The notes below the pieces were generated by a model. That model saw only the letters and a list, made by a program, of their open reading frames with translations, did no database searches and had not been told where the DNA came from. From contig NZ_JAQYWD010000028.1 in NCBI RefSeq assembly GCF_030145145.1, positions 1 to 64,000 on the forward strand: a DNA stretch of 64,000 nucleotides. The letters are read 5' to 3'. Both the position numbers and the translations under genes were made by a program. This document shows, piece after piece, positions 1 to 64,000 of this stretch. The stretch is from Desulfobacula sp. (lineage in GTDB: Bacteria; Desulfobacterota; Desulfobacteria; Desulfobacterales; Desulfobacteraceae). How positions within the stretch are numbered: the first letter of the stretch is position 1; each line of letters starts with the position of its first letter.

Positions 1-755
1 CCTAAAAAAGGTCCTACTTGACGGCTTTTAGCAAACCGAACGGGATCTTCAATAGTCAATACAAAACACAGGGCTGTGATGGGACCGACACCGGTTACTT
101 GACTTAAATACTGTGTTTCCGGATACTGTTCGATGCTCAGTTGTTCAATCTGCCGGTCAAGTTCTTTTATCTGTTCAGTCAAATGAAAAATTGTTTTAAA
201 CACGAACCCCAGCGCCGGTTGAAGTTCAGACGGCACAAGAGATTCACAACGTTTGGCAAAACTTGCTGTACTGCATTTGGGCAAACGGTCACCATTTGCC
301 TTGACAAGTCCTCTTACATGGTTGATCAATTGGGTGCGACTCTTCACCAGCATATCACGGGATTTAATTGTTGCCAGATCCGCTTGTGCCTGGCTACCAC
401 GATGGTACAATGGATGTAAAAGTCTGGGTTCTACCCGGCAGACCATGCCCAATATTCGGGCATCACGTGCATCGGATTTGTCAGTACTGTCCCAAATCAA
501 TCTTAGTTTACGGGGGTTCCCTACATACACGGTTAAACCCATTTCAGTGAGCAAACGGCTTATCCATGGAGAGTGGGTCCCGGCTTCCATGGCCACTTTA
601 GCGTATTTGTACGGATTGAAAAATTTGCTCACACCGATTTTTGTGTTAATCACCTTGGCGGTTTCCAATTCATTACCATCACCGTCAAACACTACCGCTA
701 TATGAAATTTGTCTCCCAAATCAATTCCAATTGTGATATTATTTTTGTTATCCAT
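1..755 (-). CDS. IS110-family DEDD transposase, partial (N-terminal 251 aa)
   Basis: The open frame runs uninterrupted from ATG at 755 off the left edge. The product begins with the RuvC-like DEDD_Tnp_IS110 domain: GIDLGDKFH near residues 10-18 supplies the first acidic residue, AMEAGTHSPW near 69-78 the glutamate, and DKSDARDARIL near 105-115 the later aspartates. Near the window edge it enters the transposase_20 helix-hairpin-helix region (TGVGPITALCF). A run of AGGAGGGACC lies just upstream of the ATG and can serve as ribosome binding site. In IS110 elements this enzyme is a recombinase guided by an element-encoded bridge RNA. The visible part has no stop or frameshift, so the copy may be active. 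Confidence 0.9.
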   Translation of the reverse strand, partial: MDNKNNITIGIDLGDKFHIAVVFDGDGNELETAKVINTKIGVSKFFNPYKYAKVAMEAGTHSPWISRLLTEMGLTVYVGNPRKLRLIWDSTDKSDARDARILGMVCRVEPRLLHPLYHRGSQAQADLATIKSRDMLVKSRTQLINHVRGLVKANGDRLPKCSTASFAKRCESLVPSELQPALGFVFKTIFHLTEQIKELDRQIEQLSIEQYPETQYLSQVTGVGPITALCFVLTIEDPVRFAKSRQVGPFL

Positions 756-950
756 GGCTGGTCCCTCCTTTTTTGCAGCCCTTCGGGTGACTGCGTTATT
801 GATTTACTTGAGCGTGATTATATCACAACTCGTCGGAGGGATCAGCCTTCTCATATTATCTAACTTCGCCCACTTGTCGTAATTGATGGTTCGACGGGGT
901 ATTGGCCGAAACGATGATCAAGCCCCATATATGATATAGTGTCAGGATGT
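756..950 (-). ncRNA. Candidate bridge-RNA region of the IS110 element
   Basis: This non-coding stretch lies between the transposase start and the element's outer end, where IS110-group elements encode their bridge RNA. Reading toward the transposase, an imperfect inverted pair brackets 66 nt: 835-847 can pair with 756-768 (12 of 13 positions). A TATAAT box (817-822, minus strand) sits inside the 13-nt palindrome GTGATTATATCAC at 814-826. The boundaries of any RNA and its guide loops cannot be fixed without homologues and the target site. The role is inferred from family position, not from matching a known RNA. Confidence 0.35.
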
Positions 951-1658
951 TTACATTGACGCATATCGTCGATGTGCAATTTCATAATTATTTATGATGC
1001 GGCCGTCCCTCATATCGATCACACGTTTGGCATGCTCAGCCACGTCCATTTCATGGGTTACAAGAACAATGGTAATTCCTTCATCATTGAGCGTTTGAAA
1101 CAGGGCAAGGATCTCTTCTGTGGTTCGGCTGTCCAGGTTACCAGTGGGTTCATCTGCGAGAATAATGGCAGGATCTGTCACCAAAGCCCTGGCAATGGCA
1201 ACCCGTTGCTGTTGCCCACCTGAAAGCTGGTTGGGTTCGTGAAGGATTCGTTTTGCAAGCCCGACCATATCAAGCGCCTCTTTTGCTCTTTTGTCAGGAT
1301 GATGTATTTGTTTTCCCCTTCTATAGAGGAGTGGCAGCTGCACATTTTCCAGGGCTGTTGTTCTGGCAAGCAGGTTGTATCCTTGAAACACAAAGCCGAT
1401 TCTTTGATTGCGAATGTCGGACAAAGCGTTCTTGTCCATTTGACTCACCTTTAATCCCTCCAGAAAATATTCCCCGTGATCGGCTTGATCCAGGCAGCCG
1501 ATGATGTTCATGAGGGTGGATTTCCCTGATCCGGATGTACCAATTATTGCGAGAAAATCCCCCCTGTCAACGGTGAGAGAGATGCCATCCAGTGCATGGA
1601 CGGTTTCTCCGCCCAGGTGAAAGGTTTTTTTGATATTTTTGAGTTGTATTGTTTTCAT
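951..1658 (-). CDS. MacB/LolD-type ABC transporter ATPase
   Basis: Cytoplasmic ATPase of a MacB/LolD-like export system, 235 aa, normal length. It shows Walker [10 protein letters not shown] near residues 40-48, the Q-loop in FVFQGYNLL, the signature [15 protein letters not shown] near 143-157, Walker [14 protein letters not shown] and the switch histidine in VLVTHEMD. The ATG follows GGAG with a 6-nt spacer. It is the last gene of a leftward operon after the TolC-like and adaptor genes (51-bp gap to the adaptor). The MacB-type permease expected next is absent because IS110 DNA begins directly after its stop codon, so the permease may be disrupted or displaced. Confidence 0.92.
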
Positions 1659-1709
1659 TTTTTCTCCACTTATGGATTGTCCATAAACCCTTTTGATTTA
1701 AACCTGCGT

Positions 1710-2891
1710 CTACCTTCTCGGCCCACGACCGCCTCCGGAGAGCTTTGGAAGAATTTTTGACAAAAACCCGTTGGAACTTTCGGTCTTCTCAATATTTTTT
1801 CCGATGATGACCGAGATCCCGGGGGTTAAATTTTCACCTTTTATCACCGAAGTTGTGCCGTCGGTGATACCGGTGGTAACAAGAATGCGTTTGGGGATTC
1901 CCCCACCCAGCACATAGATGCCGAGATCATCATTTTTATTGCGGTCATCAAGCCTGAAATTCAGGGCAGCATTTGAAATCAACAGTTCGTTTTCCGCCTT
2001 TTCCACCACAAAATCTGCTGTAGCGGTCATACCCGGAAGCAGTTTTCCCTTCTTGTTTGGCGCAGCCACAATTACTGTATAGGTCACTACATTGGAAGTC
2101 TCGGTAGGATTCATCTGTATTTGGGTTACGGTTCCGTAAAAGAGATCATCGGGATAGGACTGAACGGTAAATATCGCCTTTTGTCCCTTTTTTACCATGC
2201 CGATATCACTTTCATCAACGCTTGCCCCGATCTCCATGTTTGACAGATTTTCTGCAATAATGAAAATGGTTGGCGTACTTAAACTGGCTGCCACCGTCTG
2301 TCCCTCTTCGATATCCCGTTGGAGGACGACACCGTTAATGGGAGATCTGATTTGGGCGTTCCGGAGATTGATTTTTTCTTTTTTTAAAACAGCCTGTGCA
2401 GATAAAAGCTCCGCCCTTGCCGTCTCCTTTTCAGTCTCATAGACGAGGATCTCCTGGGCTGAAAGATGTCCCTGCTCGTACAACGGCTGATTCCTTTCAT
2501 ATTCGGCTGTGGCCTGTTTGTAGAGTGCCCGAACCTTGATAACCGAAGCGTTTGCTGCATCCACCGCTGCATTAAACGTATCCAGATCAAGCTCTGCCAG
2601 GATTTGTCCTTTTGTCACCCGGGCATTATAATCAACCAATACTTTTTTGATTGTACCGGACACCTGTGTTCCCACCTCCACGGTTCCAACAGCTGAAAGG
2701 GTTCCGGTACAGGAAATCGTGTTTTCTATACTGCCCCTTTTGATTTTTTCCATCTGGAATTGGGATGCTTTTGGCGTCTCTCGATATGAAGAAGCGACCA
2801 AAGACTGGTGAATGGTAAGCATAATGAAAAGAACGCCACAGGCCATGAGTGTCGGTTTTAAAAATTTTAGCCCTATTTTTACAACTTTCAT
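1710..2891 (-). CDS. MacA-like periplasmic adaptor (membrane fusion protein)
   Basis: Adaptor that would bridge an inner-membrane ABC exporter and an outer-membrane TolC channel, 393 aa. An N-terminal membrane anchor (about residues 12-33) is followed by a barrel-sandwich/lipoyl half motif (GTQVSGTIKKVLVDYNA), a coiled-coil hairpin (about 105-175), the second half motif (IRSPINGVVLQRDIEEGQTV) and a beta-barrel with TVQSYPDDLFYGTV. The order matches HlyD/MacA proteins. Its ATG overlaps the stop of the upstream TolC-like gene by 4 nt, which indicates translational coupling. The C-terminus is Gly/Arg rich (GGGRGPRR). Confidence 0.9.
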   Translation of the reverse strand: MKVVKIGLKFLKPTLMACGVLFIMLTIHQSLVASSYRETPKASQFQMEKIKRGSIENTISCTGTLSAVGTVEVGTQVSGTIKKVLVDYNARVTKGQILAELDLDTFNAAVDAANASVIKVRALYKQATAEYERNQPLYEQGHLSAQEILVYETEKETARAELLSAQAVLKKEKINLRNAQIRSPINGVVLQRDIEEGQTVAASLSTPTIFIIAENLSNMEIGASVDESDIGMVKKGQKAIFTVQSYPDDLFYGTVTQIQMNPTETSNVVTYTVIVAAPNKKGKLLPGMTATADFVVEKAENELLISNAALNFRLDDRNKNDDLGIYVLGGGIPKRILVTTGITDGTTSVIKGENLTPGISVIIGKNIEKTESSNGFLSKILPKLSGGGRGPRR

Positions 2892-4351
2892 GACAATTCC
2901 TCCTTTAAAATATGGGATAACCCAAGATCTCCTTTGTAAAAAAAGATGGAAATGATTTTCAGTATTTTATCCACCTCCGCTTGGATCATGTCATTCCGGG
3001 CTTCCACTTGATCGGACCGGATCTGGGTTAATTCAGTCAAATTGGCCGCACCCATTTTGTACCGCTGAAAAACGGATTCCAAGGACTTGTTGGTATAAAA
3101 CAGTCTGGATTTGGACACTAGGATCGACTCACATGCTGTTTGGTAGTCGGCAACTGCCTGACCCAGCTCCAAACGGATCTGTTGTTTCAATTTTTTCAGG
3201 GTCACAGTTGCCGATTGTTTGTCTATTTTTGCCTGATTCACTCGGGTTCGGGTCAGATGCCTGTCAAAAATAGGCAGGAAGACTGAGACCCCTATGTAAG
3301 AATATAGATTATCGTCGCCGAACTGATCCCCAAAATTTTCATCATACCGGTTGTCATACAGGCTTCCCATGCCGGCATTAAAATCCACTGACGGGTATTT
3401 GCCGGATGCCGCCTCCTTTATCTTCGCTTTTTTTGCAGAAACGTTTTTCTCCAGTGCAAGAAGATCTGGGCGGGTTTGAAAAGCTGCCTGTATGAGACGA
3501 TCAGTATCTGTTTCAGGTATCATGGTGGAAATCGTGATTTTGGGTATCTCAATCTCGATATCGCCCGGGACTGAGACACCTATTGTTTTAATTAGCTGCA
3601 TCTTACTGATTTTGTAGGTGTTTTCAGCGCTGATCAAATCGAATCTGGCTTTAGCGGTTTCAGCCTGCTGCTGGTAAAGGTCTGTGGCCGGGACTTTACC
3701 GGCTTCTTGAAAGGCTTTGATCTCTTTCTCCTGCTGGAGGTTGTTTGTCAGATTCTCCAGGGCCACTTCAATTTTTTGGCGTTGTTGCGCAACATCGATA
3801 TATGCACTCACAGTATCATAGATCACTTGCTGCTCCTGCCTGGTCTGTGAGTGTTCCTCTGAAGACAAATCATAACCTGCACTCTCAAGAGATGCCTTAT
3901 CATCGAATCCTTTAAAAAGATTGAGTTGGGAGAATACTTCTGCTCCCTGGGTATAATAGTCGTGGTTTAAGCCTGATTGCCCATAGTTATTATTCAGGGC
4001 TGTATTTGCGATACCGGTTATTTGGGGTAAATAATCGTTTTTTTCCTTCTTAAGGGCAAGCATTGAGTATTGAACATTGTTTTTTGCAAGTTTCAAATCC
4101 TGATTGTTTTTTAGGGCCAGCTCAATCGCCTCAACCAGACTTATTTTCTGGACTTCAGACGCCTCTGCCACCCCCTGGGAAAAAACATGAAGGAACAAAG
4201 CAATCAGTAAAAAAAAAACGATTTGTTTATTCGTCATCCATGGTAAAATCCTAGATCCTAGTATCACCCGAATTTTTTCTTTTTTTAAATCCTTCATCAT
4301 TATTGTTTTTCTGCCTTCTATTCTTTGGTTAAAATTTTTGATCATGATCAC
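2888..4351 (-). CDS. TolC-like outer membrane efflux protein
   Basis: Outer-membrane channel of the tripartite exporter, up to 487 aa. Two OEP repeats are visible: SLVEAIELALKNNQDLKLAKNN near the mature N-terminus and a second after LIQAAFQTRPDLLALEKNV, each with long amphipathic helices. A signal peptide is centred on QIVFFLLIALFLHVF and probably ends near AEA. The start is uncertain: the first ATG (4351) lies inside a 27-bp palindrome, and ATGs at 4300, 4297 and 4237 are also in frame. The 4237 start would put the signal peptide at the very N-terminus. It is the first gene of the efflux operon. Confidence 0.88.
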   Translation of the reverse strand: MIMIKNFNQRIEGRKTIMMKDLKKEKIRVILGSRILPWMTNKQIVFFLLIALFLHVFSQGVAEASEVQKISLVEAIELALKNNQDLKLAKNNVQYSMLALKKEKNDYLPQITGIANTALNNNYGQSGLNHDYYTQGAEVFSQLNLFKGFDDKASLESAGYDLSSEEHSQTRQEQQVIYDTVSAYIDVAQQRQKIEVALENLTNNLQQEKEIKAFQEAGKVPATDLYQQQAETAKARFDLISAENTYKISKMQLIKTIGVSVPGDIEIEIPKITISTMIPETDTDRLIQAAFQTRPDLLALEKNVSAKKAKIKEAASGKYPSVDFNAGMGSLYDNRYDENFGDQFGDDNLYSYIGVSVFLPIFDRHLTRTRVNQAKIDKQSATVTLKKLKQQIRLELGQAVADYQTACESILVSKSRLFYTNKSLESVFQRYKMGAANLTELTQIRSDQVEARNDMIQAEVDKILKIISIFFYKGDLGLSHILKEELS

Positions 4352-4372
4352 TTTTCATCTTGAAAAGTGATC
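4346..4372. promoter_or_regulatory. 27-bp perfect palindrome at the efflux operon start
   Basis: GATCACTTTTCA (4346-4357) is perfectly complementary to TGAAAAGTGATC (4361-4372) across a 3-nt centre. It overlaps the most upstream possible start of the TolC-like gene, so it is either a dimeric operator for the efflux operon or a hairpin in the leader. If it is an operator, the true start codon is probably one of the downstream ATGs. Confidence 0.5.
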
Positions 4373-4402
4373 TGAATATAACCAATTTTTTTTTCTCTTG
4401 CT

Positions 4403-4439
4403 GTAAAGTTACAGTTAAGCCAGGGTTAAGAATTGTAAA
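4403..4439. promoter_or_regulatory. Four helically phased GTWAA repeats, likely response-regulator binding array
   Basis: Direct repeats GTAAA (4403), GTTAA (4414), GTTAA (4425) and GTAAA (4435) recur at 11, 11 and 10 bp. The last pair fits the CpxR box layout GTAAA-N5-GTAAA with one mismatch. OmpR-family winged-helix regulators bind such direct repeats about one helical turn apart. The array sits between the divergent efflux operon and an OmpR-family regulator gene, so autoregulation plus control of efflux is the simple inference. Confidence 0.55.
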
Positions 4440-4492
4440 TTCCGATCCAAATGACTTTACGTTTCTTCACATGCAAAATGATCGTATTCGTG

Positions 4493-4498
4493 TATAAT
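4493..4498 (+). promoter_or_regulatory. Candidate -10 box for the response-regulator gene
   Basis: TATAAT preceded by TG lies 68 nt upstream of the regulator ATG. No good -35 hexamer is seen at the usual distance, which would suit a promoter dependent on an activator bound at the repeats at 4403-4439. Confidence 0.4.
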
Positions 4499-4566
4499 GA
4501 AAACCGGATAAAGCAAACAACCATATAGCTGTATTTATTGTTTTTTTTAATAGTTAAGAGAAAGCC

Positions 4567-5277
4567 ATGAACCGTATTCTTGTGATCGATGATGATGAAG
4601 AGCTCTGTGAACTGTTAAGCGATTATCTGACCCCTGAGGGATTTGATATCAAGGCGGTTCAGACCCCGGAAGAGGGTCTTTCACTTGCCCTCAGCCAAGT
4701 CCATGATCTGGTGGTTTTAGATGTAATGATGCCGGGGATGAGCGGGTTCGACACCCTGCGCCATATTCGTGCCAAATCTCAAATCCCCGTTATTATGCTT
4801 ACGGCAAGGGGGGATGATGTCGATCGGATTGTAGGCCTGGAGATGGGAGCAGATGACTATCTGCCAAAGCCGTTTAATCCCAGAGAGCTTGTGGCAAGGA
4901 TTCGTGCTGTACAGCGGCGATTTGAGACAAGATCAGACGCTGAAGATATACCCCAGCAGAGTCCCTCACTTGAGATAGGAGATGTTATCCTCAATCCTGG
5001 ACCAAGGACGGTGATGATAGGTAAAAAACCCGTTTCGTTCACAGCAGTTGAATTCACACTTCTTTATGAACTCATGAAAAATGCCGGTAATGTGGTCAAT
5101 CGCGATGTTCTTTCTGAAACTGTTCTGGGCAGGAAACTGGATATTTTTGACAGAAGCATTGATGTTCATGTGAGCAGTCTCAGGAAAAAAATGGGACCAA
5201 GATATCAGGGCATTGAGCGGATTCAAAGTATCCGTGGTCTAAAATATATTTATGCCCTGCCGGAAGAAGGGGTATAA
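4567..5277 (+). CDS. OmpR/CpxR-family response regulator
   Basis: Two-domain transcription factor, 236 aa. The receiver domain (1-118) has the acidic pocket in DDDEELCEL, the phospho-acceptor aspartate in VVLDVMMPGMSG, the conserved threonine in VIMLTARGD and the lysine in YLPKPFNPRELV. The trans_reg_C winged helix (about 140-230) contains SIDVHVSSLRKKMG and the hairpin RSIRGLKYIY. It is divergent from the efflux operon and has four phased repeats upstream. Its partner kinase, directly downstream, is a pseudogene, so this regulator is probably now orphan or driven by another kinase. Confidence 0.93.
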   Translation: MNRILVIDDDEELCELLSDYLTPEGFDIKAVQTPEEGLSLALSQVHDLVVLDVMMPGMSGFDTLRHIRAKSQIPVIMLTARGDDVDRIVGLEMGADDYLPKPFNPRELVARIRAVQRRFETRSDAEDIPQQSPSLEIGDVILNPGPRTVMIGKKPVSFTAVEFTLLYELMKNAGNVVNRDVLSETVLGRKLDIFDRSIDVHVSSLRKKMGPRYQGIERIQSIRGLKYIYALPEEGV

Positions 5278-5294
5278 GGAGACGTGTACAAATA

Positions 5295-5936
5295 ATGAGC
5301 ACTCAAACAAAGAAATTTTGCTCTGGTCTTTTCCTGAACAACTACCTCTCCAGCATAATAAGAAAAAATCTCTTTTTAAAGATTCTCTTTTTTACCTGCA
5401 GTATCAATTTATTATCTGTGGGAATCGCCCTGCTGGTAGCATTCACTTCCAGTACCGGGCCTGCTGCAAGGATGAAGCACCAGGAGTAAAATCGTCAACA
5501 GAATCTTGCTCAACTCCTTTATCTTTATTCAACCCCCTTGATTGAAAAGTGGATTTCAGATGGAAAATCCGCCTCAATATCCTATGCCGATCAACTGGAA
5601 AACATTGAAAATGTCGTTCGAAATGCCATTCGATATACGAATGAAAGTACAACCGTGAACATCAGTATTGAAGCCAAAAACTCAGAAAAAGATCCTGTCA
5701 TCCTGATCATTGAGGACAACGGCCCAGGCGTTCCTTCGATAAATTTGCCCCATCTTTTCAAGCCATTTTACAGGGTAGAAGGAGACCGAGGAAGAAAAAC
5801 CGGTGGTACCGGTGTGGGCCTTGCCATTGCAGACAGAGCCATTAAACTTCATGATGGAGAAATCAGGGCAGAAAATTCAAAGGATGGCGGCCTGAAAATC
5901 ATCATCACTATTCCCAAAACAATCATTGCCGGTTAA
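5295..5936 (+). pseudogene. Sensor histidine kinase remnant (CpxA-like)
   Basis: One reading frame carries an N-terminal membrane segment (KILFFTCSINLLSVGIALLV) and a short periplasmic piece. An in-frame TAA follows at 5487-5489, then the same frame resumes and passes straight into the N-box (NVVRNAIRYTNE) and the ATP-binding G boxes DNGPGV, GGTGVGLAIA and GGLKIII. The second membrane segment, HAMP linker and phospho-accepting His helix are missing. The gene has therefore suffered a large internal deletion as well as a nonsense codon. It starts 17 bp after the regulator stop, the usual regulator-kinase order. The intact C-terminal piece could still be made from ATG 5538, but it would have no His box. 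Confidence 0.85.
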
Positions 5937-6017
5937 TGTGCCCAGCCTTTTTGTTTTACAGTCCCAATACGGGTCAGTTCACCATTTTCTCACCAAAAAA
6001 GTTGGTCTGGTCTAATA

Positions 6018-6039
6018 GGAGCGGTTTTACAACCGCTCC
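6018..6039. terminator. Hairpin between convergent genes
   Basis: GGAGCGGTT (6018-6026) pairs perfectly with AACCGCTCC (6031-6039) around a 4-nt loop. It lies between the kinase remnant (rightward) and the EF-hand gene (leftward). Neither side has a strong T tract, so it is a moderate bidirectional terminator candidate. Confidence 0.5.
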
Positions 6040-6057
6040 TTGGGGTTTGCTTAAAAA

Positions 6058-6714
6058 CTATGCAATGGCGCCCATAAAACCACTAACAACAGAATCGTCA
6101 TAACTTCCGGTCAAATCTGTCATTATGGATGTCATTGCATCATGATAGGCCTGGGTCGCAGCGTTTTGGGTCAAGATTGTCTGACTCATCCCCTGAGAAC
6201 TGCTCATTCTGGCTTCACGTTCGTCCATTCCCTGCTGAATTTCATCCTGTGACAGAATGCCATCCTGATTCAGGTCCAGTTGTGAAAAGATTCCAGTCGC
6301 CAGGCTGGTTTCTTCGGCACTGATGCTGCCATCTTCATCCGCATCCTCCTGTGCAAGGAGGGCTTCCAATTCAGACTCCTCTGTGCTACCCACGTCACCA
6401 GAGGGTGGGGGTGGGCCACCGCCCATCATTGGAGAAGGACCGCCGCCCATCATTGGGGGCGGACCATTGGAAAAAACCTCTTCCAGTTCGTCGGAATTCA
6501 GATCACCGCTTGAATCTGAATCCGCATCTGCAAACATGCTTTCGGACATGGGGGTTTCATCAATGGTCAATACCCCATCCTGATTGGCATCATCGTTTTT
6601 CATGATGCTCTCACTGCTGGGTGGCTCAAACGTACTGCCACCCGCACTCTGGTTTCCGCGCATGTTCATGGACTGGTAAGCAAAACTTGATTGTCCAAGT
6701 CCTTGAATACTCAT
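6058..6714 (-). CDS. EF-hand protein with Pro/Gly/Met-rich linker
   Basis: 218 aa with four EF-hand-like loops: DANQDGVLTIDE (about 41-52), DADSDSSGDLNSDE (about 63-76), DADEDGSISAEE (about 128-139) and DLNQDGILSQDE (about 146-157). Between the pairs is a repetitive linker (PPPMMGGGPSPMMGGG). The N-terminus has no signal peptide. Calcium binding follows from the DxDxDG loops, but the cellular role is unknown. The ATG has TAAGGAGAATGA upstream. Two further EF-hand-related genes follow in the same direction at higher coordinates, suggesting a locus of related small proteins. EF-hand proteins of this kind occur in many deltaproteobacteria without an assigned function. Confidence 0.8.
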   Translation of the reverse strand: MSIQGLGQSSFAYQSMNMRGNQSAGGSTFEPPSSESIMKNDDANQDGVLTIDETPMSESMFADADSDSSGDLNSDELEEVFSNGPPPMMGGGPSPMMGGGPPPPSGDVGSTEESELEALLAQEDADEDGSISAEETSLATGIFSQLDLNQDGILSQDEIQQGMDEREARMSSSQGMSQTILTQNAATQAYHDAMTSIMTDLTGSYDDSVVSGFMGAIA

Positions 6715-7061
6715 TTCATTCTCCTTAAAAATTTATTGGAATTAAAAAGTTAATCTCAATTAATCTCCAATTTCAAACCGCATACGCATTGCTTTCCTCC
6801 TTTTTTATGAAATTTATATTCAAGCTCAGGCCCAAAATAGGCCTTGCCTGATTTGAAATATACAAAAAGAAGGCCAGGGACCCCAAAGGCGCACCCACTA
6901 GAATAAAGTCCCCATGGAAATACTATTATTTGCCCCTGAAAGCCATAATTCAAGCCCTGGATCTAATCCACACATTATTAACACATTTCAACGGACAGAT
7001 ACCCGGCTCACACCTGCTGTTTTACAGGCTGCCCGTTATATTCTCTACAAAGAGTATGATT
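6715..7061. other. 347-bp gap between EF-hand-type genes
   Basis: No convincing gene. A 65-codon leftward frame (6756-6953) lacks a good ribosome site, and its product resembles nothing I recognise. The segment next to the gene at 6058 probably holds its promoter. Confidence 0.4.
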
Positions 7062-7367
7062 CTAATCGCATTTGGGGCCCTGTCTTCTGTCGGCAGGCGG
7101 ATTGTCTGGACGAAGGACCAGACGATCGCCTTCCGCTTCACATGTACCTGTCACCGTATCGCCGAAGGGGCTTTGAAATTCTGCAGTATCTCCAACAGAT
7201 TTTCCTTCACAGGCAGTATAGGCTTCCGGTGGGGGACCTTGATGCTCTCTGCCTCCTCCCTGGGCAAATGATTGAGCCATATACAAATTAAAGCTGATAA
7301 GAATTCCAAACAAGGCCACAGCCATCATTAAGGCCATCGCTATTGATTTACGAGCATGAGTTGTCAT
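7062..7367 (-). CDS. Small exported protein with C-x-G-K-x-x-G-D motif
   Basis: 101 aa with a clear signal peptide: basic start MTTHARKS, hydrophobic core MALMMAVALFGILISFNLYM and probable cleavage near SFAQG. The mature part carries PPPEAYTACEGKSVGDTAEF followed by SPFGDTVTGTC and LVLRP. I recognise this as a recurrent motif of small bacterial secreted proteins that often sit beside EF-hand proteins, with two cysteines about 33 residues apart. Function unknown. It lies 17 bp downstream of the membrane EF-hand gene at 7385-7735 and is probably co-transcribed with it. Confidence 0.75.
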   Translation of the reverse strand: MTTHARKSIAMALMMAVALFGILISFNLYMAQSFAQGGGREHQGPPPEAYTACEGKSVGDTAEFQSPFGDTVTGTCEAEGDRLVLRPDNPPADRRQGPKCD

Positions 7368-7384
7368 TGTAGATTCTCCTAAAT

Positions 7385-7735
7385 TTATTGTTGATTATTT
7401 TCGCGATCCTTTTCAAAATGTTTAAAGAGATCGCACGGCGGTCTTTGAAATTTTGTTTCAGACAATTCGCTTTTTTCTATGTAGCCATCGGCATCTTGGT
7501 CAAGATCCAAAAAATGGTCATCAGGTCCGGAAAATTCTTCCAATGAAACCCTCACGTCATTGTCTGTGTCGAACTGCTGGAAAAATTGTTCAGATGCCTC
7601 TGCTCTCATTTCCAGGGAATGGGCAAAGCCCATGGCAACAAGTAACAGAATCAGCATAATTGCTGTCAATATGATAAGCTCTTTTATATCCTGCATCATT
7701 ATGCCAAACTTTTTAATATCCTGAATCACATACAT
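7385..7735 (-). CDS. Membrane-anchored EF-hand protein
   Basis: 116 aa. One N-terminal membrane segment (ELIILTAIMLILLLVAMGFA) precedes two EF-hand loops, DTDNDVRVSLEE and DLDQDADGYIEK, ending in a Pro-rich tail (RPPCDLFKHFEKD). The ATG at 7735 follows AAGGAG with a 7-nt spacer, so this start is preferred over internal methionines. It is probably a calcium-responsive envelope protein, with the EF-hands on the periplasmic side if the segment is a signal anchor. It heads the pair with the gene at 7062-7367. Confidence 0.78.
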   Translation of the reverse strand: MYVIQDIKKFGIMMQDIKELIILTAIMLILLLVAMGFAHSLEMRAEASEQFFQQFDTDNDVRVSLEEFSGPDDHFLDLDQDADGYIEKSELSETKFQRPPCDLFKHFEKDRENNQQ

Positions 7736-7779
7736 TTTACGACTCCTTTTTAAAGGGTGTTTAAGGGCTATCCTTGGCT

Positions 7780-7848
7780 CTATTTTTTGGGAGGAGGACC
7801 ATCGGGCATTTCGCCCTTTTTAATAAATCCATCTGGGTTAATTTTCAT
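7780..7848 (-). CDS. 22-aa peptide resembling the end of an EF-hand protein
   Basis: ATG at 7848 follows AAAAAAGGAGCATTAAA, a strong ribosome site with good spacing, and the frame ends at TAG. The peptide (NPDGFIKKGEMPDGPPPKK after MKI) matches the last half of an EF-hand loop plus the Pro-rich tail seen in the neighbouring genes. It may be a translated micro-ORF upstream of the gene at 7385-7735, or the surviving 3' end of a deleted EF-hand gene that acquired a start. Confidence 0.45.
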   Translation of the reverse strand: MKINPDGFIKKGEMPDGPPPKK

Positions 7849-8239
7849 TTTAATGCTCCTTTTTTATATTGTTCCAATACGTGTATGGTAACATCCAATT
7901 ATGTGAACCAAGTGATCAAAATATGTGGACAAATAGAGGATTGCCCAGGAAAGCTTGAACCTGTTTTTGTAATTGATAGGCGAGTGAGTAGGATTGAGGA
8001 TCCCGACGCGGGAAAACCGCACGTATGGCAGCGAAAAGCGAGCGTGCCAAACGCTATAAGACTTCACTGAATTCGAACAACGCACCGCTTACTTTGACGA
8101 AGATATCTGCATGGCTGTAAAAAAGGGGGTTAACATTCTTGGGCTTGATCATGGTTTCGGCCAATACCCAGGTGGGATTAGGCTTGCGTTATTGACACTT
8201 TTGCTGAATTTCTTGCAATCCTGGATTTTTCTCCAGCCT

Positions 8240-8497
8240 CTAAGCTCGACATTTATTTCTGTGCCCCTTAAAGGGCTTGTAAAGCAAAAACCTGCACTCC
8301 ACATCAGGCTGTTTATAACCAACGGCCAACAACAATAGTATCCAATACTTCTCAGGAATATTAAATTCTTTTTTAACTGCTTCGTGATCAAATCCATCCA
8401 TGGGATGGGTCTCAAGCCCTAAACTGGTTGTGCACGATAAATCATCGTTAGTTTCTGAGTCATAAGCAAGCAAAAAGCGAAAGGAAATACGGTTCAA
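8240..8497 (-). pseudogene. Nitroreductase-family C-terminal remnant
   Basis: One leftward frame contains SLGLETHPMDGFDHEAVKK and FNIPEKYWILLLLAVGY, the conserved C-terminal segment of FMN-dependent nitroreductases (usually LGLGTCPMxGFD...F.IPE...LLLAVGY). The N-terminal FMN-binding half is absent and the upstream sequence is full of stops, so this is a fragment rather than a gene. Confidence 0.65.
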
Positions 8498-8588
8498 ATG
8501 ATTTCACAAAAAAAACCTTTTGGCATTTGATTACGCTATTTCAATTCCAGACAAAGCCATTCATGGTTACCATGGCGCTAAAGAACTG

Positions 8589-8702
8589 TTACACCGGATA
8601 AAAGGAACGCCCACGGCCTGTCAAATTCCTGGCTTTAACCGGGCAGTTTTCCATACAGCGGCCACAGTCTGTGGGTAAGGTTTCACTGGTGATTGCAATG
8701 AG
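8589..8702 (-). pseudogene. Ferredoxin-type 4Fe-4S remnant
   Basis: Between two stops lies a frame of 37 codons containing TDCGRCMENCPVKARNLTGRG, a CxxCxxxCP cluster signature. No start codon with a ribosome site and no second cluster are visible. It lies in the direction of transcription just upstream of the nitroreductase remnant, so both may derive from one ferredoxin-nitroreductase gene or gene pair. Confidence 0.45.
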
Positions 8703-8801
8703 TTATGAATGCGCCGCCAACCTGGTCCGGTTATATTTAATCAGCAGTTGCAGATCCTGGCAGCAGCACGAGCAACGATTCAATTCATTGCCGGCAAACA
8801 C

Positions 8802-9605
8802 TCAACCATGGGTTTTAGCCAATTTTTTAAACATATTGGCAAGGCCGGTGGACAAAGTATAAATATTTTCTATGGGCAGGTTTTTATCTGCGGTATTGTC
8901 AAAAAACAGATTTAGATCCGATTCCAGCCCGTCTTCGGCATGATTGTAGCAAATCAACATGGGCAGCAGCGGCAATGGATATATCATCAGGGAAATATCT
9001 GCATCATAATGATTTTGAACGGGCCGGCCGTTAAACAACTTTATGATGTCCTTGAAAAAAGAGGGATTTGTATCGGCCACCTGTTTAAACGCCCCCACAC
9101 ATTGATGTTCAAAAAACCGGGCCCAGTCCTTGGATGTTTCAAGTTCTCTGAAAGGCACCCATGATCCGGTCAAGGGTATCCCTTTGCTGGACAATACAAA
9201 ATTTAGCACCGGTGGAGCGATCCAGGAATTGACATGAATATCGGTTGAGATTCCACCATTTTTATCAATGCCGAAATCTTTGCCGAAAATTTTTAAGATG
9301 AGCCTGCCATTTGAAAATTTACCCCCCAGCTTTTCAGCTCTGGATTCAAGATCGATCTGTTTTATCCGGTCTTTTAACTGATGCATCACCTTGATATAGT
9401 CCTGCTCAAATGTGGACGCATATTCTAATTTTTTGGAACCATATTCTTCCAGAATGTCTTCACCAATAAACGGGCACTCACTCAAAGCGATCTGGCCCTG
9501 GAACACAGCCGCGGCAAAGGCTAAGCAAGTGGGTTTATTGCATTTTCGACAATTGGTTTTTTCCAATAATTTAAAGACCTCCATGGTATTTTTAAATTCA
9601 CCCAT
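8802..9605 (-). CDS. DUF3786 protein with N-terminal Fe-S domain
   Basis: 267 aa. The N-terminus carries a four-cysteine Fe-S domain of the RnfB/CdhD type (NCRKCNKPTCLAFAAAVFQG with a further Cys in SECPF, about residues 18-45). The rest is a DUF3786 region with LGGKFSNGRLILKIFGKDFGI and PFRELETSKDW. DUF3786 proteins occur mainly in anaerobes and have no established function; a corrinoid or Fe-S role has been suggested by context only. The ATG at 9605 has AAAGGAGATAGTACC upstream. It stands alone between decayed regions. Confidence 0.82.
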   Translation of the reverse strand: MGEFKNTMEVFKLLEKTNCRKCNKPTCLAFAAAVFQGQIALSECPFIGEDILEEYGSKKLEYASTFEQDYIKVMHQLKDRIKQIDLESRAEKLGGKFSNGRLILKIFGKDFGIDKNGGISTDIHVNSWIAPPVLNFVLSSKGIPLTGSWVPFRELETSKDWARFFEHQCVGAFKQVADTNPSFFKDIIKLFNGRPVQNHYDADISLMIYPLPLLPMLICYNHAEDGLESDLNLFFDNTADKNLPIENIYTLSTGLANMFKKLAKTHG

Positions 9606-9779
9606 TGGTACTATCTCCTTTGTTTTCCTCAGTTAAATCCATGGGACATCAAAACTTTTCATATCGTTTACAGCAATTGTCATTATAAAACGCAATAGTC
9701 GCCCGTCAATGGGTCAAACTTACCTTATTGACGCTTTGGCCGGCTGCTGCCCCAGACCAGTTGCAATGCGTGCGGCTTA

Positions 9780-9878
9780 ATGGTCAAAGACCGGCTGGTT
9801 CAACCGGGAACCGGGCTATCCGACGGACAGCAGCGGCTGTGTATTGCCCGGACCATGATATTAATGTCATTGTTTTAA
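9780..9878 (+). pseudogene. Fragment of a PstB-type ABC ATPase
   Basis: A 33-codon frame reads MVKDRLVQPGTGLSDGQQRL then CIARTM, matching the region around the ABC signature of phosphate-transport ATPases (normally VKDRL...[13 protein letters not shown]) with one glutamine missing and Gly to Asp in the signature. It ends in a stop 7 codons later, and no Walker motifs are near. It is a small remnant in otherwise gene-free DNA (9606-9994). Confidence 0.5.
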
Positions 9879-9994
9879 ATACAGCATTGAGCAAAGGACG
9901 GGACGCTCTTTATGAGAACTTGCGGCCGTTGGTTTAATCCGGCATTAAAATCAAAAAAGGTTGGGAGTTGAGCAAAGGGGGGGGGGGATTGCGT

Positions 9995-10026
9995 ATCAGG
10001 CGGTTTTAAGGACAAAACCGCCTGAT
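9995..10026 (-). terminator. Terminator hairpin of the fdhA/hdr cluster
   Basis: A perfect 13-bp stem (9995-10007 with 10014-10026) with a 6-nt loop lies 14 nt past the fdhA stop. No T tract follows; instead there is a run of 11 G on the plus strand at 9977-9987. It is likely the 3' end of the long leftward operon. Confidence 0.6.
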
Positions 10027-10039
10027 GATCGTTTAGACG

Positions 10040-12079
10040 TTAGGCTTTTTCGAGTTTTACCGCACACACCTTGAATTCCGGTATTTTGGCAATGGGATCA
10101 AAGGCCGGGTTGGTCAATTTGTTGACATTTGCCTCTTCAAAATGGAATGGCATGAACACAAGCCCCGGAGAGACCCGCTCTGTAATCATTATCTTTGTCA
10201 GGATCTCACCCCTTCGGGAGGCCATTTTAACTTGACTGCCATCGCAGACGTCCAGGGTTTTGGCATCCGCAGGATTCATTTCAAGAAATCCTTCCCGCAC
10301 TTCAAAATCAAGGGATTCGGAATTCCGGGTCATGGTGCCGGTATGGTAATGGGCATAGACCCGGCCTGTGGTCATCCAGAACGGATACTCATCATCCACC
10401 ACTTCATTCGGCGGCTTGTGACCAATGGCATGGAATAATCCTTTTCCCCGGGTAAACTTCCCATCTTTGTGCAGAAACGGGGTTCCCGGATGTTCTTTGG
10501 TGGGACAGGGCCACTGGAGTCCGGGTCCTTCAAGCCGGTCATAGCTGATTCCCGCATAGGACGGGGTAAGGCTTGCGATTTCATCAAAGATTTCTTGGGG
10601 AGACGTATACGTCATTTCAAACCCGAACCGGTTGGATATGTCTTGAATGATCTCCCAATCCGGTTTTGAGTCTCCCACCGGATCAACCGCTTTTCTCACC
10701 CGTGTTACGCGTCTTTCCGTGTTGGCAAAGGTGCCGTCTTTTTCTGCAAAGGATGTTCCCGGCAGCACCACATCAGCCAGTTTTGCCGTGGGCGTAAGAA
10801 AGATATCCTGGACAATGAGCAGTTCGACTTTTTCCAGGGCTTTGACCACATGATTGGCATCCGGATCAGACACAACCGGATTTTCACCCATGATCCACAG
10901 GGCTTTCACTTCATCCTTTTCAATACCTGACAGCATTTCAGGAAGGGTCAAACCGATATTAGAGGGCAATTCATCCACGCCCCAGGCCTGGGCAAACTTT
11001 TTATTGGCAGGCCCAAGGGTCACGGGTTGATATCCGGTGTATACATTGGGAAGTGCGCCCATATCACAGGCACCCTGCACATTGTTCTGCCCCCGAAGCG
11101 GATTGACCCCTGATCCGAGTTTTCCAATATTTCCCGTGAGCATCGCCAGATTGGCCAGGGATTTTACATTATCCACCCCGGTGGTATGCTGGGTAATGCC
11201 CATGCAATACACAATGGAAGCACTGCCGGCTTCGGCATAGAGTGTGGCAAGTGTTTCTATATCCGCTACAGAGACACCGGTAATCTGGGACGCCTCTTCA
11301 ACGCTGAAATCATCAAGAGCATCTTTAAAGGCTTGAAACGCCTCTGTATTTTCCGCAATAAAGGTGTCGTCCTGAAGATTTTTATCCAGGATCACCCGCA
11401 TCATCCCGTTTAATAACGCCACATCGGTTCCAAGATTGTGCTGGATATAAAGCTCGGCAAAATCGGCTATTTGATTTTTTCTTGGATCCGCAACAATGAC
11501 TTTCCCCCCATTTTCAATGGCCCTGAAAATCCGGGTGGCCACCAACGGATGGGAAGTTGCGGTGTTGGATCCGATAATAAATATGGTATCTGACAACTCA
11601 AGTTCAGACACTGCATTTGTCATTGCTCCACTGCCAAACGCTGCGGCAAGACCTGCCACGGTGGAGGAATGTCAGAGCCGGGCACAATGATCAACATTGT
11701 TGGTGCCGATGGCGGCCCTGGCAAACTTCTGCATGAGATAATTTTCTTCATTGGTCACTTTGGCTGATGCAAAAAACCCGATGGCATCAGACCCGTTGGC
11801 CTCTTTTATCTCCTTGAGTTTTGATGCGGTAAACGCAAGGGCTTCTTCCCAGGAAACCTCTGTCAATTCCCCATTTTTTCTTAACAATGGCTGTTTCAAT
11901 CTTCTCTCGGATTGAACAAATTGATGGACATTCCATCCCTTGATGCAAAGCTTGCCTTCATTTACCGGGCTGGTTTTACAGGGAATGGTACCGGTCAGTT
12001 TGCCATCAAGGGACTCAAGAAAAAAATTGCATCCACATCCGCAATAGGTGCAGGTTGTAAGCGTATTCCTGTAATCCAT
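10040..12079 (-). CDS. fdhA: Selenocysteine formate dehydrogenase catalytic subunit
   Basis: Mo/W-bis-MGD formate dehydrogenase oxidising formate to CO2 (or the reverse), 679 aa with Sec at residue 136 encoded by TGA at 11672-11674. The N-terminal 4Fe-4S site is CTYCGCGC (C10, C13, C17) with C45. The active site reads NVDHCARLUHSSTVAGLA, matching the family's C-x-x-U-H signature. MGD-binding motifs follow (MGITQHTTGVDNV, NPLRGQNNVQGACDMG), and the C-terminal molydopterin domain contains RVYAHYHTGTMTR. An SECIS-like hairpin lies directly 3' of the TGA. Standard gene calling would split it into 135- and 539-aa ORFs. It is the last gene of the Hdr/MvhD cluster, so its electrons most likely pass to the Fe-S subunit next door and on to HdrA. 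Confidence 0.95.
11643..11659 (-). promoter_or_regulatory. SECIS-like hairpin of fdhA
   Basis: On the coding strand GUGGC pairs with GCCGC (one G-U) around loop AGGUCUU, starting 17 nt after the UGA. AGGUCU is also the apical loop of the E. coli fdhF SECIS element. Confidence 0.75.
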
Positions 12080-12104
12080 TATCTTTCCTCTTTATAGTAA
12101 CCCC

Positions 12105-12908
12105 TTACTTTTCAGGTGCAGGACCCATTAAGCTTAAGGGTGATTTTTCATTTTTATTGATCCCGGATGTAAATCCGAATTCAGTATTCATAATCTCAGC
12201 TGTCTTTTTATATAAAAGTCGTAACGGAATATCAGACGGACAGGCTTCTTCACAAAGTCCGCAGTCTATACACCGGTCGGCCATATGCATGGCCCGGGTC
12301 AAATGGAACACCGGGATATCCACTGGAAGGTCCCCTTTTGATACCAGATCTTCACATTCAAGGCTGCATTCCCTGCAAAAACACATGGGACAGATATTCC
12401 GGCAACCATAGCATTTTACGCACTTTGAAAACTGATCCATCCAAAAAGAAAACCGGGTTGACAGATCCTTGTTGTCCATATCTTCCACACCCTGTTGAGA
12501 GATCCCCTCAAATTTTTCTCCTGCGACAATGTCATCCGGATACGGTTTTTTGCATTCGCACGCCTGGGCAAGGGATTCAGGACAGGGGATACCGATGGGA
12601 ACCACTTTATCCGGTTCCAACTGGTTTAGTCTGTAAAGGCCATAAAGACCTCTCTCATCACACCCCCGAACCAGAACCCCGAACACATCATCCGGATACT
12701 GTCTGGCAATGGTGCAAAGAACCCTGTTCAGCGGATACCTTGCATCCCCCGATTTTTCTGTATCACCCAGACAAAGCGTGTCCAGGTCGTCCCCTTTTTG
12801 AAACAAACAGGGTGCCACATGGCCATTGGCTGTTACAAGTGCGACAACCCCCTTTACAGACCCCTCTGAAAGAAGCTCGTTTATTTTTTCTTTTACTCTA
12901 TCAATCAT
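12105..12908 (-). CDS. Fe-S electron-transfer subunit beside FdhA (FdhB/HdrC-like)
   Basis: 267 aa from ATG 12908, chosen because AGGT lies 7 nt upstream; longer ATG/TTG starts have poorer spacing. The middle carries a Cys-rich segment KCVKCYGCRNICPMCFCREC (about 170-190), and near the C-terminus is a second cluster RCIDCGLCEEACPSDIP. The N-terminal about 130 residues contain further cysteines (ACECKKPYP). The layout resembles the beta subunits that connect cytoplasmic FdhA to Hdr/Mvh complexes in sulfate reducers. It likely ferries electrons between FdhA and MvhD/HdrA. The stop lies 25 bp before fdhA. Confidence 0.75.
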   Translation of the reverse strand: MIDRVKEKINELLSEGSVKGVVALVTANGHVAPCLFQKGDDLDTLCLGDTEKSGDARYPLNRVLCTIARQYPDDVFGVLVRGCDERGLYGLYRLNQLEPDKVVPIGIPCPESLAQACECKKPYPDDIVAGEKFEGISQQGVEDMDNKDLSTRFSFWMDQFSKCVKCYGCRNICPMCFCRECSLECEDLVSKGDLPVDIPVFHLTRAMHMADRCIDCGLCEEACPSDIPLRLLYKKTAEIMNTEFGFTSGINKNEKSPLSLMGPAPEK

Positions 12909-13000
12909 AAACATACCTATGATAAGTTGTTCGGTTAACAATTAATGGCGATGCCCAGAATAATCTGACGATCATATTGTTGTATGCCTTTTAATAACTG

Positions 13001-13438
13001 CTAAGCGACATTTTTAGATGAATCTTTCTTTAATGGTGACGGTCCAATTTTCTTAAGGGCATCAATAAAATCGTTGATCTCCTCAACAAACTCAGGTGCC
13101 TCGGCTGAGGATACCCATCTGGCCCGAAGCCGCTCTTGTTCAACGCCGCAAAAACTCAGCATCTGGGAAAGAACCGTTACCCGTTTTTCAGCAGAATAAT
13201 TACCATACAGGTAATTGCATTCGCTCAAATGTCAGCCACCCACAAAAACGCCGTCAACCCCTTGTTGAAAGGCACGTAATACATGATGGGGAGACACGCT
13301 CCCTGAGCACATTACCCGGATGATACGAATATTTGCCGGGTACTGCATACGACTGACCCCAGCCAGGTCAGCAGCTGCATATGCTCACCAGGTACACAGA
13401 AAACATATGATATCGGGCTCAAAATTATTGTCGCTCAT
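13001..13438 (-). CDS. mvhD: MvhD-family Fe-S protein with two selenocysteines
   Basis: 145 aa from ATG 13438, with AGGAAAG upstream. MvhD carries a 2Fe-2S cluster between the hydrogenase or formate dehydrogenase and HdrA. The family's five cysteines align as C15, U18 (TGA 13385-13387), C44, U69 (TGA 13232-13234) and C74. The context is [16 protein letters not shown], then IIRVMCSG, then [18 protein letters not shown]. Both TGAs replace otherwise conserved Cys codons and both are followed by stable hairpins. The second MvhD in the same operon has Cys at the first of these positions. ORF callers would report only the last 75 codons from a false TTG start. Confidence 0.93.
13198..13216 (-). promoter_or_regulatory. 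SECIS-like hairpin after Sec69 of mvhD (13001-13438)
   Basis: AAUUACC pairs perfectly with GGUAAUU around loop UGUAU; the loop begins 22 nt after the UGA. The hairpin in the paralogue at 16986-17004 has the same place and shape with a different stem sequence. Confidence 0.75.
13353..13371 (-). promoter_or_regulatory. SECIS-like hairpin after Sec18 of mvhD (13001-13438)
   Basis: CUGACC pairs perfectly with GGUCAG around loop UGGCUGG, starting 19 nt after the UGA. A lower stem (GCAUA with its partner near CGUAUGC) could extend it. Confidence 0.65.
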
Positions 13439-13529
13439 TGACTTCTTTCCTTATATATATTTAAAATTTTCCACACGTTTGGTTTATTTTTTCAGCAACC
13501 GTTCATAGGGTTCCTGTTTTTTTTGACGG

Positions 13530-15203
13530 TTATGCCGCACCAATCTGTGCCAGCAGCTGCTGGGGTTTAAACCCCCGAAGCATGGCACTGTGAGATGGAC
13601 AGGTAGCCGCACAATTTCCACATCCTTTACAAAGCACCTCATTGACCTCACAGATTCGCTTGTCCCTGTTATAGGTAATGGCTTCATACGGACACATGGG
13701 CAGACACGCCATGCAGCCCACACAGGCATCCGGGTTGATCTGGGCCACAATGGCACTTTTCACCAGTTTTTCCTTGAACAAAATGGCCGCCACCCTTGAG
13801 GCAACACCAATCCCCTGGGTTCGGGCTTCCGTAGATGTCGCAGGATACCGTCCGGACCCGCAGACAAAAATACCATCTGCAGCAAAATCAAGGGGACGAA
13901 GCTTTGCATGGGCTTCCAGAAAAAATCCATTCTGGTCTGTGGGCACCCGCAGCATATTGGCCAGCTTCCCTGAATCATTTCTCGGCACAAGGGGAGTGGA
14001 CAGGACAACGAGATCGGCATCCAGTTCCTGGGTCTTCCCCGTGACCGCCTGAAAGAATGTCACTTTCCCATTTTCAACTTCCGGGGGATTATCAGGGGTG
14101 TACACATCAAATCGAATGCCTTTGCCCCTGGCATCCCAGAGCATCTGCTCCTTATGGGTGCCATACATCTGCATGTCCCGATACAGGACCCTCACATCGG
14201 TCAAGGGGTATTTATCCTTGATGAGCATGGCATTTTTCACGCCGATCATGCAGCAAATTCTTGAACAATATTCTCGTTCCGGGGTTCTTGCCCCGGCACA
14301 CTGGATAAAAACCACCCGTTTCGCATCCAGTTTATCTCGTTGAAGCAGCTGTTCCAGCTGCATTAATGAAATCACCTGACGACCATCGTACCCAAGTATC
14401 CCCTCCGGGATCAGCGGGACCGCACCGGTGGCAACCACCATACACCCCACCTGTTCTTCAACCAGGCCGGTTTGGGTTTCAATTTTGACATCATAATTAC
14501 CGATATATCCACCGGTTTCCGTCACCGTTGCACTGGTATAGCAGGTAATATTAGACTGGGATCGAACATCATCAATGATCTGGGAAAGGGCCTCTTTTGC
14601 CATCACCCCTGAATCCAGTTGATGTACTTGTTGCAGAAGACCGCCAAGACTGGCTGTTTTTTCAACCAGGATGACGTCCAGCCCCATATCTCCCAGGGCC
14701 TGGGCCGCAGACAACCCGGCAATGCCACCGCCAATCACCAGAATTTTCCGGATCAGGGAGGATTCAATCTCATTTAAGGCCTCCAGTCCGGCACTCTTGG
14801 CCACGCCCATGCAGATCAATTCTTTCGCCTTTTGGGTGGCGGCATCTCTTGTTCCCATATGAACCCAGGAACACTGGTCCCGGATGTTGACCATCTCAAA
14901 CAGATACGGATTAAGGCCAACCTCAGCGCAGGAACTTGAAAACAACGGCTGATGCGTCCTGGGTGAACAGGATGCCACCACCACCCGGGTCAGGTTCTGC
15001 TCGGTTATGGCCTTTTTGATCTCCCCGATTCCGGCCTCCGAGCAGGTGTAAAGATTTTCCTTTACATACACCACATGGGGAAGGGTTTTGGCGTATTCAG
15101 CAACGTCAGGACAATCCAGATGGCCGGCAATATTTGAACCGCAGTCACAAACGAATACGCCGATTCGAGGTGCTTCATAAGGTGTTAAAGTATGTGTATT
15201 CAT
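13530..15203 (-). CDS. HdrA-like flavoprotein, C-terminal module of a split HdrA
   Basis: 557 aa from ATG 15203 (AAAGG upstream). It begins with a Cys-rich module (GVFVCDCGSNIAG, ENLYTCSEAG, VVASCSPRTHQPLF) and then a FAD Rossmann fold (KILVIGGGIAGLSAAQAL). The centre has CAGARTPEREYCSRICC, and two C-terminal 4Fe-4S sites follow: CVGCMACLPMCPYEAI and CKGCGNCAATCPS. It corresponds to the second half of the fused HdrA at 17236-20271. The Cys/Sec motif that normally follows the flavin-binding region is absent here and is supplied by the preceding ORF, 16 bp upstream. Together the two ORFs probably form one HdrA-type electron-transfer unit. Confidence 0.85.
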   Translation of the reverse strand: MNTHTLTPYEAPRIGVFVCDCGSNIAGHLDCPDVAEYAKTLPHVVYVKENLYTCSEAGIGEIKKAITEQNLTRVVVASCSPRTHQPLFSSSCAEVGLNPYLFEMVNIRDQCSWVHMGTRDAATQKAKELICMGVAKSAGLEALNEIESSLIRKILVIGGGIAGLSAAQALGDMGLDVILVEKTASLGGLLQQVHQLDSGVMAKEALSQIIDDVRSQSNITCYTSATVTETGGYIGNYDVKIETQTGLVEEQVGCMVVATGAVPLIPEGILGYDGRQVISLMQLEQLLQRDKLDAKRVVFIQCAGARTPEREYCSRICCMIGVKNAMLIKDKYPLTDVRVLYRDMQMYGTHKEQMLWDARGKGIRFDVYTPDNPPEVENGKVTFFQAVTGKTQELDADLVVLSTPLVPRNDSGKLANMLRVPTDQNGFFLEAHAKLRPLDFAADGIFVCGSGRYPATSTEARTQGIGVASRVAAILFKEKLVKSAIVAQINPDACVGCMACLPMCPYEAITYNRDKRICEVNEVLCKGCGNCAATCPSHSAMLRGFKPQQLLAQIGAA

Positions 15204-15219
15204 ATTTGGCAACCTTTCT

Positions 15220-16764
15220 TTATGATGCCTTTTGGTCGTTTTTTTTGATCACGGTCTGCGCTGCTCTTGCAGCAGCAGAACTCGCCTGGGCAACAGATTC
15301 AGGGATATCCATGGGGCTGTGGGCACACCCGCAGACATAGATTCCGTCCCGGGAGGTATCCAGGGGATTGGAAGGATCAGTTTTAAAAAATCCAAACCGA
15401 TCCAGATCAATTCCTAGTGTATCGGCAATTTTCTGGGCCCCTTTTACCGGTCCACAGGCAGTGGCCAGCACAACCAGGTCAAAGGCCTGTCGTTGAATCT
15501 TCTGTTCCCGGGTGTCCTCATAAATCAGAACCGGGCATTCATCCGGATTCCTGGTGATCTCTGCCACCCTGGACCGCTTATAGGAAATATTGGAATTATT
15601 GCCGCCCCGGATCTTATACTCTTCAAACCCTTTTCCCACCGCTCTGATATCCATCCCGAAAATCACCGTATGGGTATCATTGTCATGTTCATGGGCAATA
15701 ATGGCTTCCTTGATGGAATGCATGCAGCAATATCCGGAACAAAACGGATAAAACCGCAAATCCCTTGATCCCACGCATTGGATAAAGGCGATCTTCTTCG
15801 CAGTGGTAAACCCTTTGGCTTTTTCTTTCAAAACCGCAAGAGGGTTGGCATTCTCAAGATGGGCTTCAACCCTTTTAGCCCATTTATCCTGATCTTTTTC
15901 AAGGTCTTCACCGGGCTTCAGGCTGCCGTCCGTGTAAGCCGCATAAAATTCATCGCTCTTTTTCCCATGCGTCTTTTCAAACCGATCCAGGGCTTTTTGA
16001 GATTTTTTCACTTTTTTCTCAAGCTCAGCAATGGTGGCCGTTACCTTTCGATCGGACGGACGATAGATGTGTCCGGCCGTGGGCCCGGAGGCAGACAGGA
16101 ATCGTTCAAATTCCATGGCAGTGATCACGTTATCCAACTGGTTATAGCGATATTCAGGCATTCTGGACGGATCAAAAACATCATACCCCGTGGCCACAAC
16201 AACGGCCGCCACGGGCAGGTCAATAATGACGTCTGTCTGATCAAAATCAATGGCACCTGCCTCACATTTTTTCTGGCAGATCCCACATTTTTTCCCGTTC
16301 AACACCCGGCAATGATCCGGATCAATGGCATGGGTGGAGGGAATCCCCTGGGCAAACCAAGAATAGATGGCTTTGCGTTCTGCATGGCCTTCGTTATATA
16401 AATCCAGGACAGGGGTGGGGCAAACTTGTGCACAGGCACCGCACCCGGTACATTTATCTTCGTCCACATATCTTGCTTTTCTTCTGATGGTTGCCGTAAA
16501 ATTCCCGGCATCACCCTCTAGTCGTTCAAGCTCACTATACGCCAGAAGTTTTATATTGGGATGTCGACCGACATCCAGCATCTTGGGCGAAAGTATTCAG
16601 ATGGCACAGTCATTGGTCGGAAATGTCTTATCAAGCTGAGCCATTTTCCCGCCAATGGAAGGAAGGCTCTCCACAAGGTGGACCTTGAACCCCATCTCTG
16701 CCAGATCCAGTGAGGACTGGATACCGGCAATTCCGCCGCCAAGGACAAGTATATCCTTTGTCAC
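15220..16764 (-). CDS. hdrA: HdrA-like flavoprotein with selenocysteine, N-terminal module
   Basis: 514 aa. The start is GTG 16764, chosen for a strong AGGAGGTAGATT upstream and because it gives the complete FAD fold ([19 protein letters not shown]). Sec56 is TGA 16597-16599 in [17 protein letters not shown], where HdrA proteins normally have Cys; Sec at this site is known from methanogen HdrA. Ferredoxin sites follow: [15 protein letters not shown] and [13 protein letters not shown]. Then come the conserved [12 protein letters not shown] and [10 protein letters not shown] charged insertion rich in Lys (about 215-290, [16 protein letters not shown]) is not seen in the fused paralogue. The distal half is encoded separately by the next ORF. 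Confidence 0.93.
16559..16576 (-). promoter_or_regulatory. SECIS-like hairpin of hdrA (15220-16764)
   Basis: GGAUGUC pairs perfectly with GACAUCC around loop GGUC; the loop begins 27 nt after the UGA. Confidence 0.75.
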
Positions 16765-16803
16765 AATCTACCTCCTGTTACCGCTCGTTCATATTATCAA
16801 CCA

Positions 16804-17223
16804 TCAGGCCACCTGTTTGATATTGGCAGGCCCTAAGGCTTTTATGGTTTCAGTAAATTCATTTGCCACCTGGGCAAATTTTGTCCCTTCAGCTGAAGAG
16901 ATCCATGCTAACCGGGTTCTTTTCGGATCAATGCCCAGAAGCTGTAACAATTCACTGGTCATTCCAAACATCTTTTGTGCCTTTACATTACCATCCAGGT
17001 AATGACAGTCCCCAATGTGTCAGCCCGAGACCAGAACCCCGTCTGCCCCCTTTTCAAAGGCTTTCAAAATATAATTGGGATTGATCCCCCCTGAACACAT
17101 TACCCTGACAATTCTCATATTCGGCGGATACTGAAATCGACTCACGCCTGCAAGATCTGCTGCTGCATAGGAACACCAGTTGCAGGCAAATGTTAAAATC
17201 CGTGGATTAAAATCCGTTGACAT
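16804..17223 (-). CDS. mvhD: MvhD-family Fe-S protein with one selenocysteine
   Basis: 139 aa from ATG 17223 (AAAGGA with a 6-nt spacer). Cluster ligands are C14 and C17 ([13 protein letters not shown]), C43 (RVMCSGG), Sec68 (TGA 17020-17022) and C73 in [18 protein letters not shown]. The length and all surrounding residues fit MvhD, and translation continues to a TGA at 16804-16806, which follows the usual C-terminus. It sits 12 bp downstream of the fused HdrA. It likely shuttles electrons between HdrA and a dehydrogenase partner. A caller that stops at the Sec codon would miss its C-terminal half. Confidence 0.93.
16986..17004 (-). promoter_or_regulatory. SECIS-like hairpin of mvhD (16804-17223)
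   Basis: CAUUACC pairs perfectly with GGUAAUG around loop UGGAU; the loop begins 22 nt after the UGA. The offset is identical to that after Sec69 of the paralogue. Confidence 0.78.
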
Positions 17224-17235
17224 TTTCAATCCTTT

Positions 17236-20200
17236 CTATTGTTCCAGTGCTGCCTCAACCATGGCCAGCACCTCATTATCGTAATGGAAAACACTGGCAG
17301 CCCCTGTGGGACAAGCAGCCGCACAGGCACCACATCCCTTGCAAAGGGCCTGCTGAACCGTGGCAATTTTCACCCCGCTGTCCAGCTCATTTACCGCAAT
17401 CGCCCCGAACGCACACGTCTCTTCGCAGGCACCACATCCCCGGCACAGGGCTTCATTCACCTGGGACACCACCCCATCAACGGTAACCGTTTCTTTGGAC
17501 AACACAACCGTGGCCCGGGAAACAGCCGCCTTTGCCTGGGCGATGCTCTCTTCAATGGGTTTCGGGTAATGGGCCATCCCGGCTAAAAAGATACCGTCCG
17601 TGGCAAAATCAACCGGCCGGAGTTTGGCATGGGCTTCCATGAAAAACTGATCATCATTCAAGGAAAGCTTGAACATCTGGGCCAGGGCCACATTATCCTC
17701 GGGGACAATGGCAGAGGCAAGGACCACCAGGTCCGTTCCAATCTCAAGATCCATGTCAAGCACATGATCTTTTACCGTCACACAAAGATCAGCGCCCTGT
17801 TTTTCAACCACGGGTTTATGCTCATAGGCATACCGGATAAAGATCACCCCTTTGTCCCGGGCTTCCGCGTAGAGTTCTTCTCTTTGTCCATAGGTTCTGA
17901 TATCCCTGTAAATCACATACACTTCCATATCAGGATTCAGGTCTTTGAATTTAACGGCAGACTTTACGGAATGGGTACAGCAAACCTTTGAACAATACAT
18001 TCGTTCCGGTTCCCTTGACCCCACACACTGAATGAACACAGCCGTGTTCGTGGTCTTGACAAAATCGCTATCATTGGCCATTTTCCGATCAAGTTCCAAA
18101 TGGGTCAAAATCCGTTCATCTTCGCCATACAGGTATTCCGTGGGTTGTCTTTCCGTTGCACCGGTGGTAATGATGACGGCCCCATGATCGATGACCTGTT
18201 CTTTATCATCGGTGGCAAGGGTGGTCTGAAAATTTCCAATAAACCCGGATGTTGCCGATACCCGGGTGCTGGTAAACACATCAATCAATGCATGATCCTG
18301 GACTTCTTGAACCAGGGCCTTCACGTTCTCGGAAATGGATTCACCATTCCAGGTATAATTCAGGCTGAGGGCATTACCGCCCAGCACCTCTTTTTTTTCA
18401 ACCAGGGTAGTGAAGAATCCCTGCCGGGCAAGCCCGAGGGCTGCGGTAAGGCCAGACACCCCGCCGCCAATCACCAGTCCTTTTTGTACAATGCCCACGG
18501 ATGGCTGGGGCAATGGCCGCATCAAAGCCACCTTTGTAACGGCGATGCGGACCAGATCTTTGGCTTTTATCGTGGCCAGCTCGGGCTCTTTTGAATGCAC
18601 CCAGGAGCACTGGTTCCTGATGTTGGCCATTTCAATGAGATATTTATTCAAACCCGAATCCCTCAGGGTTTCCTGGAAAAGCGGTTCATGGGTTCTCGGG
18701 GTACACGCAGCCACCACGATGCGATTCAGGTCGTTCTCTTGAATCACCTGTTTCATCTTGTCCTGGGTATCCTGGGAACAGGTAAACATGTTCTCTTCCA
18801 CAAAGGCGACATGGGGCAGGGTCCTTGCATATTCAGCAACCGACGGAACGTCCACGATCCCCCCGATATTGGTCCCGCAATTGCAGACAAACACACCAAT
18901 CCTCGGATCCTGGCTGACAACATCTCTTTCTGCCGGATATTCCTTGACCTTGGTCAGGCTCCCCCGAAACGGGGAAAGGCTGGTGCCGGCATCACAGGCC
19001 GCTGCACTGGCTTCCATGACGGCCAGGGGAATATCTTTGGGCTCCTGGAGGGCGCCGCACACATAAACGCCTTTACGGGATGTTTCCACCGGTGAAAAAC
19101 TGGACGTTACAACAAAATTATTGGCATTGAGCTCAACACCCATATCCTTGACAGCCTGGGCAAGATCGGCAGGGGTTTCCATTCCCACGGACAGGACCAC
19201 CATGTCAAAGACTTCCTCGATCTTTCGCCCGTCTTCCATCACATAGGTACAAATGAGTTTTTTGTCATCATCCTCTGTAATGGTATGAATTCGGGACCTG
19301 ACAAACCGGACACCCTGATCTTTTGCCCGCTCATAGTATTTTTCAAAATCCTTTCCATAGGTTCTCATATCCATCAAAAAGATGGCGGCCTCAAACTCAC
19401 CGGAAATATGATCCTTTGCCATCATGGCTTCTTTGACGGCGTACATGCAGCAGACAGACGAGCAATATTTATTATCACATTTGTTCTGATCCCTTGATCC
19501 GACACACTGGAGCCAGGCTATTTTTCTGGGCTCAGCCTTGTCCGGAAAGCATTGGATATGGCCCAGGGTGGGACCGCCGGCAGACAAAATTCGTTCAAAC
19601 TCAATACTGGTAACGACATTGGGAAAATTTGAATACTGAAGGTTGTCCAATTTTGACGGATCAAACGGTTTAAACCCGGCTGCCAGGATAACCGACCCCA
19701 CATGAAGGGTCTGCATCTGTTCCGTATCACCATAATTGATGGCCCCGGTGGGACAGACCTTTTCACACGTGCCGCATTTATCCTTGAGCAGTTTCAAACA
19801 CCGTGACGGATCAATGGCATACTTTAACGGCACGGCCTGGGGATATGACACATAAATGGCTTTTCGCTTATCCAGCCCTTCATTAAACTCGTCCGGGGTT
19901 TTCCCGGGACATTTTTTCACACATTCTCCACAGGCAATGCACTTGTCCATGTCCACATACCTGGGTGCTTGTTTGATTACGACGGTAAAATCACCCGCCT
20001 CTCCATCAATCTGTTGAACCGTGGAAAGGGTGTGAAGTTGAATATTCAGATGCCGGCCGACCTCGACCAGTTTAGGTGAAATGACTCACATGGCACAGTC
20101 ATTGGTAGGAAATGTCTTGTCCAGCTGTGCCATCACCCCACCGATGGAGGGGGCTTTTTCAATCAGGTGAACCAAATAACCTGAATCTGCCAGATCAAGG

Positions 20201-20271
20201 GCCGCCTGCATCCCGGCAATACCGGAACCGACAACCATGACCGAACCGTTACTATGATTGTTTTTTCCCAT
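17236..20271 (-). CDS. hdrA: Fused double-module HdrA with selenocysteine
   Basis: 1011 aa from ATG 20271 (GGAG upstream). The N-terminal half is a full HdrA: FAD fold [18 protein letters not shown], Sec62 (TGA 20086-20088) in [20 protein letters not shown], ferredoxin sites [13 protein letters not shown] and [13 protein letters not shown], and [20 protein letters not shown]. The C-terminal half repeats the scheme: [15 protein letters not shown], a second FAD fold [18 protein letters not shown] and two ferredoxin sites [15 protein letters not shown] and [15 protein letters not shown]. HdrA is the flavin site of heterodisulfide-reductase-type bifurcating complexes. Here it is coupled to HdrBC upstream and MvhD downstream. 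Confidence 0.94.
20053..20070 (-). promoter_or_regulatory. SECIS-like hairpin of fused hdrA
   Basis: CUGGUCG pairs with CGGCCGG (two G-U) around loop AGGU; the loop begins 22 nt after the UGA. Confidence 0.7.
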
Positions 20272-20312
20272 TGATGAACTCCAGTTTCTTATATATGCCT
20301 TGTATCCTGCTG

Positions 20313-21428
20313 CTACTCGATGTTATCCGCCAGATAGGAGGCAAGGTCTATGATATCAATATCATGATTTGTATTTTTCGTTGCACATGTCAGATGAATC
20401 TGGCATTTGGGACATGCCGTAATAATCGTCTGGGCACCGACCGCTTCTGCCTCTTTGAGCCGTTTTATCTGCATGACCTTTGAACAGGTAGAACATTCCA
20501 TCCAGGCCGTGGTTCCACAGCAGACAGCATTTTCCCGGTTATGCTCCATTTCTGACAAAAGGGTTCCGGGGACAAGGGAAATCAAATCCCTGGGGGCATC
20601 ATACACCCCGGACCGCCGTCCCAGTCTACAGGGGTCCTGGTAGGTCACTGTCCGGGTGCTGCCGGTTTTAAAAGAAATGTCTGCACCAGGCAGCTCTTTT
20701 GCCAGGAACTCTGTGATATGAACAATTTCAAAGGGCAATGGGCCCAGCTGATCCGTATAGGCTTCCCGGAACATGGCATATCCTTCCGGACAGCCAAATA
20801 TAACGGTTTTTGCCCCTGTTGCTGCAATGGTCTCAATATTTTTTCTGGCAAGGGTTAAAAAGGTATCATCATCCCCGCACCAGAAGGCATCATGCCCGCA
20901 ACAGCACTCGTCATTGCTGATGACCGGTTCAATCCCCAGTTTATTCAGCAGCAACAGATTATTTTTAGCGGATTCAATCATGTGCAGGTCCAGATATTGA
21001 AATGCCACATCATAATAAGTGATACAACCGGTAAAATAAAAGTACTCCCCTTTTTCAGAAATTTTTCCCGCCTGTTTTGCCCATGCGATCCTGTCTTGTT
21101 TCACGCCCTTGGCCTGAATGCTGGTAATCGTATGAAACATGCCGTGGTGGCTCAATTTGGGAACATTTTCTGCCTGTCTTGCTTTATTACGGTAGGTACG
21201 GATAAATGCAGGGAAGTCGATTTCAACCGGACACCGGTCCGAACATCGTGAACAGGAGAGGCATGCCCAGATATCCTTGCTTTGAAGAATATCCTCTTCA
21301 GGTTCATCCAATGTCCGTTTAATCATCTGACGCGGTGAAAAGCCTTCAAGATCCATGGCAACAGGGCAACTGCCTGTACAAACCCCGCACTCCATACAGT
21401 AATCAATTTGTTGTTTTGAAAGCTGCAT
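20313..21428 (-). CDS. HdrC-HdrB fusion (HdrD-like Fe-S protein)
   Basis: 371 aa. The HdrC part (1-90) has two 4Fe-4S sites, [13 protein letters not shown] and [13 protein letters not shown]. The HdrB part has two CCG domains. In the first, the motif is altered at the end (TGC, ECCCGHD, then FGCPEGYAM where CPxC is usual). The second is complete ([29 protein letters not shown]). HdrB's non-cubane clusters reduce disulfides in methanogens; in sulfate reducers the physiological acceptor is uncertain (DsrC-trisulfide or a thiol have been considered). It is the first gene of the cluster, 41 bp ahead of the fused HdrA. The ATG lacks a strong ribosome site. Confidence 0.9.
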
Positions 21429-21670
21429 ATTATTATATATCCAAATATTTATGATAAATATAAATTAAAACGGTTTAATTTATTTAAAAAACCCAACCCT
21501 ATTTGATGATCTTCCCATGGAAGCTTATCTTCCAAAAAAAATCGTTTTCTATGATATTGCTACCATGAATTTCTTATTGCGTTTGCAGCAAAAAAGCACT
21601 CCAGAAACAAAAAAGTCAACATTAATAGCGCCATAAAAGAGTTACTATGTAGCGATAAAATTTCTATTAG

Positions 21671-22762
21671 TCAAGGGTATGTTTTCAAGTTTTTCAAAGC
21701 GTTATCATATTGGTTTATGATAGTCTGCCAAGAAAACTGCGCCATCTCCCTGGACAATCTTTTCTGCAGCGGTAAATATTTTTCATAATTCAACAGCCGG
21801 TCCGCCAGTTTCGCCACCAGATCTTCTTTTGTCTGATACAACACCTGGGGGTGAACCGCTTTGGGCATGATTTCGGGATAAGACAATCTGTCCGGCAACA
21901 CGGGGATACAGCCGAACCGGACTGCCTCAACAACGGCAATACCAAAATTCTCCTGGTTTGCACAACTGACAACAATGGCCCCTTTGTTTAACCAGGACTG
22001 ATACGCTTCCCTTGATTCAACATACCCGCAAACCACGATCTCCTCTTTGAATTGTTCCCTGGCTTGATCAAAAACCGGTGGCACCAAATCAAGCTGTTCT
22101 CCCAACAGGGCCAGGGAAAACGAAATGTTCTTTTCTTTCAATCGGCCCAGGGCATCAAAAAAGAATTCCGGATTTTTATCATATTCCCACCGATGATTCC
22201 ATATGATCAACGGTCGTTCAACATCCCCATGGGTTAAATCCATCTCCCCGGTTTCAAACCAGCACCCTGGATACACCACCCGGGTTTTCTCCCGGATGGT
22301 GTCCATCATCCATTTGGGCCTGAAATCCGGCATCTGTTTGACCAGGCGGTTAGCCGCCACCATAAAATCAGCAAAATGAAATTTTGAATTAAATACAACC
22401 TTATCTGCAGCAACTGCAGAAATTATATTGGTAAACCCGAGGTGAAAATCCCGTTTTTCATGGGGTGACAATGGATAGGACAATTGATTTTCATGAAAAT
22501 ACATCAAGACCGGGGGAAGATTGTTTCCGGCAAGGGACAAAAAATCCGTCAAATCCATCATGTCCGTGGTCATAATGACGTCATAGCAGGAAAAATCTTT
22601 GATGTGGTGGGCAAAATAAAGGGCCGCCCCTCTCATCCGCCATTTCCAGAATCTATCCGGAAGTGAGACAATGTCAACGTCATGACAGGAGTGGGTCTTA
22701 AACCCCAGAGCAAAATCTTGATGAGAGCCGCCGAAAAAAGGTTCAAGAAAAAGAATTTTCAA
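21671..22762 (-). CDS. tRNA-queuosine alpha-mannosyltransferase (DUF3524/GTDC1-like)
   Basis: 363 aa GT-B glycosyltransferase. The N-terminal DUF3524 domain reads ILFLEPFFGGSHQDFALGF and YFHENQLSYPLSPHEKRD, strongly conserved in enzymes that mannosylate queuosine in tRNA-Asp. The C-terminal Rossmann domain has IIWNHRWEYDKNPEFFFDAL and ANQENFGIAVVEAVRFGCIP, the donor-binding Glu region of GT4 enzymes. It stands alone and leftward, 138 bp from the divergent radical SAM gene. The overall match is close to the whole family, so the mannosyltransferase activity is a good inference, not shown here. Confidence 0.85.
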   Translation of the reverse strand: MKILFLEPFFGGSHQDFALGFKTHSCHDVDIVSLPDRFWKWRMRGAALYFAHHIKDFSCYDVIMTTDMMDLTDFLSLAGNNLPPVLMYFHENQLSYPLSPHEKRDFHLGFTNIISAVAADKVVFNSKFHFADFMVAANRLVKQMPDFRPKWMMDTIREKTRVVYPGCWFETGEMDLTHGDVERPLIIWNHRWEYDKNPEFFFDALGRLKEKNISFSLALLGEQLDLVPPVFDQAREQFKEEIVVCGYVESREAYQSWLNKGAIVVSCANQENFGIAVVEAVRFGCIPVLPDRLSYPEIMPKAVHPQVLYQTKEDLVAKLADRLLNYEKYLPLQKRLSREMAQFSWQTIINQYDNALKNLKTYP

Positions 22763-22900
22763 AAAAAAGACTCCCCAAACTGAAATTCCCTTTGATAATG
22801 AATTTATACGGCACCGTCAAGGTCTGACCGGCAATTCCCATTTTTTAAAAAATCATTGCCAAATGTTGATTTCGATTGTAAACAAAGCAGGGGTAAACAT

Positions 22901-24196
22901 ATGGCATCCATTGGACTAAAAACAAAAGACGAAACCCGTCACACCTTTCAAGGTCAGGATCTTTCAATCCAATTGAATCATCAGGGGAGCCGGGACTATA
23001 CAAAGGTCAGTTTCCCAATAAAATATGGGCTTTTTTCACGGCTTGAGACCCGGGAGTATATTTTTGAATTCAATCTCAATCATGAAATCCGGCATGCCAA
23101 ATCAAAAAAAAGGACCTGGCTCGATCCGTCGGAATGGCTGAAACGAACCATGGGAAATGACTGGGTATATTATTCCACTGGCGGGTATTCAGGGGTTTAT
23201 GAGGCCCTGGGTGAATACTATCTGCCCAACCTGATGTATCCGACCAATTCCCTGCTCGGCGGCACCCCGTTTAAAAAAAACGACATCAATACGATTGTCA
23301 ACAACTGGCATCACATCATTTCCCAAGTATCGGATACGGATATGCCGGACCCATTTTCACAATGGGTTTCCGCCATACAGCAGCAGACCCCTGAAGGCCT
23401 GCAGACAAAAGCCCGGAGCCTGTTTGACATATCCGGTTCCCGGGTAACAGTGATGCCCCCGGATGCCCGGCATGTGGACTATAATATTATTCCCTTGAAT
23501 ATTTCTGACGGATGTTTGTATAAATGCCGGTTTTGCAAAGTGAAAAATAAAAAAAAATTCGCTGTTCGATCCCGGCAGGACATTCATGGCCAGATCAACC
23601 GTCTCAAACAATTGTACGGTAAGGATATGATCAACTTCAATGCCTTGTTTCTAGGGGAGCATGATGCATTAAACTCACCGTGTGACGTCATTCTTCAGGC
23701 CGTGCAGGATGCCTATGAGGCGTTTGGGTTCCACGCTTCTTACATGAGAAACCATTACCTGTTCATGTTTGGATGTGTGGATTCATTATTAAATGCCGAC
23801 CCGATCCTTTTTGAAATGCTCAAGCACCTTCCCTTCCAAACCTTTATCAATATCGGTCTTGAATCCTATGACCAGGCAACCCTGGACTTGCTGGGCAAAC
23901 CCATCACCACCCGAAAGGTGGGCCAGGCGTTCGAAAAAATACAGTTCATCAACGACACGGTTCCCAACCTGGAAATCACCTGCAACTTTGTCATGGATGA
24001 AACGCTTCCAGCGTCTCACACTGCAGCGTTAATGACCCTGATCAGGGACAAGGTCCACCGGACAAAACCCAAAGGCGCTGTTTACCTGTCCCCCTTAACC
24101 TTTGGCACGCCCTCCCGGCAGGTCCTGTATGATTTTTACAAATTAAAATCCCTGAGCCGGTTTCCCACGTTTTTATACCTGATCCAGCGGCTGTGA
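22901..24196 (+). CDS. Radical SAM protein of unknown function
   Basis: 431 aa from ATG 22901, preceded by AGGGG; an upstream in-frame TTG at 22856 is less likely. The SAM cluster motif is SDGCLYKCRFCKVK (about residues 205-218), and the TIM-barrel follows with NFNALFLGEHDAL and FINIGLESYDQATLDLLGKP, typical of class B-like or elongator-type radical SAM enzymes. The N-terminal about 200 residues match nothing I know. A plausible link with tRNA or cofactor modification rests only on its divergent neighbour. The substrate cannot be told. Confidence 0.8.
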   Translation: MASIGLKTKDETRHTFQGQDLSIQLNHQGSRDYTKVSFPIKYGLFSRLETREYIFEFNLNHEIRHAKSKKRTWLDPSEWLKRTMGNDWVYYSTGGYSGVYEALGEYYLPNLMYPTNSLLGGTPFKKNDINTIVNNWHHIISQVSDTDMPDPFSQWVSAIQQQTPEGLQTKARSLFDISGSRVTVMPPDARHVDYNIIPLNISDGCLYKCRFCKVKNKKKFAVRSRQDIHGQINRLKQLYGKDMINFNALFLGEHDALNSPCDVILQAVQDAYEAFGFHASYMRNHYLFMFGCVDSLLNADPILFEMLKHLPFQTFINIGLESYDQATLDLLGKPITTRKVGQAFEKIQFINDTVPNLEITCNFVMDETLPASHTAALMTLIRDKVHRTKPKGAVYLSPLTFGTPSRQVLYDFYKLKSLSRFPTFLYLIQRL

Positions 24197-24357
24197 CACA
24201 CGGCTGTCGGACACCAGAGACCCGGCAAATGACAGGGATAGGGGTGTCTAAAAAATCCCGATTTTATCTGTGAAGGGGCGATAAAAAATCAGGCAATGGA
24301 TTTGAGTCTATTTGAAACCCTTGATTTTACCCTGTCTTTGATGGTAATTTCCTTTTT

Positions 24358-25203
24358 ATGAACACACATCTTATTTCACTTCACGGTGGCCACAGTGGCC
24401 AGTATTGCAGTCATGCCCGGGATCTGCTGGAAGATATTATTCAACGGTATATCGAACTTGGGTTTAAACAAGTCGGGATTACCGAACATGTCCCACCGGT
24501 CAATGACCGATTTTTATACCCGGATGAGACAAAGCTCAATCTTACGGCTGACGACCTGTATAAACGGTTTGAAGCTTACTTTCAACAGCTGACGGCACTG
24601 AAAAAAAAATATGCCCCCCACATCAAAATATTTGCCGGCATGGAAACAGAAACCTGTACAGGTTATGTGGATCATATCAAACAATTGGTCTCCACATTTC
24701 AACCGGATTATATTGTGGGATCGGTCCACCATGTGGATGACATCTGTTTTGATTATTCCAGGGAAGACTATGACAGGGCATTGTCCCTGTTTGGCTCGTA
24801 TGAAGCCATGTATGCAAGATACTTTGACCTGCAATACGGCATGATTAAGGCGCTTAAGCCATTTATTATCGGACATTTTGATCTGATACGGATTCATGAT
24901 GCCGGGTACAAAAAAAGGCTTTTAATTCCAGGGATAGATCAAAAAATAACCAGGAACCTTAGGCTTATCAAATCCTTGAACCTGGTCCTGGATTTTAATC
25001 TGCGCCCCTTGACAAGGGGGAAGAAAGAGCCGTATATCACATCCTCAATTCTTAAAACGGTAAAAGAAATGGGGATCCGTGTGGTTCCCGGAGATGATTC
25101 CCATGGGGTCAATGAAGCTGGCAACCATGTTGACAAGGCCATTGAGAGATTAAACGCACTTGGATTTGACACCCAATGGCCGGATCCGGCAATGCTGGGG
25201 TAA
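24358..25203 (+). CDS. PHP-family histidinol-phosphatase (HisJ/HisK type)
   Basis: 281 aa. PHP metal-binding motifs are present: SLHGGHSGQYCSHA near the start, ITEHVPP, GMETETC, GSVHHVDD, IIGHFDLIR and GDDSHG near the end. These match HisK-type histidinol phosphatases, which dephosphorylate L-histidinol phosphate in histidine synthesis, although PHP enzymes can have other substrates. The first motif reads HGGHSGQ instead of the usual DxHxH. It is followed 18 bp later by dtd in the same direction. Confidence 0.82.
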   Translation: MNTHLISLHGGHSGQYCSHARDLLEDIIQRYIELGFKQVGITEHVPPVNDRFLYPDETKLNLTADDLYKRFEAYFQQLTALKKKYAPHIKIFAGMETETCTGYVDHIKQLVSTFQPDYIVGSVHHVDDICFDYSREDYDRALSLFGSYEAMYARYFDLQYGMIKALKPFIIGHFDLIRIHDAGYKKRLLIPGIDQKITRNLRLIKSLNLVLDFNLRPLTRGKKEPYITSSILKTVKEMGIRVVPGDDSHGVNEAGNHVDKAIERLNALGFDTQWPDPAMLG

Positions 25204-25221
25204 GGCAATAAAGGATAGCAA

Positions 25222-25668
25222 ATGAAAGCAGTGGTTCAACGGGTAAAGAATGCCCATGTAACGGTGGATGATACCATGATTTCCCATATTGGCAGCGGAC
25301 TTCTGGTATTGCTGGGTGTCCAGGAAGAAGATACCCAAAAGGATGTGGCGTTCCTTGTGGAAAAAATCATCAACCTGCGGATATTTGAAGATGACAAGGG
25401 CAAGATGAACATTTCCCTTAAGGATGTAAAAGGGGAACTTCTGGTCGTATCCCAGTTCACCCTGCTGGGGGATTGCCGGAAAGGCCGAAGGCCCTCCTTT
25501 GTTAAGGCCGCATCACCTGAAAAAGCCAGGGCCCTTTATGAGTCCTTTATCGATGGGGCCATCGGGTCAGGCGTGGTGACAAAATCAGGTGTTTTCCAGG
25601 CAATGATGGCGGTTTCCCTGATCAACCACGGACCGGTCACCCTGCTCCTGGATACCCGAGAAACATAA
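25222..25668 (+). CDS. dtd: D-aminoacyl-tRNA deacylase
   Basis: 148 aa, standard length. It hydrolyses D-aminoacyl-tRNA and glycyl-tRNA-Ala, acting as a cytoplasmic proofreading enzyme. The family signatures are MKAVVQRVKNAHVTVD at the start, the catalytic SQFTLLGDCRKGRRPSF (SQxxL motif) and, near the C-terminus, NHGPVTLLLDT, where the usual Gly-cis-Pro (NxGPVT) is kept. The ribosome site is AAAGGATAGCAA. It lies between the PHP phosphatase and trmJ in one rightward operon. Confidence 0.95.
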   Translation: MKAVVQRVKNAHVTVDDTMISHIGSGLLVLLGVQEEDTQKDVAFLVEKIINLRIFEDDKGKMNISLKDVKGELLVVSQFTLLGDCRKGRRPSFVKAASPEKARALYESFIDGAIGSGVVTKSGVFQAMMAVSLINHGPVTLLLDTRET

Positions 25669-25684
25669 CAGAAAGACAGTATCA

Positions 25685-26440
25685 ATGACACCAGAAAACC
25701 TTTCCATCGTTTTAGTTGAACCCCAGGGACCCATTAATATCGGCTCTGTCTGCAGGACCATGATGAATTTTGGATTCAACCGGCTTCGCCTGGTGAATCC
25801 CACCAAACATTACAAATCCCTTTTGGCAAAAAAAATGGCCTTGAGCGCGTTCACGGTTCTTGAAACCGCATTAATATTTGATACGCTCCAGGCCGCTCTT
25901 TCCGATATACAGATTGCCTTTGGCACGACCCGCCGGTTTGGCAAATACCGTAAAAATTTTTTCACCCCGTCGGATGCCGCCGAAAAATTAAGAAATACCC
26001 ATCAGGACGTTCATTGCGCCCTGGTGATGGGTCCTGAGGATACCGGACTTGAGACAAAAGATCTTAACCTTTGCCAGCATTTTATCACCATTCCAACCCA
26101 TGATGGCTATCCGTCCATGAACCTGAGCCATGCCCTGACCGTGCTGTTATATGAAGTATCTTTAAAATCCGATCAGGGAGAAAAGCGTTCCGATCCGTCC
26201 CCTAAACGGCTTGCAACAGGCGAAGAAATCGAACATTTGTTTCGCCATATGAAAGACAGCCTCATGAGCATTGATTTCCTGGACAAACAAAACCCGGATC
26301 ACGTGTTGAGAAGTTTCAGGCGGCTCTTCGGTGCAGCCGGACTGTCATCCAGGGATGTCAACATTCTCCAGGGCCTTATGAGCCGAATCGACTGGACCGA
26401 AAACCAAAGAAGGAAATATACCCATGTTCACGATGAATGA
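25685..26440 (+). CDS. trmJ: tRNA (Cm32/Um32) 2'-O-methyltransferase
   Basis: 251 aa SPOUT enzyme. The N-terminal knot domain opens with SIVLVEPQGPINIGSVCRTM, has LVNPTKHYKSLLAKKMAL, and the SAM-binding knot loops CALVMGPEDTGL and ITIPTHDGYPSMNLSHALTV. The C-terminal helical extension (about 165-250) contains FRRLFGAAGLSSRDVNILQGL, which distinguishes TrmJ from TrmL. It methylates nucleotide 32 of tRNAs. Its 3' end overlaps the next gene by 17 nt. Confidence 0.93.
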   Translation: MTPENLSIVLVEPQGPINIGSVCRTMMNFGFNRLRLVNPTKHYKSLLAKKMALSAFTVLETALIFDTLQAALSDIQIAFGTTRRFGKYRKNFFTPSDAAEKLRNTHQDVHCALVMGPEDTGLETKDLNLCQHFITIPTHDGYPSMNLSHALTVLLYEVSLKSDQGEKRSDPSPKRLATGEEIEHLFRHMKDSLMSIDFLDKQNPDHVLRSFRRLFGAAGLSSRDVNILQGLMSRIDWTENQRRKYTHVHDE

Positions 26441-26900
26441 TCTTCTCGAAGTTGCCATAAAAATGGAAAAAAATGGGGCCGCCGTCTACACCGGTTCCAT
26501 TCAAAAAATCCAGCACAACGAACTCAAATCCCTTCTCAAATGGATGGCAGATGAAGAAGCCATCCACGAACAATGGTTTGCTGACCAGAAAAACAGCCTT
26601 TACCTGGAAAGGGATGAGGCCAACCTGAAAAAAATGGTTCCCCAGGCGTTGCAGGACATGATGGGTGAAAAAACCCTCTCCCTTGATGATGTCGATTTCA
26701 ACACCATAACAACGGCTTCAGAGCTCCTGGAAACCTTTATCAGCTTTGAAAAAGATACCATCCTGTTTTACGAAATGCTTGAATTGTTTGTTGAAGATGA
26801 AACCGTATTAAAGGGATTAAAAAAAATTATCCGTGAAGAAAAAAACCATGTTGACCAATTAACGGACATGATGGCATCTCTCTTTGAAGCGTCGGTTTAA
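26424..26900 (+). CDS. Rubrerythrin-like ferritin-family protein
   Basis: 158 aa four-helix protein without a rubredoxin domain. Each half has a helix pair with ligand-like residues: AIKMEKNGAAVY and KWMADEEAIHEQWF in the first, FISFEKDTILFYEMLE and IIREEKNHVDQLTDMM in the second. This fits a di-iron ferritin-like diiron or oxidative-stress protein. The ATG lies within the trmJ end with AAGGAAATATACCC upstream, so the two are translationally linked. Substrate unknown. Confidence 0.8.
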   Translation: MFTMNDLLEVAIKMEKNGAAVYTGSIQKIQHNELKSLLKWMADEEAIHEQWFADQKNSLYLERDEANLKKMVPQALQDMMGEKTLSLDDVDFNTITTASELLETFISFEKDTILFYEMLELFVEDETVLKGLKKIIREEKNHVDQLTDMMASLFEASV

Positions 26901-26960
26901 ACACAGGGATGTCTCCACATCCGGACCAACGCCCATGCCCTGGAATGCCGGGACAAAAAA

Positions 26961-26996
26961 AAGGGCCGGGCAGATCACTATCTGCACCGGCCCCTT
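26961..26996 (-). terminator. Intrinsic terminator of the DUF35/thiolase operon
   Basis: A GC-rich stem (26961-26975 with 26980-26996, one bulge, 4-nt loop) is followed on the minus strand by TTTTTTTT. It lies 20 bp after the DUF35 gene stop. It also separates this operon from the convergent ferritin-like gene. Confidence 0.85.
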
Positions 26997-27015
26997 AATC
27001 GTTTGAAATCAGACG

Positions 27016-27447
27016 TTATGCTTTTTTGAAGATATAATTCAGTTGACCGTTTGACAGGACATTCGTCGCTGTTGTCATCTCCATACCGACTTTTACTTCA
27101 TCGTCAGGGATGGAACTGTCTAATCTGCCAAAGACCTTGTAATCGCCATAATCCAGAAGGGCGATTGAATACGGTAAATCCGCCTCAAAACCAATGGGGG
27201 CAAATTCCAGTTTGCTGTAAGTTCGGAGGATTCCCTTTCCTTCAACATCAAACCAGTCCATTTCCCTTGAAAGGCATTCGGCACAATCTGCTCTGGGGGG
27301 GAAATATTTTTTTCCACATCCCTTGCAGCAGGTTCCACTGACTTTACCCTCTTCAAGTTTGGTTACAAAATCGTTCACCTTTGTAATGGAGGTAAAACTA
27401 ACTGTTCCAAATTTTTTAAACCTGTCATCTACTTCTCTTTTTCCCAT
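27016..27447 (-). CDS. DUF35 OB-fold/Zn-ribbon acyl-CoA-associated protein
   Basis: 143 aa. The zinc ribbon is GTCCKGCGKKYFPPRADCAEC (about 37-56; four cysteines as CxxC...CxxC), followed by the OB-fold (GKGILRTYSKLEFAP, YSIALLDYGDYKVFGRLD). Such proteins pair with thiolase-like enzymes and are needed for their activity in archaeal and bacterial acyl-CoA systems. It starts 3 bp after the thiolase stop, and its ribosome site GGGAGGT overlaps the last thiolase codons. Confidence 0.88.
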   Translation of the reverse strand: MGKREVDDRFKKFGTVSFTSITKVNDFVTKLEEGKVSGTCCKGCGKKYFPPRADCAECLSREMDWFDVEGKGILRTYSKLEFAPIGFEADLPYSIALLDYGDYKVFGRLDSSIPDDEVKVGMEMTTATNVLSNGQLNYIFKKA

Positions 27448-27450
27448 TAT

Positions 27451-28617
27451 CTACCTCCCAAAAATGGTGACATTACCATACAGACCCACGCCACCGATGT
27501 TATGGACCAATCCGAATTCAGGATCTTTTACCTGCATTTCACCTGCCTCGCCTCTCAACTGGAGAACGATCGTTCTCATTTGTGATCCACCGGTAGCGCC
27601 GATGGGATGGCCCTTTGAGAGCAGTCCACCGTCTACGTTAACAGGAATACTTCCCTCTTTGTAGGTTTCCTTGCTCTTGATCAGGTCTTTTCCCTCACCC
27701 GGCTTTGCAAAGCCAAGATTTTCATAGGCCATCATCTCTGCGATGGTAAAACAGTCATGGACCTCGGCAACATTAATGTGCTGTGGTGTAATGCCGGCCA
27801 TTTTGTATGCTTCAGCACCTGCCAGTTCACCGGCTGTGAGCCCTGAGAAAACGTCTCTGCCTGCAAGGTTTACCGTGGTGGATGCAGCGCCGATACCCCT
27901 GATCCATACCGGTTTTTTGGCGAACCGCTTCGTCATTTCTTCATTTCCCAGGATAATACAGGAACTTCCATCAGCATTTGCACAACAATCCCCAACCCGA
28001 AGGGGGCTTGCAACAGGATTTGACATGGGACTTTTGGGATCATGGAACATTTCAAAGGTGACGGGTTTGCGGTATACTGCCTTTTCATTAATTTGACCGT
28101 ATGTAGCTGATTTTACACGGATAAGCGCCAGATCATCCGGCGTAGTCCCATATTTTGCCATATGGCCCTGGGCGTACATGGCATAATAGGCCGGCATCAT
28201 TGTCCCAAACGGACTTTCCCACTGGATATCAGCCCCTCGACCCATTCTTTCCTGTGATTCAGCTGATGAAATTTCAGACATCTTCTGGAAACCAACAACG
28301 GCAACCACATCATGAAGCCCGGATTCAATGAGCGCATACGCCAGCTTAACGCCCGTGCTGCTTGAAGAACACAGGGTTTCCACATAGAATGTGGGCTGGG
28401 GGGTCATCCCCAGATATTCTGCCATTACGCCTGCTGCTGAACGCTGTTTATCATATTCCGGGGAAGAACAAACGACAGACGCTTTGATATCTGTTGTTTT
28501 GATCTGCGCATCTTTTAAAGCATCACTGAATCCTTCAAACGCCAGCTCTTTAATCGAACCCGGGTAGCCTCGAACAAAGGAACTTTGGCCGACTCCAATA
28601 ACTCCTACTTTACCCAT
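27451..28617 (-). CDS. Thiolase-family protein (SCP-x type)
   Basis: 388 aa from ATG 28617 with AGGAGG upstream; a longer frame to 28701 has no signal. The thiolase fold is clear: the nucleophile-region TLCSSSSTGVKLAYALI carries the cysteine, VAEVHDCFTIAEMMAYENLG the HDCF motif of SCP2-type thiolases, and GGLLSKGHPIGATGGSQM the GHP motif. This class is usually coupled to a DUF35 partner as here and can act in acetyl-CoA acetyltransfer or acyl-CoA degradation. The substrate is not deducible. Confidence 0.9.
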   Translation of the reverse strand: MGKVGVIGVGQSSFVRGYPGSIKELAFEGFSDALKDAQIKTTDIKASVVCSSPEYDKQRSAAGVMAEYLGMTPQPTFYVETLCSSSSTGVKLAYALIESGLHDVVAVVGFQKMSEISSAESQERMGRGADIQWESPFGTMMPAYYAMYAQGHMAKYGTTPDDLALIRVKSATYGQINEKAVYRKPVTFEMFHDPKSPMSNPVASPLRVGDCCANADGSSCIILGNEEMTKRFAKKPVWIRGIGAASTTVNLAGRDVFSGLTAGELAGAEAYKMAGITPQHINVAEVHDCFTIAEMMAYENLGFAKPGEGKDLIKSKETYKEGSIPVNVDGGLLSKGHPIGATGGSQMRTIVLQLRGEAGEMQVKDPEFGLVHNIGGVGLYGNVTIFGR

Positions 28618-28846
28618 AAATAACCTCCTACAAAAATTTCTTGGAAAGTTAACAGTCTCCGCCGGAATCCGAAATTCGAATGTGTTATCACTGCTTTGCA
28701 AGCTAACGGGCGGGGAGCTGCAATTGTTTTAATCATATATCAAACAGAAAAGAAGTATAGGGCATGGAGACTGACGGGTCAAGTCAAAAGGAAACTTGAT
28801 GTGTAAATCCTTTGAATGAAGTTAAACATCACCCCCCAGATAACGG

Positions 28847-29311
28847 CTAATGATGGGAATAATATGGGGCTAACGCTTCTAGGGTTTTCTGAAGCGCCAG
28901 TGCATATTTTTCATCGGCATTCTGTTTGGCCGCCATGGCAGCAACAATAACGGCATGGTGTTTTTTCAGCCGTTCCACATAATCGGTCTGACTGGTTTTA
29001 ACCCGCTGGGTCAAAAAATAATCGCTGATGGTGGCAATCACTCGCTGGGCATGCACTTCCTTATTCATTACCCAGCGAACCAGTTGATTTTGGGATTGTG
29101 CATCTGTTTTACCGGATAATGTTGCGATCAATTTGCACGATTTTAATACCGTGGCTGTGTCTTCCAGCATTTGGTCTACTCTTGCCGCATCATTATAAAT
29201 TCCGCAGGGTATCTGACAATGGGCAGATGCTGTCGTTAAAAAAAATGCAATTGTGAGACCCCAAACCGCCAAAACAGATACCAACATCTTTTTAAACCAT
29301 ACTTTTTTCAT
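28847..29311 (-). CDS. sodN: Exported nickel superoxide dismutase
   Basis: 154 aa from ATG 29311 (AAGGAG, 6-nt spacer). A signal peptide (KKMLVSVLAVWGLTIAFFLT) ends in TASA directly before the nickel hook HCQIPCGIY. Cleavage after residue 30 would expose His31 as the new N-terminal His1, with C32 and C36 as Ni ligands, exactly as the mature enzyme requires. The remainder is the four-helix bundle (KEVHAQRVIATISDYFL). It converts superoxide to oxygen and peroxide in the periplasm. Cytoplasmic Ni-SODs need a dedicated protease, which this form would not. Confidence 0.93.
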   Translation of the reverse strand: MKKVWFKKMLVSVLAVWGLTIAFFLTTASAHCQIPCGIYNDAARVDQMLEDTATVLKSCKLIATLSGKTDAQSQNQLVRWVMNKEVHAQRVIATISDYFLTQRVKTSQTDYVERLKKHHAVIVAAMAAKQNADEKYALALQKTLEALAPYYSHH

Positions 29312-29588
29312 ATCCAACTCCTTGTTTGATGTAACCGTTAATATATGAAACTCAACGTTCGGTCTTTGGCGCTACTGGATGGGGGCATGCTTTTTTTAAG
29401 GTGCTTTTTATCCGTTTTTCATGACCAGATGAACAAATAGTGCCATGAGGAAAGCCTGCCACCCCAATATAATGGCCAACGTTGAAAGTTGAGTATAAAA
29501 TAAGCGTGGAAATCCAATTGTGCAAGTCACTTTTTCATGCTTTTTCAGCAGTGTGCGGTCAATTGATTTCAGCCAGGTACACTATCCG

Positions 29589-30767
29589 TTATACAGTTGT
29601 GGTGGTTATATATTCCTTCAGGTCTGAATCCAGTATGTGTTTCAGCTCGATAAAATTGTCTTCCCGGGTTTCCGCAAACAAAAACCCAAAGACAGGGTAG
29701 GTTTTATAATTAATTTTTCTTAATTCCATTGGCGTTTCAAAATTTGAAACCAATTTTTCATAATCAAATGATGTGATCTCTTGTCCGTCAATGCCGGTTG
29801 AATTGTCCAATACAATAATACTGAACAGTTTGCCGTCTTTCCCCTTGAGGCGTTCAGGCCAATCTGGTTTTTTTTGGGCATAATAATACAGGTAGGGATT
29901 AAATCCATAGGCCCGGCAGGTGATATCCGGGGTCGTACACCACCCGCCAAACCGCATCGGGTTGACTTCTATGGGCACTAATGTTCCATCCTTGTCCCGC
30001 CTCAATTCCATATGTATGGGAAAATTTCTTACGCCGGACAGCCGGCCGATTTTTCCGACAAAATCTGTAAATTCTTCCAGGTTGGTTTCAATAATCTTTT
30101 TAGATGAACTGTAAACCCTGTCACTGACATCGGTATCCGAAGAAAATGTATGGTTAAAAATGCCGACAATAACCGGTTCACCCATGGAATTATAATAGGC
30201 ATCCACTGCAAATTCATCGCCATTGATACACTGCTCAATAATAAAGGAATGGATGTTTAATACCGCTTCCGGGTATAAATCCTTAATTTGGTCTGTTTCT
30301 GCAATGATGGCATCAATGGTGCTTTCCCACTCCTCGTAATGGGAAACCTTATACACCCCCATACTGAAAAATCCCACAGCAGGCTTGATGATAATGGGTA
30401 GTGGAATCTGGTCAAACTGAATCTTTTTCAACTGCTCAACCCGAACCGCTTTAAAGTAAAAATCTGGGAAAAGGGGCTTGATCAGCTCGCGAAATTTCAC
30501 TTTGTTTTTGAACAACTCAATTTTTTCAGGCAGATGGCTGAAGGCCAAATGCCTGGATATCCAGCCGATTGAATTTTCAGATGTTGTATAGATGATCGGA
30601 TTGACTGTCTCTTGAATCCTTTTTATCGCCTGGGTTTCACTGATCATGGGTGTTCCGCTGTAAAGATCTAAATTTTTGGCGATATCGGTACCAACGACAG
30701 GGATGGCATTGTCCCTGAGCGTTTGTTTTAAAAAGTCAGAGATGTATGGTTTGTCTACAAAAAACAT
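29589..30767 (-). CDS. ATP-grasp enzyme of unknown substrate
   Basis: 392 aa. The ATP-grasp fold is shown by KFRELIKPLFPDFYFKAVRV, the ATP-binding IPLPIIIKPAVGFFSMGVYK, SFIIEQCINGDEFAVDAY and the metal site IHMELRRDKDGTLVPIEVNP. This enzyme class joins a carboxylate, via acyl phosphate, to an amine or thiol. The stop of the upstream FTCD gene lies 10 bp before it, so the two are co-transcribed. The C-terminal about 90 residues match nothing I know. No substrate can be inferred with confidence. Confidence 0.82.
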   Translation of the reverse strand: MFFVDKPYISDFLKQTLRDNAIPVVGTDIAKNLDLYSGTPMISETQAIKRIQETVNPIIYTTSENSIGWISRHLAFSHLPEKIELFKNKVKFRELIKPLFPDFYFKAVRVEQLKKIQFDQIPLPIIIKPAVGFFSMGVYKVSHYEEWESTIDAIIAETDQIKDLYPEAVLNIHSFIIEQCINGDEFAVDAYYNSMGEPVIVGIFNHTFSSDTDVSDRVYSSSKKIIETNLEEFTDFVGKIGRLSGVRNFPIHMELRRDKDGTLVPIEVNPMRFGGWCTTPDITCRAYGFNPYLYYYAQKKPDWPERLKGKDGKLFSIIVLDNSTGIDGQEITSFDYEKLVSNFETPMELRKINYKTYPVFGFLFAETREDNFIELKHILDSDLKEYITTTTV

Positions 30768-30777
30768 AATATTTACC

Positions 30778-32400
30778 TTATTCTTTACGGGTTTCCAGAA
30801 TTTCCAGGACCTTTTTACATTGATGCCCTGCCCTTGTGTTTATATCTTCGGCCCGTTTCAGGGTCTTTTTTTTGAACGGCTGGTCGGTGATGTCCGCCAT
30901 ATTGATCAGGACATTTTTATACGCCCCCCAGATGCCGGTTTCCAGGGCCTTTGCCCCCACTTCAACATCAGATCTGGATGCGATATTACCATATCGGGCA
31001 ACCCCTGCCATGGCCTCCCAGGCAGCATCAGCAAGGGTCATGGTGGTCAAGGGAACATCAATGGCTTTTTTCAGGCCCTGCTGCAGTTTTTCACGCTTTT
31101 GTTCCTTTTGCGCCGGGGTATCTTCAGGCAGGCGAAGGGCTTCCACATAGTCAATAAAGGCATGGGTATCCGCATCGATCATGGAAATCAGGGCGTTGGC
31201 TGCCGTATGCAGGGGAGGAACCAGTTCCCGCATCCTTGAATCAAGGGCTTCAAATTTACGAACCCCCAGGGTCAGTTTGGCCACCATAGAGCCAAGCCCC
31301 GAACCCATGGCTGCAATGGCCGCAGAGACCGAACCGCCGCCCGGCGCTGAACTTCTTGAGGCCACCTGTTCAATAAACTGTCTCACCGTCAAGCCTGCCA
31401 GGGGCTCTTTTTTTTCTTCGGCAATGATATACTCGATAATTTTTTCTTTTGGGTTGAACGGGGCAACGGAATTCAGGCCCAGCCGCTCAATGGCCAGCCT
31501 CACTTTCTGGTCTTCCTCCAGGACAAAAAGGTTCTCTCGTTCAATATAATACGCCGCCGCCATGAGCAGGGCTTCCAGGGGGACCACCCCCACAATTTCA
31601 GATCCGGTAACGGCCACCTTCAATTTTTTTGCATCTTTTTTAACTTCTTCAAACAGCATATGGGGAGGGGTAATGTGATAATTCTCCAGGTTAACCGTGA
31701 CCTGGGCAAGATTATAGTCATCCACATACCATCCCATGCCCTTGACCGCTTTGAGTCTTCCGGGTTCAGCCGGACCGCGGCCGTCCTCCCGTAAATTCAG
31801 GGCAATCCTATGGGCCTGATTGGGGGTGGATAAGAGATTGACGTTATAGGCAATCAGAAAAGACCGGGCACCGGTTACGGTTGCCCCCCACTCGGGGATA
31901 AATTCACCCGGCCCGAAATCCGGCTGCCACGCTTTGGTACGGATCCTGTCTTTTATGCCTTCGTACTGCCCTTCCCTGATCTGGGGCAGTTTTTTGCGAT
32001 AATCAAGGGTGGCGGATGCTTCATACAGGTAAATGGGAATACCCAGTTCCGCTGCCGCGCGCCTGCCAAATGCCCTGGAAATTTCAACACACTCTTCCAT
32101 GGTCACACCCGCCACAGGAATAAACGGGCAGACATCCAGGGCACCCATGCGATGGTGTTCCCCCTGGTGGGTTCTCATATCGATTTTTTGCCTGGCCACC
32201 CGGGCGGCGTTCAAGGCCCCTTCCAGAACCGCATCCGGGGATCCCACAAAGGTATAGACGGTTCTGTTGGTGGCGTGTCCGGAATCGACATCCAGAACCC
32301 GGCAGTCCTGGGTCTGCCCAATGGCATCGGTTATGGCATCTATGGTTTCTTTGTTTCTGCCTTCACTGAAATTCGGTACACACTCGACTATTTTTTTCAT
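30778..32400 (-). CDS. ftcD: Bifunctional glutamate formiminotransferase / formimino-THF cyclodeaminase
   Basis: 540 aa fusion. Residues 1-300 are the formiminotransferase (VECVPNFSEGRN, THQGEHHRMGALDVCPFIPV, NVNLLSTPNQAHRIALNLRE, GMGWYVDDYNLAQVTVNL). Residues 330-540 are the cyclodeaminase helical domain (SSAPGGGSVSAAIAAMGSGLG, RYGNIASRSDVEVGAKALET). Together they pass the formimino group of histidine breakdown to THF and release ammonia, feeding the C1-THF pool. No hutU/hutI/hutH genes are in the window. The same enzyme can channel one-carbon units for a Wood-Ljungdahl-type pathway, which would suit this organism. Confidence 0.94.
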   Translation of the reverse strand: MKKIVECVPNFSEGRNKETIDAITDAIGQTQDCRVLDVDSGHATNRTVYTFVGSPDAVLEGALNAARVARQKIDMRTHQGEHHRMGALDVCPFIPVAGVTMEECVEISRAFGRRAAAELGIPIYLYEASATLDYRKKLPQIREGQYEGIKDRIRTKAWQPDFGPGEFIPEWGATVTGARSFLIAYNVNLLSTPNQAHRIALNLREDGRGPAEPGRLKAVKGMGWYVDDYNLAQVTVNLENYHITPPHMLFEEVKKDAKKLKVAVTGSEIVGVVPLEALLMAAAYYIERENLFVLEEDQKVRLAIERLGLNSVAPFNPKEKIIEYIIAEEKKEPLAGLTVRQFIEQVASRSSAPGGGSVSAAIAAMGSGLGSMVAKLTLGVRKFEALDSRMRELVPPLHTAANALISMIDADTHAFIDYVEALRLPEDTPAQKEQKREKLQQGLKKAIDVPLTTMTLADAAWEAMAGVARYGNIASRSDVEVGAKALETGIWGAYKNVLINMADITDQPFKKKTLKRAEDINTRAGHQCKKVLEILETRKE

Positions 32401-32455
32401 GCCCGTTTCTTTCCTTTTAACTCAATTTTTAGGGTTGACCCTTTTTACATGTGAC

Positions 32456-32920
32456 TCAGGAACCGATTTTTTTCAGCAATAGTTTGTCCAGGTTTGCAGC
32501 AAACAGGTTCCGATTTTTCTGGTTGAGTGCCGGTGGACCACCGGTTTCAATACCACTTGATCGAAGGGTATCTTTGAAATTTCTCATCAAAAGAACGCCA
32601 CGAATGGTATCCCTGGAATACAACTCCCCCCGGGGATTAAGTGCGTGGCCTCTTTTTTCCAATACCTGGGCTGCCAAAGGGATATCACTTGTAATTACAA
32701 TGTCACCAGGGCGTACCCTGGTTACAATTTCATTGTCTGCTTCATCAAATCCCGATGCCACTTGAATCAGTGAAATCCATTTTGAACGGGGGATATACAT
32801 TTGCTGATTTGCGACAAGTGTCAAAAAAATACCAACCCGTTGGGCAACTTTAAACAAAATATTTTTTATCACCACAGGGCATGCATCTGCATCAACCCAT
32901 ATCCTTCTATCCCCCATCAA
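32456..32920 (-). CDS. YaiI/YqxD-family protein (DUF188)
   Basis: 154 aa. Conserved motifs are [17 protein letters not shown] at the start (acidic residues of a PIN-like fold), [30 protein letters not shown] and the [11 protein letters not shown] segment. The family is widespread, structurally PIN-like and without a proven activity. It is 55 bp upstream of, and transcribed toward, the ftcD stop region in the same direction. Confidence 0.9.
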
Positions 32921-33079
32921 GTCCCCCGAACCAAATTAATTTAAACTATCCGCAAATATCATCCACCAGAACCGGACAACCCATTTTTATAAACTGAATC
33001 GCCCGACTTATTGTTTGTATTTGATCATGATAGATGATAATGTACTAACAAATCGAAGGCAATAAAAAAGAGGTGACAA

Positions 33080-33178
33080 ATGTCCAAATCACAAGATACA
33101 AAAAAAGCGGTAAAGAAGAAACCCTTGAAATCTGCCAAGGAAAAAAAATTAGAAAAAAAAGAAAAAAAGAAAAAATAG
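33080..33178 (+). CDS. 32-aa lysine-rich peptide
   Basis: ATG at 33080 follows GAGGTGACAA, a good ribosome site. The product has 16 lysines in 32 residues (KKAVKKKPLKSAKEKK then LEKKEKKKK) and ends at TAG. It is too short for most gene callers and has no recognisable fold. A nucleic-acid-binding or ribosome-associated role would suit its charge but is unproven. The AAA-rich end could also be fortuitous. Confidence 0.5.
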   Translation: MSKSQDTKKAVKKKPLKSAKEKKLEKKEKKKK

Positions 33179-33297
33179 CCGGTTCAAAACTGTCGGGTTC
33201 ATTCTTTCGTCGACTTTGAGTCCTTCATCTTATAATACTTCCACGTATCTTCCTTATGCCGTGAGCTAAAACAGCAATTCTCATATTAGGAACAAAT

Positions 33298-34026
33298 GTG
33301 ATTAAATCAAAAATAAAAATAAGATCCAGATATGTGCCTGCCGGCATCCGTATTCTGTATGAGGATCGGGACATCATTGTCATTGATAAGAGCTCAGGTC
33401 TTTTAAGCGTTAAAGCCAAGTACGAAAAAGAACAGACCGCTCATCAACTGCTTATAAATTACGTTAGAAAAGGCAATCCAAGGACAAAGGCCAACCTATT
33501 TGTTGTACACCGTCTGGATCGTGAGACCTCAGGCGTATTGGTCTTTGCTAAAAGTTTCAAAATTCGTGAAAAACTGGCAAGCCAATGGGACGATGTAGAA
33601 AAAAAATACCTGGCCATCGTCCATGGTAATTTAACAAAAAAAAGTGGCATCATTGAGTCTTATCTTGCTGAAGGCGAAGATTATATGATGCATTCCGTTG
33701 AGAACCCGAAAGACGGAAAGTTTGCCAAGACTAAATATACGGTAAAAAATGATTCTAAGAACTATAGTCTGCTGGAAATCGATCTTTTGACGGGTAAAAA
33801 AAATCAAATCCGTGTTCACTTGTCCGAACTTGGACATCCCATTGTCGGTGATTTAAAGTATAGTGAGAATGAGAAAGGTCGTTTGGGGTTACATGCTTTT
33901 TCCATCAAGTTTAAACATCCCTTTACGAATGAAAAAATGGCGTTTGAAACTAAAATACCCGAATTTTTCACAAACTATTTTAAGCCCCAGGGCGAAATCG
34001 GGGCTCACAAACAGCCACGATATTAA
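33298..34026 (+). CDS. RluA-family pseudouridine synthase
   Basis: 242 aa. The start GTG 33298 has AGGA 7 nt upstream. The catalytic motif HRLDRETSGVLVFAKS carries the aspartate, with ILYEDRDIIVIDKSSGLLSV before it. IDLLTGKKNQIRVHLSELGHPIVGDLKY and GLHAFSIKFKHPF complete the fold. No S4 domain is present, so the target (rRNA or tRNA) is not clear. Confidence 0.92.
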   Translation: MIKSKIKIRSRYVPAGIRILYEDRDIIVIDKSSGLLSVKAKYEKEQTAHQLLINYVRKGNPRTKANLFVVHRLDRETSGVLVFAKSFKIREKLASQWDDVEKKYLAIVHGNLTKKSGIIESYLAEGEDYMMHSVENPKDGKFAKTKYTVKNDSKNYSLLEIDLLTGKKNQIRVHLSELGHPIVGDLKYSENEKGRLGLHAFSIKFKHPFTNEKMAFETKIPEFFTNYFKPQGEIGAHKQPRY

Positions 34027-34288
34027 TTTATTTTTTTGCGATTCCGCGGCCCCTTTTCCAGGGACAGCCCCGCCCTTTCGGTTACAGTATCGCAACCTGA
34101 AATATATTAAGGAAAACCGCTTTGTATTCATCCACCCGGGAAGGGATAGACCCTTTGCTTATCTTCCCACGGCAATTGTGCCGAATCGTTTTTGCAAATA
34201 CGCGTCCATCCTGAAATCCTTTCTATTTTCTATAGGGTCAGGGACTCGGAAATAACTCTCATCAAAATCGATATCAACCGGATCTTAT

Positions 34289-35836
34289 TTACGGTTGATG
34301 TTTCAGGGATGGAAACCGGGATGCATCTGTATGGGGGTAAAACTTGGCGCCTGAAAACATATTCATAAATTCCTGGTTGACGTTCAGTTCGATATAGGTA
34401 ATGGACTGCCGGATCTTCATGATCCGTTCAAAGGCCCCGGGAGTATTCAGCAAAACTTTTGCACCGCCAAGGGAGCTGTTCTCAAGGACCTCAAAGGTTT
34501 CTAACGGGATATCCGGAAGCATGCCAATGGAGATGGCCGACACGGGATTAATAAATGAGCCGAATGTTCCTGCCACATAAAACGTGTGCAGATCTCCAAA
34601 ATCCAATCCCGCGGTATTTTTCACAATCACTTCCAGGATGGTGTACATGGCGGCCTTTGAACTGGTCAAAGAATTCAGGTCCACCTGGCTTAAACAGATG
34701 GGCTCCCCGGTGGCAGAATGCGTTTCATCCACAAGGATGAAACTCATGATCCCGTCCTGTTCCAACAGCCGGTTTTTACAGGCTGGTTTAGAAAATTTCC
34801 CCCGGATATCGATCCGTTTGGATAAAAACAGGCTCGCAGCCAGATCAATCATCCCGGAGCCGCAGATACCGATGGGCTTTTCCCCGTCCAGGGTATGGAT
34901 GGCAAGATCACCGGATTCGGGATCAATCCAGACCCTGTCGATGACCCCGGGCTTTGCGGTCATGCCCATTTTACTGACACCGCCCTCCAGGGCCGGCCCG
35001 GCAGCACCGGCACAGGCAATGAGCCAGTCCTGGTTTCCCACAACAATTTCCGCATTGGTGCCAACATCCACAAGGATGCAGGGGTCTTTTTTCCTGTCAA
35101 GGTCTGAGTAAAGAATACCGGCAATGAGATCGCCACCGAAGTAGGAGCCGATATTGGGGAAAAGAAATACCACCCCGTTTTCATTGATATCAAGGTTCAA
35201 GTTCCTTGCCAACTGTGTATCCGGTATATTCACACAGGGGATATACGGTTCTTTGATCATCTCAAACGCTTCAATCCCTAAAAACAAATGGGTCATGGCG
35301 GTATTACCGGCTGCGGTAACCAGATAAATATCTTGTTTCCGGTATCCGTGCGCTTTGCACAGTGCAGCCATATGCTGACTTACCGCCTCAATCACCAGGT
35401 GATTCAATTCCGCAAGCCCGTTATGTTTATGAGAATAATGAATCCTTGCCAGGACATCAGGCCCGATGACGGCCTGGGGATTGTCAAACCCTTTTTCACC
35501 GATCTCCTGTCCTGATTCAAGATCCATCAGGGATATCACAATTCTGGTGGTACCGATATCAATGGCCACTCCCAGGACCGGTGTGGCTGACAGGGGGTCT
35601 AAAAGGTCCACCAGTATCCAGGAATAACGGTCTTTAAACAAAACCGCCCTTGCCTGAAATGCCCATAACCTTAAATTTGACGGCAGATGCTTAAGGACAT
35701 GTAACGGCACCCGAATCTCTTCCCCGCCCAACTCATCCATAAGGGATTTTTCCAGCCGCTGGTCATCTGCCGTGTTATCGGTTAAGCTCGGGGTGTCAAC
35801 ACAGACGGTGCGAACAAACCTTTTTTTCTGCATCAT
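34289..35836 (-). CDS. RACo-like ASKHA protein without ferredoxin domain
   Basis: 515 aa. The DUF4445/RACo ASKHA core shows VAIDIGTTRIVISLMDLESG (phosphate loop), TAAGNTAMTHLFLGIE, CILVDVGTNAEIVVGNQDW, GICGSGMIDLAAS and the C-terminal FYVAGTFGSFINP. In RACo proteins this core binds ATP and activates corrinoid methyltransferase proteins by reductive reactivation. The N-terminal 80 residues carry no cysteine motif, so it lacks the 2Fe-2S ferredoxin of its upstream paralogue. It overlaps that gene by 4 nt. The two may form one complex, with the ferredoxin from only one of them. Confidence 0.88.
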   Translation of the reverse strand: MMQKKRFVRTVCVDTPSLTDNTADDQRLEKSLMDELGGEEIRVPLHVLKHLPSNLRLWAFQARAVLFKDRYSWILVDLLDPLSATPVLGVAIDIGTTRIVISLMDLESGQEIGEKGFDNPQAVIGPDVLARIHYSHKHNGLAELNHLVIEAVSQHMAALCKAHGYRKQDIYLVTAAGNTAMTHLFLGIEAFEMIKEPYIPCVNIPDTQLARNLNLDINENGVVFLFPNIGSYFGGDLIAGILYSDLDRKKDPCILVDVGTNAEIVVGNQDWLIACAGAAGPALEGGVSKMGMTAKPGVIDRVWIDPESGDLAIHTLDGEKPIGICGSGMIDLAASLFLSKRIDIRGKFSKPACKNRLLEQDGIMSFILVDETHSATGEPICLSQVDLNSLTSSKAAMYTILEVIVKNTAGLDFGDLHTFYVAGTFGSFINPVSAISIGMLPDIPLETFEVLENSSLGGAKVLLNTPGAFERIMKIRQSITYIELNVNQEFMNMFSGAKFYPHTDASRFPSLKHQP

Positions 35837-37770
35837 TTATGCAACCTCTCCAGGCGTGCCTTGACTTTTGGAAAATAATCAAGGTTGGTATGGGGCATGA
35901 ACAAGGCCCCCATATAATGATCCATATAGGAAGGGGTTGACGCCAATTCAAAGTTTGTCATCATATTGACAACCTTGGCCACATCCCGGCGCAGCGCATT
36001 GGTTAACGAATTGATCTTGCAGCCCAGAAGAGAACCGTTCCCCAGATACGTGACTTTATCCGGCTCGATTTCCGGCAGCAGACCAATGGTGATGGCACTT
36101 TCCAGATCCACATAACTGCCAAACCCACCGGCAAGAATGATCCGCTCAAGATCGTTTATGGTCAGCCCTATTTCTTCCAGCAAGGTCAATACGGCACCGT
36201 ACATGGCGCCTTTGGCCCGGATCAGGTTATCCAGATCCGGTTCTGTAATGGCAATATCCCGGTCAATCTGGGTATTTTCCTTATAAACAATGACATATTC
36301 CCAGATATCATCTGTTTGACGGATTCTCGGGGTGCCAAGGGTCCGGTTGAACCTGCCCCGGGAATCAATAACACCTGTTTCCAGGAGTTTTGCCGCAAGG
36401 GTTATCAGACCGGATCCACAGATCCCTTTGGCCTTTTTATTGCCAACGGTGATGATCATGGGCTCATAGGTTTCCGGATTAATGGAAAAATCCTCAATGG
36501 CGCCCTTGATGGCCCGCATGCCGAATTTTACGCCGCCCCCTTCAAAGGCAGGGCCGGCGGACGCTGCCGTACAGACCATCCACTCCTTATGACCGATGGC
36601 GATTTCCGCATTGGTCCCAATATCCATGTACAAGGTCAGCTTATCGGTTCTGTAAATGCCGGAAGCCATGATACCGGCGATGATATCACCGCCCACATAG
36701 CTGGAAACCCCCGGAAAAATCAAGGCAATGGTATGATCTGCCAGATCAATGCCGATCTCGGAAGCATGGAATGGCGGATACATGATGGATGCCGGCACAT
36801 AGGGATCACGACGGATATAACTGGGGTTTATTTTTAACAGCAATTGGGTCATGGTGGAGTTTCCGGCAAGGGTTATGGTGGTCACCTCGTGTTTGCCGAT
36901 ACCGGCTTTTTTAATAATCATCCCAAGAATCTTATTAATGGTGTCTATGACGCGTTGATGAAGAATGTCAAGCCCATCAGCCTTTTCAGCAAAAATAATC
37001 CGTGAAATCACATCTTCACCATAGCTGATCTGGCTGTTGAATTCGCCTTGCTGGGCGAGGACCTCACCGGTCTGCAGATCAAGGACTTGTCCAAAGACCG
37101 TGGTGGTTCCAATATCCACTGCAATGGCAAAATTTCTATCCCTGGTGTCAAAGGGTTCGATGTTGACGATCTCATTTTGTCCATCTTTTCTGACCGGTCT
37201 GACAATGGTTACTGTGACCTTAAAGTCGCCTTCCCTGAGGATATCAGATACTTTCCGGATCAATGCCAGGCCCATGGTCAGGCGGTGCTCATCATGTTTA
37301 AGGCGAAGATAATTGATAATCCGTGCCACATCTGCCTGATTATCTTCAACAGTTGCCGAATCCAGTTCCAGATAAATCTTTTCCACTGGCGGGGCAAACA
37401 TCCCGTCCTTCCGGAGTTCATCAATATTGGAGTACATGATTTTTGCCGTATGCCGGTTGCCGGCATGGACATTTAACCGGCTGGTTTCAATCTCGGACTC
37501 AACCGGAATTCTCACCACCAGATCAGAGACAATTTCAGACATACAGGCCAGCCGATACCCTTTTTCCTGGTCTTCCCTGCTAAGATGTTCTGAAATACCC
37601 CCTTCAACCATTCCCTCTTCAATCAACACCCTGCATTTACCGCAGACACCGCCGCCGCCACAGGACGCGTTAATGTGAACACCCGCGTCCATGGCCGCCC
37701 GGATCAGGCTCTCTTTATCATCAACCTCAACGCTTACGTTATAAGGCAAAAATTTTACTGAATATGTCAT
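35833..37770 (-). CDS. RACo-like ASKHA activator with N-terminal 2Fe-2S ferredoxin
   Basis: 645 aa from ATG 37770 (AAGGATG upstream; a longer frame to 37839 is less likely). Residues 1-95 are a plant-type ferredoxin with CGGGGVCGKCRV and ACMSE as ligands. The ASKHA core follows with AIAVDIGTTTVFGQVLDLQTG, TLAGNSTMTQLLLKINP, TLYMDIGTNAEIAIGHKEW, GICGSGLITLAAK and ILAGGFGSYVDLE. The domain order equals RACo (reductive activator of corrinoid proteins). No corrinoid or methyltransferase gene is in the window, so its client is unknown. Confidence 0.9.
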   Translation of the reverse strand: MTYSVKFLPYNVSVEVDDKESLIRAAMDAGVHINASCGGGGVCGKCRVLIEEGMVEGGISEHLSREDQEKGYRLACMSEIVSDLVVRIPVESEIETSRLNVHAGNRHTAKIMYSNIDELRKDGMFAPPVEKIYLELDSATVEDNQADVARIINYLRLKHDEHRLTMGLALIRKVSDILREGDFKVTVTIVRPVRKDGQNEIVNIEPFDTRDRNFAIAVDIGTTTVFGQVLDLQTGEVLAQQGEFNSQISYGEDVISRIIFAEKADGLDILHQRVIDTINKILGMIIKKAGIGKHEVTTITLAGNSTMTQLLLKINPSYIRRDPYVPASIMYPPFHASEIGIDLADHTIALIFPGVSSYVGGDIIAGIMASGIYRTDKLTLYMDIGTNAEIAIGHKEWMVCTAASAGPAFEGGGVKFGMRAIKGAIEDFSINPETYEPMIITVGNKKAKGICGSGLITLAAKLLETGVIDSRGRFNRTLGTPRIRQTDDIWEYVIVYKENTQIDRDIAITEPDLDNLIRAKGAMYGAVLTLLEEIGLTINDLERIILAGGFGSYVDLESAITIGLLPEIEPDKVTYLGNGSLLGCKINSLTNALRRDVAKVVNMMTNFELASTPSYMDHYMGALFMPHTNLDYFPKVKARLERLHK

Positions 37771-37981
37771 CGTTACATCCTTTTTTGAATGCGTTTGTTT
37801 AATTGTAAAAAATCGTAAAGAGTATAACCATTCTCGCATTGATTTGGCAAGTTGAGTTACAAAATAATCGTACCTGTACCTTCGATTACCATTGAAATTT
37901 TCACCTCATTATGGAAGTATTGAATTTGTATCACTAAAAATGATTTAGTACATATAATTGATTCATCAAAAGGGGACCCGA

Positions 37982-39415
37982 ATGAAAAAGATTGATGAAA
38001 CCCGATTAAAAAACATTGTGGGGGAACACAATATAAAAACAGATCCTTCCGACCTGTATATTTATGGATCTGATTCTTCTGTCCATCATGCCATGCCCTG
38101 GGCGATTGTCAGGCCGGAAACGACCCGGCAGGTGCAGGACATCATGAGATACGCAAACCAGGATATGATCCCGGTGACGGCCCGGGGGGGCGGTTCGGGA
38201 ATGTGCGGTCAGACCGTTCCGATCCAGGGCGGCATTATCCTTGACATGAAGCGAATGAACAAAATTCTGGAAATCAATCTTAAGGATGTCTACTGCCGGG
38301 TTGAGCCCGGTGTTGTTGACGATGACCTGAACCTGGCCTTAAAACCATACGGGGTATTTTATCCGCCCACACCGGCATCCAGCCGAATTGCCACCATTGG
38401 GGGTGAAATAGCCAATAATGCCAGTGGGGTCCGGTCTGTAAAATATGGGGCCACTCGGGATGCGGTTCTTGGCATGCAAGTGGTTCTGGCAAATGGGGAT
38501 CTGGTCCATCTGGGTGCCCGCACCAGGGTTGAAGCCTCGGGTTACCAGCTTCACAAACTCATGGTGGGGTCTGAAGGCACCCTGGGCATCGTGGTGGAAG
38601 CCACGCTAAGCTTTGTGCCCATCCCGGAATTCAGGTGCATGGGGGTGGCCAATTTCGACTCCCTTAAAGATGCCGGTGATGCCATCGGGTCCATTATGGC
38701 AGCCGGTGCCGTTCCCTCCATGCTGGAACTGGTGGATTCCGTGGCCATCAAAGCGGTCAATAAAACCATGAACCTGGGCCTTAAAGAGGTGGCAGCGGCA
38801 TTGATTTTTGAAGCAGACGGCATGGTACAGGAAGCCGTGGATTATGAAATCAACAAGATGAAGGCCATCTGTAAGCAACACAACGGCCAGGATATATACG
38901 CCAGCTATGATCCCAAAGAAAGGGAAAAAATATTTATGGGACGGAAGAAACTCTTTCCCGCACTCTCTAAATATGACGACAACCTGGCCAGCACCGCCCT
39001 TGCCGATGACATGGCCGTTCCATACTCAAAAATGGCGGAAATGGCCGAAAAAATCCATGAAATAGCGGATCGGCACCACATTGTCATGACGGCTTACGGT
39101 CATTGCGGTTCCGGATGCATGCACACCAAGATTTTAATGGACACCAGACGAAAAGATCAGTGGGATGATGCAAAACAAGCCATCACAGAGGTCTACGACT
39201 ATGTCCGGTCTGTTAATGGGACGACCAGTGCTGAGCATGGTATCGGTCTTTCCAAAGCCGCATCCTTTAAGCTTGAGAAATCAGATTCCTTAACGCTTTT
39301 AGCCAGTATTAAAAAAGCCATCGATCCCCATAATATCCTGAACCCTGGAAAACTCAGCCAGGCACCTGAGAACTGGGTGACGGCAACCAACTTGAGATAT
39401 TCTGTGAACAGTTAA
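37982..39415 (+). CDS. FAD-linked lactate/glycolate-type oxidase (GlcD-like)
   Basis: 477 aa from ATG 37982 with AAGGGG upstream. FAD_binding_4 motifs are VIPVTARGGGSGMCGQTVPIQGG-like (PVTARGGGSGMCGQTVP), GGEIANNASGVRSVKYG and VGSEGTLGIVVEATL. The C-terminal FAD-oxidase domain has AYGHCGSGCMHTKILMD and SAEHGIGLSKAASF, with the GEHGIG-type motif as SAEHGIG. It oxidises a 2-hydroxy acid, most likely D-lactate. It is the first gene of a three-gene operon with an Fe-S/MvhD fusion (17 bp later) and a LarA-like racemase. Confidence 0.9.
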   Translation: MKKIDETRLKNIVGEHNIKTDPSDLYIYGSDSSVHHAMPWAIVRPETTRQVQDIMRYANQDMIPVTARGGGSGMCGQTVPIQGGIILDMKRMNKILEINLKDVYCRVEPGVVDDDLNLALKPYGVFYPPTPASSRIATIGGEIANNASGVRSVKYGATRDAVLGMQVVLANGDLVHLGARTRVEASGYQLHKLMVGSEGTLGIVVEATLSFVPIPEFRCMGVANFDSLKDAGDAIGSIMAAGAVPSMLELVDSVAIKAVNKTMNLGLKEVAAALIFEADGMVQEAVDYEINKMKAICKQHNGQDIYASYDPKEREKIFMGRKKLFPALSKYDDNLASTALADDMAVPYSKMAEMAEKIHEIADRHHIVMTAYGHCGSGCMHTKILMDTRRKDQWDDAKQAITEVYDYVRSVNGTTSAEHGIGLSKAASFKLEKSDSLTLLASIKKAIDPHNILNPGKLSQAPENWVTATNLRYSVNS

Positions 39416-39432
39416 ACTAAAAGGTGACTCCC

Positions 39433-40380
39433 ATGGAAAAAAAAACAAAAGACTTCAAACACCTTGAAAAATGGCAAAGCACCCTGGCCAATTGTATCCG
39501 ATGCGGATATTGTTTTGAACACTGCCCCATGTTCAAGCACACCAGCTGGGAATCTGATGCCCCAAGGGCAAAAATCATTACCGCTTTCGGACTGTTATCC
39601 GGAGAGGTTGAACCATCGGAATCAGCAGCAGATAAAATGTTTTCCTGTTTTTTTTGTGGCCGATGTGAAGCGGCCTGTTCTTCAGGGGTTCCCTTAACTG
39701 AAATTTTTATTGATGCGAAAAAAGATCTTGTTGAAATGGGGCTCAAAGGCCCTGGAACCACCTCGACAACCGAATTAAATTGCGCCCGCTGTCTCATTTG
39801 TGTGGGATCCTGCCCCCATGATGCCCGGTTCTATGACGGGAAAGGGATTGCCACGGATCCGACCAAATGCCAGTCCTGTGGTATCTGCCTTGATGTCTGT
39901 CCCGCAGGAGCCGCTAAAATTAAAAATGATTTTGGAACCAACAGTGACAATTTGATTGAGAGGGCCGCCACCTTTTTAGACACCCATGAATCGGCCAAGG
40001 CCATCATTTTTGCCTGTAACTGGTCCTATTACCCCGAACTTCAGGCATCCCTGCTCCCGGAATCCGAGACCAGGGACAAGGGGTATGAAATCCTGGTAAA
40101 CATGTGCGGGGGACGTCTTGGCGCACACCTGCTCATGGCCCCCTTTCTTCACAATGCCTGGGGGGTGATGGCCGCGGTCTGTCCGGACGGTGACTGCCGG
40201 CATGATGGCAACCTGAGGGCCAAAAAGGTCATTGAGACCCTACGCAATACCTTCAAAAGCATCGATATCAACCCGGAAAGAATTCAGCTCGTCCAGATCC
40301 CGGCCGGGGACAAGACATTGTTCCAGGCGGAAATTGATACATTTATTGACACGCTCAATCAACTGGGCCCCATACGATAA
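39433..40380 (+). CDS. Fe-S protein fused to an MvhD-like domain
   Basis: 315 aa from ATG 39433 (AAGGTG upstream). The N-terminal GlcF/HdrC-like part has CIRCGYCFEHCPM and CFFCGRCEAACS; two more ferredoxin sites follow, CARCLICVGSCPH and CQSCGICLDVCPAGA. The C-terminal about 130 residues are an MvhD-like domain: FACNWSYYPEL, VNMCGGRLG and AVCPDGDCRHDGNLRAKK. Of MvhD's five ligands the second is Ser (CNWS) where the Hdr-cluster MvhDs have Cys or Sec. It replaces the usual GlcF subunit of lactate dehydrogenase and suggests transfer of lactate electrons to an HdrA-type complex. Confidence 0.85.
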   Translation: MEKKTKDFKHLEKWQSTLANCIRCGYCFEHCPMFKHTSWESDAPRAKIITAFGLLSGEVEPSESAADKMFSCFFCGRCEAACSSGVPLTEIFIDAKKDLVEMGLKGPGTTSTTELNCARCLICVGSCPHDARFYDGKGIATDPTKCQSCGICLDVCPAGAAKIKNDFGTNSDNLIERAATFLDTHESAKAIIFACNWSYYPELQASLLPESETRDKGYEILVNMCGGRLGAHLLMAPFLHNAWGVMAAVCPDGDCRHDGNLRAKKVIETLRNTFKSIDINPERIQLVQIPAGDKTLFQAEIDTFIDTLNQLGPIR

Positions 40381-40393
40381 GGGAGAAACGGGT

Positions 40394-41638
40394 ATGAAGG
40401 TTAATGTTCCCTATGGGAAAGAGGGTACCCTGGCCGTTGACATCAGCGATGCTGTCAAGGTTGATTTTCTTGAAGCCAATGATGTCAACATCGATAATGA
40501 AGACAAAACCATTCTCACGGCCATCCATCAGCCCATCAACAGCAAACCGTTTATTGAATTTTTAAGGGGGGCAAAAAAGGTGCTGGTCATTGTCAATGAT
40601 GCCACGAGACCCACCCCCACACAAAAAATTATCGGGTTTATCTTTGATGAATTACAACACACGGATTTTAATTTCATTATTGCCACCGGGGCCCACAGGG
40701 GACCGTCACCGGAGGAATATCTTCAGATTTTCGGTTCTTTTTATCCCGACATAAAGGACCGGATTATTGTTCATGATGCCAGGGCCACCGAAGACCTGGT
40801 ATTCCTGGGCACCTCCACCAATGGAACAGATATGTATGTCAACAAGGCCGGGGTTGAAGCTGACAAGATTATCATTATTTCTTCTGTGGAGCCCCATTAT
40901 TTTGCCGGGTATACCGGGGGAAGAAAATCCTTTTTACCGGGGATTGCCGGGTATGGCACCATCGAGCAGAACCACAAGCTGGCCCTTGTTCCCGAAGCCA
41001 GGGCTTTGGCCCTTGACGGCAACCCGGTTCATGAAGATATGATGGATGCCATTAAAACCGTCAAACAGGATATCTTCTCCATCATGACAGTCCTGGACAA
41101 GCACCATAATGTTTATGCCGCCTGCTGCGGCCACATTCATGATTCCTTTCATGCCGCCATTGCCCGGGCCAACGAGGTATTTGCAGCCCCTTTAACGGCC
41201 AAAGCCGATATTGTGGTATCCGTGGTAACATTTCCCCAGGATATTGACCTGTACCAGGCCCAGAAAGGCATTGACAATGCAAAGCTGGCCCTGAAAAAAG
41301 ACGGGATCATGATCCTGGTGGCAAAATGCCGGTGCGGTATCGGCGGCAAGGCCTTTGCCGATCTCCTGGGGTCCAGTGACACGCCTGAAGCAGCCCTTGA
41401 AACCATTAAACGAGGATATGTTTTAGGGTATCACAAAGCGGCTAAAATGGCTGAAATCGGACTTTGGGCACAAATGTGGGGAGTAACGGACGTAGATCCA
41501 GACCTCATTTCAAAATTATTCATCAAACCGTTTAAAGACCTGCAGACGGCTGTTGACAAGGCCCTGGAAGAAAAAGGCCGGGATGCCACCGTCCTGTTTT
41601 TGATGGATGGCGGGCTCACCGTCCCCTTGATGAAATAA
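40394..41638 (+). CDS. LarA-like nickel-pincer lactate racemase homologue
   Basis: 414 aa from ATG 40394 (GGGAG upstream). LarA domain motifs are present: VNDATRPTPTQKI, IATGAHRGPSPEEYL and SSVEPHYFAGYTGGRKSFLPG, which holds the His/Lys cofactor-binding region of LarA. C-terminal RCGIGGKAF is retained. LarA interconverts D- and L-lactate with a nickel-pincer nucleotide; paralogues act on other 2-hydroxy acids. Its place after the GlcD-like oxidase supports racemisation of the substrate for one oxidase. No larB/C/E cofactor genes are in view. Confidence 0.85.
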   Translation: MKVNVPYGKEGTLAVDISDAVKVDFLEANDVNIDNEDKTILTAIHQPINSKPFIEFLRGAKKVLVIVNDATRPTPTQKIIGFIFDELQHTDFNFIIATGAHRGPSPEEYLQIFGSFYPDIKDRIIVHDARATEDLVFLGTSTNGTDMYVNKAGVEADKIIIISSVEPHYFAGYTGGRKSFLPGIAGYGTIEQNHKLALVPEARALALDGNPVHEDMMDAIKTVKQDIFSIMTVLDKHHNVYAACCGHIHDSFHAAIARANEVFAAPLTAKADIVVSVVTFPQDIDLYQAQKGIDNAKLALKKDGIMILVAKCRCGIGGKAFADLLGSSDTPEAALETIKRGYVLGYHKAAKMAEIGLWAQMWGVTDVDPDLISKLFIKPFKDLQTAVDKALEEKGRDATVLFLMDGGLTVPLMK

Positions 41639-41669
41639 GGGACCTTTTCCCTAGATCAGGTCCCTTATT
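41634..41669 (+). terminator. Terminator overlapping the larA stop
   Basis: AATAAGGGACC (41634-41644) pairs perfectly with GGTCCCTTATT (41659-41669); a short TTT follows. It separates the lactate operon from the convergent etfA gene. Confidence 0.75.
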
Positions 41670-41691
41670 TTAATGCGCTTTTTATGGATCG

Positions 41692-42660
41692 TTAAAGGTC
41701 GTTAATCGCTTCGGTAAGTTCCGGCATAAACTCAAGGATATCTGCCACAATACCCACGTCCGCCACCTGAAAAATAGGGGCTTTGGGGTTCTTGTTAACG
41801 GCAACGATGAACGGATTGCCCTTTACACCGCCCATATGCTGGAAGGAACCGGATATCCCCATGGCCATGTATACCTTGGGTTTAACCGTCTGGCCGGAGG
41901 TGCCGACCTGGCGGGATTTTTCCAGCCATTTGGCATCAACAATGGGCCTTGAACAGGACACAACCGATTTCATGGCTTCGGCCAGTTCCTGGGCAATTTC
42001 AATATTTTCTTCATCCTCAATTCCCCGGCCAACAGATACCAGTACATCGGATTTGGTAATATCGACATCCCCCACTTCTGCCGCAACAAGTTCAAGGAAT
42101 TTTCTTTTTGAGGACAGGTCTCCGGCATCACCGGATTTATCAATAATAGATCCGCCGGCAGCCCCCCCCTCAACCGGTGCAAAAGATCCGGGTCTGATGC
42201 TGATGACAGCGCCGGAAGCGATATCAATGGTCACATGGGTACTGACAGCCCCGCCAAGTTCCTGGCGAACCGCTTTCAGGGCGGTTCCGTCGATCCCTTC
42301 AAAATCAACAATATCTGCTGCATAGGATGAATCCATTTTAACGGAAAGACCGGGTGCCAGATCCATTCCAAAAGTATTGTGGGGCACAAGAAAAATAGCA
42401 TCGGCCGGAATAACATTCACCAGGGCTTTCCTGATGACTTCGGCATTGGGATAGGCAAAATCTGCCTGATTAATTTTAATAACCTCTGAATAAACGCTGG
42501 TCATCTCGTTGGCCACGGCATCCACATCAGCCCCTGATCCGACGACAACAGCCGTTAAAGAAGCACTCTCATCAATTTTTTTGGCAGCTGAAGGGAACTC
42601 CAATGCCACGTCTTCAGCAGCACCGTTGTTAAATGGAATATATGCAAAAATTTGTGTCAT
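41692..42660 (-). CDS. etfA: Electron transfer flavoprotein alpha subunit
   Basis: 322 aa. The C-terminal FAD-binding domain is intact with SRQVGTSGQTVKPKVYMAMG, ISGSFQHMGGV and NKNPKAPIFQVADVGIVAD; the N-terminal domain has FLVPHNTFGMDLAPGLSVK. It is the last gene of the etfD-etfB-etfA operon, 2 bp after etfB. With EtfB it accepts electrons from acyl-CoA or related dehydrogenases and hands them to the membrane oxidoreductase encoded upstream. No acyl-CoA dehydrogenase gene is in the window. Confidence 0.95.
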   Translation of the reverse strand: MTQIFAYIPFNNGAAEDVALEFPSAAKKIDESASLTAVVVGSGADVDAVANEMTSVYSEVIKINQADFAYPNAEVIRKALVNVIPADAIFLVPHNTFGMDLAPGLSVKMDSSYAADIVDFEGIDGTALKAVRQELGGAVSTHVTIDIASGAVISIRPGSFAPVEGGAAGGSIIDKSGDAGDLSSKRKFLELVAAEVGDVDITKSDVLVSVGRGIEDEENIEIAQELAEAMKSVVSCSRPIVDAKWLEKSRQVGTSGQTVKPKVYMAMGISGSFQHMGGVKGNPFIVAVNKNPKAPIFQVADVGIVADILEFMPELTEAINDL

Positions 42661-42662
42661 GA

Positions 42663-43448
42663 TTAGAGCCCTCCTTTTGCTTTAAGCTTCTCAATCAATT
42701 TTTCAATAATCTCACCCGTGGAGCCTTCAAGCATTTCCGCACCATCCCCCATATCCGGTACAAAATAATCGACTCTCCGGGTTTTTGCGCCGGCATTACC
42801 CACACTGCCGGCATCAATACCGAGATCACCTGCTCCCTTTACAGGGATATCCACACTGGCCACTTTTCTGATACCGCGGATGCCCACATAACGGGGTTCA
42901 TTAATACCCGTCTGAATGGAAAGAACACAGGGCAGTTCTATTTCATTCATTTCCTGGTTTCCACCCTCGATTTCTCTGCCCACTATAATTTTACCATCAC
43001 CGACCTCAATTTTATTCACCAATGAGGCGTAGGGCATGTCCAGCATGGCAGCCACCATTCCCCCCACCTGACCGGCCCCTTCATCTGCCTGGGCCCCGGT
43101 CATGATCAGGTCGTAGTTGCCTTTTTCGATTTCTGCCTTAAGGATAGTGGCAATTCCCTTCCCATCAGATGCCTCAAATGCATCATCGGAAAGGAGGATG
43201 CCGTCATTGGCACCCATTGCCATTTCACGCCGCAGCACTTCTTCGGATTCATCATCACCCACCGTGATAACCGTCACATTTCCGCCAACGTTATCCACGA
43301 TCTGAATCGCTTCTTCAACCGCATAGTTATCCCATTCATTCACTGAATAAACCAAGTCATCTCGATCAAGATCATTTCCGGCACTGTTGAGTTCAAATTC
43401 ATTCTCAGCAGTATCGGGCACTCGCTTGACACATACCAAAATCTCCAT
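42663..43448 (-). CDS. etfB: Electron transfer flavoprotein beta subunit
   Basis: 261 aa. Typical motifs are ILVCVKRVPDTAENEFEL at the start, VNEWDNYAVEEAIQIVDNVGG, IMTGAQADEGAGQVGGMVA and the AMP-binding loop region LPCVLSIQTGINEPRYVGIRG. Forms the heterodimer with EtfA. The second flavin position of bifurcating ETFs cannot be judged reliably from this alone. The pairing with a membrane EtfD-like partner instead supports a quinone-linked, non-bifurcating system. Confidence 0.95.
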   Translation of the reverse strand: MEILVCVKRVPDTAENEFELNSAGNDLDRDDLVYSVNEWDNYAVEEAIQIVDNVGGNVTVITVGDDESEEVLRREMAMGANDGILLSDDAFEASDGKGIATILKAEIEKGNYDLIMTGAQADEGAGQVGGMVAAMLDMPYASLVNKIEVGDGKIIVGREIEGGNQEMNEIELPCVLSIQTGINEPRYVGIRGIRKVASVDIPVKGAGDLGIDAGSVGNAGAKTRRVDYFVPDMGDGAEMLEGSTGEIIEKLIEKLKAKGGL

Positions 43449-43517
43449 TATTGTCTCCTTTAAATCAAGTAATCGTCACAGGTTTTTTAACCTTAGAAAC
43501 CCGTAACACATTTATTG

Positions 43518-45581
43518 TTAAGCAAGATGCTGCTCAATGAGTTCTGTAAAATCCAACGCTTCCATCTCTCCTTCTTTGCCTGCAACCTTGATGGCATCCT
43601 GGATATTGACCAGGCAGAAAGGACAGGCCGTCACAATAACCGTTGCGCCGGCCTCAGCAGCCATATTCACTCTTAAAACGCCCATTCTTGTTTCTTCTTC
43701 CGGTTCATAGAAGAGCATCAGCCCCCCTCCGCCACAGCAAAAGGATCGATCCCGGCTCTTTTCAAGCTCTACCCGGGTTAACCCGTCAATGGCATCAAGG
43801 GCCTGTCGGGGATCTTCATATATCCCGTTATGACGTCCCAGGTAACAGGGATCATGATACACATACACCGCATCCGGATTTTGACAGGGCTTCAGGTCAA
43901 GCTCCCCTGCGGCTATTTTCTCCGCAACCACCTGACTGATATGCTTGACCGGCGGCAGACCCGTATAATCATTTTTCAATGCATTATAGGCATGGGGATC
44001 TGCTGTTACGATCTGTTTTACCCCTGTTTCCAAAATAGCCTCGGTATTTTGGGCTTTCAGATCCTGGTACAGCATTTCTTCACCAAACCGCAACACTTCG
44101 TTTCCACTGTCTTTTTCCAGTTTACCCAGGATACCGAAATCAACCCCGGCCTTGTTGAGGATAATTGATGTCCGTCTGGCGATCTCCTGGATATTATCAT
44201 CATAGGATGTAATACTGTCTACAAAATAGAGGGTGTCGGCTGCATCCTTGGCAAGGTCTTTAATCTGCCAGTTGGCTTTAAATTCTTTATCATTGGCCCA
44301 TTCTGCCCGCTTTTTCTCCATTTTCCCATAGGGGTTTCCCCGTTTTTCAAGGGCTTTTAACGGTTTTTGCAGAGACTGGGGTACCATGCCTTCATCCACC
44401 ATCCCCCGTCGAAGGTCAACCATTTTATCAATATATTCGATTCCCAGCGGGCACTCTTCTTCACAGGCACCGCAGGTGGTACAGGACCAGATTTCATCTT
44501 CCGTATAAATATCTTCCACCAATAATTTGCTCTTGTAAATTTCTCCGGAAAACGGATAATTCTTAAAGATCAAATCCCTGGCCTTGATGGTGATAAACCG
44601 GGGGGATAAGGGCCGGCCCACTGCATTGGCAGGACATTGATCAGAGCATCGGCCACAATCCGCACACGAGTAGAAATCCAGCATATGCTTCCAGGTAAAA
44701 TCTTCCAGGGTTTTGACACCAAAGGACTCAAGATCATCCAGTCGATCATCAGAGACCCCATGCATGACCGGCTTGATATTGCCTTTTTTGACCCGCATGA
44801 AAAACACATTAAAAATAGAGGTGATGACGTGAAAATGTTTTCCCAAAGGCAAAAAGCAAAGGAAGAAGAAAAACGTCAAATCATGAACAAAATAGGTGAA
44901 GATATGAAGTCCCTGGAGTAGATTTTGAGACGCGGATGCCAGCATGCCTTTAAAAATCCAGACCAGAGACAACGGCGCCAGAAAATGTTCCACCCCGGTA
45001 TGCTGAAATTCATATGCCAGCTCAGAGGCTTCATAAAGACTTTCCGATATCATGAGGGTGGCAATAATACCCAACACAAAAACCGCTTCTGCCGTATGGT
45101 CATGGCCGTATTTTTCAGGAACATCATACCGTTTGGGTTTATAGATGCCCCTTCGGACAGCGGCAATGATACACGCGACAAGGACAAGGGTTGCGGCATA
45201 ATCTTTAACAAAATTATAGATATCGCCCAACACCCCCCCCAACCCGGGGAGTACAAATCCATCCGAGACACCAATGATCACCAGTGAGGTCGACCGAATG
45301 GACAGGATTAAGAACCCGGCGAAGATCATGATATGCAGCACGCCTGCCAGCATATACCGGGGCTGCCGCATCTGTCCCAGCCAGATAACAACAAGATTTT
45401 TGACCCGCTGTCCAATTTGATCAAACCGGTTATCCGGGTTCGCCCTTACCAGGGGTGCAATCCGCCGGGCCATAATGTACGTGAACACGCCTACCCCGAT
45501 GATAGGCAACACAAATGATAATATGGCCGCGGGAAATATCCCGAAAAACTTGAAACTTGCCGGCCCGATTATTGAAGACAT
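43518..45581 (-). CDS. Membrane EtfAB:quinone oxidoreductase (EtfD-like, HdrD fused to NarI-like domain)
   Basis: 687 aa. Residues 1-260 hold about six membrane segments of a NarI-like haem b domain (GVGVFTYIMARRI, MLAGVLHIMIFAGFLILS, IFTYFVHDLTFFFFLCFLP). Two 4Fe-4S sites follow, CADCGRCSDQCPA and CTTCGACEEECPL. Then come two CCG domains. The C-terminal one is complete (HDPCYLGRHNG, FCCGGGGLM, TACPFC). In the first, every ligand cysteine is replaced (FVDSITSYDD, EKDSGNEVLRF, TADPHAYN). It passes electrons from EtfAB to the quinone pool. First gene of the etf operon, 69 bp before etfB. Confidence 0.9.
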   Translation of the reverse strand: MSSIIGPASFKFFGIFPAAILSFVLPIIGVGVFTYIMARRIAPLVRANPDNRFDQIGQRVKNLVVIWLGQMRQPRYMLAGVLHIMIFAGFLILSIRSTSLVIIGVSDGFVLPGLGGVLGDIYNFVKDYAATLVLVACIIAAVRRGIYKPKRYDVPEKYGHDHTAEAVFVLGIIATLMISESLYEASELAYEFQHTGVEHFLAPLSLVWIFKGMLASASQNLLQGLHIFTYFVHDLTFFFFLCFLPLGKHFHVITSIFNVFFMRVKKGNIKPVMHGVSDDRLDDLESFGVKTLEDFTWKHMLDFYSCADCGRCSDQCPANAVGRPLSPRFITIKARDLIFKNYPFSGEIYKSKLLVEDIYTEDEIWSCTTCGACEEECPLGIEYIDKMVDLRRGMVDEGMVPQSLQKPLKALEKRGNPYGKMEKKRAEWANDKEFKANWQIKDLAKDAADTLYFVDSITSYDDNIQEIARRTSIILNKAGVDFGILGKLEKDSGNEVLRFGEEMLYQDLKAQNTEAILETGVKQIVTADPHAYNALKNDYTGLPPVKHISQVVAEKIAAGELDLKPCQNPDAVYVYHDPCYLGRHNGIYEDPRQALDAIDGLTRVELEKSRDRSFCCGGGGLMLFYEPEEETRMGVLRVNMAAEAGATVIVTACPFCLVNIQDAIKVAGKEGEMEALDFTELIEQHLA

Positions 45582-45730
45582 ACTTCTTACCTCCCAAATA
45601 TTTTTTTTAAGCGTAATGAATAAAACTCAAAAAGCTTTAATAAACATGACCGAACACGTCAAGTAAAAAACAGTATTCAAAAAATTTATGTCATTCAAAT
45701 GCTATATCTCATTAAACCATTAAAACCCCA

Positions 45731-46315
45731 TCACTGACCCCTGACACCCGTCAGGTAAAGATCCACCAGCGGATCTGCCATTGAAACCAGATCATACCTG
45801 CCATCAGCCGACACCCAGGTACTGATGACCCCTTCGACTGCACCCAGAATAAACCGTTTCACCAGACCGACAAAAAGGTCCTGGCGAATGGTGCCTTCAA
45901 TCTGGCCCTGCTCAATGATATCTGACAAAAGATCCAGATACATTTTTGATATATCTTTAATCTGAAACTCAATATCCCTTAAATACCGGACTTCTGACTG
46001 GAAAATAATGGCCATGTTTTTATCATTTTGAAATTCCTCAAGATGACAGTGAATTAGCCGACGGAGTTTCTCTTCGGCATTTCGACCCTTTTCAACGGCC
46101 GCATGCATTTTTTTAAACACAACAGTGGTTTTAAACGTGATGAACTGGTATAAAATGTCGTCTTTATTTTTAAAATACAAATACAAGGTTCCGTCTGCTA
46201 CACCGGCCTGGGCGGCTATCTGGGAGATGGTTGCCTTGTAGAATCCAAGTTCCGCAAACACGGCCCCGGCACTGTTGAGTATGTTATGATATTTTTCCGT
46301 TTTATTTTTCTGCAA
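45731..46315 (-). CDS. TetR-family regulator (FadR-like)
   Basis: 194 aa. N-terminal helix-turn-helix: FAELGFYKATISQIAAQAGVA with DGTLYLYFKNKDDILYQFI; the C-terminal domain resembles Bacillus FadR-like fatty-acid regulators (EEFQNDKNMAIIFQSEVRYL). The start is a TTG at 46315 with weak AGGG spacing, and no better start is seen. It lies upstream of the etf operon in the same direction and is divergent from the aldolase gene. The upstream DNA holds an ATTCATT-type palindrome. The likely role is control of acyl-CoA oxidation and of itself. Confidence 0.85.
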   Translation of the reverse strand: MQKNKTEKYHNILNSAGAVFAELGFYKATISQIAAQAGVADGTLYLYFKNKDDILYQFITFKTTVVFKKMHAAVEKGRNAEEKLRRLIHCHLEEFQNDKNMAIIFQSEVRYLRDIEFQIKDISKMYLDLLSDIIEQGQIEGTIRQDLFVGLVKRFILGAVEGVISTWVSADGRYDLVSMADPLVDLYLTGVRGQ

Positions 46316-46340
46316 ACCGGTTCAACCCTTCCTAAATATG

Positions 46341-46358
46341 AATGAATAAAGATTCATT
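46341..46358. promoter_or_regulatory. Candidate TetR operator
   Basis: AATGAAT (46341-46347), AAAG, ATTCATT (46352-46358) is a perfect palindrome 26 bp before the tetR start. A related ATGAA-N6-TTCAT lies at 46510-46525 near the aldolase promoter. The shared ATTCATT half-sites suggest one regulator acting on both sides. Confidence 0.5.
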
Positions 46359-46614
46359 ATTTAACAAAAGATTTTTATAAATGTCAAGGGGATTATGATT
46401 ATTGATACCTCCTTCTCCATATAATATTTAATCTAATTTTACAGATAGTTATAGAATCTTATTTTTTTGGTTTTTAAAATCACTTTAATTCAATGTGGAC
46501 AATACAAACATGAACATTCATTCATTCTTCAATATATCTTGATTTTAAACCGGTTTCATGTAAAAAATGACAGATCTTCATTTACCATAATCCCAGAAAA
46601 TCAAGGAGGGTGAC

Positions 46615-47904
46615 ATGATACACTCAAAAATAACCGCTTCAGATTTTGAAAAAGCACTTGATATCGGCAGGCCCCCTAATGTAAAGACACTGTTTCCCCA
46701 CTCCAAAGCACTGCTGGTCAGTGGAAAATATATTGATCTGGCCATGTTGCGCAAGGGCAACTGCATGACCATTGCTGCCAACGGGCGTAACGCTTTTGTG
46801 ATTCGGGGTGCCCTGGCCGCTGCCCAACGGGCCAATGCAGCCATTATCATTGAAATTGCCAGATCAGAAGGGGGGACAGGGGCCTATTGCGCAGTAAATT
46901 TATGGAATATTGCCCGACAGACAGATGCCTTCATGAACGAACTGGGAATTACGATTCCCGTGGCCATCCATGCCGATCATTTTGGGATAAAAACCCCCGA
47001 AGACATAGACCCGGCTAAAACTGAAATCCAGTCCTTATTTGACGCGGGAATTACGTCCATTGCCATTGATGCCTCCCATATGCCGGATGAGCAGAACCTG
47101 CTGGCAAACCTTGCTTTGTATCCGTATATTCCTGACTGGGCCGGCCTTGAAACAGAAGTCGGTGAAATAAAAGGCAAACTGGGGCTTTCAACGGCACAAG
47201 AAGCCTGTTTCCTTATCCAGGGACTCAATGCCCACAATATTTTTCCCAACTGGATTGCCTTAAATAATGGTACCACCCATGGCATTGAAGCCAGTGATAC
47301 CGGTATCAATGTCGAGTTGACCGCACAAATCCATGAGGCCCTTTCCAAATATAAAGTTTCCGGGGCACAGCACGGTACCTCAGGGAACAATTCCGACAGG
47401 CTCCGGGAGATCGCCTCAAAAACCCGGACAACCAAAGCCAATGTGGCAACGGCCCTGCAAATGATCTCCTGGGGGGTTGAAGTCAATGATTACGGGAACG
47501 CCATCCTGGACAAGGGTCAGTTTATCAAACACAGCGACCAGGGCGTTTCAGAGACGTTATGGGCTGAAATGCAGGCCTTTGCCCAAGCCAATAATTTAAA
47601 AGGCGGGGACTTTAAAAAATTGAACCTTCCCTTTGAAAGCAAATTTCTGGCCCAGCCAAAAGACATCCGGGACAGAATGGCAAAGGGGGTTGAGACCTTT
47701 GTGTTTGGTCTGCTCACCACGGTTTTTAACGCGACAGATACCGCCCCCATCGTGATCGATGAAATTATAAAAAACAACTCCCATGATCCGGGTTTCAAGG
47801 CTGAAAAAATTGAATCCGAAATGGACTGGACCAAAGAAAAAATATTGGAGAAAGCCACAGATATCAACACTGACAAGGGTCCCAAGGGAAACTTTGATGA
47901 TTGA
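46615..47904 (+). CDS. Class II fructose-bisphosphate aldolase-like protein
   Basis: 429 aa, longer than the usual 300-360. Metal-site motifs are VAIHADHFG (first histidine and aspartate), ETEVGEIKGKLG (Glu region), LNNGTTHG and SGAQHGTSGNNSDRLRE (second and third histidine segments, GxHGxSG type). The extra length is mostly in the C-terminal third, which has a Lys/Asp-rich tail. It may be a true FBP aldolase or a distinct sugar-phosphate aldolase. The ATG follows AAGGAGGGTGAC. It is divergent from tetR, with candidate operator sites in between. Confidence 0.82.
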   Translation: MIHSKITASDFEKALDIGRPPNVKTLFPHSKALLVSGKYIDLAMLRKGNCMTIAANGRNAFVIRGALAAAQRANAAIIIEIARSEGGTGAYCAVNLWNIARQTDAFMNELGITIPVAIHADHFGIKTPEDIDPAKTEIQSLFDAGITSIAIDASHMPDEQNLLANLALYPYIPDWAGLETEVGEIKGKLGLSTAQEACFLIQGLNAHNIFPNWIALNNGTTHGIEASDTGINVELTAQIHEALSKYKVSGAQHGTSGNNSDRLREIASKTRTTKANVATALQMISWGVEVNDYGNAILDKGQFIKHSDQGVSETLWAEMQAFAQANNLKGGDFKKLNLPFESKFLAQPKDIRDRMAKGVETFVFGLLTTVFNATDTAPIVIDEIIKNNSHDPGFKAEKIESEMDWTKEKILEKATDINTDKGPKGNFDD

Positions 47905-47913
47905 AAATAATAT

Positions 47914-47941
47914 TAAAGTTTTAATTTTCTCATACCGATAA
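47914..47941 (+). promoter_or_regulatory. Sigma-28 (FliA) promoter-like sequence
   Basis: TAAAGTTT (47914-47921) and ACCGATAA (47934-47941) match the flagellar TAAAGTTT / GCCGATAA boxes with a 12-bp spacer (consensus 11) and one mismatch. It is 22 bp upstream of the DVU0524-like gene, just before flgM. Confidence 0.6.
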
Positions 47942-47963
47942 TGAGTTTTAAGGAGAAAATTAA

Positions 47964-48386
47964 ATGCAGATACCGTCATACCAGATACAAAATGTCCTGA
48001 AAGTTTACTCCCGGCAACTGAGCCAGGGCAGAATACTCAGCCGAAACAAATCTGCCGCCATGAACAAACCGTCTGCTGACAGCGTGACCCTCTCCTCTGA
48101 AGGAAAAAGAAAGGCGATTATCGATAAGGTTGCCGCAAATATTGTGGACAAGATTATTACGGAAGGGCCGAAAGAAAAAAACGAAGAAGAGATCACCAGT
48201 CAAATTGAAAAAGAACTTGGTAAAAAGATTAATTTCACAAAAGATAAAACTCAGTTCACCTATACTGTGATTGATGAGAACAATCAAAAAGCAACCCATA
48301 TATTATCTGTTGAAGATTCAAAATTCATTGTCAAGCGAATGACGGAATTGGCAAGAGAAGTCGCGGACAGCAATATGGAGTTATAA
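47964..48386 (+). CDS. DVU0524-family flagellar-associated protein
   Basis: 140 aa. Similar in size and sequence style to the DVU0524 family found directly before flgM in Desulfovibrio (IPSYQIQNVLKVYSRQL at the start). It has a Lys/Glu-rich helical centre (KEKNEEEITSQIEKELG) and no membrane segment. Function unproven, but the position before flgM and the sigma-28-like promoter point to flagellar control. The ribosome site is AAGGAGAAAATTAA. The assignment to DVU0524 is from memory of the family. Confidence 0.75.
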   Translation: MQIPSYQIQNVLKVYSRQLSQGRILSRNKSAAMNKPSADSVTLSSEGKRKAIIDKVAANIVDKIITEGPKEKNEEEITSQIEKELGKKINFTKDKTQFTYTVIDENNQKATHILSVEDSKFIVKRMTELAREVADSNMEL

Positions 48387-48399
48387 GGAGACACACATC

Positions 48400-48714
48400 A
48401 TGAAAATAGCAAATTCTACTCCCCATTACATCAATCAAGCCTATACCAACCCGGCAAACACTGCTGCCAATCAAAATTTGAAATCCCAAAAAACAGCGGA
48501 TCAGGTCGTGAATGAAACAAAGACTGACTCCATCAGCTTCTCTGACCGAACCAAAGATCTTCAAAAAATATCCAAAGCCATGGAGACAGACCCGGCTGAC
48601 AGAAAAAACTATGTGGCAGATATCAAATTAAAGGTTGAAACCGGTCAATACACCATGAATGCGGAAACCATTGCCGAAAAAATGGTGGGATCTTTTATGA
48701 ATGGGGTGGCGTAA
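48400..48714 (+). CDS. flgM: Anti-sigma-28 factor FlgM
   Basis: 104 aa. The C-terminal half holds the sigma-binding helices typical of FlgM (DSISFSDRTKDLQKISKAM and RKNYVADIKLKVETGQYTM, then AETIAEKMVGSFM). It holds sigma-28 inactive until it is exported through the hook-basal body. The N-terminus is Asn/Ala rich and disordered, as usual. A ribosome site AAGGAG precedes the ATG. It lies 13 bp after the DVU0524-like gene, so sigma-28 would drive its own inhibitor. Confidence 0.85.
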   Translation: MKIANSTPHYINQAYTNPANTAANQNLKSQKTADQVVNETKTDSISFSDRTKDLQKISKAMETDPADRKNYVADIKLKVETGQYTMNAETIAEKMVGSFMNGVA

Positions 48715-48823
48715 TAGAAATATTTTCCCGGTATTCTTTTTTTTTAAATGGCCGTTTCGGTGACACGAACGAAAGTATCTGATTTTATACAATTTTTCAT
48801 CTGACCAATAATTACACCTTCCC

Positions 48824-48840
48824 TGGCATACCTTTTGCTT
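48824..48840 (+). promoter_or_regulatory. Sigma-54 promoter
   Basis: TGGCATACCTTTTGCTT has the GG (48825-48826) and GC (48837-48838) dinucleotides 10 bp apart as required. It lies 41 bp upstream of the next flagellar gene's ATG. This agrees with sigma-54 control of middle flagellar genes. Confidence 0.7.
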
Positions 48841-48881
48841 ATTACATCATATTAGTGTATCTAAGTAAAAAGGAGGTAAGT

Positions 48882-49340
48882 ATGACCCACATAAATCCGA
48901 CAAATGAATCCGCTCCATCTTTTGGCACTCCGACTCCCAAAGGTTCGCATCATCAAAAAACAGACGTCTTTGAGACGGCCCTCGGCAAAGCCCTTGATAG
49001 AACGGAGGCACCTGAAATGGAATCGACATCACCCCATGCCTTAGGAGAAATCACCGCTAAAGGCCTGAATATTCTAACGTCTTCAGACGTGGTTTCAGGG
49101 AAAACCGGCAAACTCCTGGAATTGCTGGATTCATACGCCTCACAGCTTGAAAACCCAACCATCTCATTAAAGCGTATTGCCCCGGTTCTGGAAAAAATAA
49201 AGGACGATGCCGGTACCCTGTTAAAAGAGACAGAGCGTTTGACCGATGCGGACACAAACCTGAAAAAAATTGCCGCCCGGACGATTGTAACCGCACAAAC
49301 AGAATACGTTAAATTCCAGAGGGGAGATTATCTGTCATAA
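48882..49340 (+). CDS. DVU0525-like flagellar-associated (FlgN-position) protein
   Basis: 152 aa from ATG 48882, which follows AGGAGG. A predicted helical protein (LLELLDSYASQLENPTISLKR, IKDDAGTLLKETERLTDADT) without membrane segments. It lies where the DVU0525 family or an FlgN-type chaperone is found after flgM. I do not recognise a firm domain. The sigma-54-like promoter upstream supports a flagellar role. The end overlaps the convergent mazG by 13 bp. Confidence 0.6.
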   Translation: MTHINPTNESAPSFGTPTPKGSHHQKTDVFETALGKALDRTEAPEMESTSPHALGEITAKGLNILTSSDVVSGKTGKLLELLDSYASQLENPTISLKRIAPVLEKIKDDAGTLLKETERLTDADTNLKKIAARTIVTAQTEYVKFQRGDYLS

Positions 49341-50113
49341 GATTGTTTGGCCTGTTCCCAAAACAGGTCTTTTTGATTGTTTGAAAGATCTTTCAGTTTG
49401 ACCTTTTTCTCCTTTAACCGGGTTTCCATTGCTCTAAATCGGCCTTCAAATTTTGCCGTGGAAACCGCAAGGGCAATTTCCGGATGAAAATCTGCAACTC
49501 TTGCCACATTGACGAGACTAAACAGGATATCTCCAAATTCCATCATGGCCTCGTTTTTATCCCCGGATTTTAAAGCCGCTTCAAATTCAACGATTTCATC
49601 TTTGGCAGTCTCCAGCACGTCATGGATCGTATCCCAGTCAAAGCCTTCTTTTACTGCACACCTGGAGACTTTTAAAGCCCGAATCAATGATGGCATCCCC
49701 TTGGGAACGGCATCCAGTACGGATGCCCGGGTAAGACCCTTTTCCTTGTTTTCCAGGGCCTTGATGGATTCCCACTGCTGGGTCACCTCTTCGGGTGTTG
49801 ATACACTGGCATCCGCGTATACATGGGGATGACGATGAATCATTTTTTTTGCCACCTGGCCCACAACATCGGAAAAGGTAAAGGCGTGCTGCTCCTGAAA
49901 CATTTCCAGGATAAACACCACCTGAAACAGGACATCGCCCAATTCCTCACAAATATTTTGCAGGTCTTTTTTGGCAATGGCCTCTTCCAGCTCATACACT
50001 TCTTCTACAAGACATTTCCACATGGTTTCAGGGGTCTGCTTCCGGTCCCAGACACAGCCGGTTTCACTTCTTAATGTTCGGACAATCTCCAGCAGGGGGT
50101 CTATTGATGCCAA
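49328..50113 (-). CDS. mazG: Nucleoside triphosphate pyrophosphohydrolase
   Basis: 261 aa with two MazG folds. The first active site reads CVWDRKQTPETMWKCLVEEVYELEEAI with EELGDVLFQVVF. The second has RCAVKEGFDWDTIHDVLETAKDEI and MEFGDILFSLVNVAR. It hydrolyses NTPs to NMP and PPi, cleaning the pool. The ATG at 50113 lies inside the cvpA 3' end (13-bp overlap). Confidence 0.93.
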   Translation of the reverse strand: MASIDPLLEIVRTLRSETGCVWDRKQTPETMWKCLVEEVYELEEAIAKKDLQNICEELGDVLFQVVFILEMFQEQHAFTFSDVVGQVAKKMIHRHPHVYADASVSTPEEVTQQWESIKALENKEKGLTRASVLDAVPKGMPSLIRALKVSRCAVKEGFDWDTIHDVLETAKDEIVEFEAALKSGDKNEAMMEFGDILFSLVNVARVADFHPEIALAVSTAKFEGRFRAMETRLKEKKVKLKDLSNNQKDLFWEQAKQSYDR

Positions 50114-50622
50114 TTTTTTTGAATTCCTTCCAGGTGTTTTATAAAATCTTTTCGGGTATTTTTCGAGACAAACACGGTCATGGCTTTAGATACTTTTGCA
50201 ACATCCGGCGAAAATTTTGAACCGGTTAAAAGGCGTGAGTCTTTTGGCAGAAACGTTGTAATCATAATAAACAGCACCGACACAATCAATAGTCCTTTGG
50301 CAGCCCCAAAAACAAGGCCAAAGGTTCTGTCCACCCACCCTAAAAAAACAAGATTCAAAAATTTCTGGATCAGTATGGAAATAATACCAATGGCGACCAA
50401 AATTGCACAGAACAAAAGAAAAAAAACAATCAATTTTCTGATACCGGGACTGGCAATCCAGGATTCAGCATAGGGGGTGATCAGCGGATAATAGGTATAT
50501 GCGCCATAAAACCCAGCCACAACGCCGATGGTGCCGGACACCTCTCCAATCAACCCCTTAAAAAGTCCCCGTATCAGACAAAATGAAACGATCACAATCA
50601 CAGCAATATCAAAAGCGTTCAT
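50101..50622 (-). CDS. CvpA-family membrane protein
   Basis: 173 aa with four membrane segments (FDIAVIVIVSFCLIRGLFKG, GTIGVVAGFYGAYTYYP, IRKLIVFFLLFCAILVAIG, GAAKGLLIVSVLFIMI) and the conserved GWVDRTFGLVFGAAKG of CvpA. The family, named for colicin V production, has recently been linked to envelope integrity. It ends inside mazG and is probably co-transcribed with it. Confidence 0.88.
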   Translation of the reverse strand: MNAFDIAVIVIVSFCLIRGLFKGLIGEVSGTIGVVAGFYGAYTYYPLITPYAESWIASPGIRKLIVFFLLFCAILVAIGIISILIQKFLNLVFLGWVDRTFGLVFGAAKGLLIVSVLFIMITTFLPKDSRLLTGSKFSPDVAKVSKAMTVFVSKNTRKDFIKHLEGIQKNWHQ

Positions 50623-50730
50623 GTTTCCCCTTTTGGCTTTGATTAACCCCGGCTTTCCAATACCAATTAACCCGTTTTTTAGTCAAGATTTTTATTGACG
50701 TTTAAACAAATAAATTGCACCCTATAGGCC

Positions 50731-51675
50731 ATGAAAAATATAACATTTCAAAACCTGACGTATACCAGGGAACTTTTCGGGCATCACAACACCAACCTGG
50801 ACAAAATTTCCCAGGCCTTTAACGTTGAGATCCATACCCGGGGAAATGCCATCCTGGTGAACGGCAATCCTGAAAATGTTCATCTTGCCGAACAACTGGT
50901 CAACCAGATGTATCAGCTGTTGGAAAACCAATTTTCATTTGAAGAAGCGGATATTGATGCTGCCATCAATACCATGAAGAACAACAAAACCGCCCGTTTA
51001 AAAGACATCTTTCTGACCACGGTATTTAAAACGGTTAAAAACAAAGCCATTACCCCCCGGAATCTTTCCCAGCAAAACTATGTGGCGGCCATTCAGAAAA
51101 ATGACATCCTCATGGCCATCGGCCCTGCGGGTACGGGAAAAACCTATCTGGCCATGGCCCTTGCAATGGCGGCATTCTCAAAAGGAGAAGTTAAAAAAAT
51201 TGTGTTAACCCGGCCTGCCGTAGAAGCAGGAGAAGCCCTGGGCTTTTTGCCCGGAGACCTGGCCCAGAAAATCACCCCCTATCTGCGGCCCTTGTATGAT
51301 GCCCTTTATGACATGATGGAATTTGAACGGGCAAACGGCCTCATTGAACAGGATATCATTGAAATCGCTCCGCTGGCATTTATGCGGGGCAGAACATTAA
51401 ACAATGCCTTTATTATCCTGGATGAGGCACAAAATACCACTTCCCAGCAAATGAAAATGTTTTTAACACGGATCGGTTATGGTTCAAAAGCGATTGTTAC
51501 CGGTGATATCACCCAGGTTGATCTGCCGTCCGGGAAAAAATCCGGCCTCATTGAAGCCAGAAAAATCTTAACCCATATCAAGGGAATTGAATTTATATAT
51601 TTTTCAAAGAATGATGTTGTTCGCCATAAACTTGTATCAAACATTATAGATGCATATGAAAAAAAACAAAACTGA
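50731..51675 (+). CDS. phoH: PhoH-family ATPase (YbeZ)
   Basis: 314 aa. Walker A is AIGPAGTGKTYLAMALA, Walker B AFIILDEAQNTTSQQMKM, and the arginine-finger region VTGDITQVDLPSGKKSGL follows. The N-terminal KH-like part has TRGNAILVNGNPENV. PhoH/YbeZ works with YbeY in rRNA processing, and both genes are in the same operon here. Start 50731 has no strong Shine-Dalgarno. The stop overlaps the start region of the next gene by about 20 nt. Confidence 0.94.
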   Translation: MKNITFQNLTYTRELFGHHNTNLDKISQAFNVEIHTRGNAILVNGNPENVHLAEQLVNQMYQLLENQFSFEEADIDAAINTMKNNKTARLKDIFLTTVFKTVKNKAITPRNLSQQNYVAAIQKNDILMAIGPAGTGKTYLAMALAMAAFSKGEVKKIVLTRPAVEAGEALGFLPGDLAQKITPYLRPLYDALYDMMEFERANGLIEQDIIEIAPLAFMRGRTLNNAFIILDEAQNTTSQQMKMFLTRIGYGSKAIVTGDITQVDLPSGKKSGLIEARKILTHIKGIEFIYFSKNDVVRHKLVSNIIDAYEKKQN

Positions 51676-54028
51676 AACCAATATCCAGCAGGTAAAACAA
51701 TTTCTTTTGATAAACCCAGCTGTTTTGTGGTTGATGCTGGTCCTTATCACCGTAATCTTTACCTTTACCCATTACCCGAAACAAAGTAAACTGTCTTATT
51801 CCTATCGTATCGGGGATATTGCAAAAAGGGATATCAAAGCACCCAAAGATTTCTTTATTGAAGACACGGAATCAACAAACCTGAAGAAAGATGAAGTGAG
51901 TGCCGCCATTAAAATGGTGTATGATTTTGATGCCAACCTGATAAAAAAAATGATGGCCAACATTGATGCTGCCATAGAAATCCCCCGGGAATTATTCAAA
52001 AAATCAGAAGAAAACCCCCAGGAACCGAGCCCCACTTTGGCAACTGTATTAGACACCAAACCGGCGTTTGAAGAAAAACTGGGCATCGAAATCAGCAAAG
52101 AGGCCTATGCTGTTTTATTCAAACATCAATTCTCCCCTGACATTGCCCGGAAGATCAAAACCATAGTGAATAAAATCCTGACCAATGGTGTTGTGGCAAA
52201 CAAAGAGATCTTACTGAAAGAATCAAACAAGGGCATTGTTCTTCGAACCATCGACTCTGAAAAAGAGCGCACCGTCAATAATTTAAAAGTCTATTACGGT
52301 CCGGATCAGGCGAAGACCATGGTTCGAATCGAAGGTGAACCCGTAGTAAAGGGCATCAACCATGATCTTTCCGACGTGATCGTTGACCTGTGTCAACGAT
52401 TGCTGCAACCCAATATCACTTTAAATAAAAACGAGACGGAAAAACGGATACAGATGGCTGGAGACCAGATCAAACCGATTCTGTATCAGATCAAATCCGG
52501 TGAAATGATTTTAAGAGAAGGGGAACGGGTCGATCACGCCCAATTGATCAAACTTTTAGCCCTCCAGGAACAGGTGGAAGAAAAAGGGGTTTTCATTTCC
52601 AGTGCAGGGATAGCGTTAATCACTTTTTTTTCCATACTGGTGGTGTATGTTCTGTTTTTAAAGGACCACAAAAAATTGCGCACAGATCATAATAAGCACA
52701 TCTTCTTTCTGGTGCTGGGCCTTGCCCTGTATCTCACTTTTGCCAGATTTTCAATCTATATTGCCCAGTCGACAAATTCTGAAATGACATGGGATATCTC
52801 CCGGATGTCATTTTTCATGATCATCCCCATCCCGGCAGCGGCCATGTTGACCTGCCTGTTCCTGGGATTTGACATTGCCGTATTTTTCACCATCATCCTT
52901 TCCCTGCTCACCAGCCTTGCATTTTCAGGCAGCTTTGAGGTCTTTATCTTTTTCTTTTTATCCAGCATTACCGCTGCCTATTGGATCAAAGAACGGCAGG
53001 AAAGGAAAACCTTTATTATTGCCGGCTTCAAACTGGCCATCTTTAATGTTATCCTGGCCATTTCCCTGGGGTTTTATTCCCTGGCCCAGCCCGATATCAT
53101 TATTCTGGCAAAAGAAGTGGTTCTGGCCTTTTGCGGGGGGCTTTTCTCGGCCATCATTACCATCGGATTCACCCCTTTGATTGAGCTTCTTTTTGATTAT
53201 ACAACAGACTCTAAACTCTTAGAATTTTCAAACCTTGACCAGCCCCTGATCAAAAGACTCATGATCGAAGCTCCCGGGACCTATAACCACAGCATCATTG
53301 TCGCCACCCTGGCGGAGGCGGCGGCATCTGCCGTAGACGCCAGCACGCTGAGGGCAAAAGTCATGGGATATTACCATGACATTGGCAAACTGGGCAAAAC
53401 ACTGTATTTTATTGAAAATCAGGCAGACGGTAAAAACAGACATGACAAGCTTTCGCCGTCCATGTCGGCCCTTGTTTTAATCGGGCATGTGAAAAAAGGG
53501 ATCGAGCTGGCAAAAAAAAACAAACTGGGGAATGATATCATCGAAGGCATTATTCAGCATCATGGCACCTCCCTGATCAAATACTTTTATCAAAAAAGCT
53601 TAAAAAGCGGCAATACCACGGCAAAAGAAGAGGATTTCAGATACCCGGGACCCAAGCCCCAAACCCGGGAAGCCGGGATTGTCATGCTGGCAGATGTTGT
53701 CGAAGCGGCTATTAGAGCACTGGAACGACCAACACCCGCGAGGATTCAAGGACGGGTCAAAGAATTGATTAACGATATTTTTGCTGACGGGCAACTGGAA
53801 GAATGCGAATTAACGTTAAAAGATCTTCACCAGATTGCCAAAAGCTTTAATAATATTTTAACCAGTATTTATCACAGCCGCATCGAATACCCGGACAAAT
53901 CCCAGGAAAAGAGAAAAGAGAAAAATGGCACTGCTAAAGATACTGATCGACAATCAGGAAAAAAAGAAACTATCAACGGCCATCATCCACCAAAAGACAA
54001 AACAGATCTTAAACGCCTTGGGTTGTGA
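51656..54028 (+). CDS. pgpH: 7TM-HD phosphodiesterase of the PgpH family
   Basis: 790 aa from ATG 51656 (an ATG six bases upstream, at 51650, is also in frame). A membrane segment near residues 18-38 is followed by a large extracellular 7TMR-HDED domain (to about 310), then seven membrane helices and the cytoplasmic HD domain with HDIGKLGKTLYFI and HHGTSL. PgpH-type enzymes hydrolyse c-di-AMP. The last about 35 codons are Lys-rich and overlap ybeY by 104 nt. It sits between phoH and ybeY, the standard order. Confidence 0.92.
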   Translation: MKKNKTETNIQQVKQFLLINPAVLWLMLVLITVIFTFTHYPKQSKLSYSYRIGDIAKRDIKAPKDFFIEDTESTNLKKDEVSAAIKMVYDFDANLIKKMMANIDAAIEIPRELFKKSEENPQEPSPTLATVLDTKPAFEEKLGIEISKEAYAVLFKHQFSPDIARKIKTIVNKILTNGVVANKEILLKESNKGIVLRTIDSEKERTVNNLKVYYGPDQAKTMVRIEGEPVVKGINHDLSDVIVDLCQRLLQPNITLNKNETEKRIQMAGDQIKPILYQIKSGEMILREGERVDHAQLIKLLALQEQVEEKGVFISSAGIALITFFSILVVYVLFLKDHKKLRTDHNKHIFFLVLGLALYLTFARFSIYIAQSTNSEMTWDISRMSFFMIIPIPAAAMLTCLFLGFDIAVFFTIILSLLTSLAFSGSFEVFIFFFLSSITAAYWIKERQERKTFIIAGFKLAIFNVILAISLGFYSLAQPDIIILAKEVVLAFCGGLFSAIITIGFTPLIELLFDYTTDSKLLEFSNLDQPLIKRLMIEAPGTYNHSIIVATLAEAAASAVDASTLRAKVMGYYHDIGKLGKTLYFIENQADGKNRHDKLSPSMSALVLIGHVKKGIELAKKNKLGNDIIEGIIQHHGTSLIKYFYQKSLKSGNTTAKEEDFRYPGPKPQTREAGIVMLADVVEAAIRALERPTPARIQGRVKELINDIFADGQLEECELTLKDLHQIAKSFNNILTSIYHSRIEYPDKSQEKRKEKNGTAKDTDRQSGKKETINGHHPPKDKTDLKRLGL

Positions 54029-54389
54029 TGACCATGAAATATCCATTTTAATTACGGACGATGCACACATCCAGGCGCTCAACAACACTTACAGGGGGAT
54101 TGACAAACCCACCAATGTTCTGGCGTTTCCCATGCAGGAAGGTCAATTTGCAGATATTTCCCCCGGTCTTCTGGGGGATGTGGTCATCTCTTGTGAAACC
54201 GCTCAACAAGAAGCGGATGAGGCAAACATCAGCCTGGTTGAAAGACTGTCCCAGCTGCTGATCCATGGCACCCTTCATCTGATGGGATTTGATCACGAGA
54301 CCGGGGTGTCGGATGCAAAACAAATGGAAGACAAAAGCCTTGAGCTGTTGCGAAAAATAGAACCCAATAAAGACTTAACCTTTTTTTAA
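53925..54389 (+). CDS. ybeY: Endoribonuclease YbeY
   Basis: 154 aa. Metal-binding H-x3-H-x5-H motif appears as LIHGTLHLMGFDH, preceded by YRGIDKPTNVLAFPMQ and GDVVISCETAQQEA. It matures rRNA with PhoH. The start 53925 lies 104 bp inside the 3' end of pgpH in another frame. The product begins ALLKILIDNQEKKKL, in line with the family's usual N-terminus, so this start is kept. Confidence 0.93.
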   Translation: MALLKILIDNQEKKKLSTAIIHQKTKQILNALGCDDHEISILITDDAHIQALNNTYRGIDKPTNVLAFPMQEGQFADISPGLLGDVVISCETAQQEADEANISLVERLSQLLIHGTLHLMGFDHETGVSDAKQMEDKSLELLRKIEPNKDLTFF

Positions 54390-54409
54390 CCCGTGGAGGA
54401 GGAGAACAA

Positions 54410-55129
54410 ATGGCTCGACTTGCCGTAAATGTAGACCATGTGGCGACGTTAAGAAATGCCCGGGGTATCAACTACCCCGAACCCATAGCTGCTGCCGTTG
54501 CGGCTGAAACAGCAGGGGCGGATGGCATCGTTGTCCATTTAAGAGGAGATCGCCGGCATATCAAGGAAAGGGATGTCCGGCTGTTAAGAAAAATCGTACA
54601 ATCCAAACTGATACTGGAAATGGCCGCTACCCCTGAAATGTTAGGAATTGCCCTGGACATCAAACCGGATTGCGTCACCCTTGTTCCGGAAAAAAGAGAA
54701 GAATTAACCACTGAGGGGGGGTTGGACCTGATCACCCATCAAAGCCCTGTCCGGGAAGCGGTAACGACCTTAAAAAATGCCGGCATTGCGGTCTGTATTT
54801 TTATTGACCCGGATCTTGACCAGATAAAAATGGCCCATAAAATAGATGCGGATATGATCGAGATCCATACAGGGGCTTTTTGCGATGCAACAACAGGCGA
54901 CCAGAAAACAAGAGAATTATCAAGAATCGTTGATGCTGCAAAAATCGGGACCAAGTTAAACCTTGAGGTCAATGCCGGCCATGGCATTTGCTATAATACG
55001 ATTAAAGCGTTTGCGGGACTTCACGAATTCAGCGAATTCAGCATTGGACACAGCATTGTCGCAAGGGCGATCCTGACAGGAATGGAACAGGCTGTAAGGG
55101 ATATGAAACAATTAATTTTAGCCCTTTAA
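54410..55129 (+). CDS. pdxJ: Pyridoxine 5'-phosphate synthase
   Basis: 239 aa. ARLAVNVDHVATLRNARGIN with the Glu/His-rich barrel, ADGIVVHLRGDRRHI, CVTLVPEKREELTTEGGLD and VNAGHGICYNTIKAFAGL are diagnostic of PdxJ. It condenses 3-amino-2-oxopropyl phosphate with deoxyxylulose 5-phosphate to make pyridoxine phosphate. AGGAGGAGAACAA precedes the ATG. Last gene of the phoH group. Confidence 0.96.
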   Translation: MARLAVNVDHVATLRNARGINYPEPIAAAVAAETAGADGIVVHLRGDRRHIKERDVRLLRKIVQSKLILEMAATPEMLGIALDIKPDCVTLVPEKREELTTEGGLDLITHQSPVREAVTTLKNAGIAVCIFIDPDLDQIKMAHKIDADMIEIHTGAFCDATTGDQKTRELSRIVDAAKIGTKLNLEVNAGHGICYNTIKAFAGLHEFSEFSIGHSIVARAILTGMEQAVRDMKQLILAL

Positions 55130-55200
55130 CATTGTTCAAAAGCATGGTATGGTAACGTCCTTTAAACTCTAAAAAAATTTGTAATTTTCCGGAAACAGTG

Positions 55201-56184
55201 ATGACAGACCAGAAAACGATACTGATCATTGATGACGAAATCTTCATTCGAGACAGCCTGACCTATTTTTTTGAAGATGACGACTATATTGTCTTTACGG
55301 CAGAAAATGGTGACCGTGGCCTGGATATTTTTTTCAACGAACCCATTGATCTGGTGATTACGGATTTAAAAATGCCCGGGAAAAATGGCTTTGATGTCAT
55401 GAAAACCATCCTTTACGCCAAACCGGATACGCCATTGATTGTGGTATCCGGTACCGGCAGAAAAGAAGATGTTATCAAAGCCCTCCGGATGGGTGCTAAA
55501 GATTACATTACAAAACCCATTGAAGACCTTGACATGATCCGTCATACCGTTCAAAAAGTTTTTGAAAACAAACGGTTAGTCCAGGAGAACAGGCAATATC
55601 GACAGCAGCTTGAAAAAAGTGAACACCAATACAGAACCATTACGGAAAATATTGCCGAGGGTGTTTTCACCGTGGATGAGAATCAAAACTTTACCTATAC
55701 CAACCCGGCCTTCTGTGACATGATTGGCTTTTCAAGTGAAGACATACTGGCAAAAAATATTAAACGCTTCACCACTGAAGACAGTTATAAAATCGTCCAG
55801 CAACAGATACTGAACAGGAAAAAAGGATTAACCAACCGGTACGAAATACAGATACACCATAAAAACAAACAGCCGGTTCACGTGGAGTTGGCCTGCAGCC
55901 CTTTTTTTAGCGATACAAACGCATTCAAGGGGTCCATTGTTGTGGTCCGGGATATCACAAAACGGATTGAATTTAGAAAAAAAATCCAGCACTTCCTCGC
56001 CCAAAAAGACACCATCTCAAAGGACGTTCTCCCGATCTGTGCAAATTGTAAAAGCATTCGAATGGAAAAGGGCAAGTGGGTGCCGGTGGAAGATTATTTC
56101 TCAACCATTGTGTTTTCCCACGGGATCTGTCCCGCCTGCTGTGACAAATTATATCCGGACTTTGACTTTTCAGATCTGGATTAA
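55201..56184 (+). CDS. REC-PAS response regulator with C-terminal Cys motif
   Basis: 327 aa. The receiver domain (1-120) shows IIDDEIFIRD, LVITDLKMPGKNGFDVM with the phospho-acceptor, VVSGTGRKED and YITKPIED. A PAS domain (about 150-260, ITENIAEGVFTVDENQNFTYT, VVRDITKRIEF) follows a helical linker. At the C-terminus is CANCKSIRMEKGKWVPVEDYF and CPACC, a short Cys motif seen in many deltaproteobacterial sensors. No output domain or kinase is present. It probably works as a phosphorelay or scaffold partner. Start 55201 is preferred over an adjacent GTG. Confidence 0.87.
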   Translation: MTDQKTILIIDDEIFIRDSLTYFFEDDDYIVFTAENGDRGLDIFFNEPIDLVITDLKMPGKNGFDVMKTILYAKPDTPLIVVSGTGRKEDVIKALRMGAKDYITKPIEDLDMIRHTVQKVFENKRLVQENRQYRQQLEKSEHQYRTITENIAEGVFTVDENQNFTYTNPAFCDMIGFSSEDILAKNIKRFTTEDSYKIVQQQILNRKKGLTNRYEIQIHHKNKQPVHVELACSPFFSDTNAFKGSIVVVRDITKRIEFRKKIQHFLAQKDTISKDVLPICANCKSIRMEKGKWVPVEDYFSTIVFSHGICPACCDKLYPDFDFSDLD

Positions 56185-56253
56185 GGCCCCTGGAAAAATC
56201 AGCCCCCCTTTGATTGTGCCCGGTTAAGACCGGGGCGGTATGGCCCAAAAACA

Positions 56254-56284
56254 GCCATGGCCCTGCCGCTGGCAGGGCCATGGC
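56254..56284. terminator. 14-bp perfect hairpin downstream of the REC-PAS gene
   Basis: GCCATGGCCCTGCC (56254-56267) pairs perfectly with GGCAGGGCCATGGC (56271-56284) around a 3-nt loop. On the minus strand TGTTTTTGG follows. It lies between convergent genes and may end transcription in either direction. Confidence 0.6.
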
Positions 56285-56324
56285 CCATATTCATCTTCTA
56301 TAATAGTGCCTGACCAGAAACGCC

Positions 56325-56450
56325 GTGTTTGAGGGAAAAGTTGCCCATATGCAAGGCGCGAGAAATCTTGAAACCGGAGTGTACTATAGTACATGAGGAT
56401 TTCAAGATTTTGCGGCAACGCAGCAGATGGGTGAGTTTTCGTTCAAACAC
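56325..56450. repeat. 126-bp palindromic dispersed repeat element
   Basis: The element starts GTGTTTGAGGGAAAAGTTGC and ends GAGTTTTCGTTCAAACAC, which are imperfect inverted copies. Inner arms AAATCTTGAAA and TTTCAAGATTT pair perfectly around a centre with GTACTATAGTAC. Its overall shape is a miniature palindromic element lying 7 bp past the nhaD stop. A left-flank relative (GTGCCTGACC...GTGTTTG) recurs at 58643-58672. I recall related elements in other deltaproteobacteria, without a verified name. Confidence 0.6.
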
Positions 56451-56457
56451 CATCCCC

Positions 56458-58323
56458 TTACATATAATGGGCATTAATGAAGAGATGAACAAAAATACTG
56501 GCGATATACCCCAGGGCTATAATCGGCATCCATTTGAGATGAACACCAAAGGTATAGACCCCCCGGGCCGTTCCCATCAGGGCAACACCTGCGGCTGATC
56601 CGATGGAGAGAAGGCTTCCCCCCACACCCGCCGTCAGGGTCACCAGCAGCCACTGGCCATGGGACATCACCGGGTCCATCTTAAGAACCGCAAACATGAC
56701 CGGGATATTATCAACAATGGCCGAGAGAACGCCCACAAGGGAATTGGCGATTGTGGGACCGAGATCTCCGTACATGAAATTGGATACCAGGCCCAGGTAG
56801 CCGAACTGCCCCAGACCACCAACACAGAGGGTTACCCCGTAGAAGAAAAGCAGGGTGTCCCACTCGGCCCGGGCAATTCTCTCCATGATGTCAAAACTTT
56901 TCCGGGTCCCCTGGAACTCGTTCATATCTTCAATGGTTTCGATGACGCCCACCACCTGGCCATTCTCATCCTTGAGGGGCGCTGAAGTAAAATAACGCCA
57001 CATCCCTTTCTCCCCAATGGCAGGGTTGAAATCCGACACATCATAGGCAGATTCAAGAAAATTGTTGGCCATGATTTTACCGGGGTAAAACTTGTCAATC
57101 ATGTGCTTAGATCCACCATCCAGAACCATATCGGCAAGAAGGGGCCGCTCTTTTGAATAAAACGGCTTCCACTGATCTTTTGTTCCGATCTTGTCCTTGG
57201 CGGAATCACCGGTCAAAACCTCCATGGCCTTGTTCCAATGGGTGATCACATGATCCCGATTGAGGATAAAGGCAGGCGTGGGCAGGTCGTTGATGAGCCC
57301 GGTAATCTCTTGATAGGTCTTGCCCTGAAGCACCGACAGGGATGTGGTTGCCGTGCTCTTTTTCCGGGCACCCAGGATATTGTCATAAAACAGCTGCCGC
57401 CCCTCTCTGCGTTTGATGTGGTAACTGAAAAACCCCAGATACCCAAGCCCCAGCATCATGCCGGCTGCCGGGGGAAGGTGGAGAAAATTATGAAAGCTGA
57501 CCGCCGTGATAATGGTCAGCAGAAAAAGGGCGATCACGACCTTGGCGCCGTACTTCATCTCCACTTTATCGTCCAGTTTCTTGGGCGAAGATTTTTCAAC
57601 GGCCAGGCTCATGCAGATGGCCGGCACCAGCCAGTTGACCAGGGACGGGATAAAAATATGAAAAAATTCGGAAAAGGCCACTTTTCCCTTCTGCCACACC
57701 ATCAGGGTGGTGATATCTCCAAACGGAGAGAATGCACCACCAGCATTGGCCGCAATAACGATATTGATGCAGGCCAGGGCAACAAATTTCTTGTTGTCCC
57801 CCCCGACAGACATGATCACCGCACCCATGAGGAGCGCAGTGGTCAGGTTATCTGCCACAGGAGAAATAACAAAGGCCAGAAGGCCGGTGATCCAGAACAA
57901 AAGCCTCAGGGAAAATCCCTTGGAAACCAGAAATGCCCTCAAGGCCTGGAAAACGTTCCGCTCCTCCATGGAGTTGATGTAGGTCATGGCGACCAGCAGG
58001 AAAAGGAACAGTTCTGCATATTCCAGCAGACTGTCCTTAATGGCTTCGTGGGCCGTATGGGTATCCCCGATGCTCATATAGGCAAGGGCAACCAGGACCC
58101 AGATAATACCGGCGGCAAGGAGCACGGGTTTGCTCTTGCGCAGATGAATCGTATTTTCAAGGGGCACCAGCATATACGCGGCCACAAAAAGCCCGATCCC
58201 CAGGTACCCGTATATGGTTTTTGTTAAATCAATTAGTTCCGGGTGCGCTGTCCCTCCACCTGATGCACCGGCCAACACCGGTGCAGCCAGAAGGGCGAGC
58301 AGCAAAAAAAATATTTTCTTCAT
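56458..58323 (-). CDS. nhaD: NhaD-type Na+/H+ antiporter with an internal PAS domain
   Basis: 621 aa. The membrane part has NhaD/ArsB-like motifs: FVISPVADNLTTALLMGAV (about 151-169), AANAGGAFSPFGDITTLMVW (191-210) and, in the C-terminal half, AIVDNIPVMFAVL. An N-terminal signal-like segment is followed by several membrane helices. Residues about 335-472 form a PAS fold (TPAFILNRDHVITHWNKAM, WRYFTSAPLKDENGQVVGVI). The PAS sits between the membrane helix near 290-300 and the next segment (AEWDTLLFFYGVTL), in a cytoplasmic loop. It exchanges Na+ for H+ and may be gated by a PAS ligand or redox signal. Confidence 0.9.
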   Translation of the reverse strand: MKKIFFLLLALLAAPVLAGASGGGTAHPELIDLTKTIYGYLGIGLFVAAYMLVPLENTIHLRKSKPVLLAAGIIWVLVALAYMSIGDTHTAHEAIKDSLLEYAELFLFLLVAMTYINSMEERNVFQALRAFLVSKGFSLRLLFWITGLLAFVISPVADNLTTALLMGAVIMSVGGDNKKFVALACINIVIAANAGGAFSPFGDITTLMVWQKGKVAFSEFFHIFIPSLVNWLVPAICMSLAVEKSSPKKLDDKVEMKYGAKVVIALFLLTIITAVSFHNFLHLPPAAGMMLGLGYLGFFSYHIKRREGRQLFYDNILGARKKSTATTSLSVLQGKTYQEITGLINDLPTPAFILNRDHVITHWNKAMEVLTGDSAKDKIGTKDQWKPFYSKERPLLADMVLDGGSKHMIDKFYPGKIMANNFLESAYDVSDFNPAIGEKGMWRYFTSAPLKDENGQVVGVIETIEDMNEFQGTRKSFDIMERIARAEWDTLLFFYGVTLCVGGLGQFGYLGLVSNFMYGDLGPTIANSLVGVLSAIVDNIPVMFAVLKMDPVMSHGQWLLVTLTAGVGGSLLSIGSAAGVALMGTARGVYTFGVHLKWMPIIALGYIASIFVHLFINAHYM

Positions 58324-58642
58324 TTTCTGAATCCTTTTTTTAATTCCAGGGTCCCCCGGTCACGCCAACAAAGAAAAAGGCCCACCCATTGACATGAAGG
58401 AGAGCCCGCATCTTGAACAAAATCCAAGGGCCTGGCAAAAATTTAATATAAAAAACACCGTACGTTATTAATAGATATTTGGGGAAAAAGCAATTTCTTT
58501 ATTTTACTTCATGTGTTTTAAACAGCCGATCTGTTAACCATACTCCATCAACATTCGTTATCAAGCGCTGCTTTTCCATTTTTATCTATTTTCCTTATAC
58601 CTGTTTGGTTTTTTGTCAAACTGTGATAACTTTTCTTAACGG

Positions 58643-58672
58643 GTGCCTGACCGGAAACTCCGTGTTTGGGCG
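58643..58672 (+). repeat. Truncated copy of the dispersed repeat's left flank
   Basis: GTGCCTGACCGGAAACTCCG followed by TGTTTGGGCG matches the flank of the repeat at about 56306-56335 (GTGCCTGACC, AGAAACGCCGTGTTTGAGGG) in about 26 of 30 positions. The rest of the element is missing. It lies 21 bp upstream of the esterase ATG. Confidence 0.6.
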
Positions 58673-58693
58673 GCTCGTAGAGGAGCGATGCTT

Positions 58694-59587
58694 ATGAACA
58701 AACCCACATCACACATTTTATCCACCATTTTCAGATATTTGAAATCATGCCCCACCCTTGAGACTATCGGTGTTGAGCGGTATCGCACCCTTCTTGAAAA
58801 AAGCAGTCTTGCCTTTAAACCGGACCCGGCCGTAACGGTTGAACCGTTTCATATCCAGGCCATTGAAGCACAATGGCTGTTACCGTCAGACCACAATGAA
58901 AACCGAATTATCCTGTACGTCCACGGGGGGGGATATATTGCCGGTTCCATCACCTCCCACACAGACCTTGCCTCACGAATCGGAACCGCTGCCAGGGCAA
59001 AAGTGTTACTTTTCAACTACCGCCTGGCCCCTGAACATCCATTCCCCGAGGGACTTACCGATGTGAAAACCGTATATCACTGGCTGGTGGAAACCTATCC
59101 GGCCCCCCATAGAATAAGTCTGGTTTGCGATTCTGCCGGGGCAGGCCTTGGCCTTGCCCTCTTGTCCGGATTGCTGAAGCAGGCTGCCCCTTTGCCGGCA
59201 TGCTCGGTATTGATCTCACCATGGATTGACCTGGAGTGTAAAAATCCATCTCACCATGAAAACCGGGAAAAAGATCCCCTGCTCAGCCAGCCTGTTTTGA
59301 AAAAAACAGCCCGTCTTTATACGGATCAAGACCTGTCAAATCCCTTGATATCTCCCATTAACAATACGTTTTCCGGGATAACCCCCCTTCTGATTCAAAC
59401 GGGAGAACATGAAGTTTTGATTGATGATTCCAGAATCCTGGCAAAAAAACTGCAAGCCGTCGGCGCAACGGTCCGCCTGGAAATATGGGAAGGAATGTTT
59501 CATGTATGGCCCTATTTTGCCAAATATCTTTCCGAAGGAAGACAGGCCATTCAAGTGATGGGGCATTTTATTCAACAATATTCCTGA
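58694..59587 (+). CDS. Alpha/beta hydrolase, HSL-type esterase/lipase
   Basis: 297 aa. Oxyanion motif YVHGGGYIAGS (about 75-85), nucleophile elbow VCDSAGAGLGLALL (GDSAG type, the usual Gly replaced by Cys), and the catalytic acid and histidine regions IQTGEHEVLIDDSRIL and GMFHVWPYF. It matches hormone-sensitive-lipase family IV enzymes hydrolysing short acyl esters. Start 58694 is preferred (AGGAG 8 nt before); an upstream in-frame ATG (58688) is too close to the ribosome site. No signal peptide. Confidence 0.88.
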   Translation: MNKPTSHILSTIFRYLKSCPTLETIGVERYRTLLEKSSLAFKPDPAVTVEPFHIQAIEAQWLLPSDHNENRIILYVHGGGYIAGSITSHTDLASRIGTAARAKVLLFNYRLAPEHPFPEGLTDVKTVYHWLVETYPAPHRISLVCDSAGAGLGLALLSGLLKQAAPLPACSVLISPWIDLECKNPSHHENREKDPLLSQPVLKKTARLYTDQDLSNPLISPINNTFSGITPLLIQTGEHEVLIDDSRILAKKLQAVGATVRLEIWEGMFHVWPYFAKYLSEGRQAIQVMGHFIQQYS

Positions 59588-59598
59588 AAACCGGGAGA

Positions 59599-61056
59599 TT
59601 ATTTTTTATTTTTCATGGCCTCACGTAACAGCCTCTCCATGGTTCCCATGGTGCTTGAATCTTTGCTGCCGGCAAATTTTTTCCAGTTGTCGGTATCTTT
59701 TTGATCCGGTGATGTCAAGGTAAGTCTTCTGCTTTCCTCATCAACGGCCTGAATCATTACCTGAACCGAATCTCCGGGTTTTAAGGTTTCAAAGTCCGAC
59801 GGTTTTGTTGCATTGCTGATATGGGAGGATGGCATCAATCCCGTCACTCCGGGCTCAAGCGTAATGAAAAGACCGAATTTTTCTCTTTTTTCCAGGTGCC
59901 CTTCTACAATTGAACCGATTTCATATTTGGCAGAAACCCCAGTCCAGGGGTCCCCCAATGCATCCTTAATACTTAACGAAATTCTCCGGCTGTCCATATC
60001 AATGGATTTGATTACTGCCTGGATACGGTCTCCCACCTGAACCTCATCATCGGGCTTGAGGACTCTTCTGGTATGACTCATTTCACTGATATGAACCAGG
60101 CCGTCCACACCGGGTACAATTTCCACAAATGCACCAAAAGAGGTGAGCCGGACCACTCGGCCGGATACTTGATCTCCTGTATTAAATGTGCTTCCCATGC
60201 TGTCCCAGGGGTTGGCAGATGTCTGTTTCAAGGACAAAGAAATCTTCAGGCCATCGGATTTTTTTGAGGATTCTATTTTTAATAATTTTACCGTCACTGC
60301 ATCGCCGGGTTGAAGGATCTCTTCCGGTTTTTCAATATGGGACCAGGACAGCTCTGAAATATGGGCCATCCCCTCAACCCCGGGGATCAGTTCAATAAAT
60401 GCCCCATATGACATCAACTTGGTGACGATACCCGGAACCGTATCTCCTTCTTTTACCCGCTCAAAAAACCCTTTCCGGGCTTCTTCAATCGCCTCATTCA
60501 ACAAGTCCCGCCTTGAAATGACAATATTTCTTCCGCCTTCTTCATACCGGGTAATTAAAAAATGATGGGTCTGCCCAACATAGTCTTCCTGGTTTTCCAC
60601 ATATTTCACATCCATCTGGCTGACGGGACAAAAGGCTCTTTTGCCCAATATGTCCACGCTGAATCCCCCTTTAATCACACCAATGACTTTTCCTTCCACA
60701 GGGGTCCTGTTCCGGGATGCGTCCACAAGCATTGTGGCCTTTCCTGCGCCGGAGAGTGCCTTGGACAGAATGATTTCACTCTCGCTTAAGGAGACCACAT
60801 ACAATTTTATTTTATCCCCCGTTTTGTAAGGGAAGTCCCCGTTTTCATCCAAGAGTTCTATTTTTTCCACCACACCGTCACTTTTGGTTCCCGTATCAAC
60901 ATATACCCGGGTACTGCCAATGGAAATAATCTCTCCATCAACCATATCCCCCTGGGTCAACTCACGGCTGCTTTTAGAATCATATGATTCAAAAAGCTCG
61001 GCAAAACTCATTTCATCCGTATTGTCAACTTCATTGTCATCCATCGGATCGGTCAT
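59599..61056 (-). CDS. rpsA: S1-type RNA-binding protein (RpsA-like)
   Basis: 485 aa from ATG 61056 (AGGAG, 7-nt spacer). It has five S1 OB-folds: MVDGEIISIGSTRVYVDTGT, PVEGKVIGVIKGGFSVDI, VPGIVTKLMSYGAFIELI, VSGRVVRLTSFGAFVEIVPG and VEGHLEKREKFGLFITLEPG. Five domains suit the shorter S1-like homologues more than E. coli RpsA (six). An acidic N-terminus (DPMDDNEVDNTDEM) precedes them. It would bind mRNA on or near the ribosome. Confidence 0.88.
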   Translation of the reverse strand: MTDPMDDNEVDNTDEMSFAELFESYDSKSSRELTQGDMVDGEIISIGSTRVYVDTGTKSDGVVEKIELLDENGDFPYKTGDKIKLYVVSLSESEIILSKALSGAGKATMLVDASRNRTPVEGKVIGVIKGGFSVDILGKRAFCPVSQMDVKYVENQEDYVGQTHHFLITRYEEGGRNIVISRRDLLNEAIEEARKGFFERVKEGDTVPGIVTKLMSYGAFIELIPGVEGMAHISELSWSHIEKPEEILQPGDAVTVKLLKIESSKKSDGLKISLSLKQTSANPWDSMGSTFNTGDQVSGRVVRLTSFGAFVEIVPGVDGLVHISEMSHTRRVLKPDDEVQVGDRIQAVIKSIDMDSRRISLSIKDALGDPWTGVSAKYEIGSIVEGHLEKREKFGLFITLEPGVTGLMPSSHISNATKPSDFETLKPGDSVQVMIQAVDEESRRLTLTSPDQKDTDNWKKFAGSKDSSTMGTMERLLREAMKNKK

Positions 61057-61127
61057 TTTTATTCTCCTAAACACAAATTTTTCATCCTGCATCCTGTACT
61101 ATACGTTACCAGTCAAAGTGTAAAGTT

Positions 61128-61156
61128 AAAAAAACCGATGAAAACGGTTTTTTTTT
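61128..61156. terminator. Terminator-like A/T hairpin in a divergent promoter region
   Basis: AAAAAAACCG (61128-61137) pairs with CGGTTTTTTT (61145-61154) around ATGAAAA; T residues continue to 61156. It lies between the divergent rpsA and DUF342 genes, where no upstream transcript is expected to end, so it may be a leader hairpin. Confidence 0.45.
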
Positions 61157-61212
61157 ATGACAAAAAAAGGTATGGTATTTTAAAATTATCATAATAACAA
61201 GGTTTTCTATCA

Positions 61213-62973
61213 TTGAAGATAACATCTGAACAGAATCCGGAACCTGGTCTCACCCCTGAAAGGATACAGGAAAAAGCAAATATTCTTGAAACAAACCTGT
61301 TCAAGTATATTTCCCGACTGATTGATCCATCCATACTGCACGTCAAAATCAACCGGGAACTCTATCCGGATGAAGTGATTAACAAGGCACTCCTGCAGTT
61401 GATGCCTCGATTTAATATCAAGCCCCGGGAATATGTTTTTAAATTAATGGAATTGTTGAAAAAAAACATTCCACAGGGCCAACAGGAAACGGTTGAAGCC
61501 AGTCTTACGGATGCCAGAGAAAATCCCCCGGATGATGCAACCCTTATCATCCGAAACTTTGAAGCCATTGCGACACCAACAGAACTGGAAATTTTCGTCA
61601 AGGGCCTTTCTTACGCTGAAAGTATTGATGGTGCCATTGCCAAATCTTTTTTTGCTCATGAATATACACCGGGCAAACTCTCAAAAACCGGGGTAATTGA
61701 TTTCAAAGAACTCAACAACTACCCCATCATTAATGCCGGTGATAACCTGCTTTATATTACCAACGAAATACAGGGGCGGCAAGGGCTCTCCTTTGACGGT
61801 ACCGTCATCCCCGTTGAAGAAGCAAAACCACTCGCCATCAAGGTCGGACCCGGCGTAAAACGGATAGATGACCTGTCTGAAATCGAACAGTCCAAGGGAT
61901 ACCTGTTACAAGCCGCAAAAACAGGCGTTATCATCCTTGAAAGAAATGCCCAGAATGCGCTTGTCGGTATTGATATCAGTGATGAGATAGAAACAAAAAA
62001 ACTCGACTACTCTACGGGAAACGTGGGTACCCAGTATACCTGTCCCATCAGCATGAAAATCGGTGTGATCTGTAATGGCTTCAAAATCCGGGTCAATGGA
62101 AAGGTTGAAGCCAATGTTGTTGACGGTGGCGACATCATTACCAATGATAAGGCGATCCTTAAAACGCTCTGGGCCGGCAGCAGTGTAAGGGCATCAAAAG
62201 ACATCCATATTGAGTCAGCCAGCCGTTCACAGATCATATCCGAACACGGCACCGTAACCATTACCAAAGAGCTGATTGATTCAAAAATTTCTTCACCAAC
62301 CCTCATCTTTAAAAAAAACAAGGGCCTGATCACCAATAATACACTGGAGGCCAACAGCCTTTCTCTGGCCCATTTGTATTTCTCAGGAGAAAATATCATC
62401 CATTTTGGACATACCCTGTTTAAGGAAAAAGAGGGGATAACGACCGCCCTGAAAGAGTTGATCGAAAAAGAATCAAACCTGAAAAACACGCAAAACCTGT
62501 TAATGGGCACCCTGCAATTGGAATTAAAACGACTGATCAAACTGACCCTTTCAAATCCTGACCTGGCACCCCACATCAAACAGCTTATCCTTGCGACCCA
62601 TACCATGGATTATGACACCATTAACCGGGAAATGGCGGTTATTCAAAAAAAGAATAACACAAAAGTTGTCGCCACGGTCAAAAACCTGTTTAACACCCTT
62701 GAAAAAATCCCACATGCCATCAACATCTGCAAGCAAAAAGAATCCGGACTGAACAAAGAAATGGTCGAGATCAACCAGAGAATGACATCCATGACCCTTT
62801 CCATTGAAGGATTTTTAAGACGGGCCGCCACCATCAAGATATTCACGGGCAGGGTTGATGATAAAAAGACAAGCAAGCCGGACTTTATGACTGAATCCAG
62901 TGACAAAGAAAATCAGTACATCAATGTCACCGCAACCTATTCTCTCAAAAAGGGGTTTGAGTTCAAATACTGA
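61213..62973 (+). CDS. DUF342 (FapA-type) protein
   Basis: 586 aa. Starts at TTG 61213, the only start near AAGG; the product begins KITSEQNPEPGLTPERIQEK. Residues 200-400 are the DUF342/FapA region with repeated beta elements (GKVEANVVDGGDIITNDKAI, HIESASRSQIISEHGTVTIT). A coiled-coil with many Lys/Glu follows (about 410-560). FapA-type proteins assist flagellar assembly or polar organisation in some bacteria. Convergent with uvrC. Confidence 0.8.
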   Translation: MKITSEQNPEPGLTPERIQEKANILETNLFKYISRLIDPSILHVKINRELYPDEVINKALLQLMPRFNIKPREYVFKLMELLKKNIPQGQQETVEASLTDARENPPDDATLIIRNFEAIATPTELEIFVKGLSYAESIDGAIAKSFFAHEYTPGKLSKTGVIDFKELNNYPIINAGDNLLYITNEIQGRQGLSFDGTVIPVEEAKPLAIKVGPGVKRIDDLSEIEQSKGYLLQAAKTGVIILERNAQNALVGIDISDEIETKKLDYSTGNVGTQYTCPISMKIGVICNGFKIRVNGKVEANVVDGGDIITNDKAILKTLWAGSSVRASKDIHIESASRSQIISEHGTVTITKELIDSKISSPTLIFKKNKGLITNNTLEANSLSLAHLYFSGENIIHFGHTLFKEKEGITTALKELIEKESNLKNTQNLLMGTLQLELKRLIKLTLSNPDLAPHIKQLILATHTMDYDTINREMAVIQKKNNTKVVATVKNLFNTLEKIPHAINICKQKESGLNKEMVEINQRMTSMTLSIEGFLRRAATIKIFTGRVDDKKTSKPDFMTESSDKENQYINVTATYSLKKGFEFKY

Positions 62974-63048
62974 TTCACCGGGTTTCCTCTTCACCCGTTT
63001 ATCACAAAATTCAATTCTTTTTGGAAAACCCTGCACCGGATAAGGGTA

Positions 63049-64000
63049 TCAATTCTTTTGTGCCAGAGCCTGTATCAGTGTGTTGGCCAGTTCAACCGTC
63101 ATTCCCGGAAGTGCGGCAATTTCTTCAGCCGAAGCGGCCTTCATACGGGCCACCCCTTTGAAATGCATCAGCAACACCTTCTTTTTCTTTGGGCCGATAC
63201 CGGGAATATGATCCAGGATGGAACGCCCTGCCCGTTTTTCCCGACGATGTCTCTGAAAGGTTATGGCAAACCTGTGGGCTTCATCCCTGATCTGCTGTAA
63301 CAGGTACAAGGCCTTGGTTGCCTGGCGGGTATTTAAGGGATTGGATCGCCCGGGAATATAAATCTTATCAAATGCCTCTCCCTTTGCCGCATTCTTTTTT
63401 GCAAGCCCTGCCACCATAAATCTATTTTCAATCTTCAGGTCTTTTATGACGGCCAAAGCCATTCCCAGCTGACCTTTTCCGCCATCAACCACCAGAAGAT
63501 CGGGATATGCCATTTGGGAGGGGCCTTTGGAAAACCGCCGACTCAGTACCTGAAACATATAGGCGTAGTCATCCTGAAAATCAAGATCCCGGATAATAAA
63601 TTTTCGATATCCCTCTTTATAGGGCCTGCCGTCTTTAAACACCACCATGGAAGACACCGGGTCCTGTCCTGAAAGGTTGGAATTATCAAAGCATTCGATC
63701 CGGGACGGCCATGCGTCCATTCCCAACAACGCCTTGAGCATGGAAAGGGTAGCCCGTTCCGCTTCTTCCTTGAGCACTCTTTTTTCAAGTTCCCGGTGGG
63801 CATTGACCTGGGCCATTTCAACCAGCCGTTTTTTCTCCCCCCGGACCGGGACATGAAGGCTCACCTTTTTTCCTTTTTTATCCGTAAACAGCTGTTCCAG
63901 GAACACCTTATTTTCAATCTTTTGGCTCAACAGAATAAAAGACGGCAAAAATCCGCTATGCCGATAATACGGTTCCAGAAAGGCCGACAGCATCTCTTCG
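63049..64000 (-). CDS. uvrC: UvrABC system subunit C, C-terminal part (cut by window edge)
   Basis: The frame remains open to the right edge, so the start and the N-terminal GIY-YIG domain are outside the window. The visible 317 codons hold the RNase H-like UvrC homology domain: IECFDNSNLSGQDPVSSMVV with the catalytic aspartate, VVDGGKGQLGMALAVI and RDEAHRFAITFQRHRR. The C-terminal double helix-hairpin-helix (ILDHIPGIGPKKKKVLLMHF, IAALPGMTVELANTLIQAL) completes it. It makes the 5' incision in nucleotide excision repair. Confidence 0.96.
   Translation of the reverse strand, partial: EEMLSAFLEPYYRHSGFLPSFILLSQKIENKVFLEQLFTDKKGKKVSLHVPVRGEKKRLVEMAQVNAHRELEKRVLKEEAERATLSMLKALLGMDAWPSRIECFDNSNLSGQDPVSSMVVFKDGRPYKEGYRKFIIRDLDFQDDYAYMFQVLSRRFSKGPSQMAYPDLLVVDGGKGQLGMALAVIKDLKIENRFMVAGLAKKNAAKGEAFDKIYIPGRSNPLNTRQATKALYLLQQIRDEAHRFAITFQRHRREKRAGRSILDHIPGIGPKKKKVLLMHFKGVARMKAASAEEIAALPGMTVELANTLIQALAQKN

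Follow-up and report, generated by a model that had tools for sequence, protein, structure and literature searches.

The gene at 13001–13438 of the window, by which we mean the whole 64,000-nucleotide stretch of DNA that was analysed, raises the question of whether a small bacterial MvhD protein carries two selenocysteines (Sec), and whether both of them hold its iron–sulfur cluster. The original prediction had read residues 18 and 69 as TGA, in CTWU and GGUHLSEC contexts. Translation with TGA as Sec (U) bore this out and yielded a product of 145 aa with U18 and U69 and with Cys at residues 12, 15, 44, 74 and 97. The predicted coordinates were right and only the strand had been left out: the gene lies on the minus strand (Table 1), and the plus strand of the same interval lacks an open frame. 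Pfam placed the product in the FlpD/MvhD family (PF02662) with 176 bits against a cut-off of 22.3, residues 10–132 aligning to profile positions 1–123, and the product of the paralogue mvhD2 likewise scored far above the cut-off. Five conserved Cys columns, which we take to define the MvhD/FlpD family and which are also visible in the alignment, were all found in the mvhD product, with Cys at 15, 44 and 74 and Sec at 18 and 69. Both TGA codons thus occupy conserved cysteine columns of the family, as had been claimed, and the description of the paralogue as having Cys at the first site and Sec at the second was equally accurate. Profiles of NCBIfam matched below their curated scores. VhuD (NF045873) gave 143.6 bits against 215, and by this measure the product is related to VhuD, not filed under it; HdrA2 (NF040770) gave 179.1 bits against 1100, with a match that covered only profile positions 644–774 of 777, that is, the fused MvhD tail. 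The source genome held 14 PF02662 places, seven of them with in-frame TGA. Since the gene at 13001–13438 was the only one with two, the double TGA appeared to be more than chance.

Table 1 Features of the mvhD region and its gene row
Feature	Position	Strand	Remarks
mvhD, 145 codons + TAG stop	13001..13438 (13438..13001)	minus	in-frame TGA at codons 18 and 69 (Sec18, Sec69)
TGA codon 18 (Sec18)	13385..13387	minus	motif CTWU
TGA codon 69 (Sec69)	13232..13234	minus	motif GGUH (GGUHLSEC)
Hairpin 1, candidate SECIS of Sec18	13352..13372	minus	stem GCTGACCT/GGGTCAGT, loop GGCTG, loop start 20 nt after UGA
Hairpin 2, candidate SECIS of Sec69	13199..13215	minus	stem ATTACC/GGTAAT, loop TGTAT, loop start 22 nt after UGA
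mvhD2, paralogue	16804..17223 (17223..16804)	minus	Cys at site 1 (CNWC), Sec at site 2 (GUHIGDC)
mvhD2 TGA (Sec)	17020..17022	minus	column of Sec69
Hairpin after mvhD2 UGA	16986..17004	minus	CATTACC-TGGAT-GGTAATG
HdrA-like protein	13530..15212	minus	FAD module and two 4Fe-4S; directly upstream of mvhD
HdrA-like N-terminal half	15220..16764	minus	one TGA (Sec56, CAIU)
Long HdrA-like protein, 1011 aa	17236..20271	minus	one TGA (Sec62, CAMU)
CCG-domain iron–sulfur protein	20313..21428	minus	HdrB/HdrD/GlpC-like
4Fe-4S protein named FdhB	12105..12941	minus	directly downstream of mvhD; named by position and D. autotrophicum analogy
Formate dehydrogenase alpha subunit (FdhA)	10040..12079	minus	one TGA (Sec136)
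SECIS of FdhA UGA, positive control	11619..11677	minus	Rfam SECIS_3, 44.2 bits, below gathering score 63

To see how widespread the double-UGA form is, we scanned a species-level genome collection with an exact DNA pattern that required TGA at codons 18 and 69 together with Cys codons at 15, 44 and 74. Among 79 matching stretches, 70 proved to be MvhD genes on translation, and 9 were chance matches that were dropped for want of the DLAG/DAAG family motif. The 70 are loci, and genomes are fewer, as two assemblies contribute two each by accession prefix. Because columns 15, 44 and 74 and both TGAs were fixed by the pattern, their constancy in these loci is by construction. Judged by record titles, the carriers were mostly Desulfobacterota, namely sulfate reducers and their relatives from the Desulfobacteraceae, Desulfobulbaceae, Desulfohalobiaceae, Syntrophobacteraceae and Syntrophaceae; the gene was also found in Caldimicrobium (L036, L078), an Aminicenantes bin (L021) and candidate division B38 (L085). 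Desulfospira joergensenii and Desulfosediminicola flagellatus, both available in culture, are among the carriers. Within the window's order the pattern occurred in 13 of 291 sampled genomes and the reversed control pattern in none. A tree implied six changes of the double-Sec state, at least four of them forced by well supported branches; these counts are rough, given few columns and 74 open forks, with the window row merged with near-copies and gain indistinguishable from loss. The state has thus probably changed hands more than once. A plasmid search for the protein gave one match (44%, Ilyobacter).

Judged by substitution patterns, selection at the protein level persists beyond both UGAs: the median pN/pS relative to the window gene was 0.115 between the two codons and 0.331 after the second (n = 67 homologues). 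Within 118 codons of 68 double-UGA genes (the window's included), we found no TGA outside columns 18 and 69; three of the 71 genes had been left out as too short for this length. The Trp next to the UGA was encoded by TGG in 54/54 main-clade members. A reading of UGA as Trp was rejected on these two grounds, the confinement of TGA to two Cys columns and the TGG beside it. The source genome furthermore encodes SelB (346.7 bits) and a tRNA-Sec (76.5 bits, above the cut-off).

After each UGA of mvhD a SECIS-like hairpin was predicted (Table 1). In dinucleotide shuffles, hairpin 1 reached z = –1.99 and hairpin 2 z = –3.06; by the same measure neither the hairpin of mvhD2 (–0.36) nor the FdhA control (–0.84), whose loop reads GGUCU, was remarkable. 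Rfam, run over 9900–20400 with E up to 5, recognised neither MvhD hairpin and returned only the FdhA SECIS_3 and one unrelated weak match. When folding was compared with synonymous shuffles over 100 positions in 54 genes, the structure excess peaked at codons 18–22, with further low points at codons 66–69 and at codons 28–31, the latter away from any UGA. Synonymous entropy was computed for 54 dereplicated main-clade members (13 of the 68 genes lay outside the clade, and one near-copy was removed) on codons with amino-acid conservation > 0.9. With hairpin codons picked after fold prediction, it amounted to 0.16 in hairpin 1 (7 codons) and 0.03 in hairpin 2 (4 codons) versus 1.35 in 41 others, and 0/20,000 degeneracy-matched draws had entropy as low as the hairpin codons.

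This constraint followed the UGAs through the family. Members with Cys18 and Sec69 (n = 22, then 46) had frozen hairpin-2 codons (entropy 0 at codons 75, 76, 77 and 80, and 0.15 at codon 79) and free hairpin-1 codons. In those with Sec18 and Cys69 (n = 26), codons 24–27 of hairpin 1 were constrained (0.52–0.93 versus 0.92–1.95 in all-Cys members) and hairpin 2 was free, and all-Cys members (n = 26, then 72) were free at both. Across all lineages, the folding excess at column 69 distinguished UGA (n = 84, median z –1.00) from Cys (n = 99, 0.01; p = 2.8e-10); at column 18 the corresponding comparison by synonymous shuffles was not significant (p = 0.061), and several Sec18/Cys69 members adopted a different fold in the minimum-energy prediction. 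RNAalifold over 66 sequences gave little covariation in the hairpins, apparently owing to differences in pairing register between lineages; within the main clade the stems were nearly invariant. Each UGA thus has its own candidate SECIS hairpin, and synonymous constraint tracks each UGA. Two separately selected SECIS-like elements would therefore lie inside one 145-codon bacterial gene, and annotation that takes TGA as stop truncates mvhD after codon 17.

On these sequence data the double UGA is neither chance nor decay. That one or both UGAs are real stops, sequencing errors or decay, leaving a truncated product or a pseudogene, is hardly credible: UGA is very likely also a stop in this operon, because the mvhD2 frame runs on to a further TGA at 16804–16806 that is most likely its true stop, but the 70 further loci with both UGAs, the low pN/pS after each of them, the hairpin codons frozen in step with each UGA and the presence of SelB and tRNA-Sec all speak against it.

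The surroundings of mvhD are rich in similar codons. Between 10040 and 21428 (minus strand), TGA stands at Cys-type positions in five genes, giving six predicted Sec within about 10 kb (FdhA 1, MvhD1 2, HdrA-N 1, MvhD2 1, long HdrA 1). HdrA is split over adjacent genes on the minus strand, an N-terminal half with Sec (15220–16764) and a C-terminal half (13530–15212). For the product of 12105–12941, Pfam detected the 4Fe-4S part only, and we call it FdhB from its position and by analogy with Desulfobacterium autotrophicum HRM2, for whose hdr loci V and VI excerpts of PMC2702500 give an FdhB gene followed by an FdhA gene. Downstream of fdhA, a protein with DUF3786 and an Fe–S domain (8703–9605, minus strand) contains a TGA near its end (8802), which is probably a true stop.

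Much of this order recurred at the double-UGA loci. Counting only loci with enough flank, and with distance windows set in this analysis, we found the C-terminal part of HdrA upstream in 45/47 and a match to its N-terminal part upstream in 28/28; downstream, an FdhB-like gene was present in 48/55 and lacking in 7/55, and FdhA was present in 30/32 and lacking in 2/32. The paralogue mvhD2 was upstream in 13/27 and missing in 14/27. A looser count that included short-flank loci gave 62/64, 54/61, 44/48 and 16/30, and the stricter recount is preferred. Partner and paralogue are therefore both inconstant, as FdhB or FdhA is missing at some loci and mvhD2 at 14/27. In Caldimicrobium (L036:4966–7311) the genes after the double-Sec mvhD encode a multi-4Fe-4S protein and one with a methylenetetrahydrofolate reductase C-terminal domain (MetV-like), and at locus L077 a double-Sec MvhD lies beside an FrhB/FdhB-type protein. 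Since some double-Sec lineages thus adjoin other modules, the Sec pair is not tied to the formate dehydrogenase seen here.

Excerpts of PMC12350162 and PMC6019823 describe MvhD as a 2Fe-2S relay from formate dehydrogenase or hydrogenase to the bifurcating FAD of HdrA. Given this published role and the Hdr/Fdh gene order, the double-Sec MvhD most likely passes formate electrons to HdrA. The closest solved counterpart was 5odc_D, the MvhD of HdrABC–MvhAGD from Methanothermococcus thermolithotrophicus, which belongs to the same family and fold (E 5.7e-47, 50% identity); an AlphaFold model of the mvhD product (pLDDT 92.9) matched it with a TM score of 0.90. It has the same five columns, its residues 13, 16, 42, 67 and 72 aligning without gaps to 15, 18, 44, 69 and 74 of the mvhD product, and is in complex with HdrA. 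All five of its columns are Cys, however, versus Sec at 18 and 69 here, and its partner is a NiFe hydrogenase, whereas that of the mvhD product is most likely a formate dehydrogenase. An archaeal MvhD that links formate dehydrogenase to HdrA also aligned with the mvhD product (E 1.3e-39); unlike the bacterial protein here, its aligned sequence is without Sec, and it is also bound to Fmd. When sequences of two other lineages were searched against the PDB, chain 9sfi_K was absent among the matches listed.

Which of the five columns hold the cluster was read from an alignment of at least 256 distinct members, drawn from PF02662 places listed from 14 genomes, the family's best matches and the double-UGA loci; 20 of the 256 were gapped at one of these columns and set aside, and the alignment excludes three listed places that had no locus. 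Among the matches listed, 236 members were readable at all five columns. Columns 15, 44 and 74 were Cys in all of these, and column 69 was Cys or Sec in 236/236. Sites 18/69 were Cys/Cys in 73, Sec/Sec in 72, Cys/Sec in 46 and Sec/Cys in 26 of these listed members. In the remaining 19/236, column 18 was Asp (11), Gly (5) or Ser (3), with the other four columns kept. Sec beyond columns 18 and 69 was not found in the 233 of these 236 listed members that were checked. A separate alignment, which comprised the window's mvhD product and 79 of 91 proposed references (80 sequences), agreed: 15, 44, 69 and 74 were invariant and 18 only near-invariant. In the structural model, strands 1 to 3 end at or just ahead of residues 15, 44 and 69, and residue 18 immediately precedes the helix 19–28. 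The members that lack Cys or Sec at column 18 are distantly related, frequently part of fusion proteins, and may bind another cluster.

A 2Fe-2S cluster needs four protein ligands. As four columns stay and the fifth can be lost, 15, 44, 69 and 74 are indicated as the ligands and 18 as a neighbour. Sec69 is thus likely a cluster ligand and a better candidate than Sec18, which is probably a fifth residue beside the cluster and not a ligand. Columns 18 and 69 held nothing but Cys or Sec in the 121 close homologues that a motif search yielded, and the nonconserved residue named in the original prediction as a sign against it did not turn up among them. Its further suggestion, two Sec at one 2Fe-2S centre, stands as far as a two-Sec MvhD gene is concerned; a role of both as ligands is unsupported, as column 18 is lost in 19/236. 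The MvhD cluster ligands are not named in the excerpts of PMC12350162, PMC6019823, PMC6085437 and PMC12054007.

We thus favour, with a probability of about 0.7, a double-Sec MvhD made by read-through with one hairpin per UGA, encoded in the order HdrA–MvhD–FdhB–FdhA, with Sec69 as ligand and Sec18 in the second shell. Sec69 would replace one of the four cluster ligands and tune the cluster directly. Sec18, which immediately precedes the helix after strand 1, would be the fifth residue next to the cluster. From there, as a second-shell selenolate, it may adjust the potential or control the passage of electrons or protons to the flavin. The selenium pair recurs over many genomes, and probably only one Sec of the two holds the iron–sulfur cluster. 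To our knowledge, Sec at or beside an Fe–S cluster is rare in natural proteins.

A more dynamic arrangement can be imagined in which the pair swaps: in one particular redox or conformational state Sec18 would occupy an iron site as a hemilabile ligand and so gate electrons to the distant flavin. Four ligand places are matched by five conserved Cys columns, and the double-Sec state was gained or lost several times according to the six tree changes. According to excerpts of the review PMC6019823, > 30 Å lie between the MvhD cluster and the FAD of the crystal structure, and conformational changes are proposed. Many members are all-Cys or carry a single Sec, however, and in them the predicted swap would have to operate without Se as well; we regard it as quite improbable.

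Ligation of one 2Fe-2S cluster by both Sec, as 2 Cys/2 Sec with 15, 44 or 74 as the non-ligand, likewise seems rather unlikely. Column 18 lies three residues from Cys15, and Cys-x2-Cys pairs serve as cluster ligands in many ferredoxins; column 18 was Cys or Sec in 217/236 readable members among the matches listed, and the distant gapped member L012, which has no aligned residue at 15, keeps Cys18 although column 44 is Ala. Against this, the other four columns were unchanged in the 19 listed members with Asp, Gly or Ser at column 18, the side chain of Gly is unable to ligate iron, and 15, 44, 69 and 74 were the invariant Cys columns of the 80-sequence alignment. A cluster with two selenolate ligands, or with one and a swapping second, that gates electron entry to the bifurcating flavin may be entertained as a minority view next to the preferred one, with Sec69 as ligand and Sec18 in the second shell.

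Two Sec in an MvhD have precedent at the family level. A 2026 review table (PMC13188914, in excerpt) lists MvhD/VhuD (PF02662) with the motif CxxU and the number 2, which we took as the Sec count, the other families shown carrying 1; the same excerpt mentions multiple Sec in some archaeal FrhD/VhuD. The CxxU of archaeal VhuD equals site 1 of the mvhD product. According to excerpts of PMC9499178, archaeal selenoprotein genes have one or two Sec and a single SECIS each, whereas the mvhD described here is bacterial and has an intragenic hairpin after each UGA. Our exact-pattern scan for the double UGA found no archaeal MvhD, which other spacing or context could explain, and its sole archaeal match (L015) was a chance one. 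Among bacteria, excerpts of PMC1794560 report Sec-containing FrhD in Syntrophobacter fumaroxidans (8 FrhD), and those of PMC2702500 Sec-containing mvhD1, 2, 3 and 5 in D. autotrophicum. These deltaproteobacterial proteins share the bacterial group, the HdrA neighbours and Sec with the mvhD product; the number of Sec per MvhD is not given in the excerpts of either paper. No description of a bacterial two-Sec MvhD was found in the literature searched, the 2004/2007 selenoproteome papers and supplements lying outside the search. The bacterial form may stand in a supplementary table.

Finally, the PF02662 paralogues of the source genome cover all four states of sites 18/69 (Cys/Cys, Cys/Sec, Sec/Cys and Sec/Sec). 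As one fold thus occurs in every combination within one genome, the effect of each Se on the potential and gating of a bifurcating enzyme would be directly testable. A further PF02662 domain of the window (39424–40380, plus strand) is fused behind ferredoxin domains and has, by eye, Ser at column 18. A CDCCC group (L230, L234, L244 and kin) has Asp at column 18, and the loop that leads to its Cys74 is longer; several of its PF02662 domains lie in open frames of about 780 aa.
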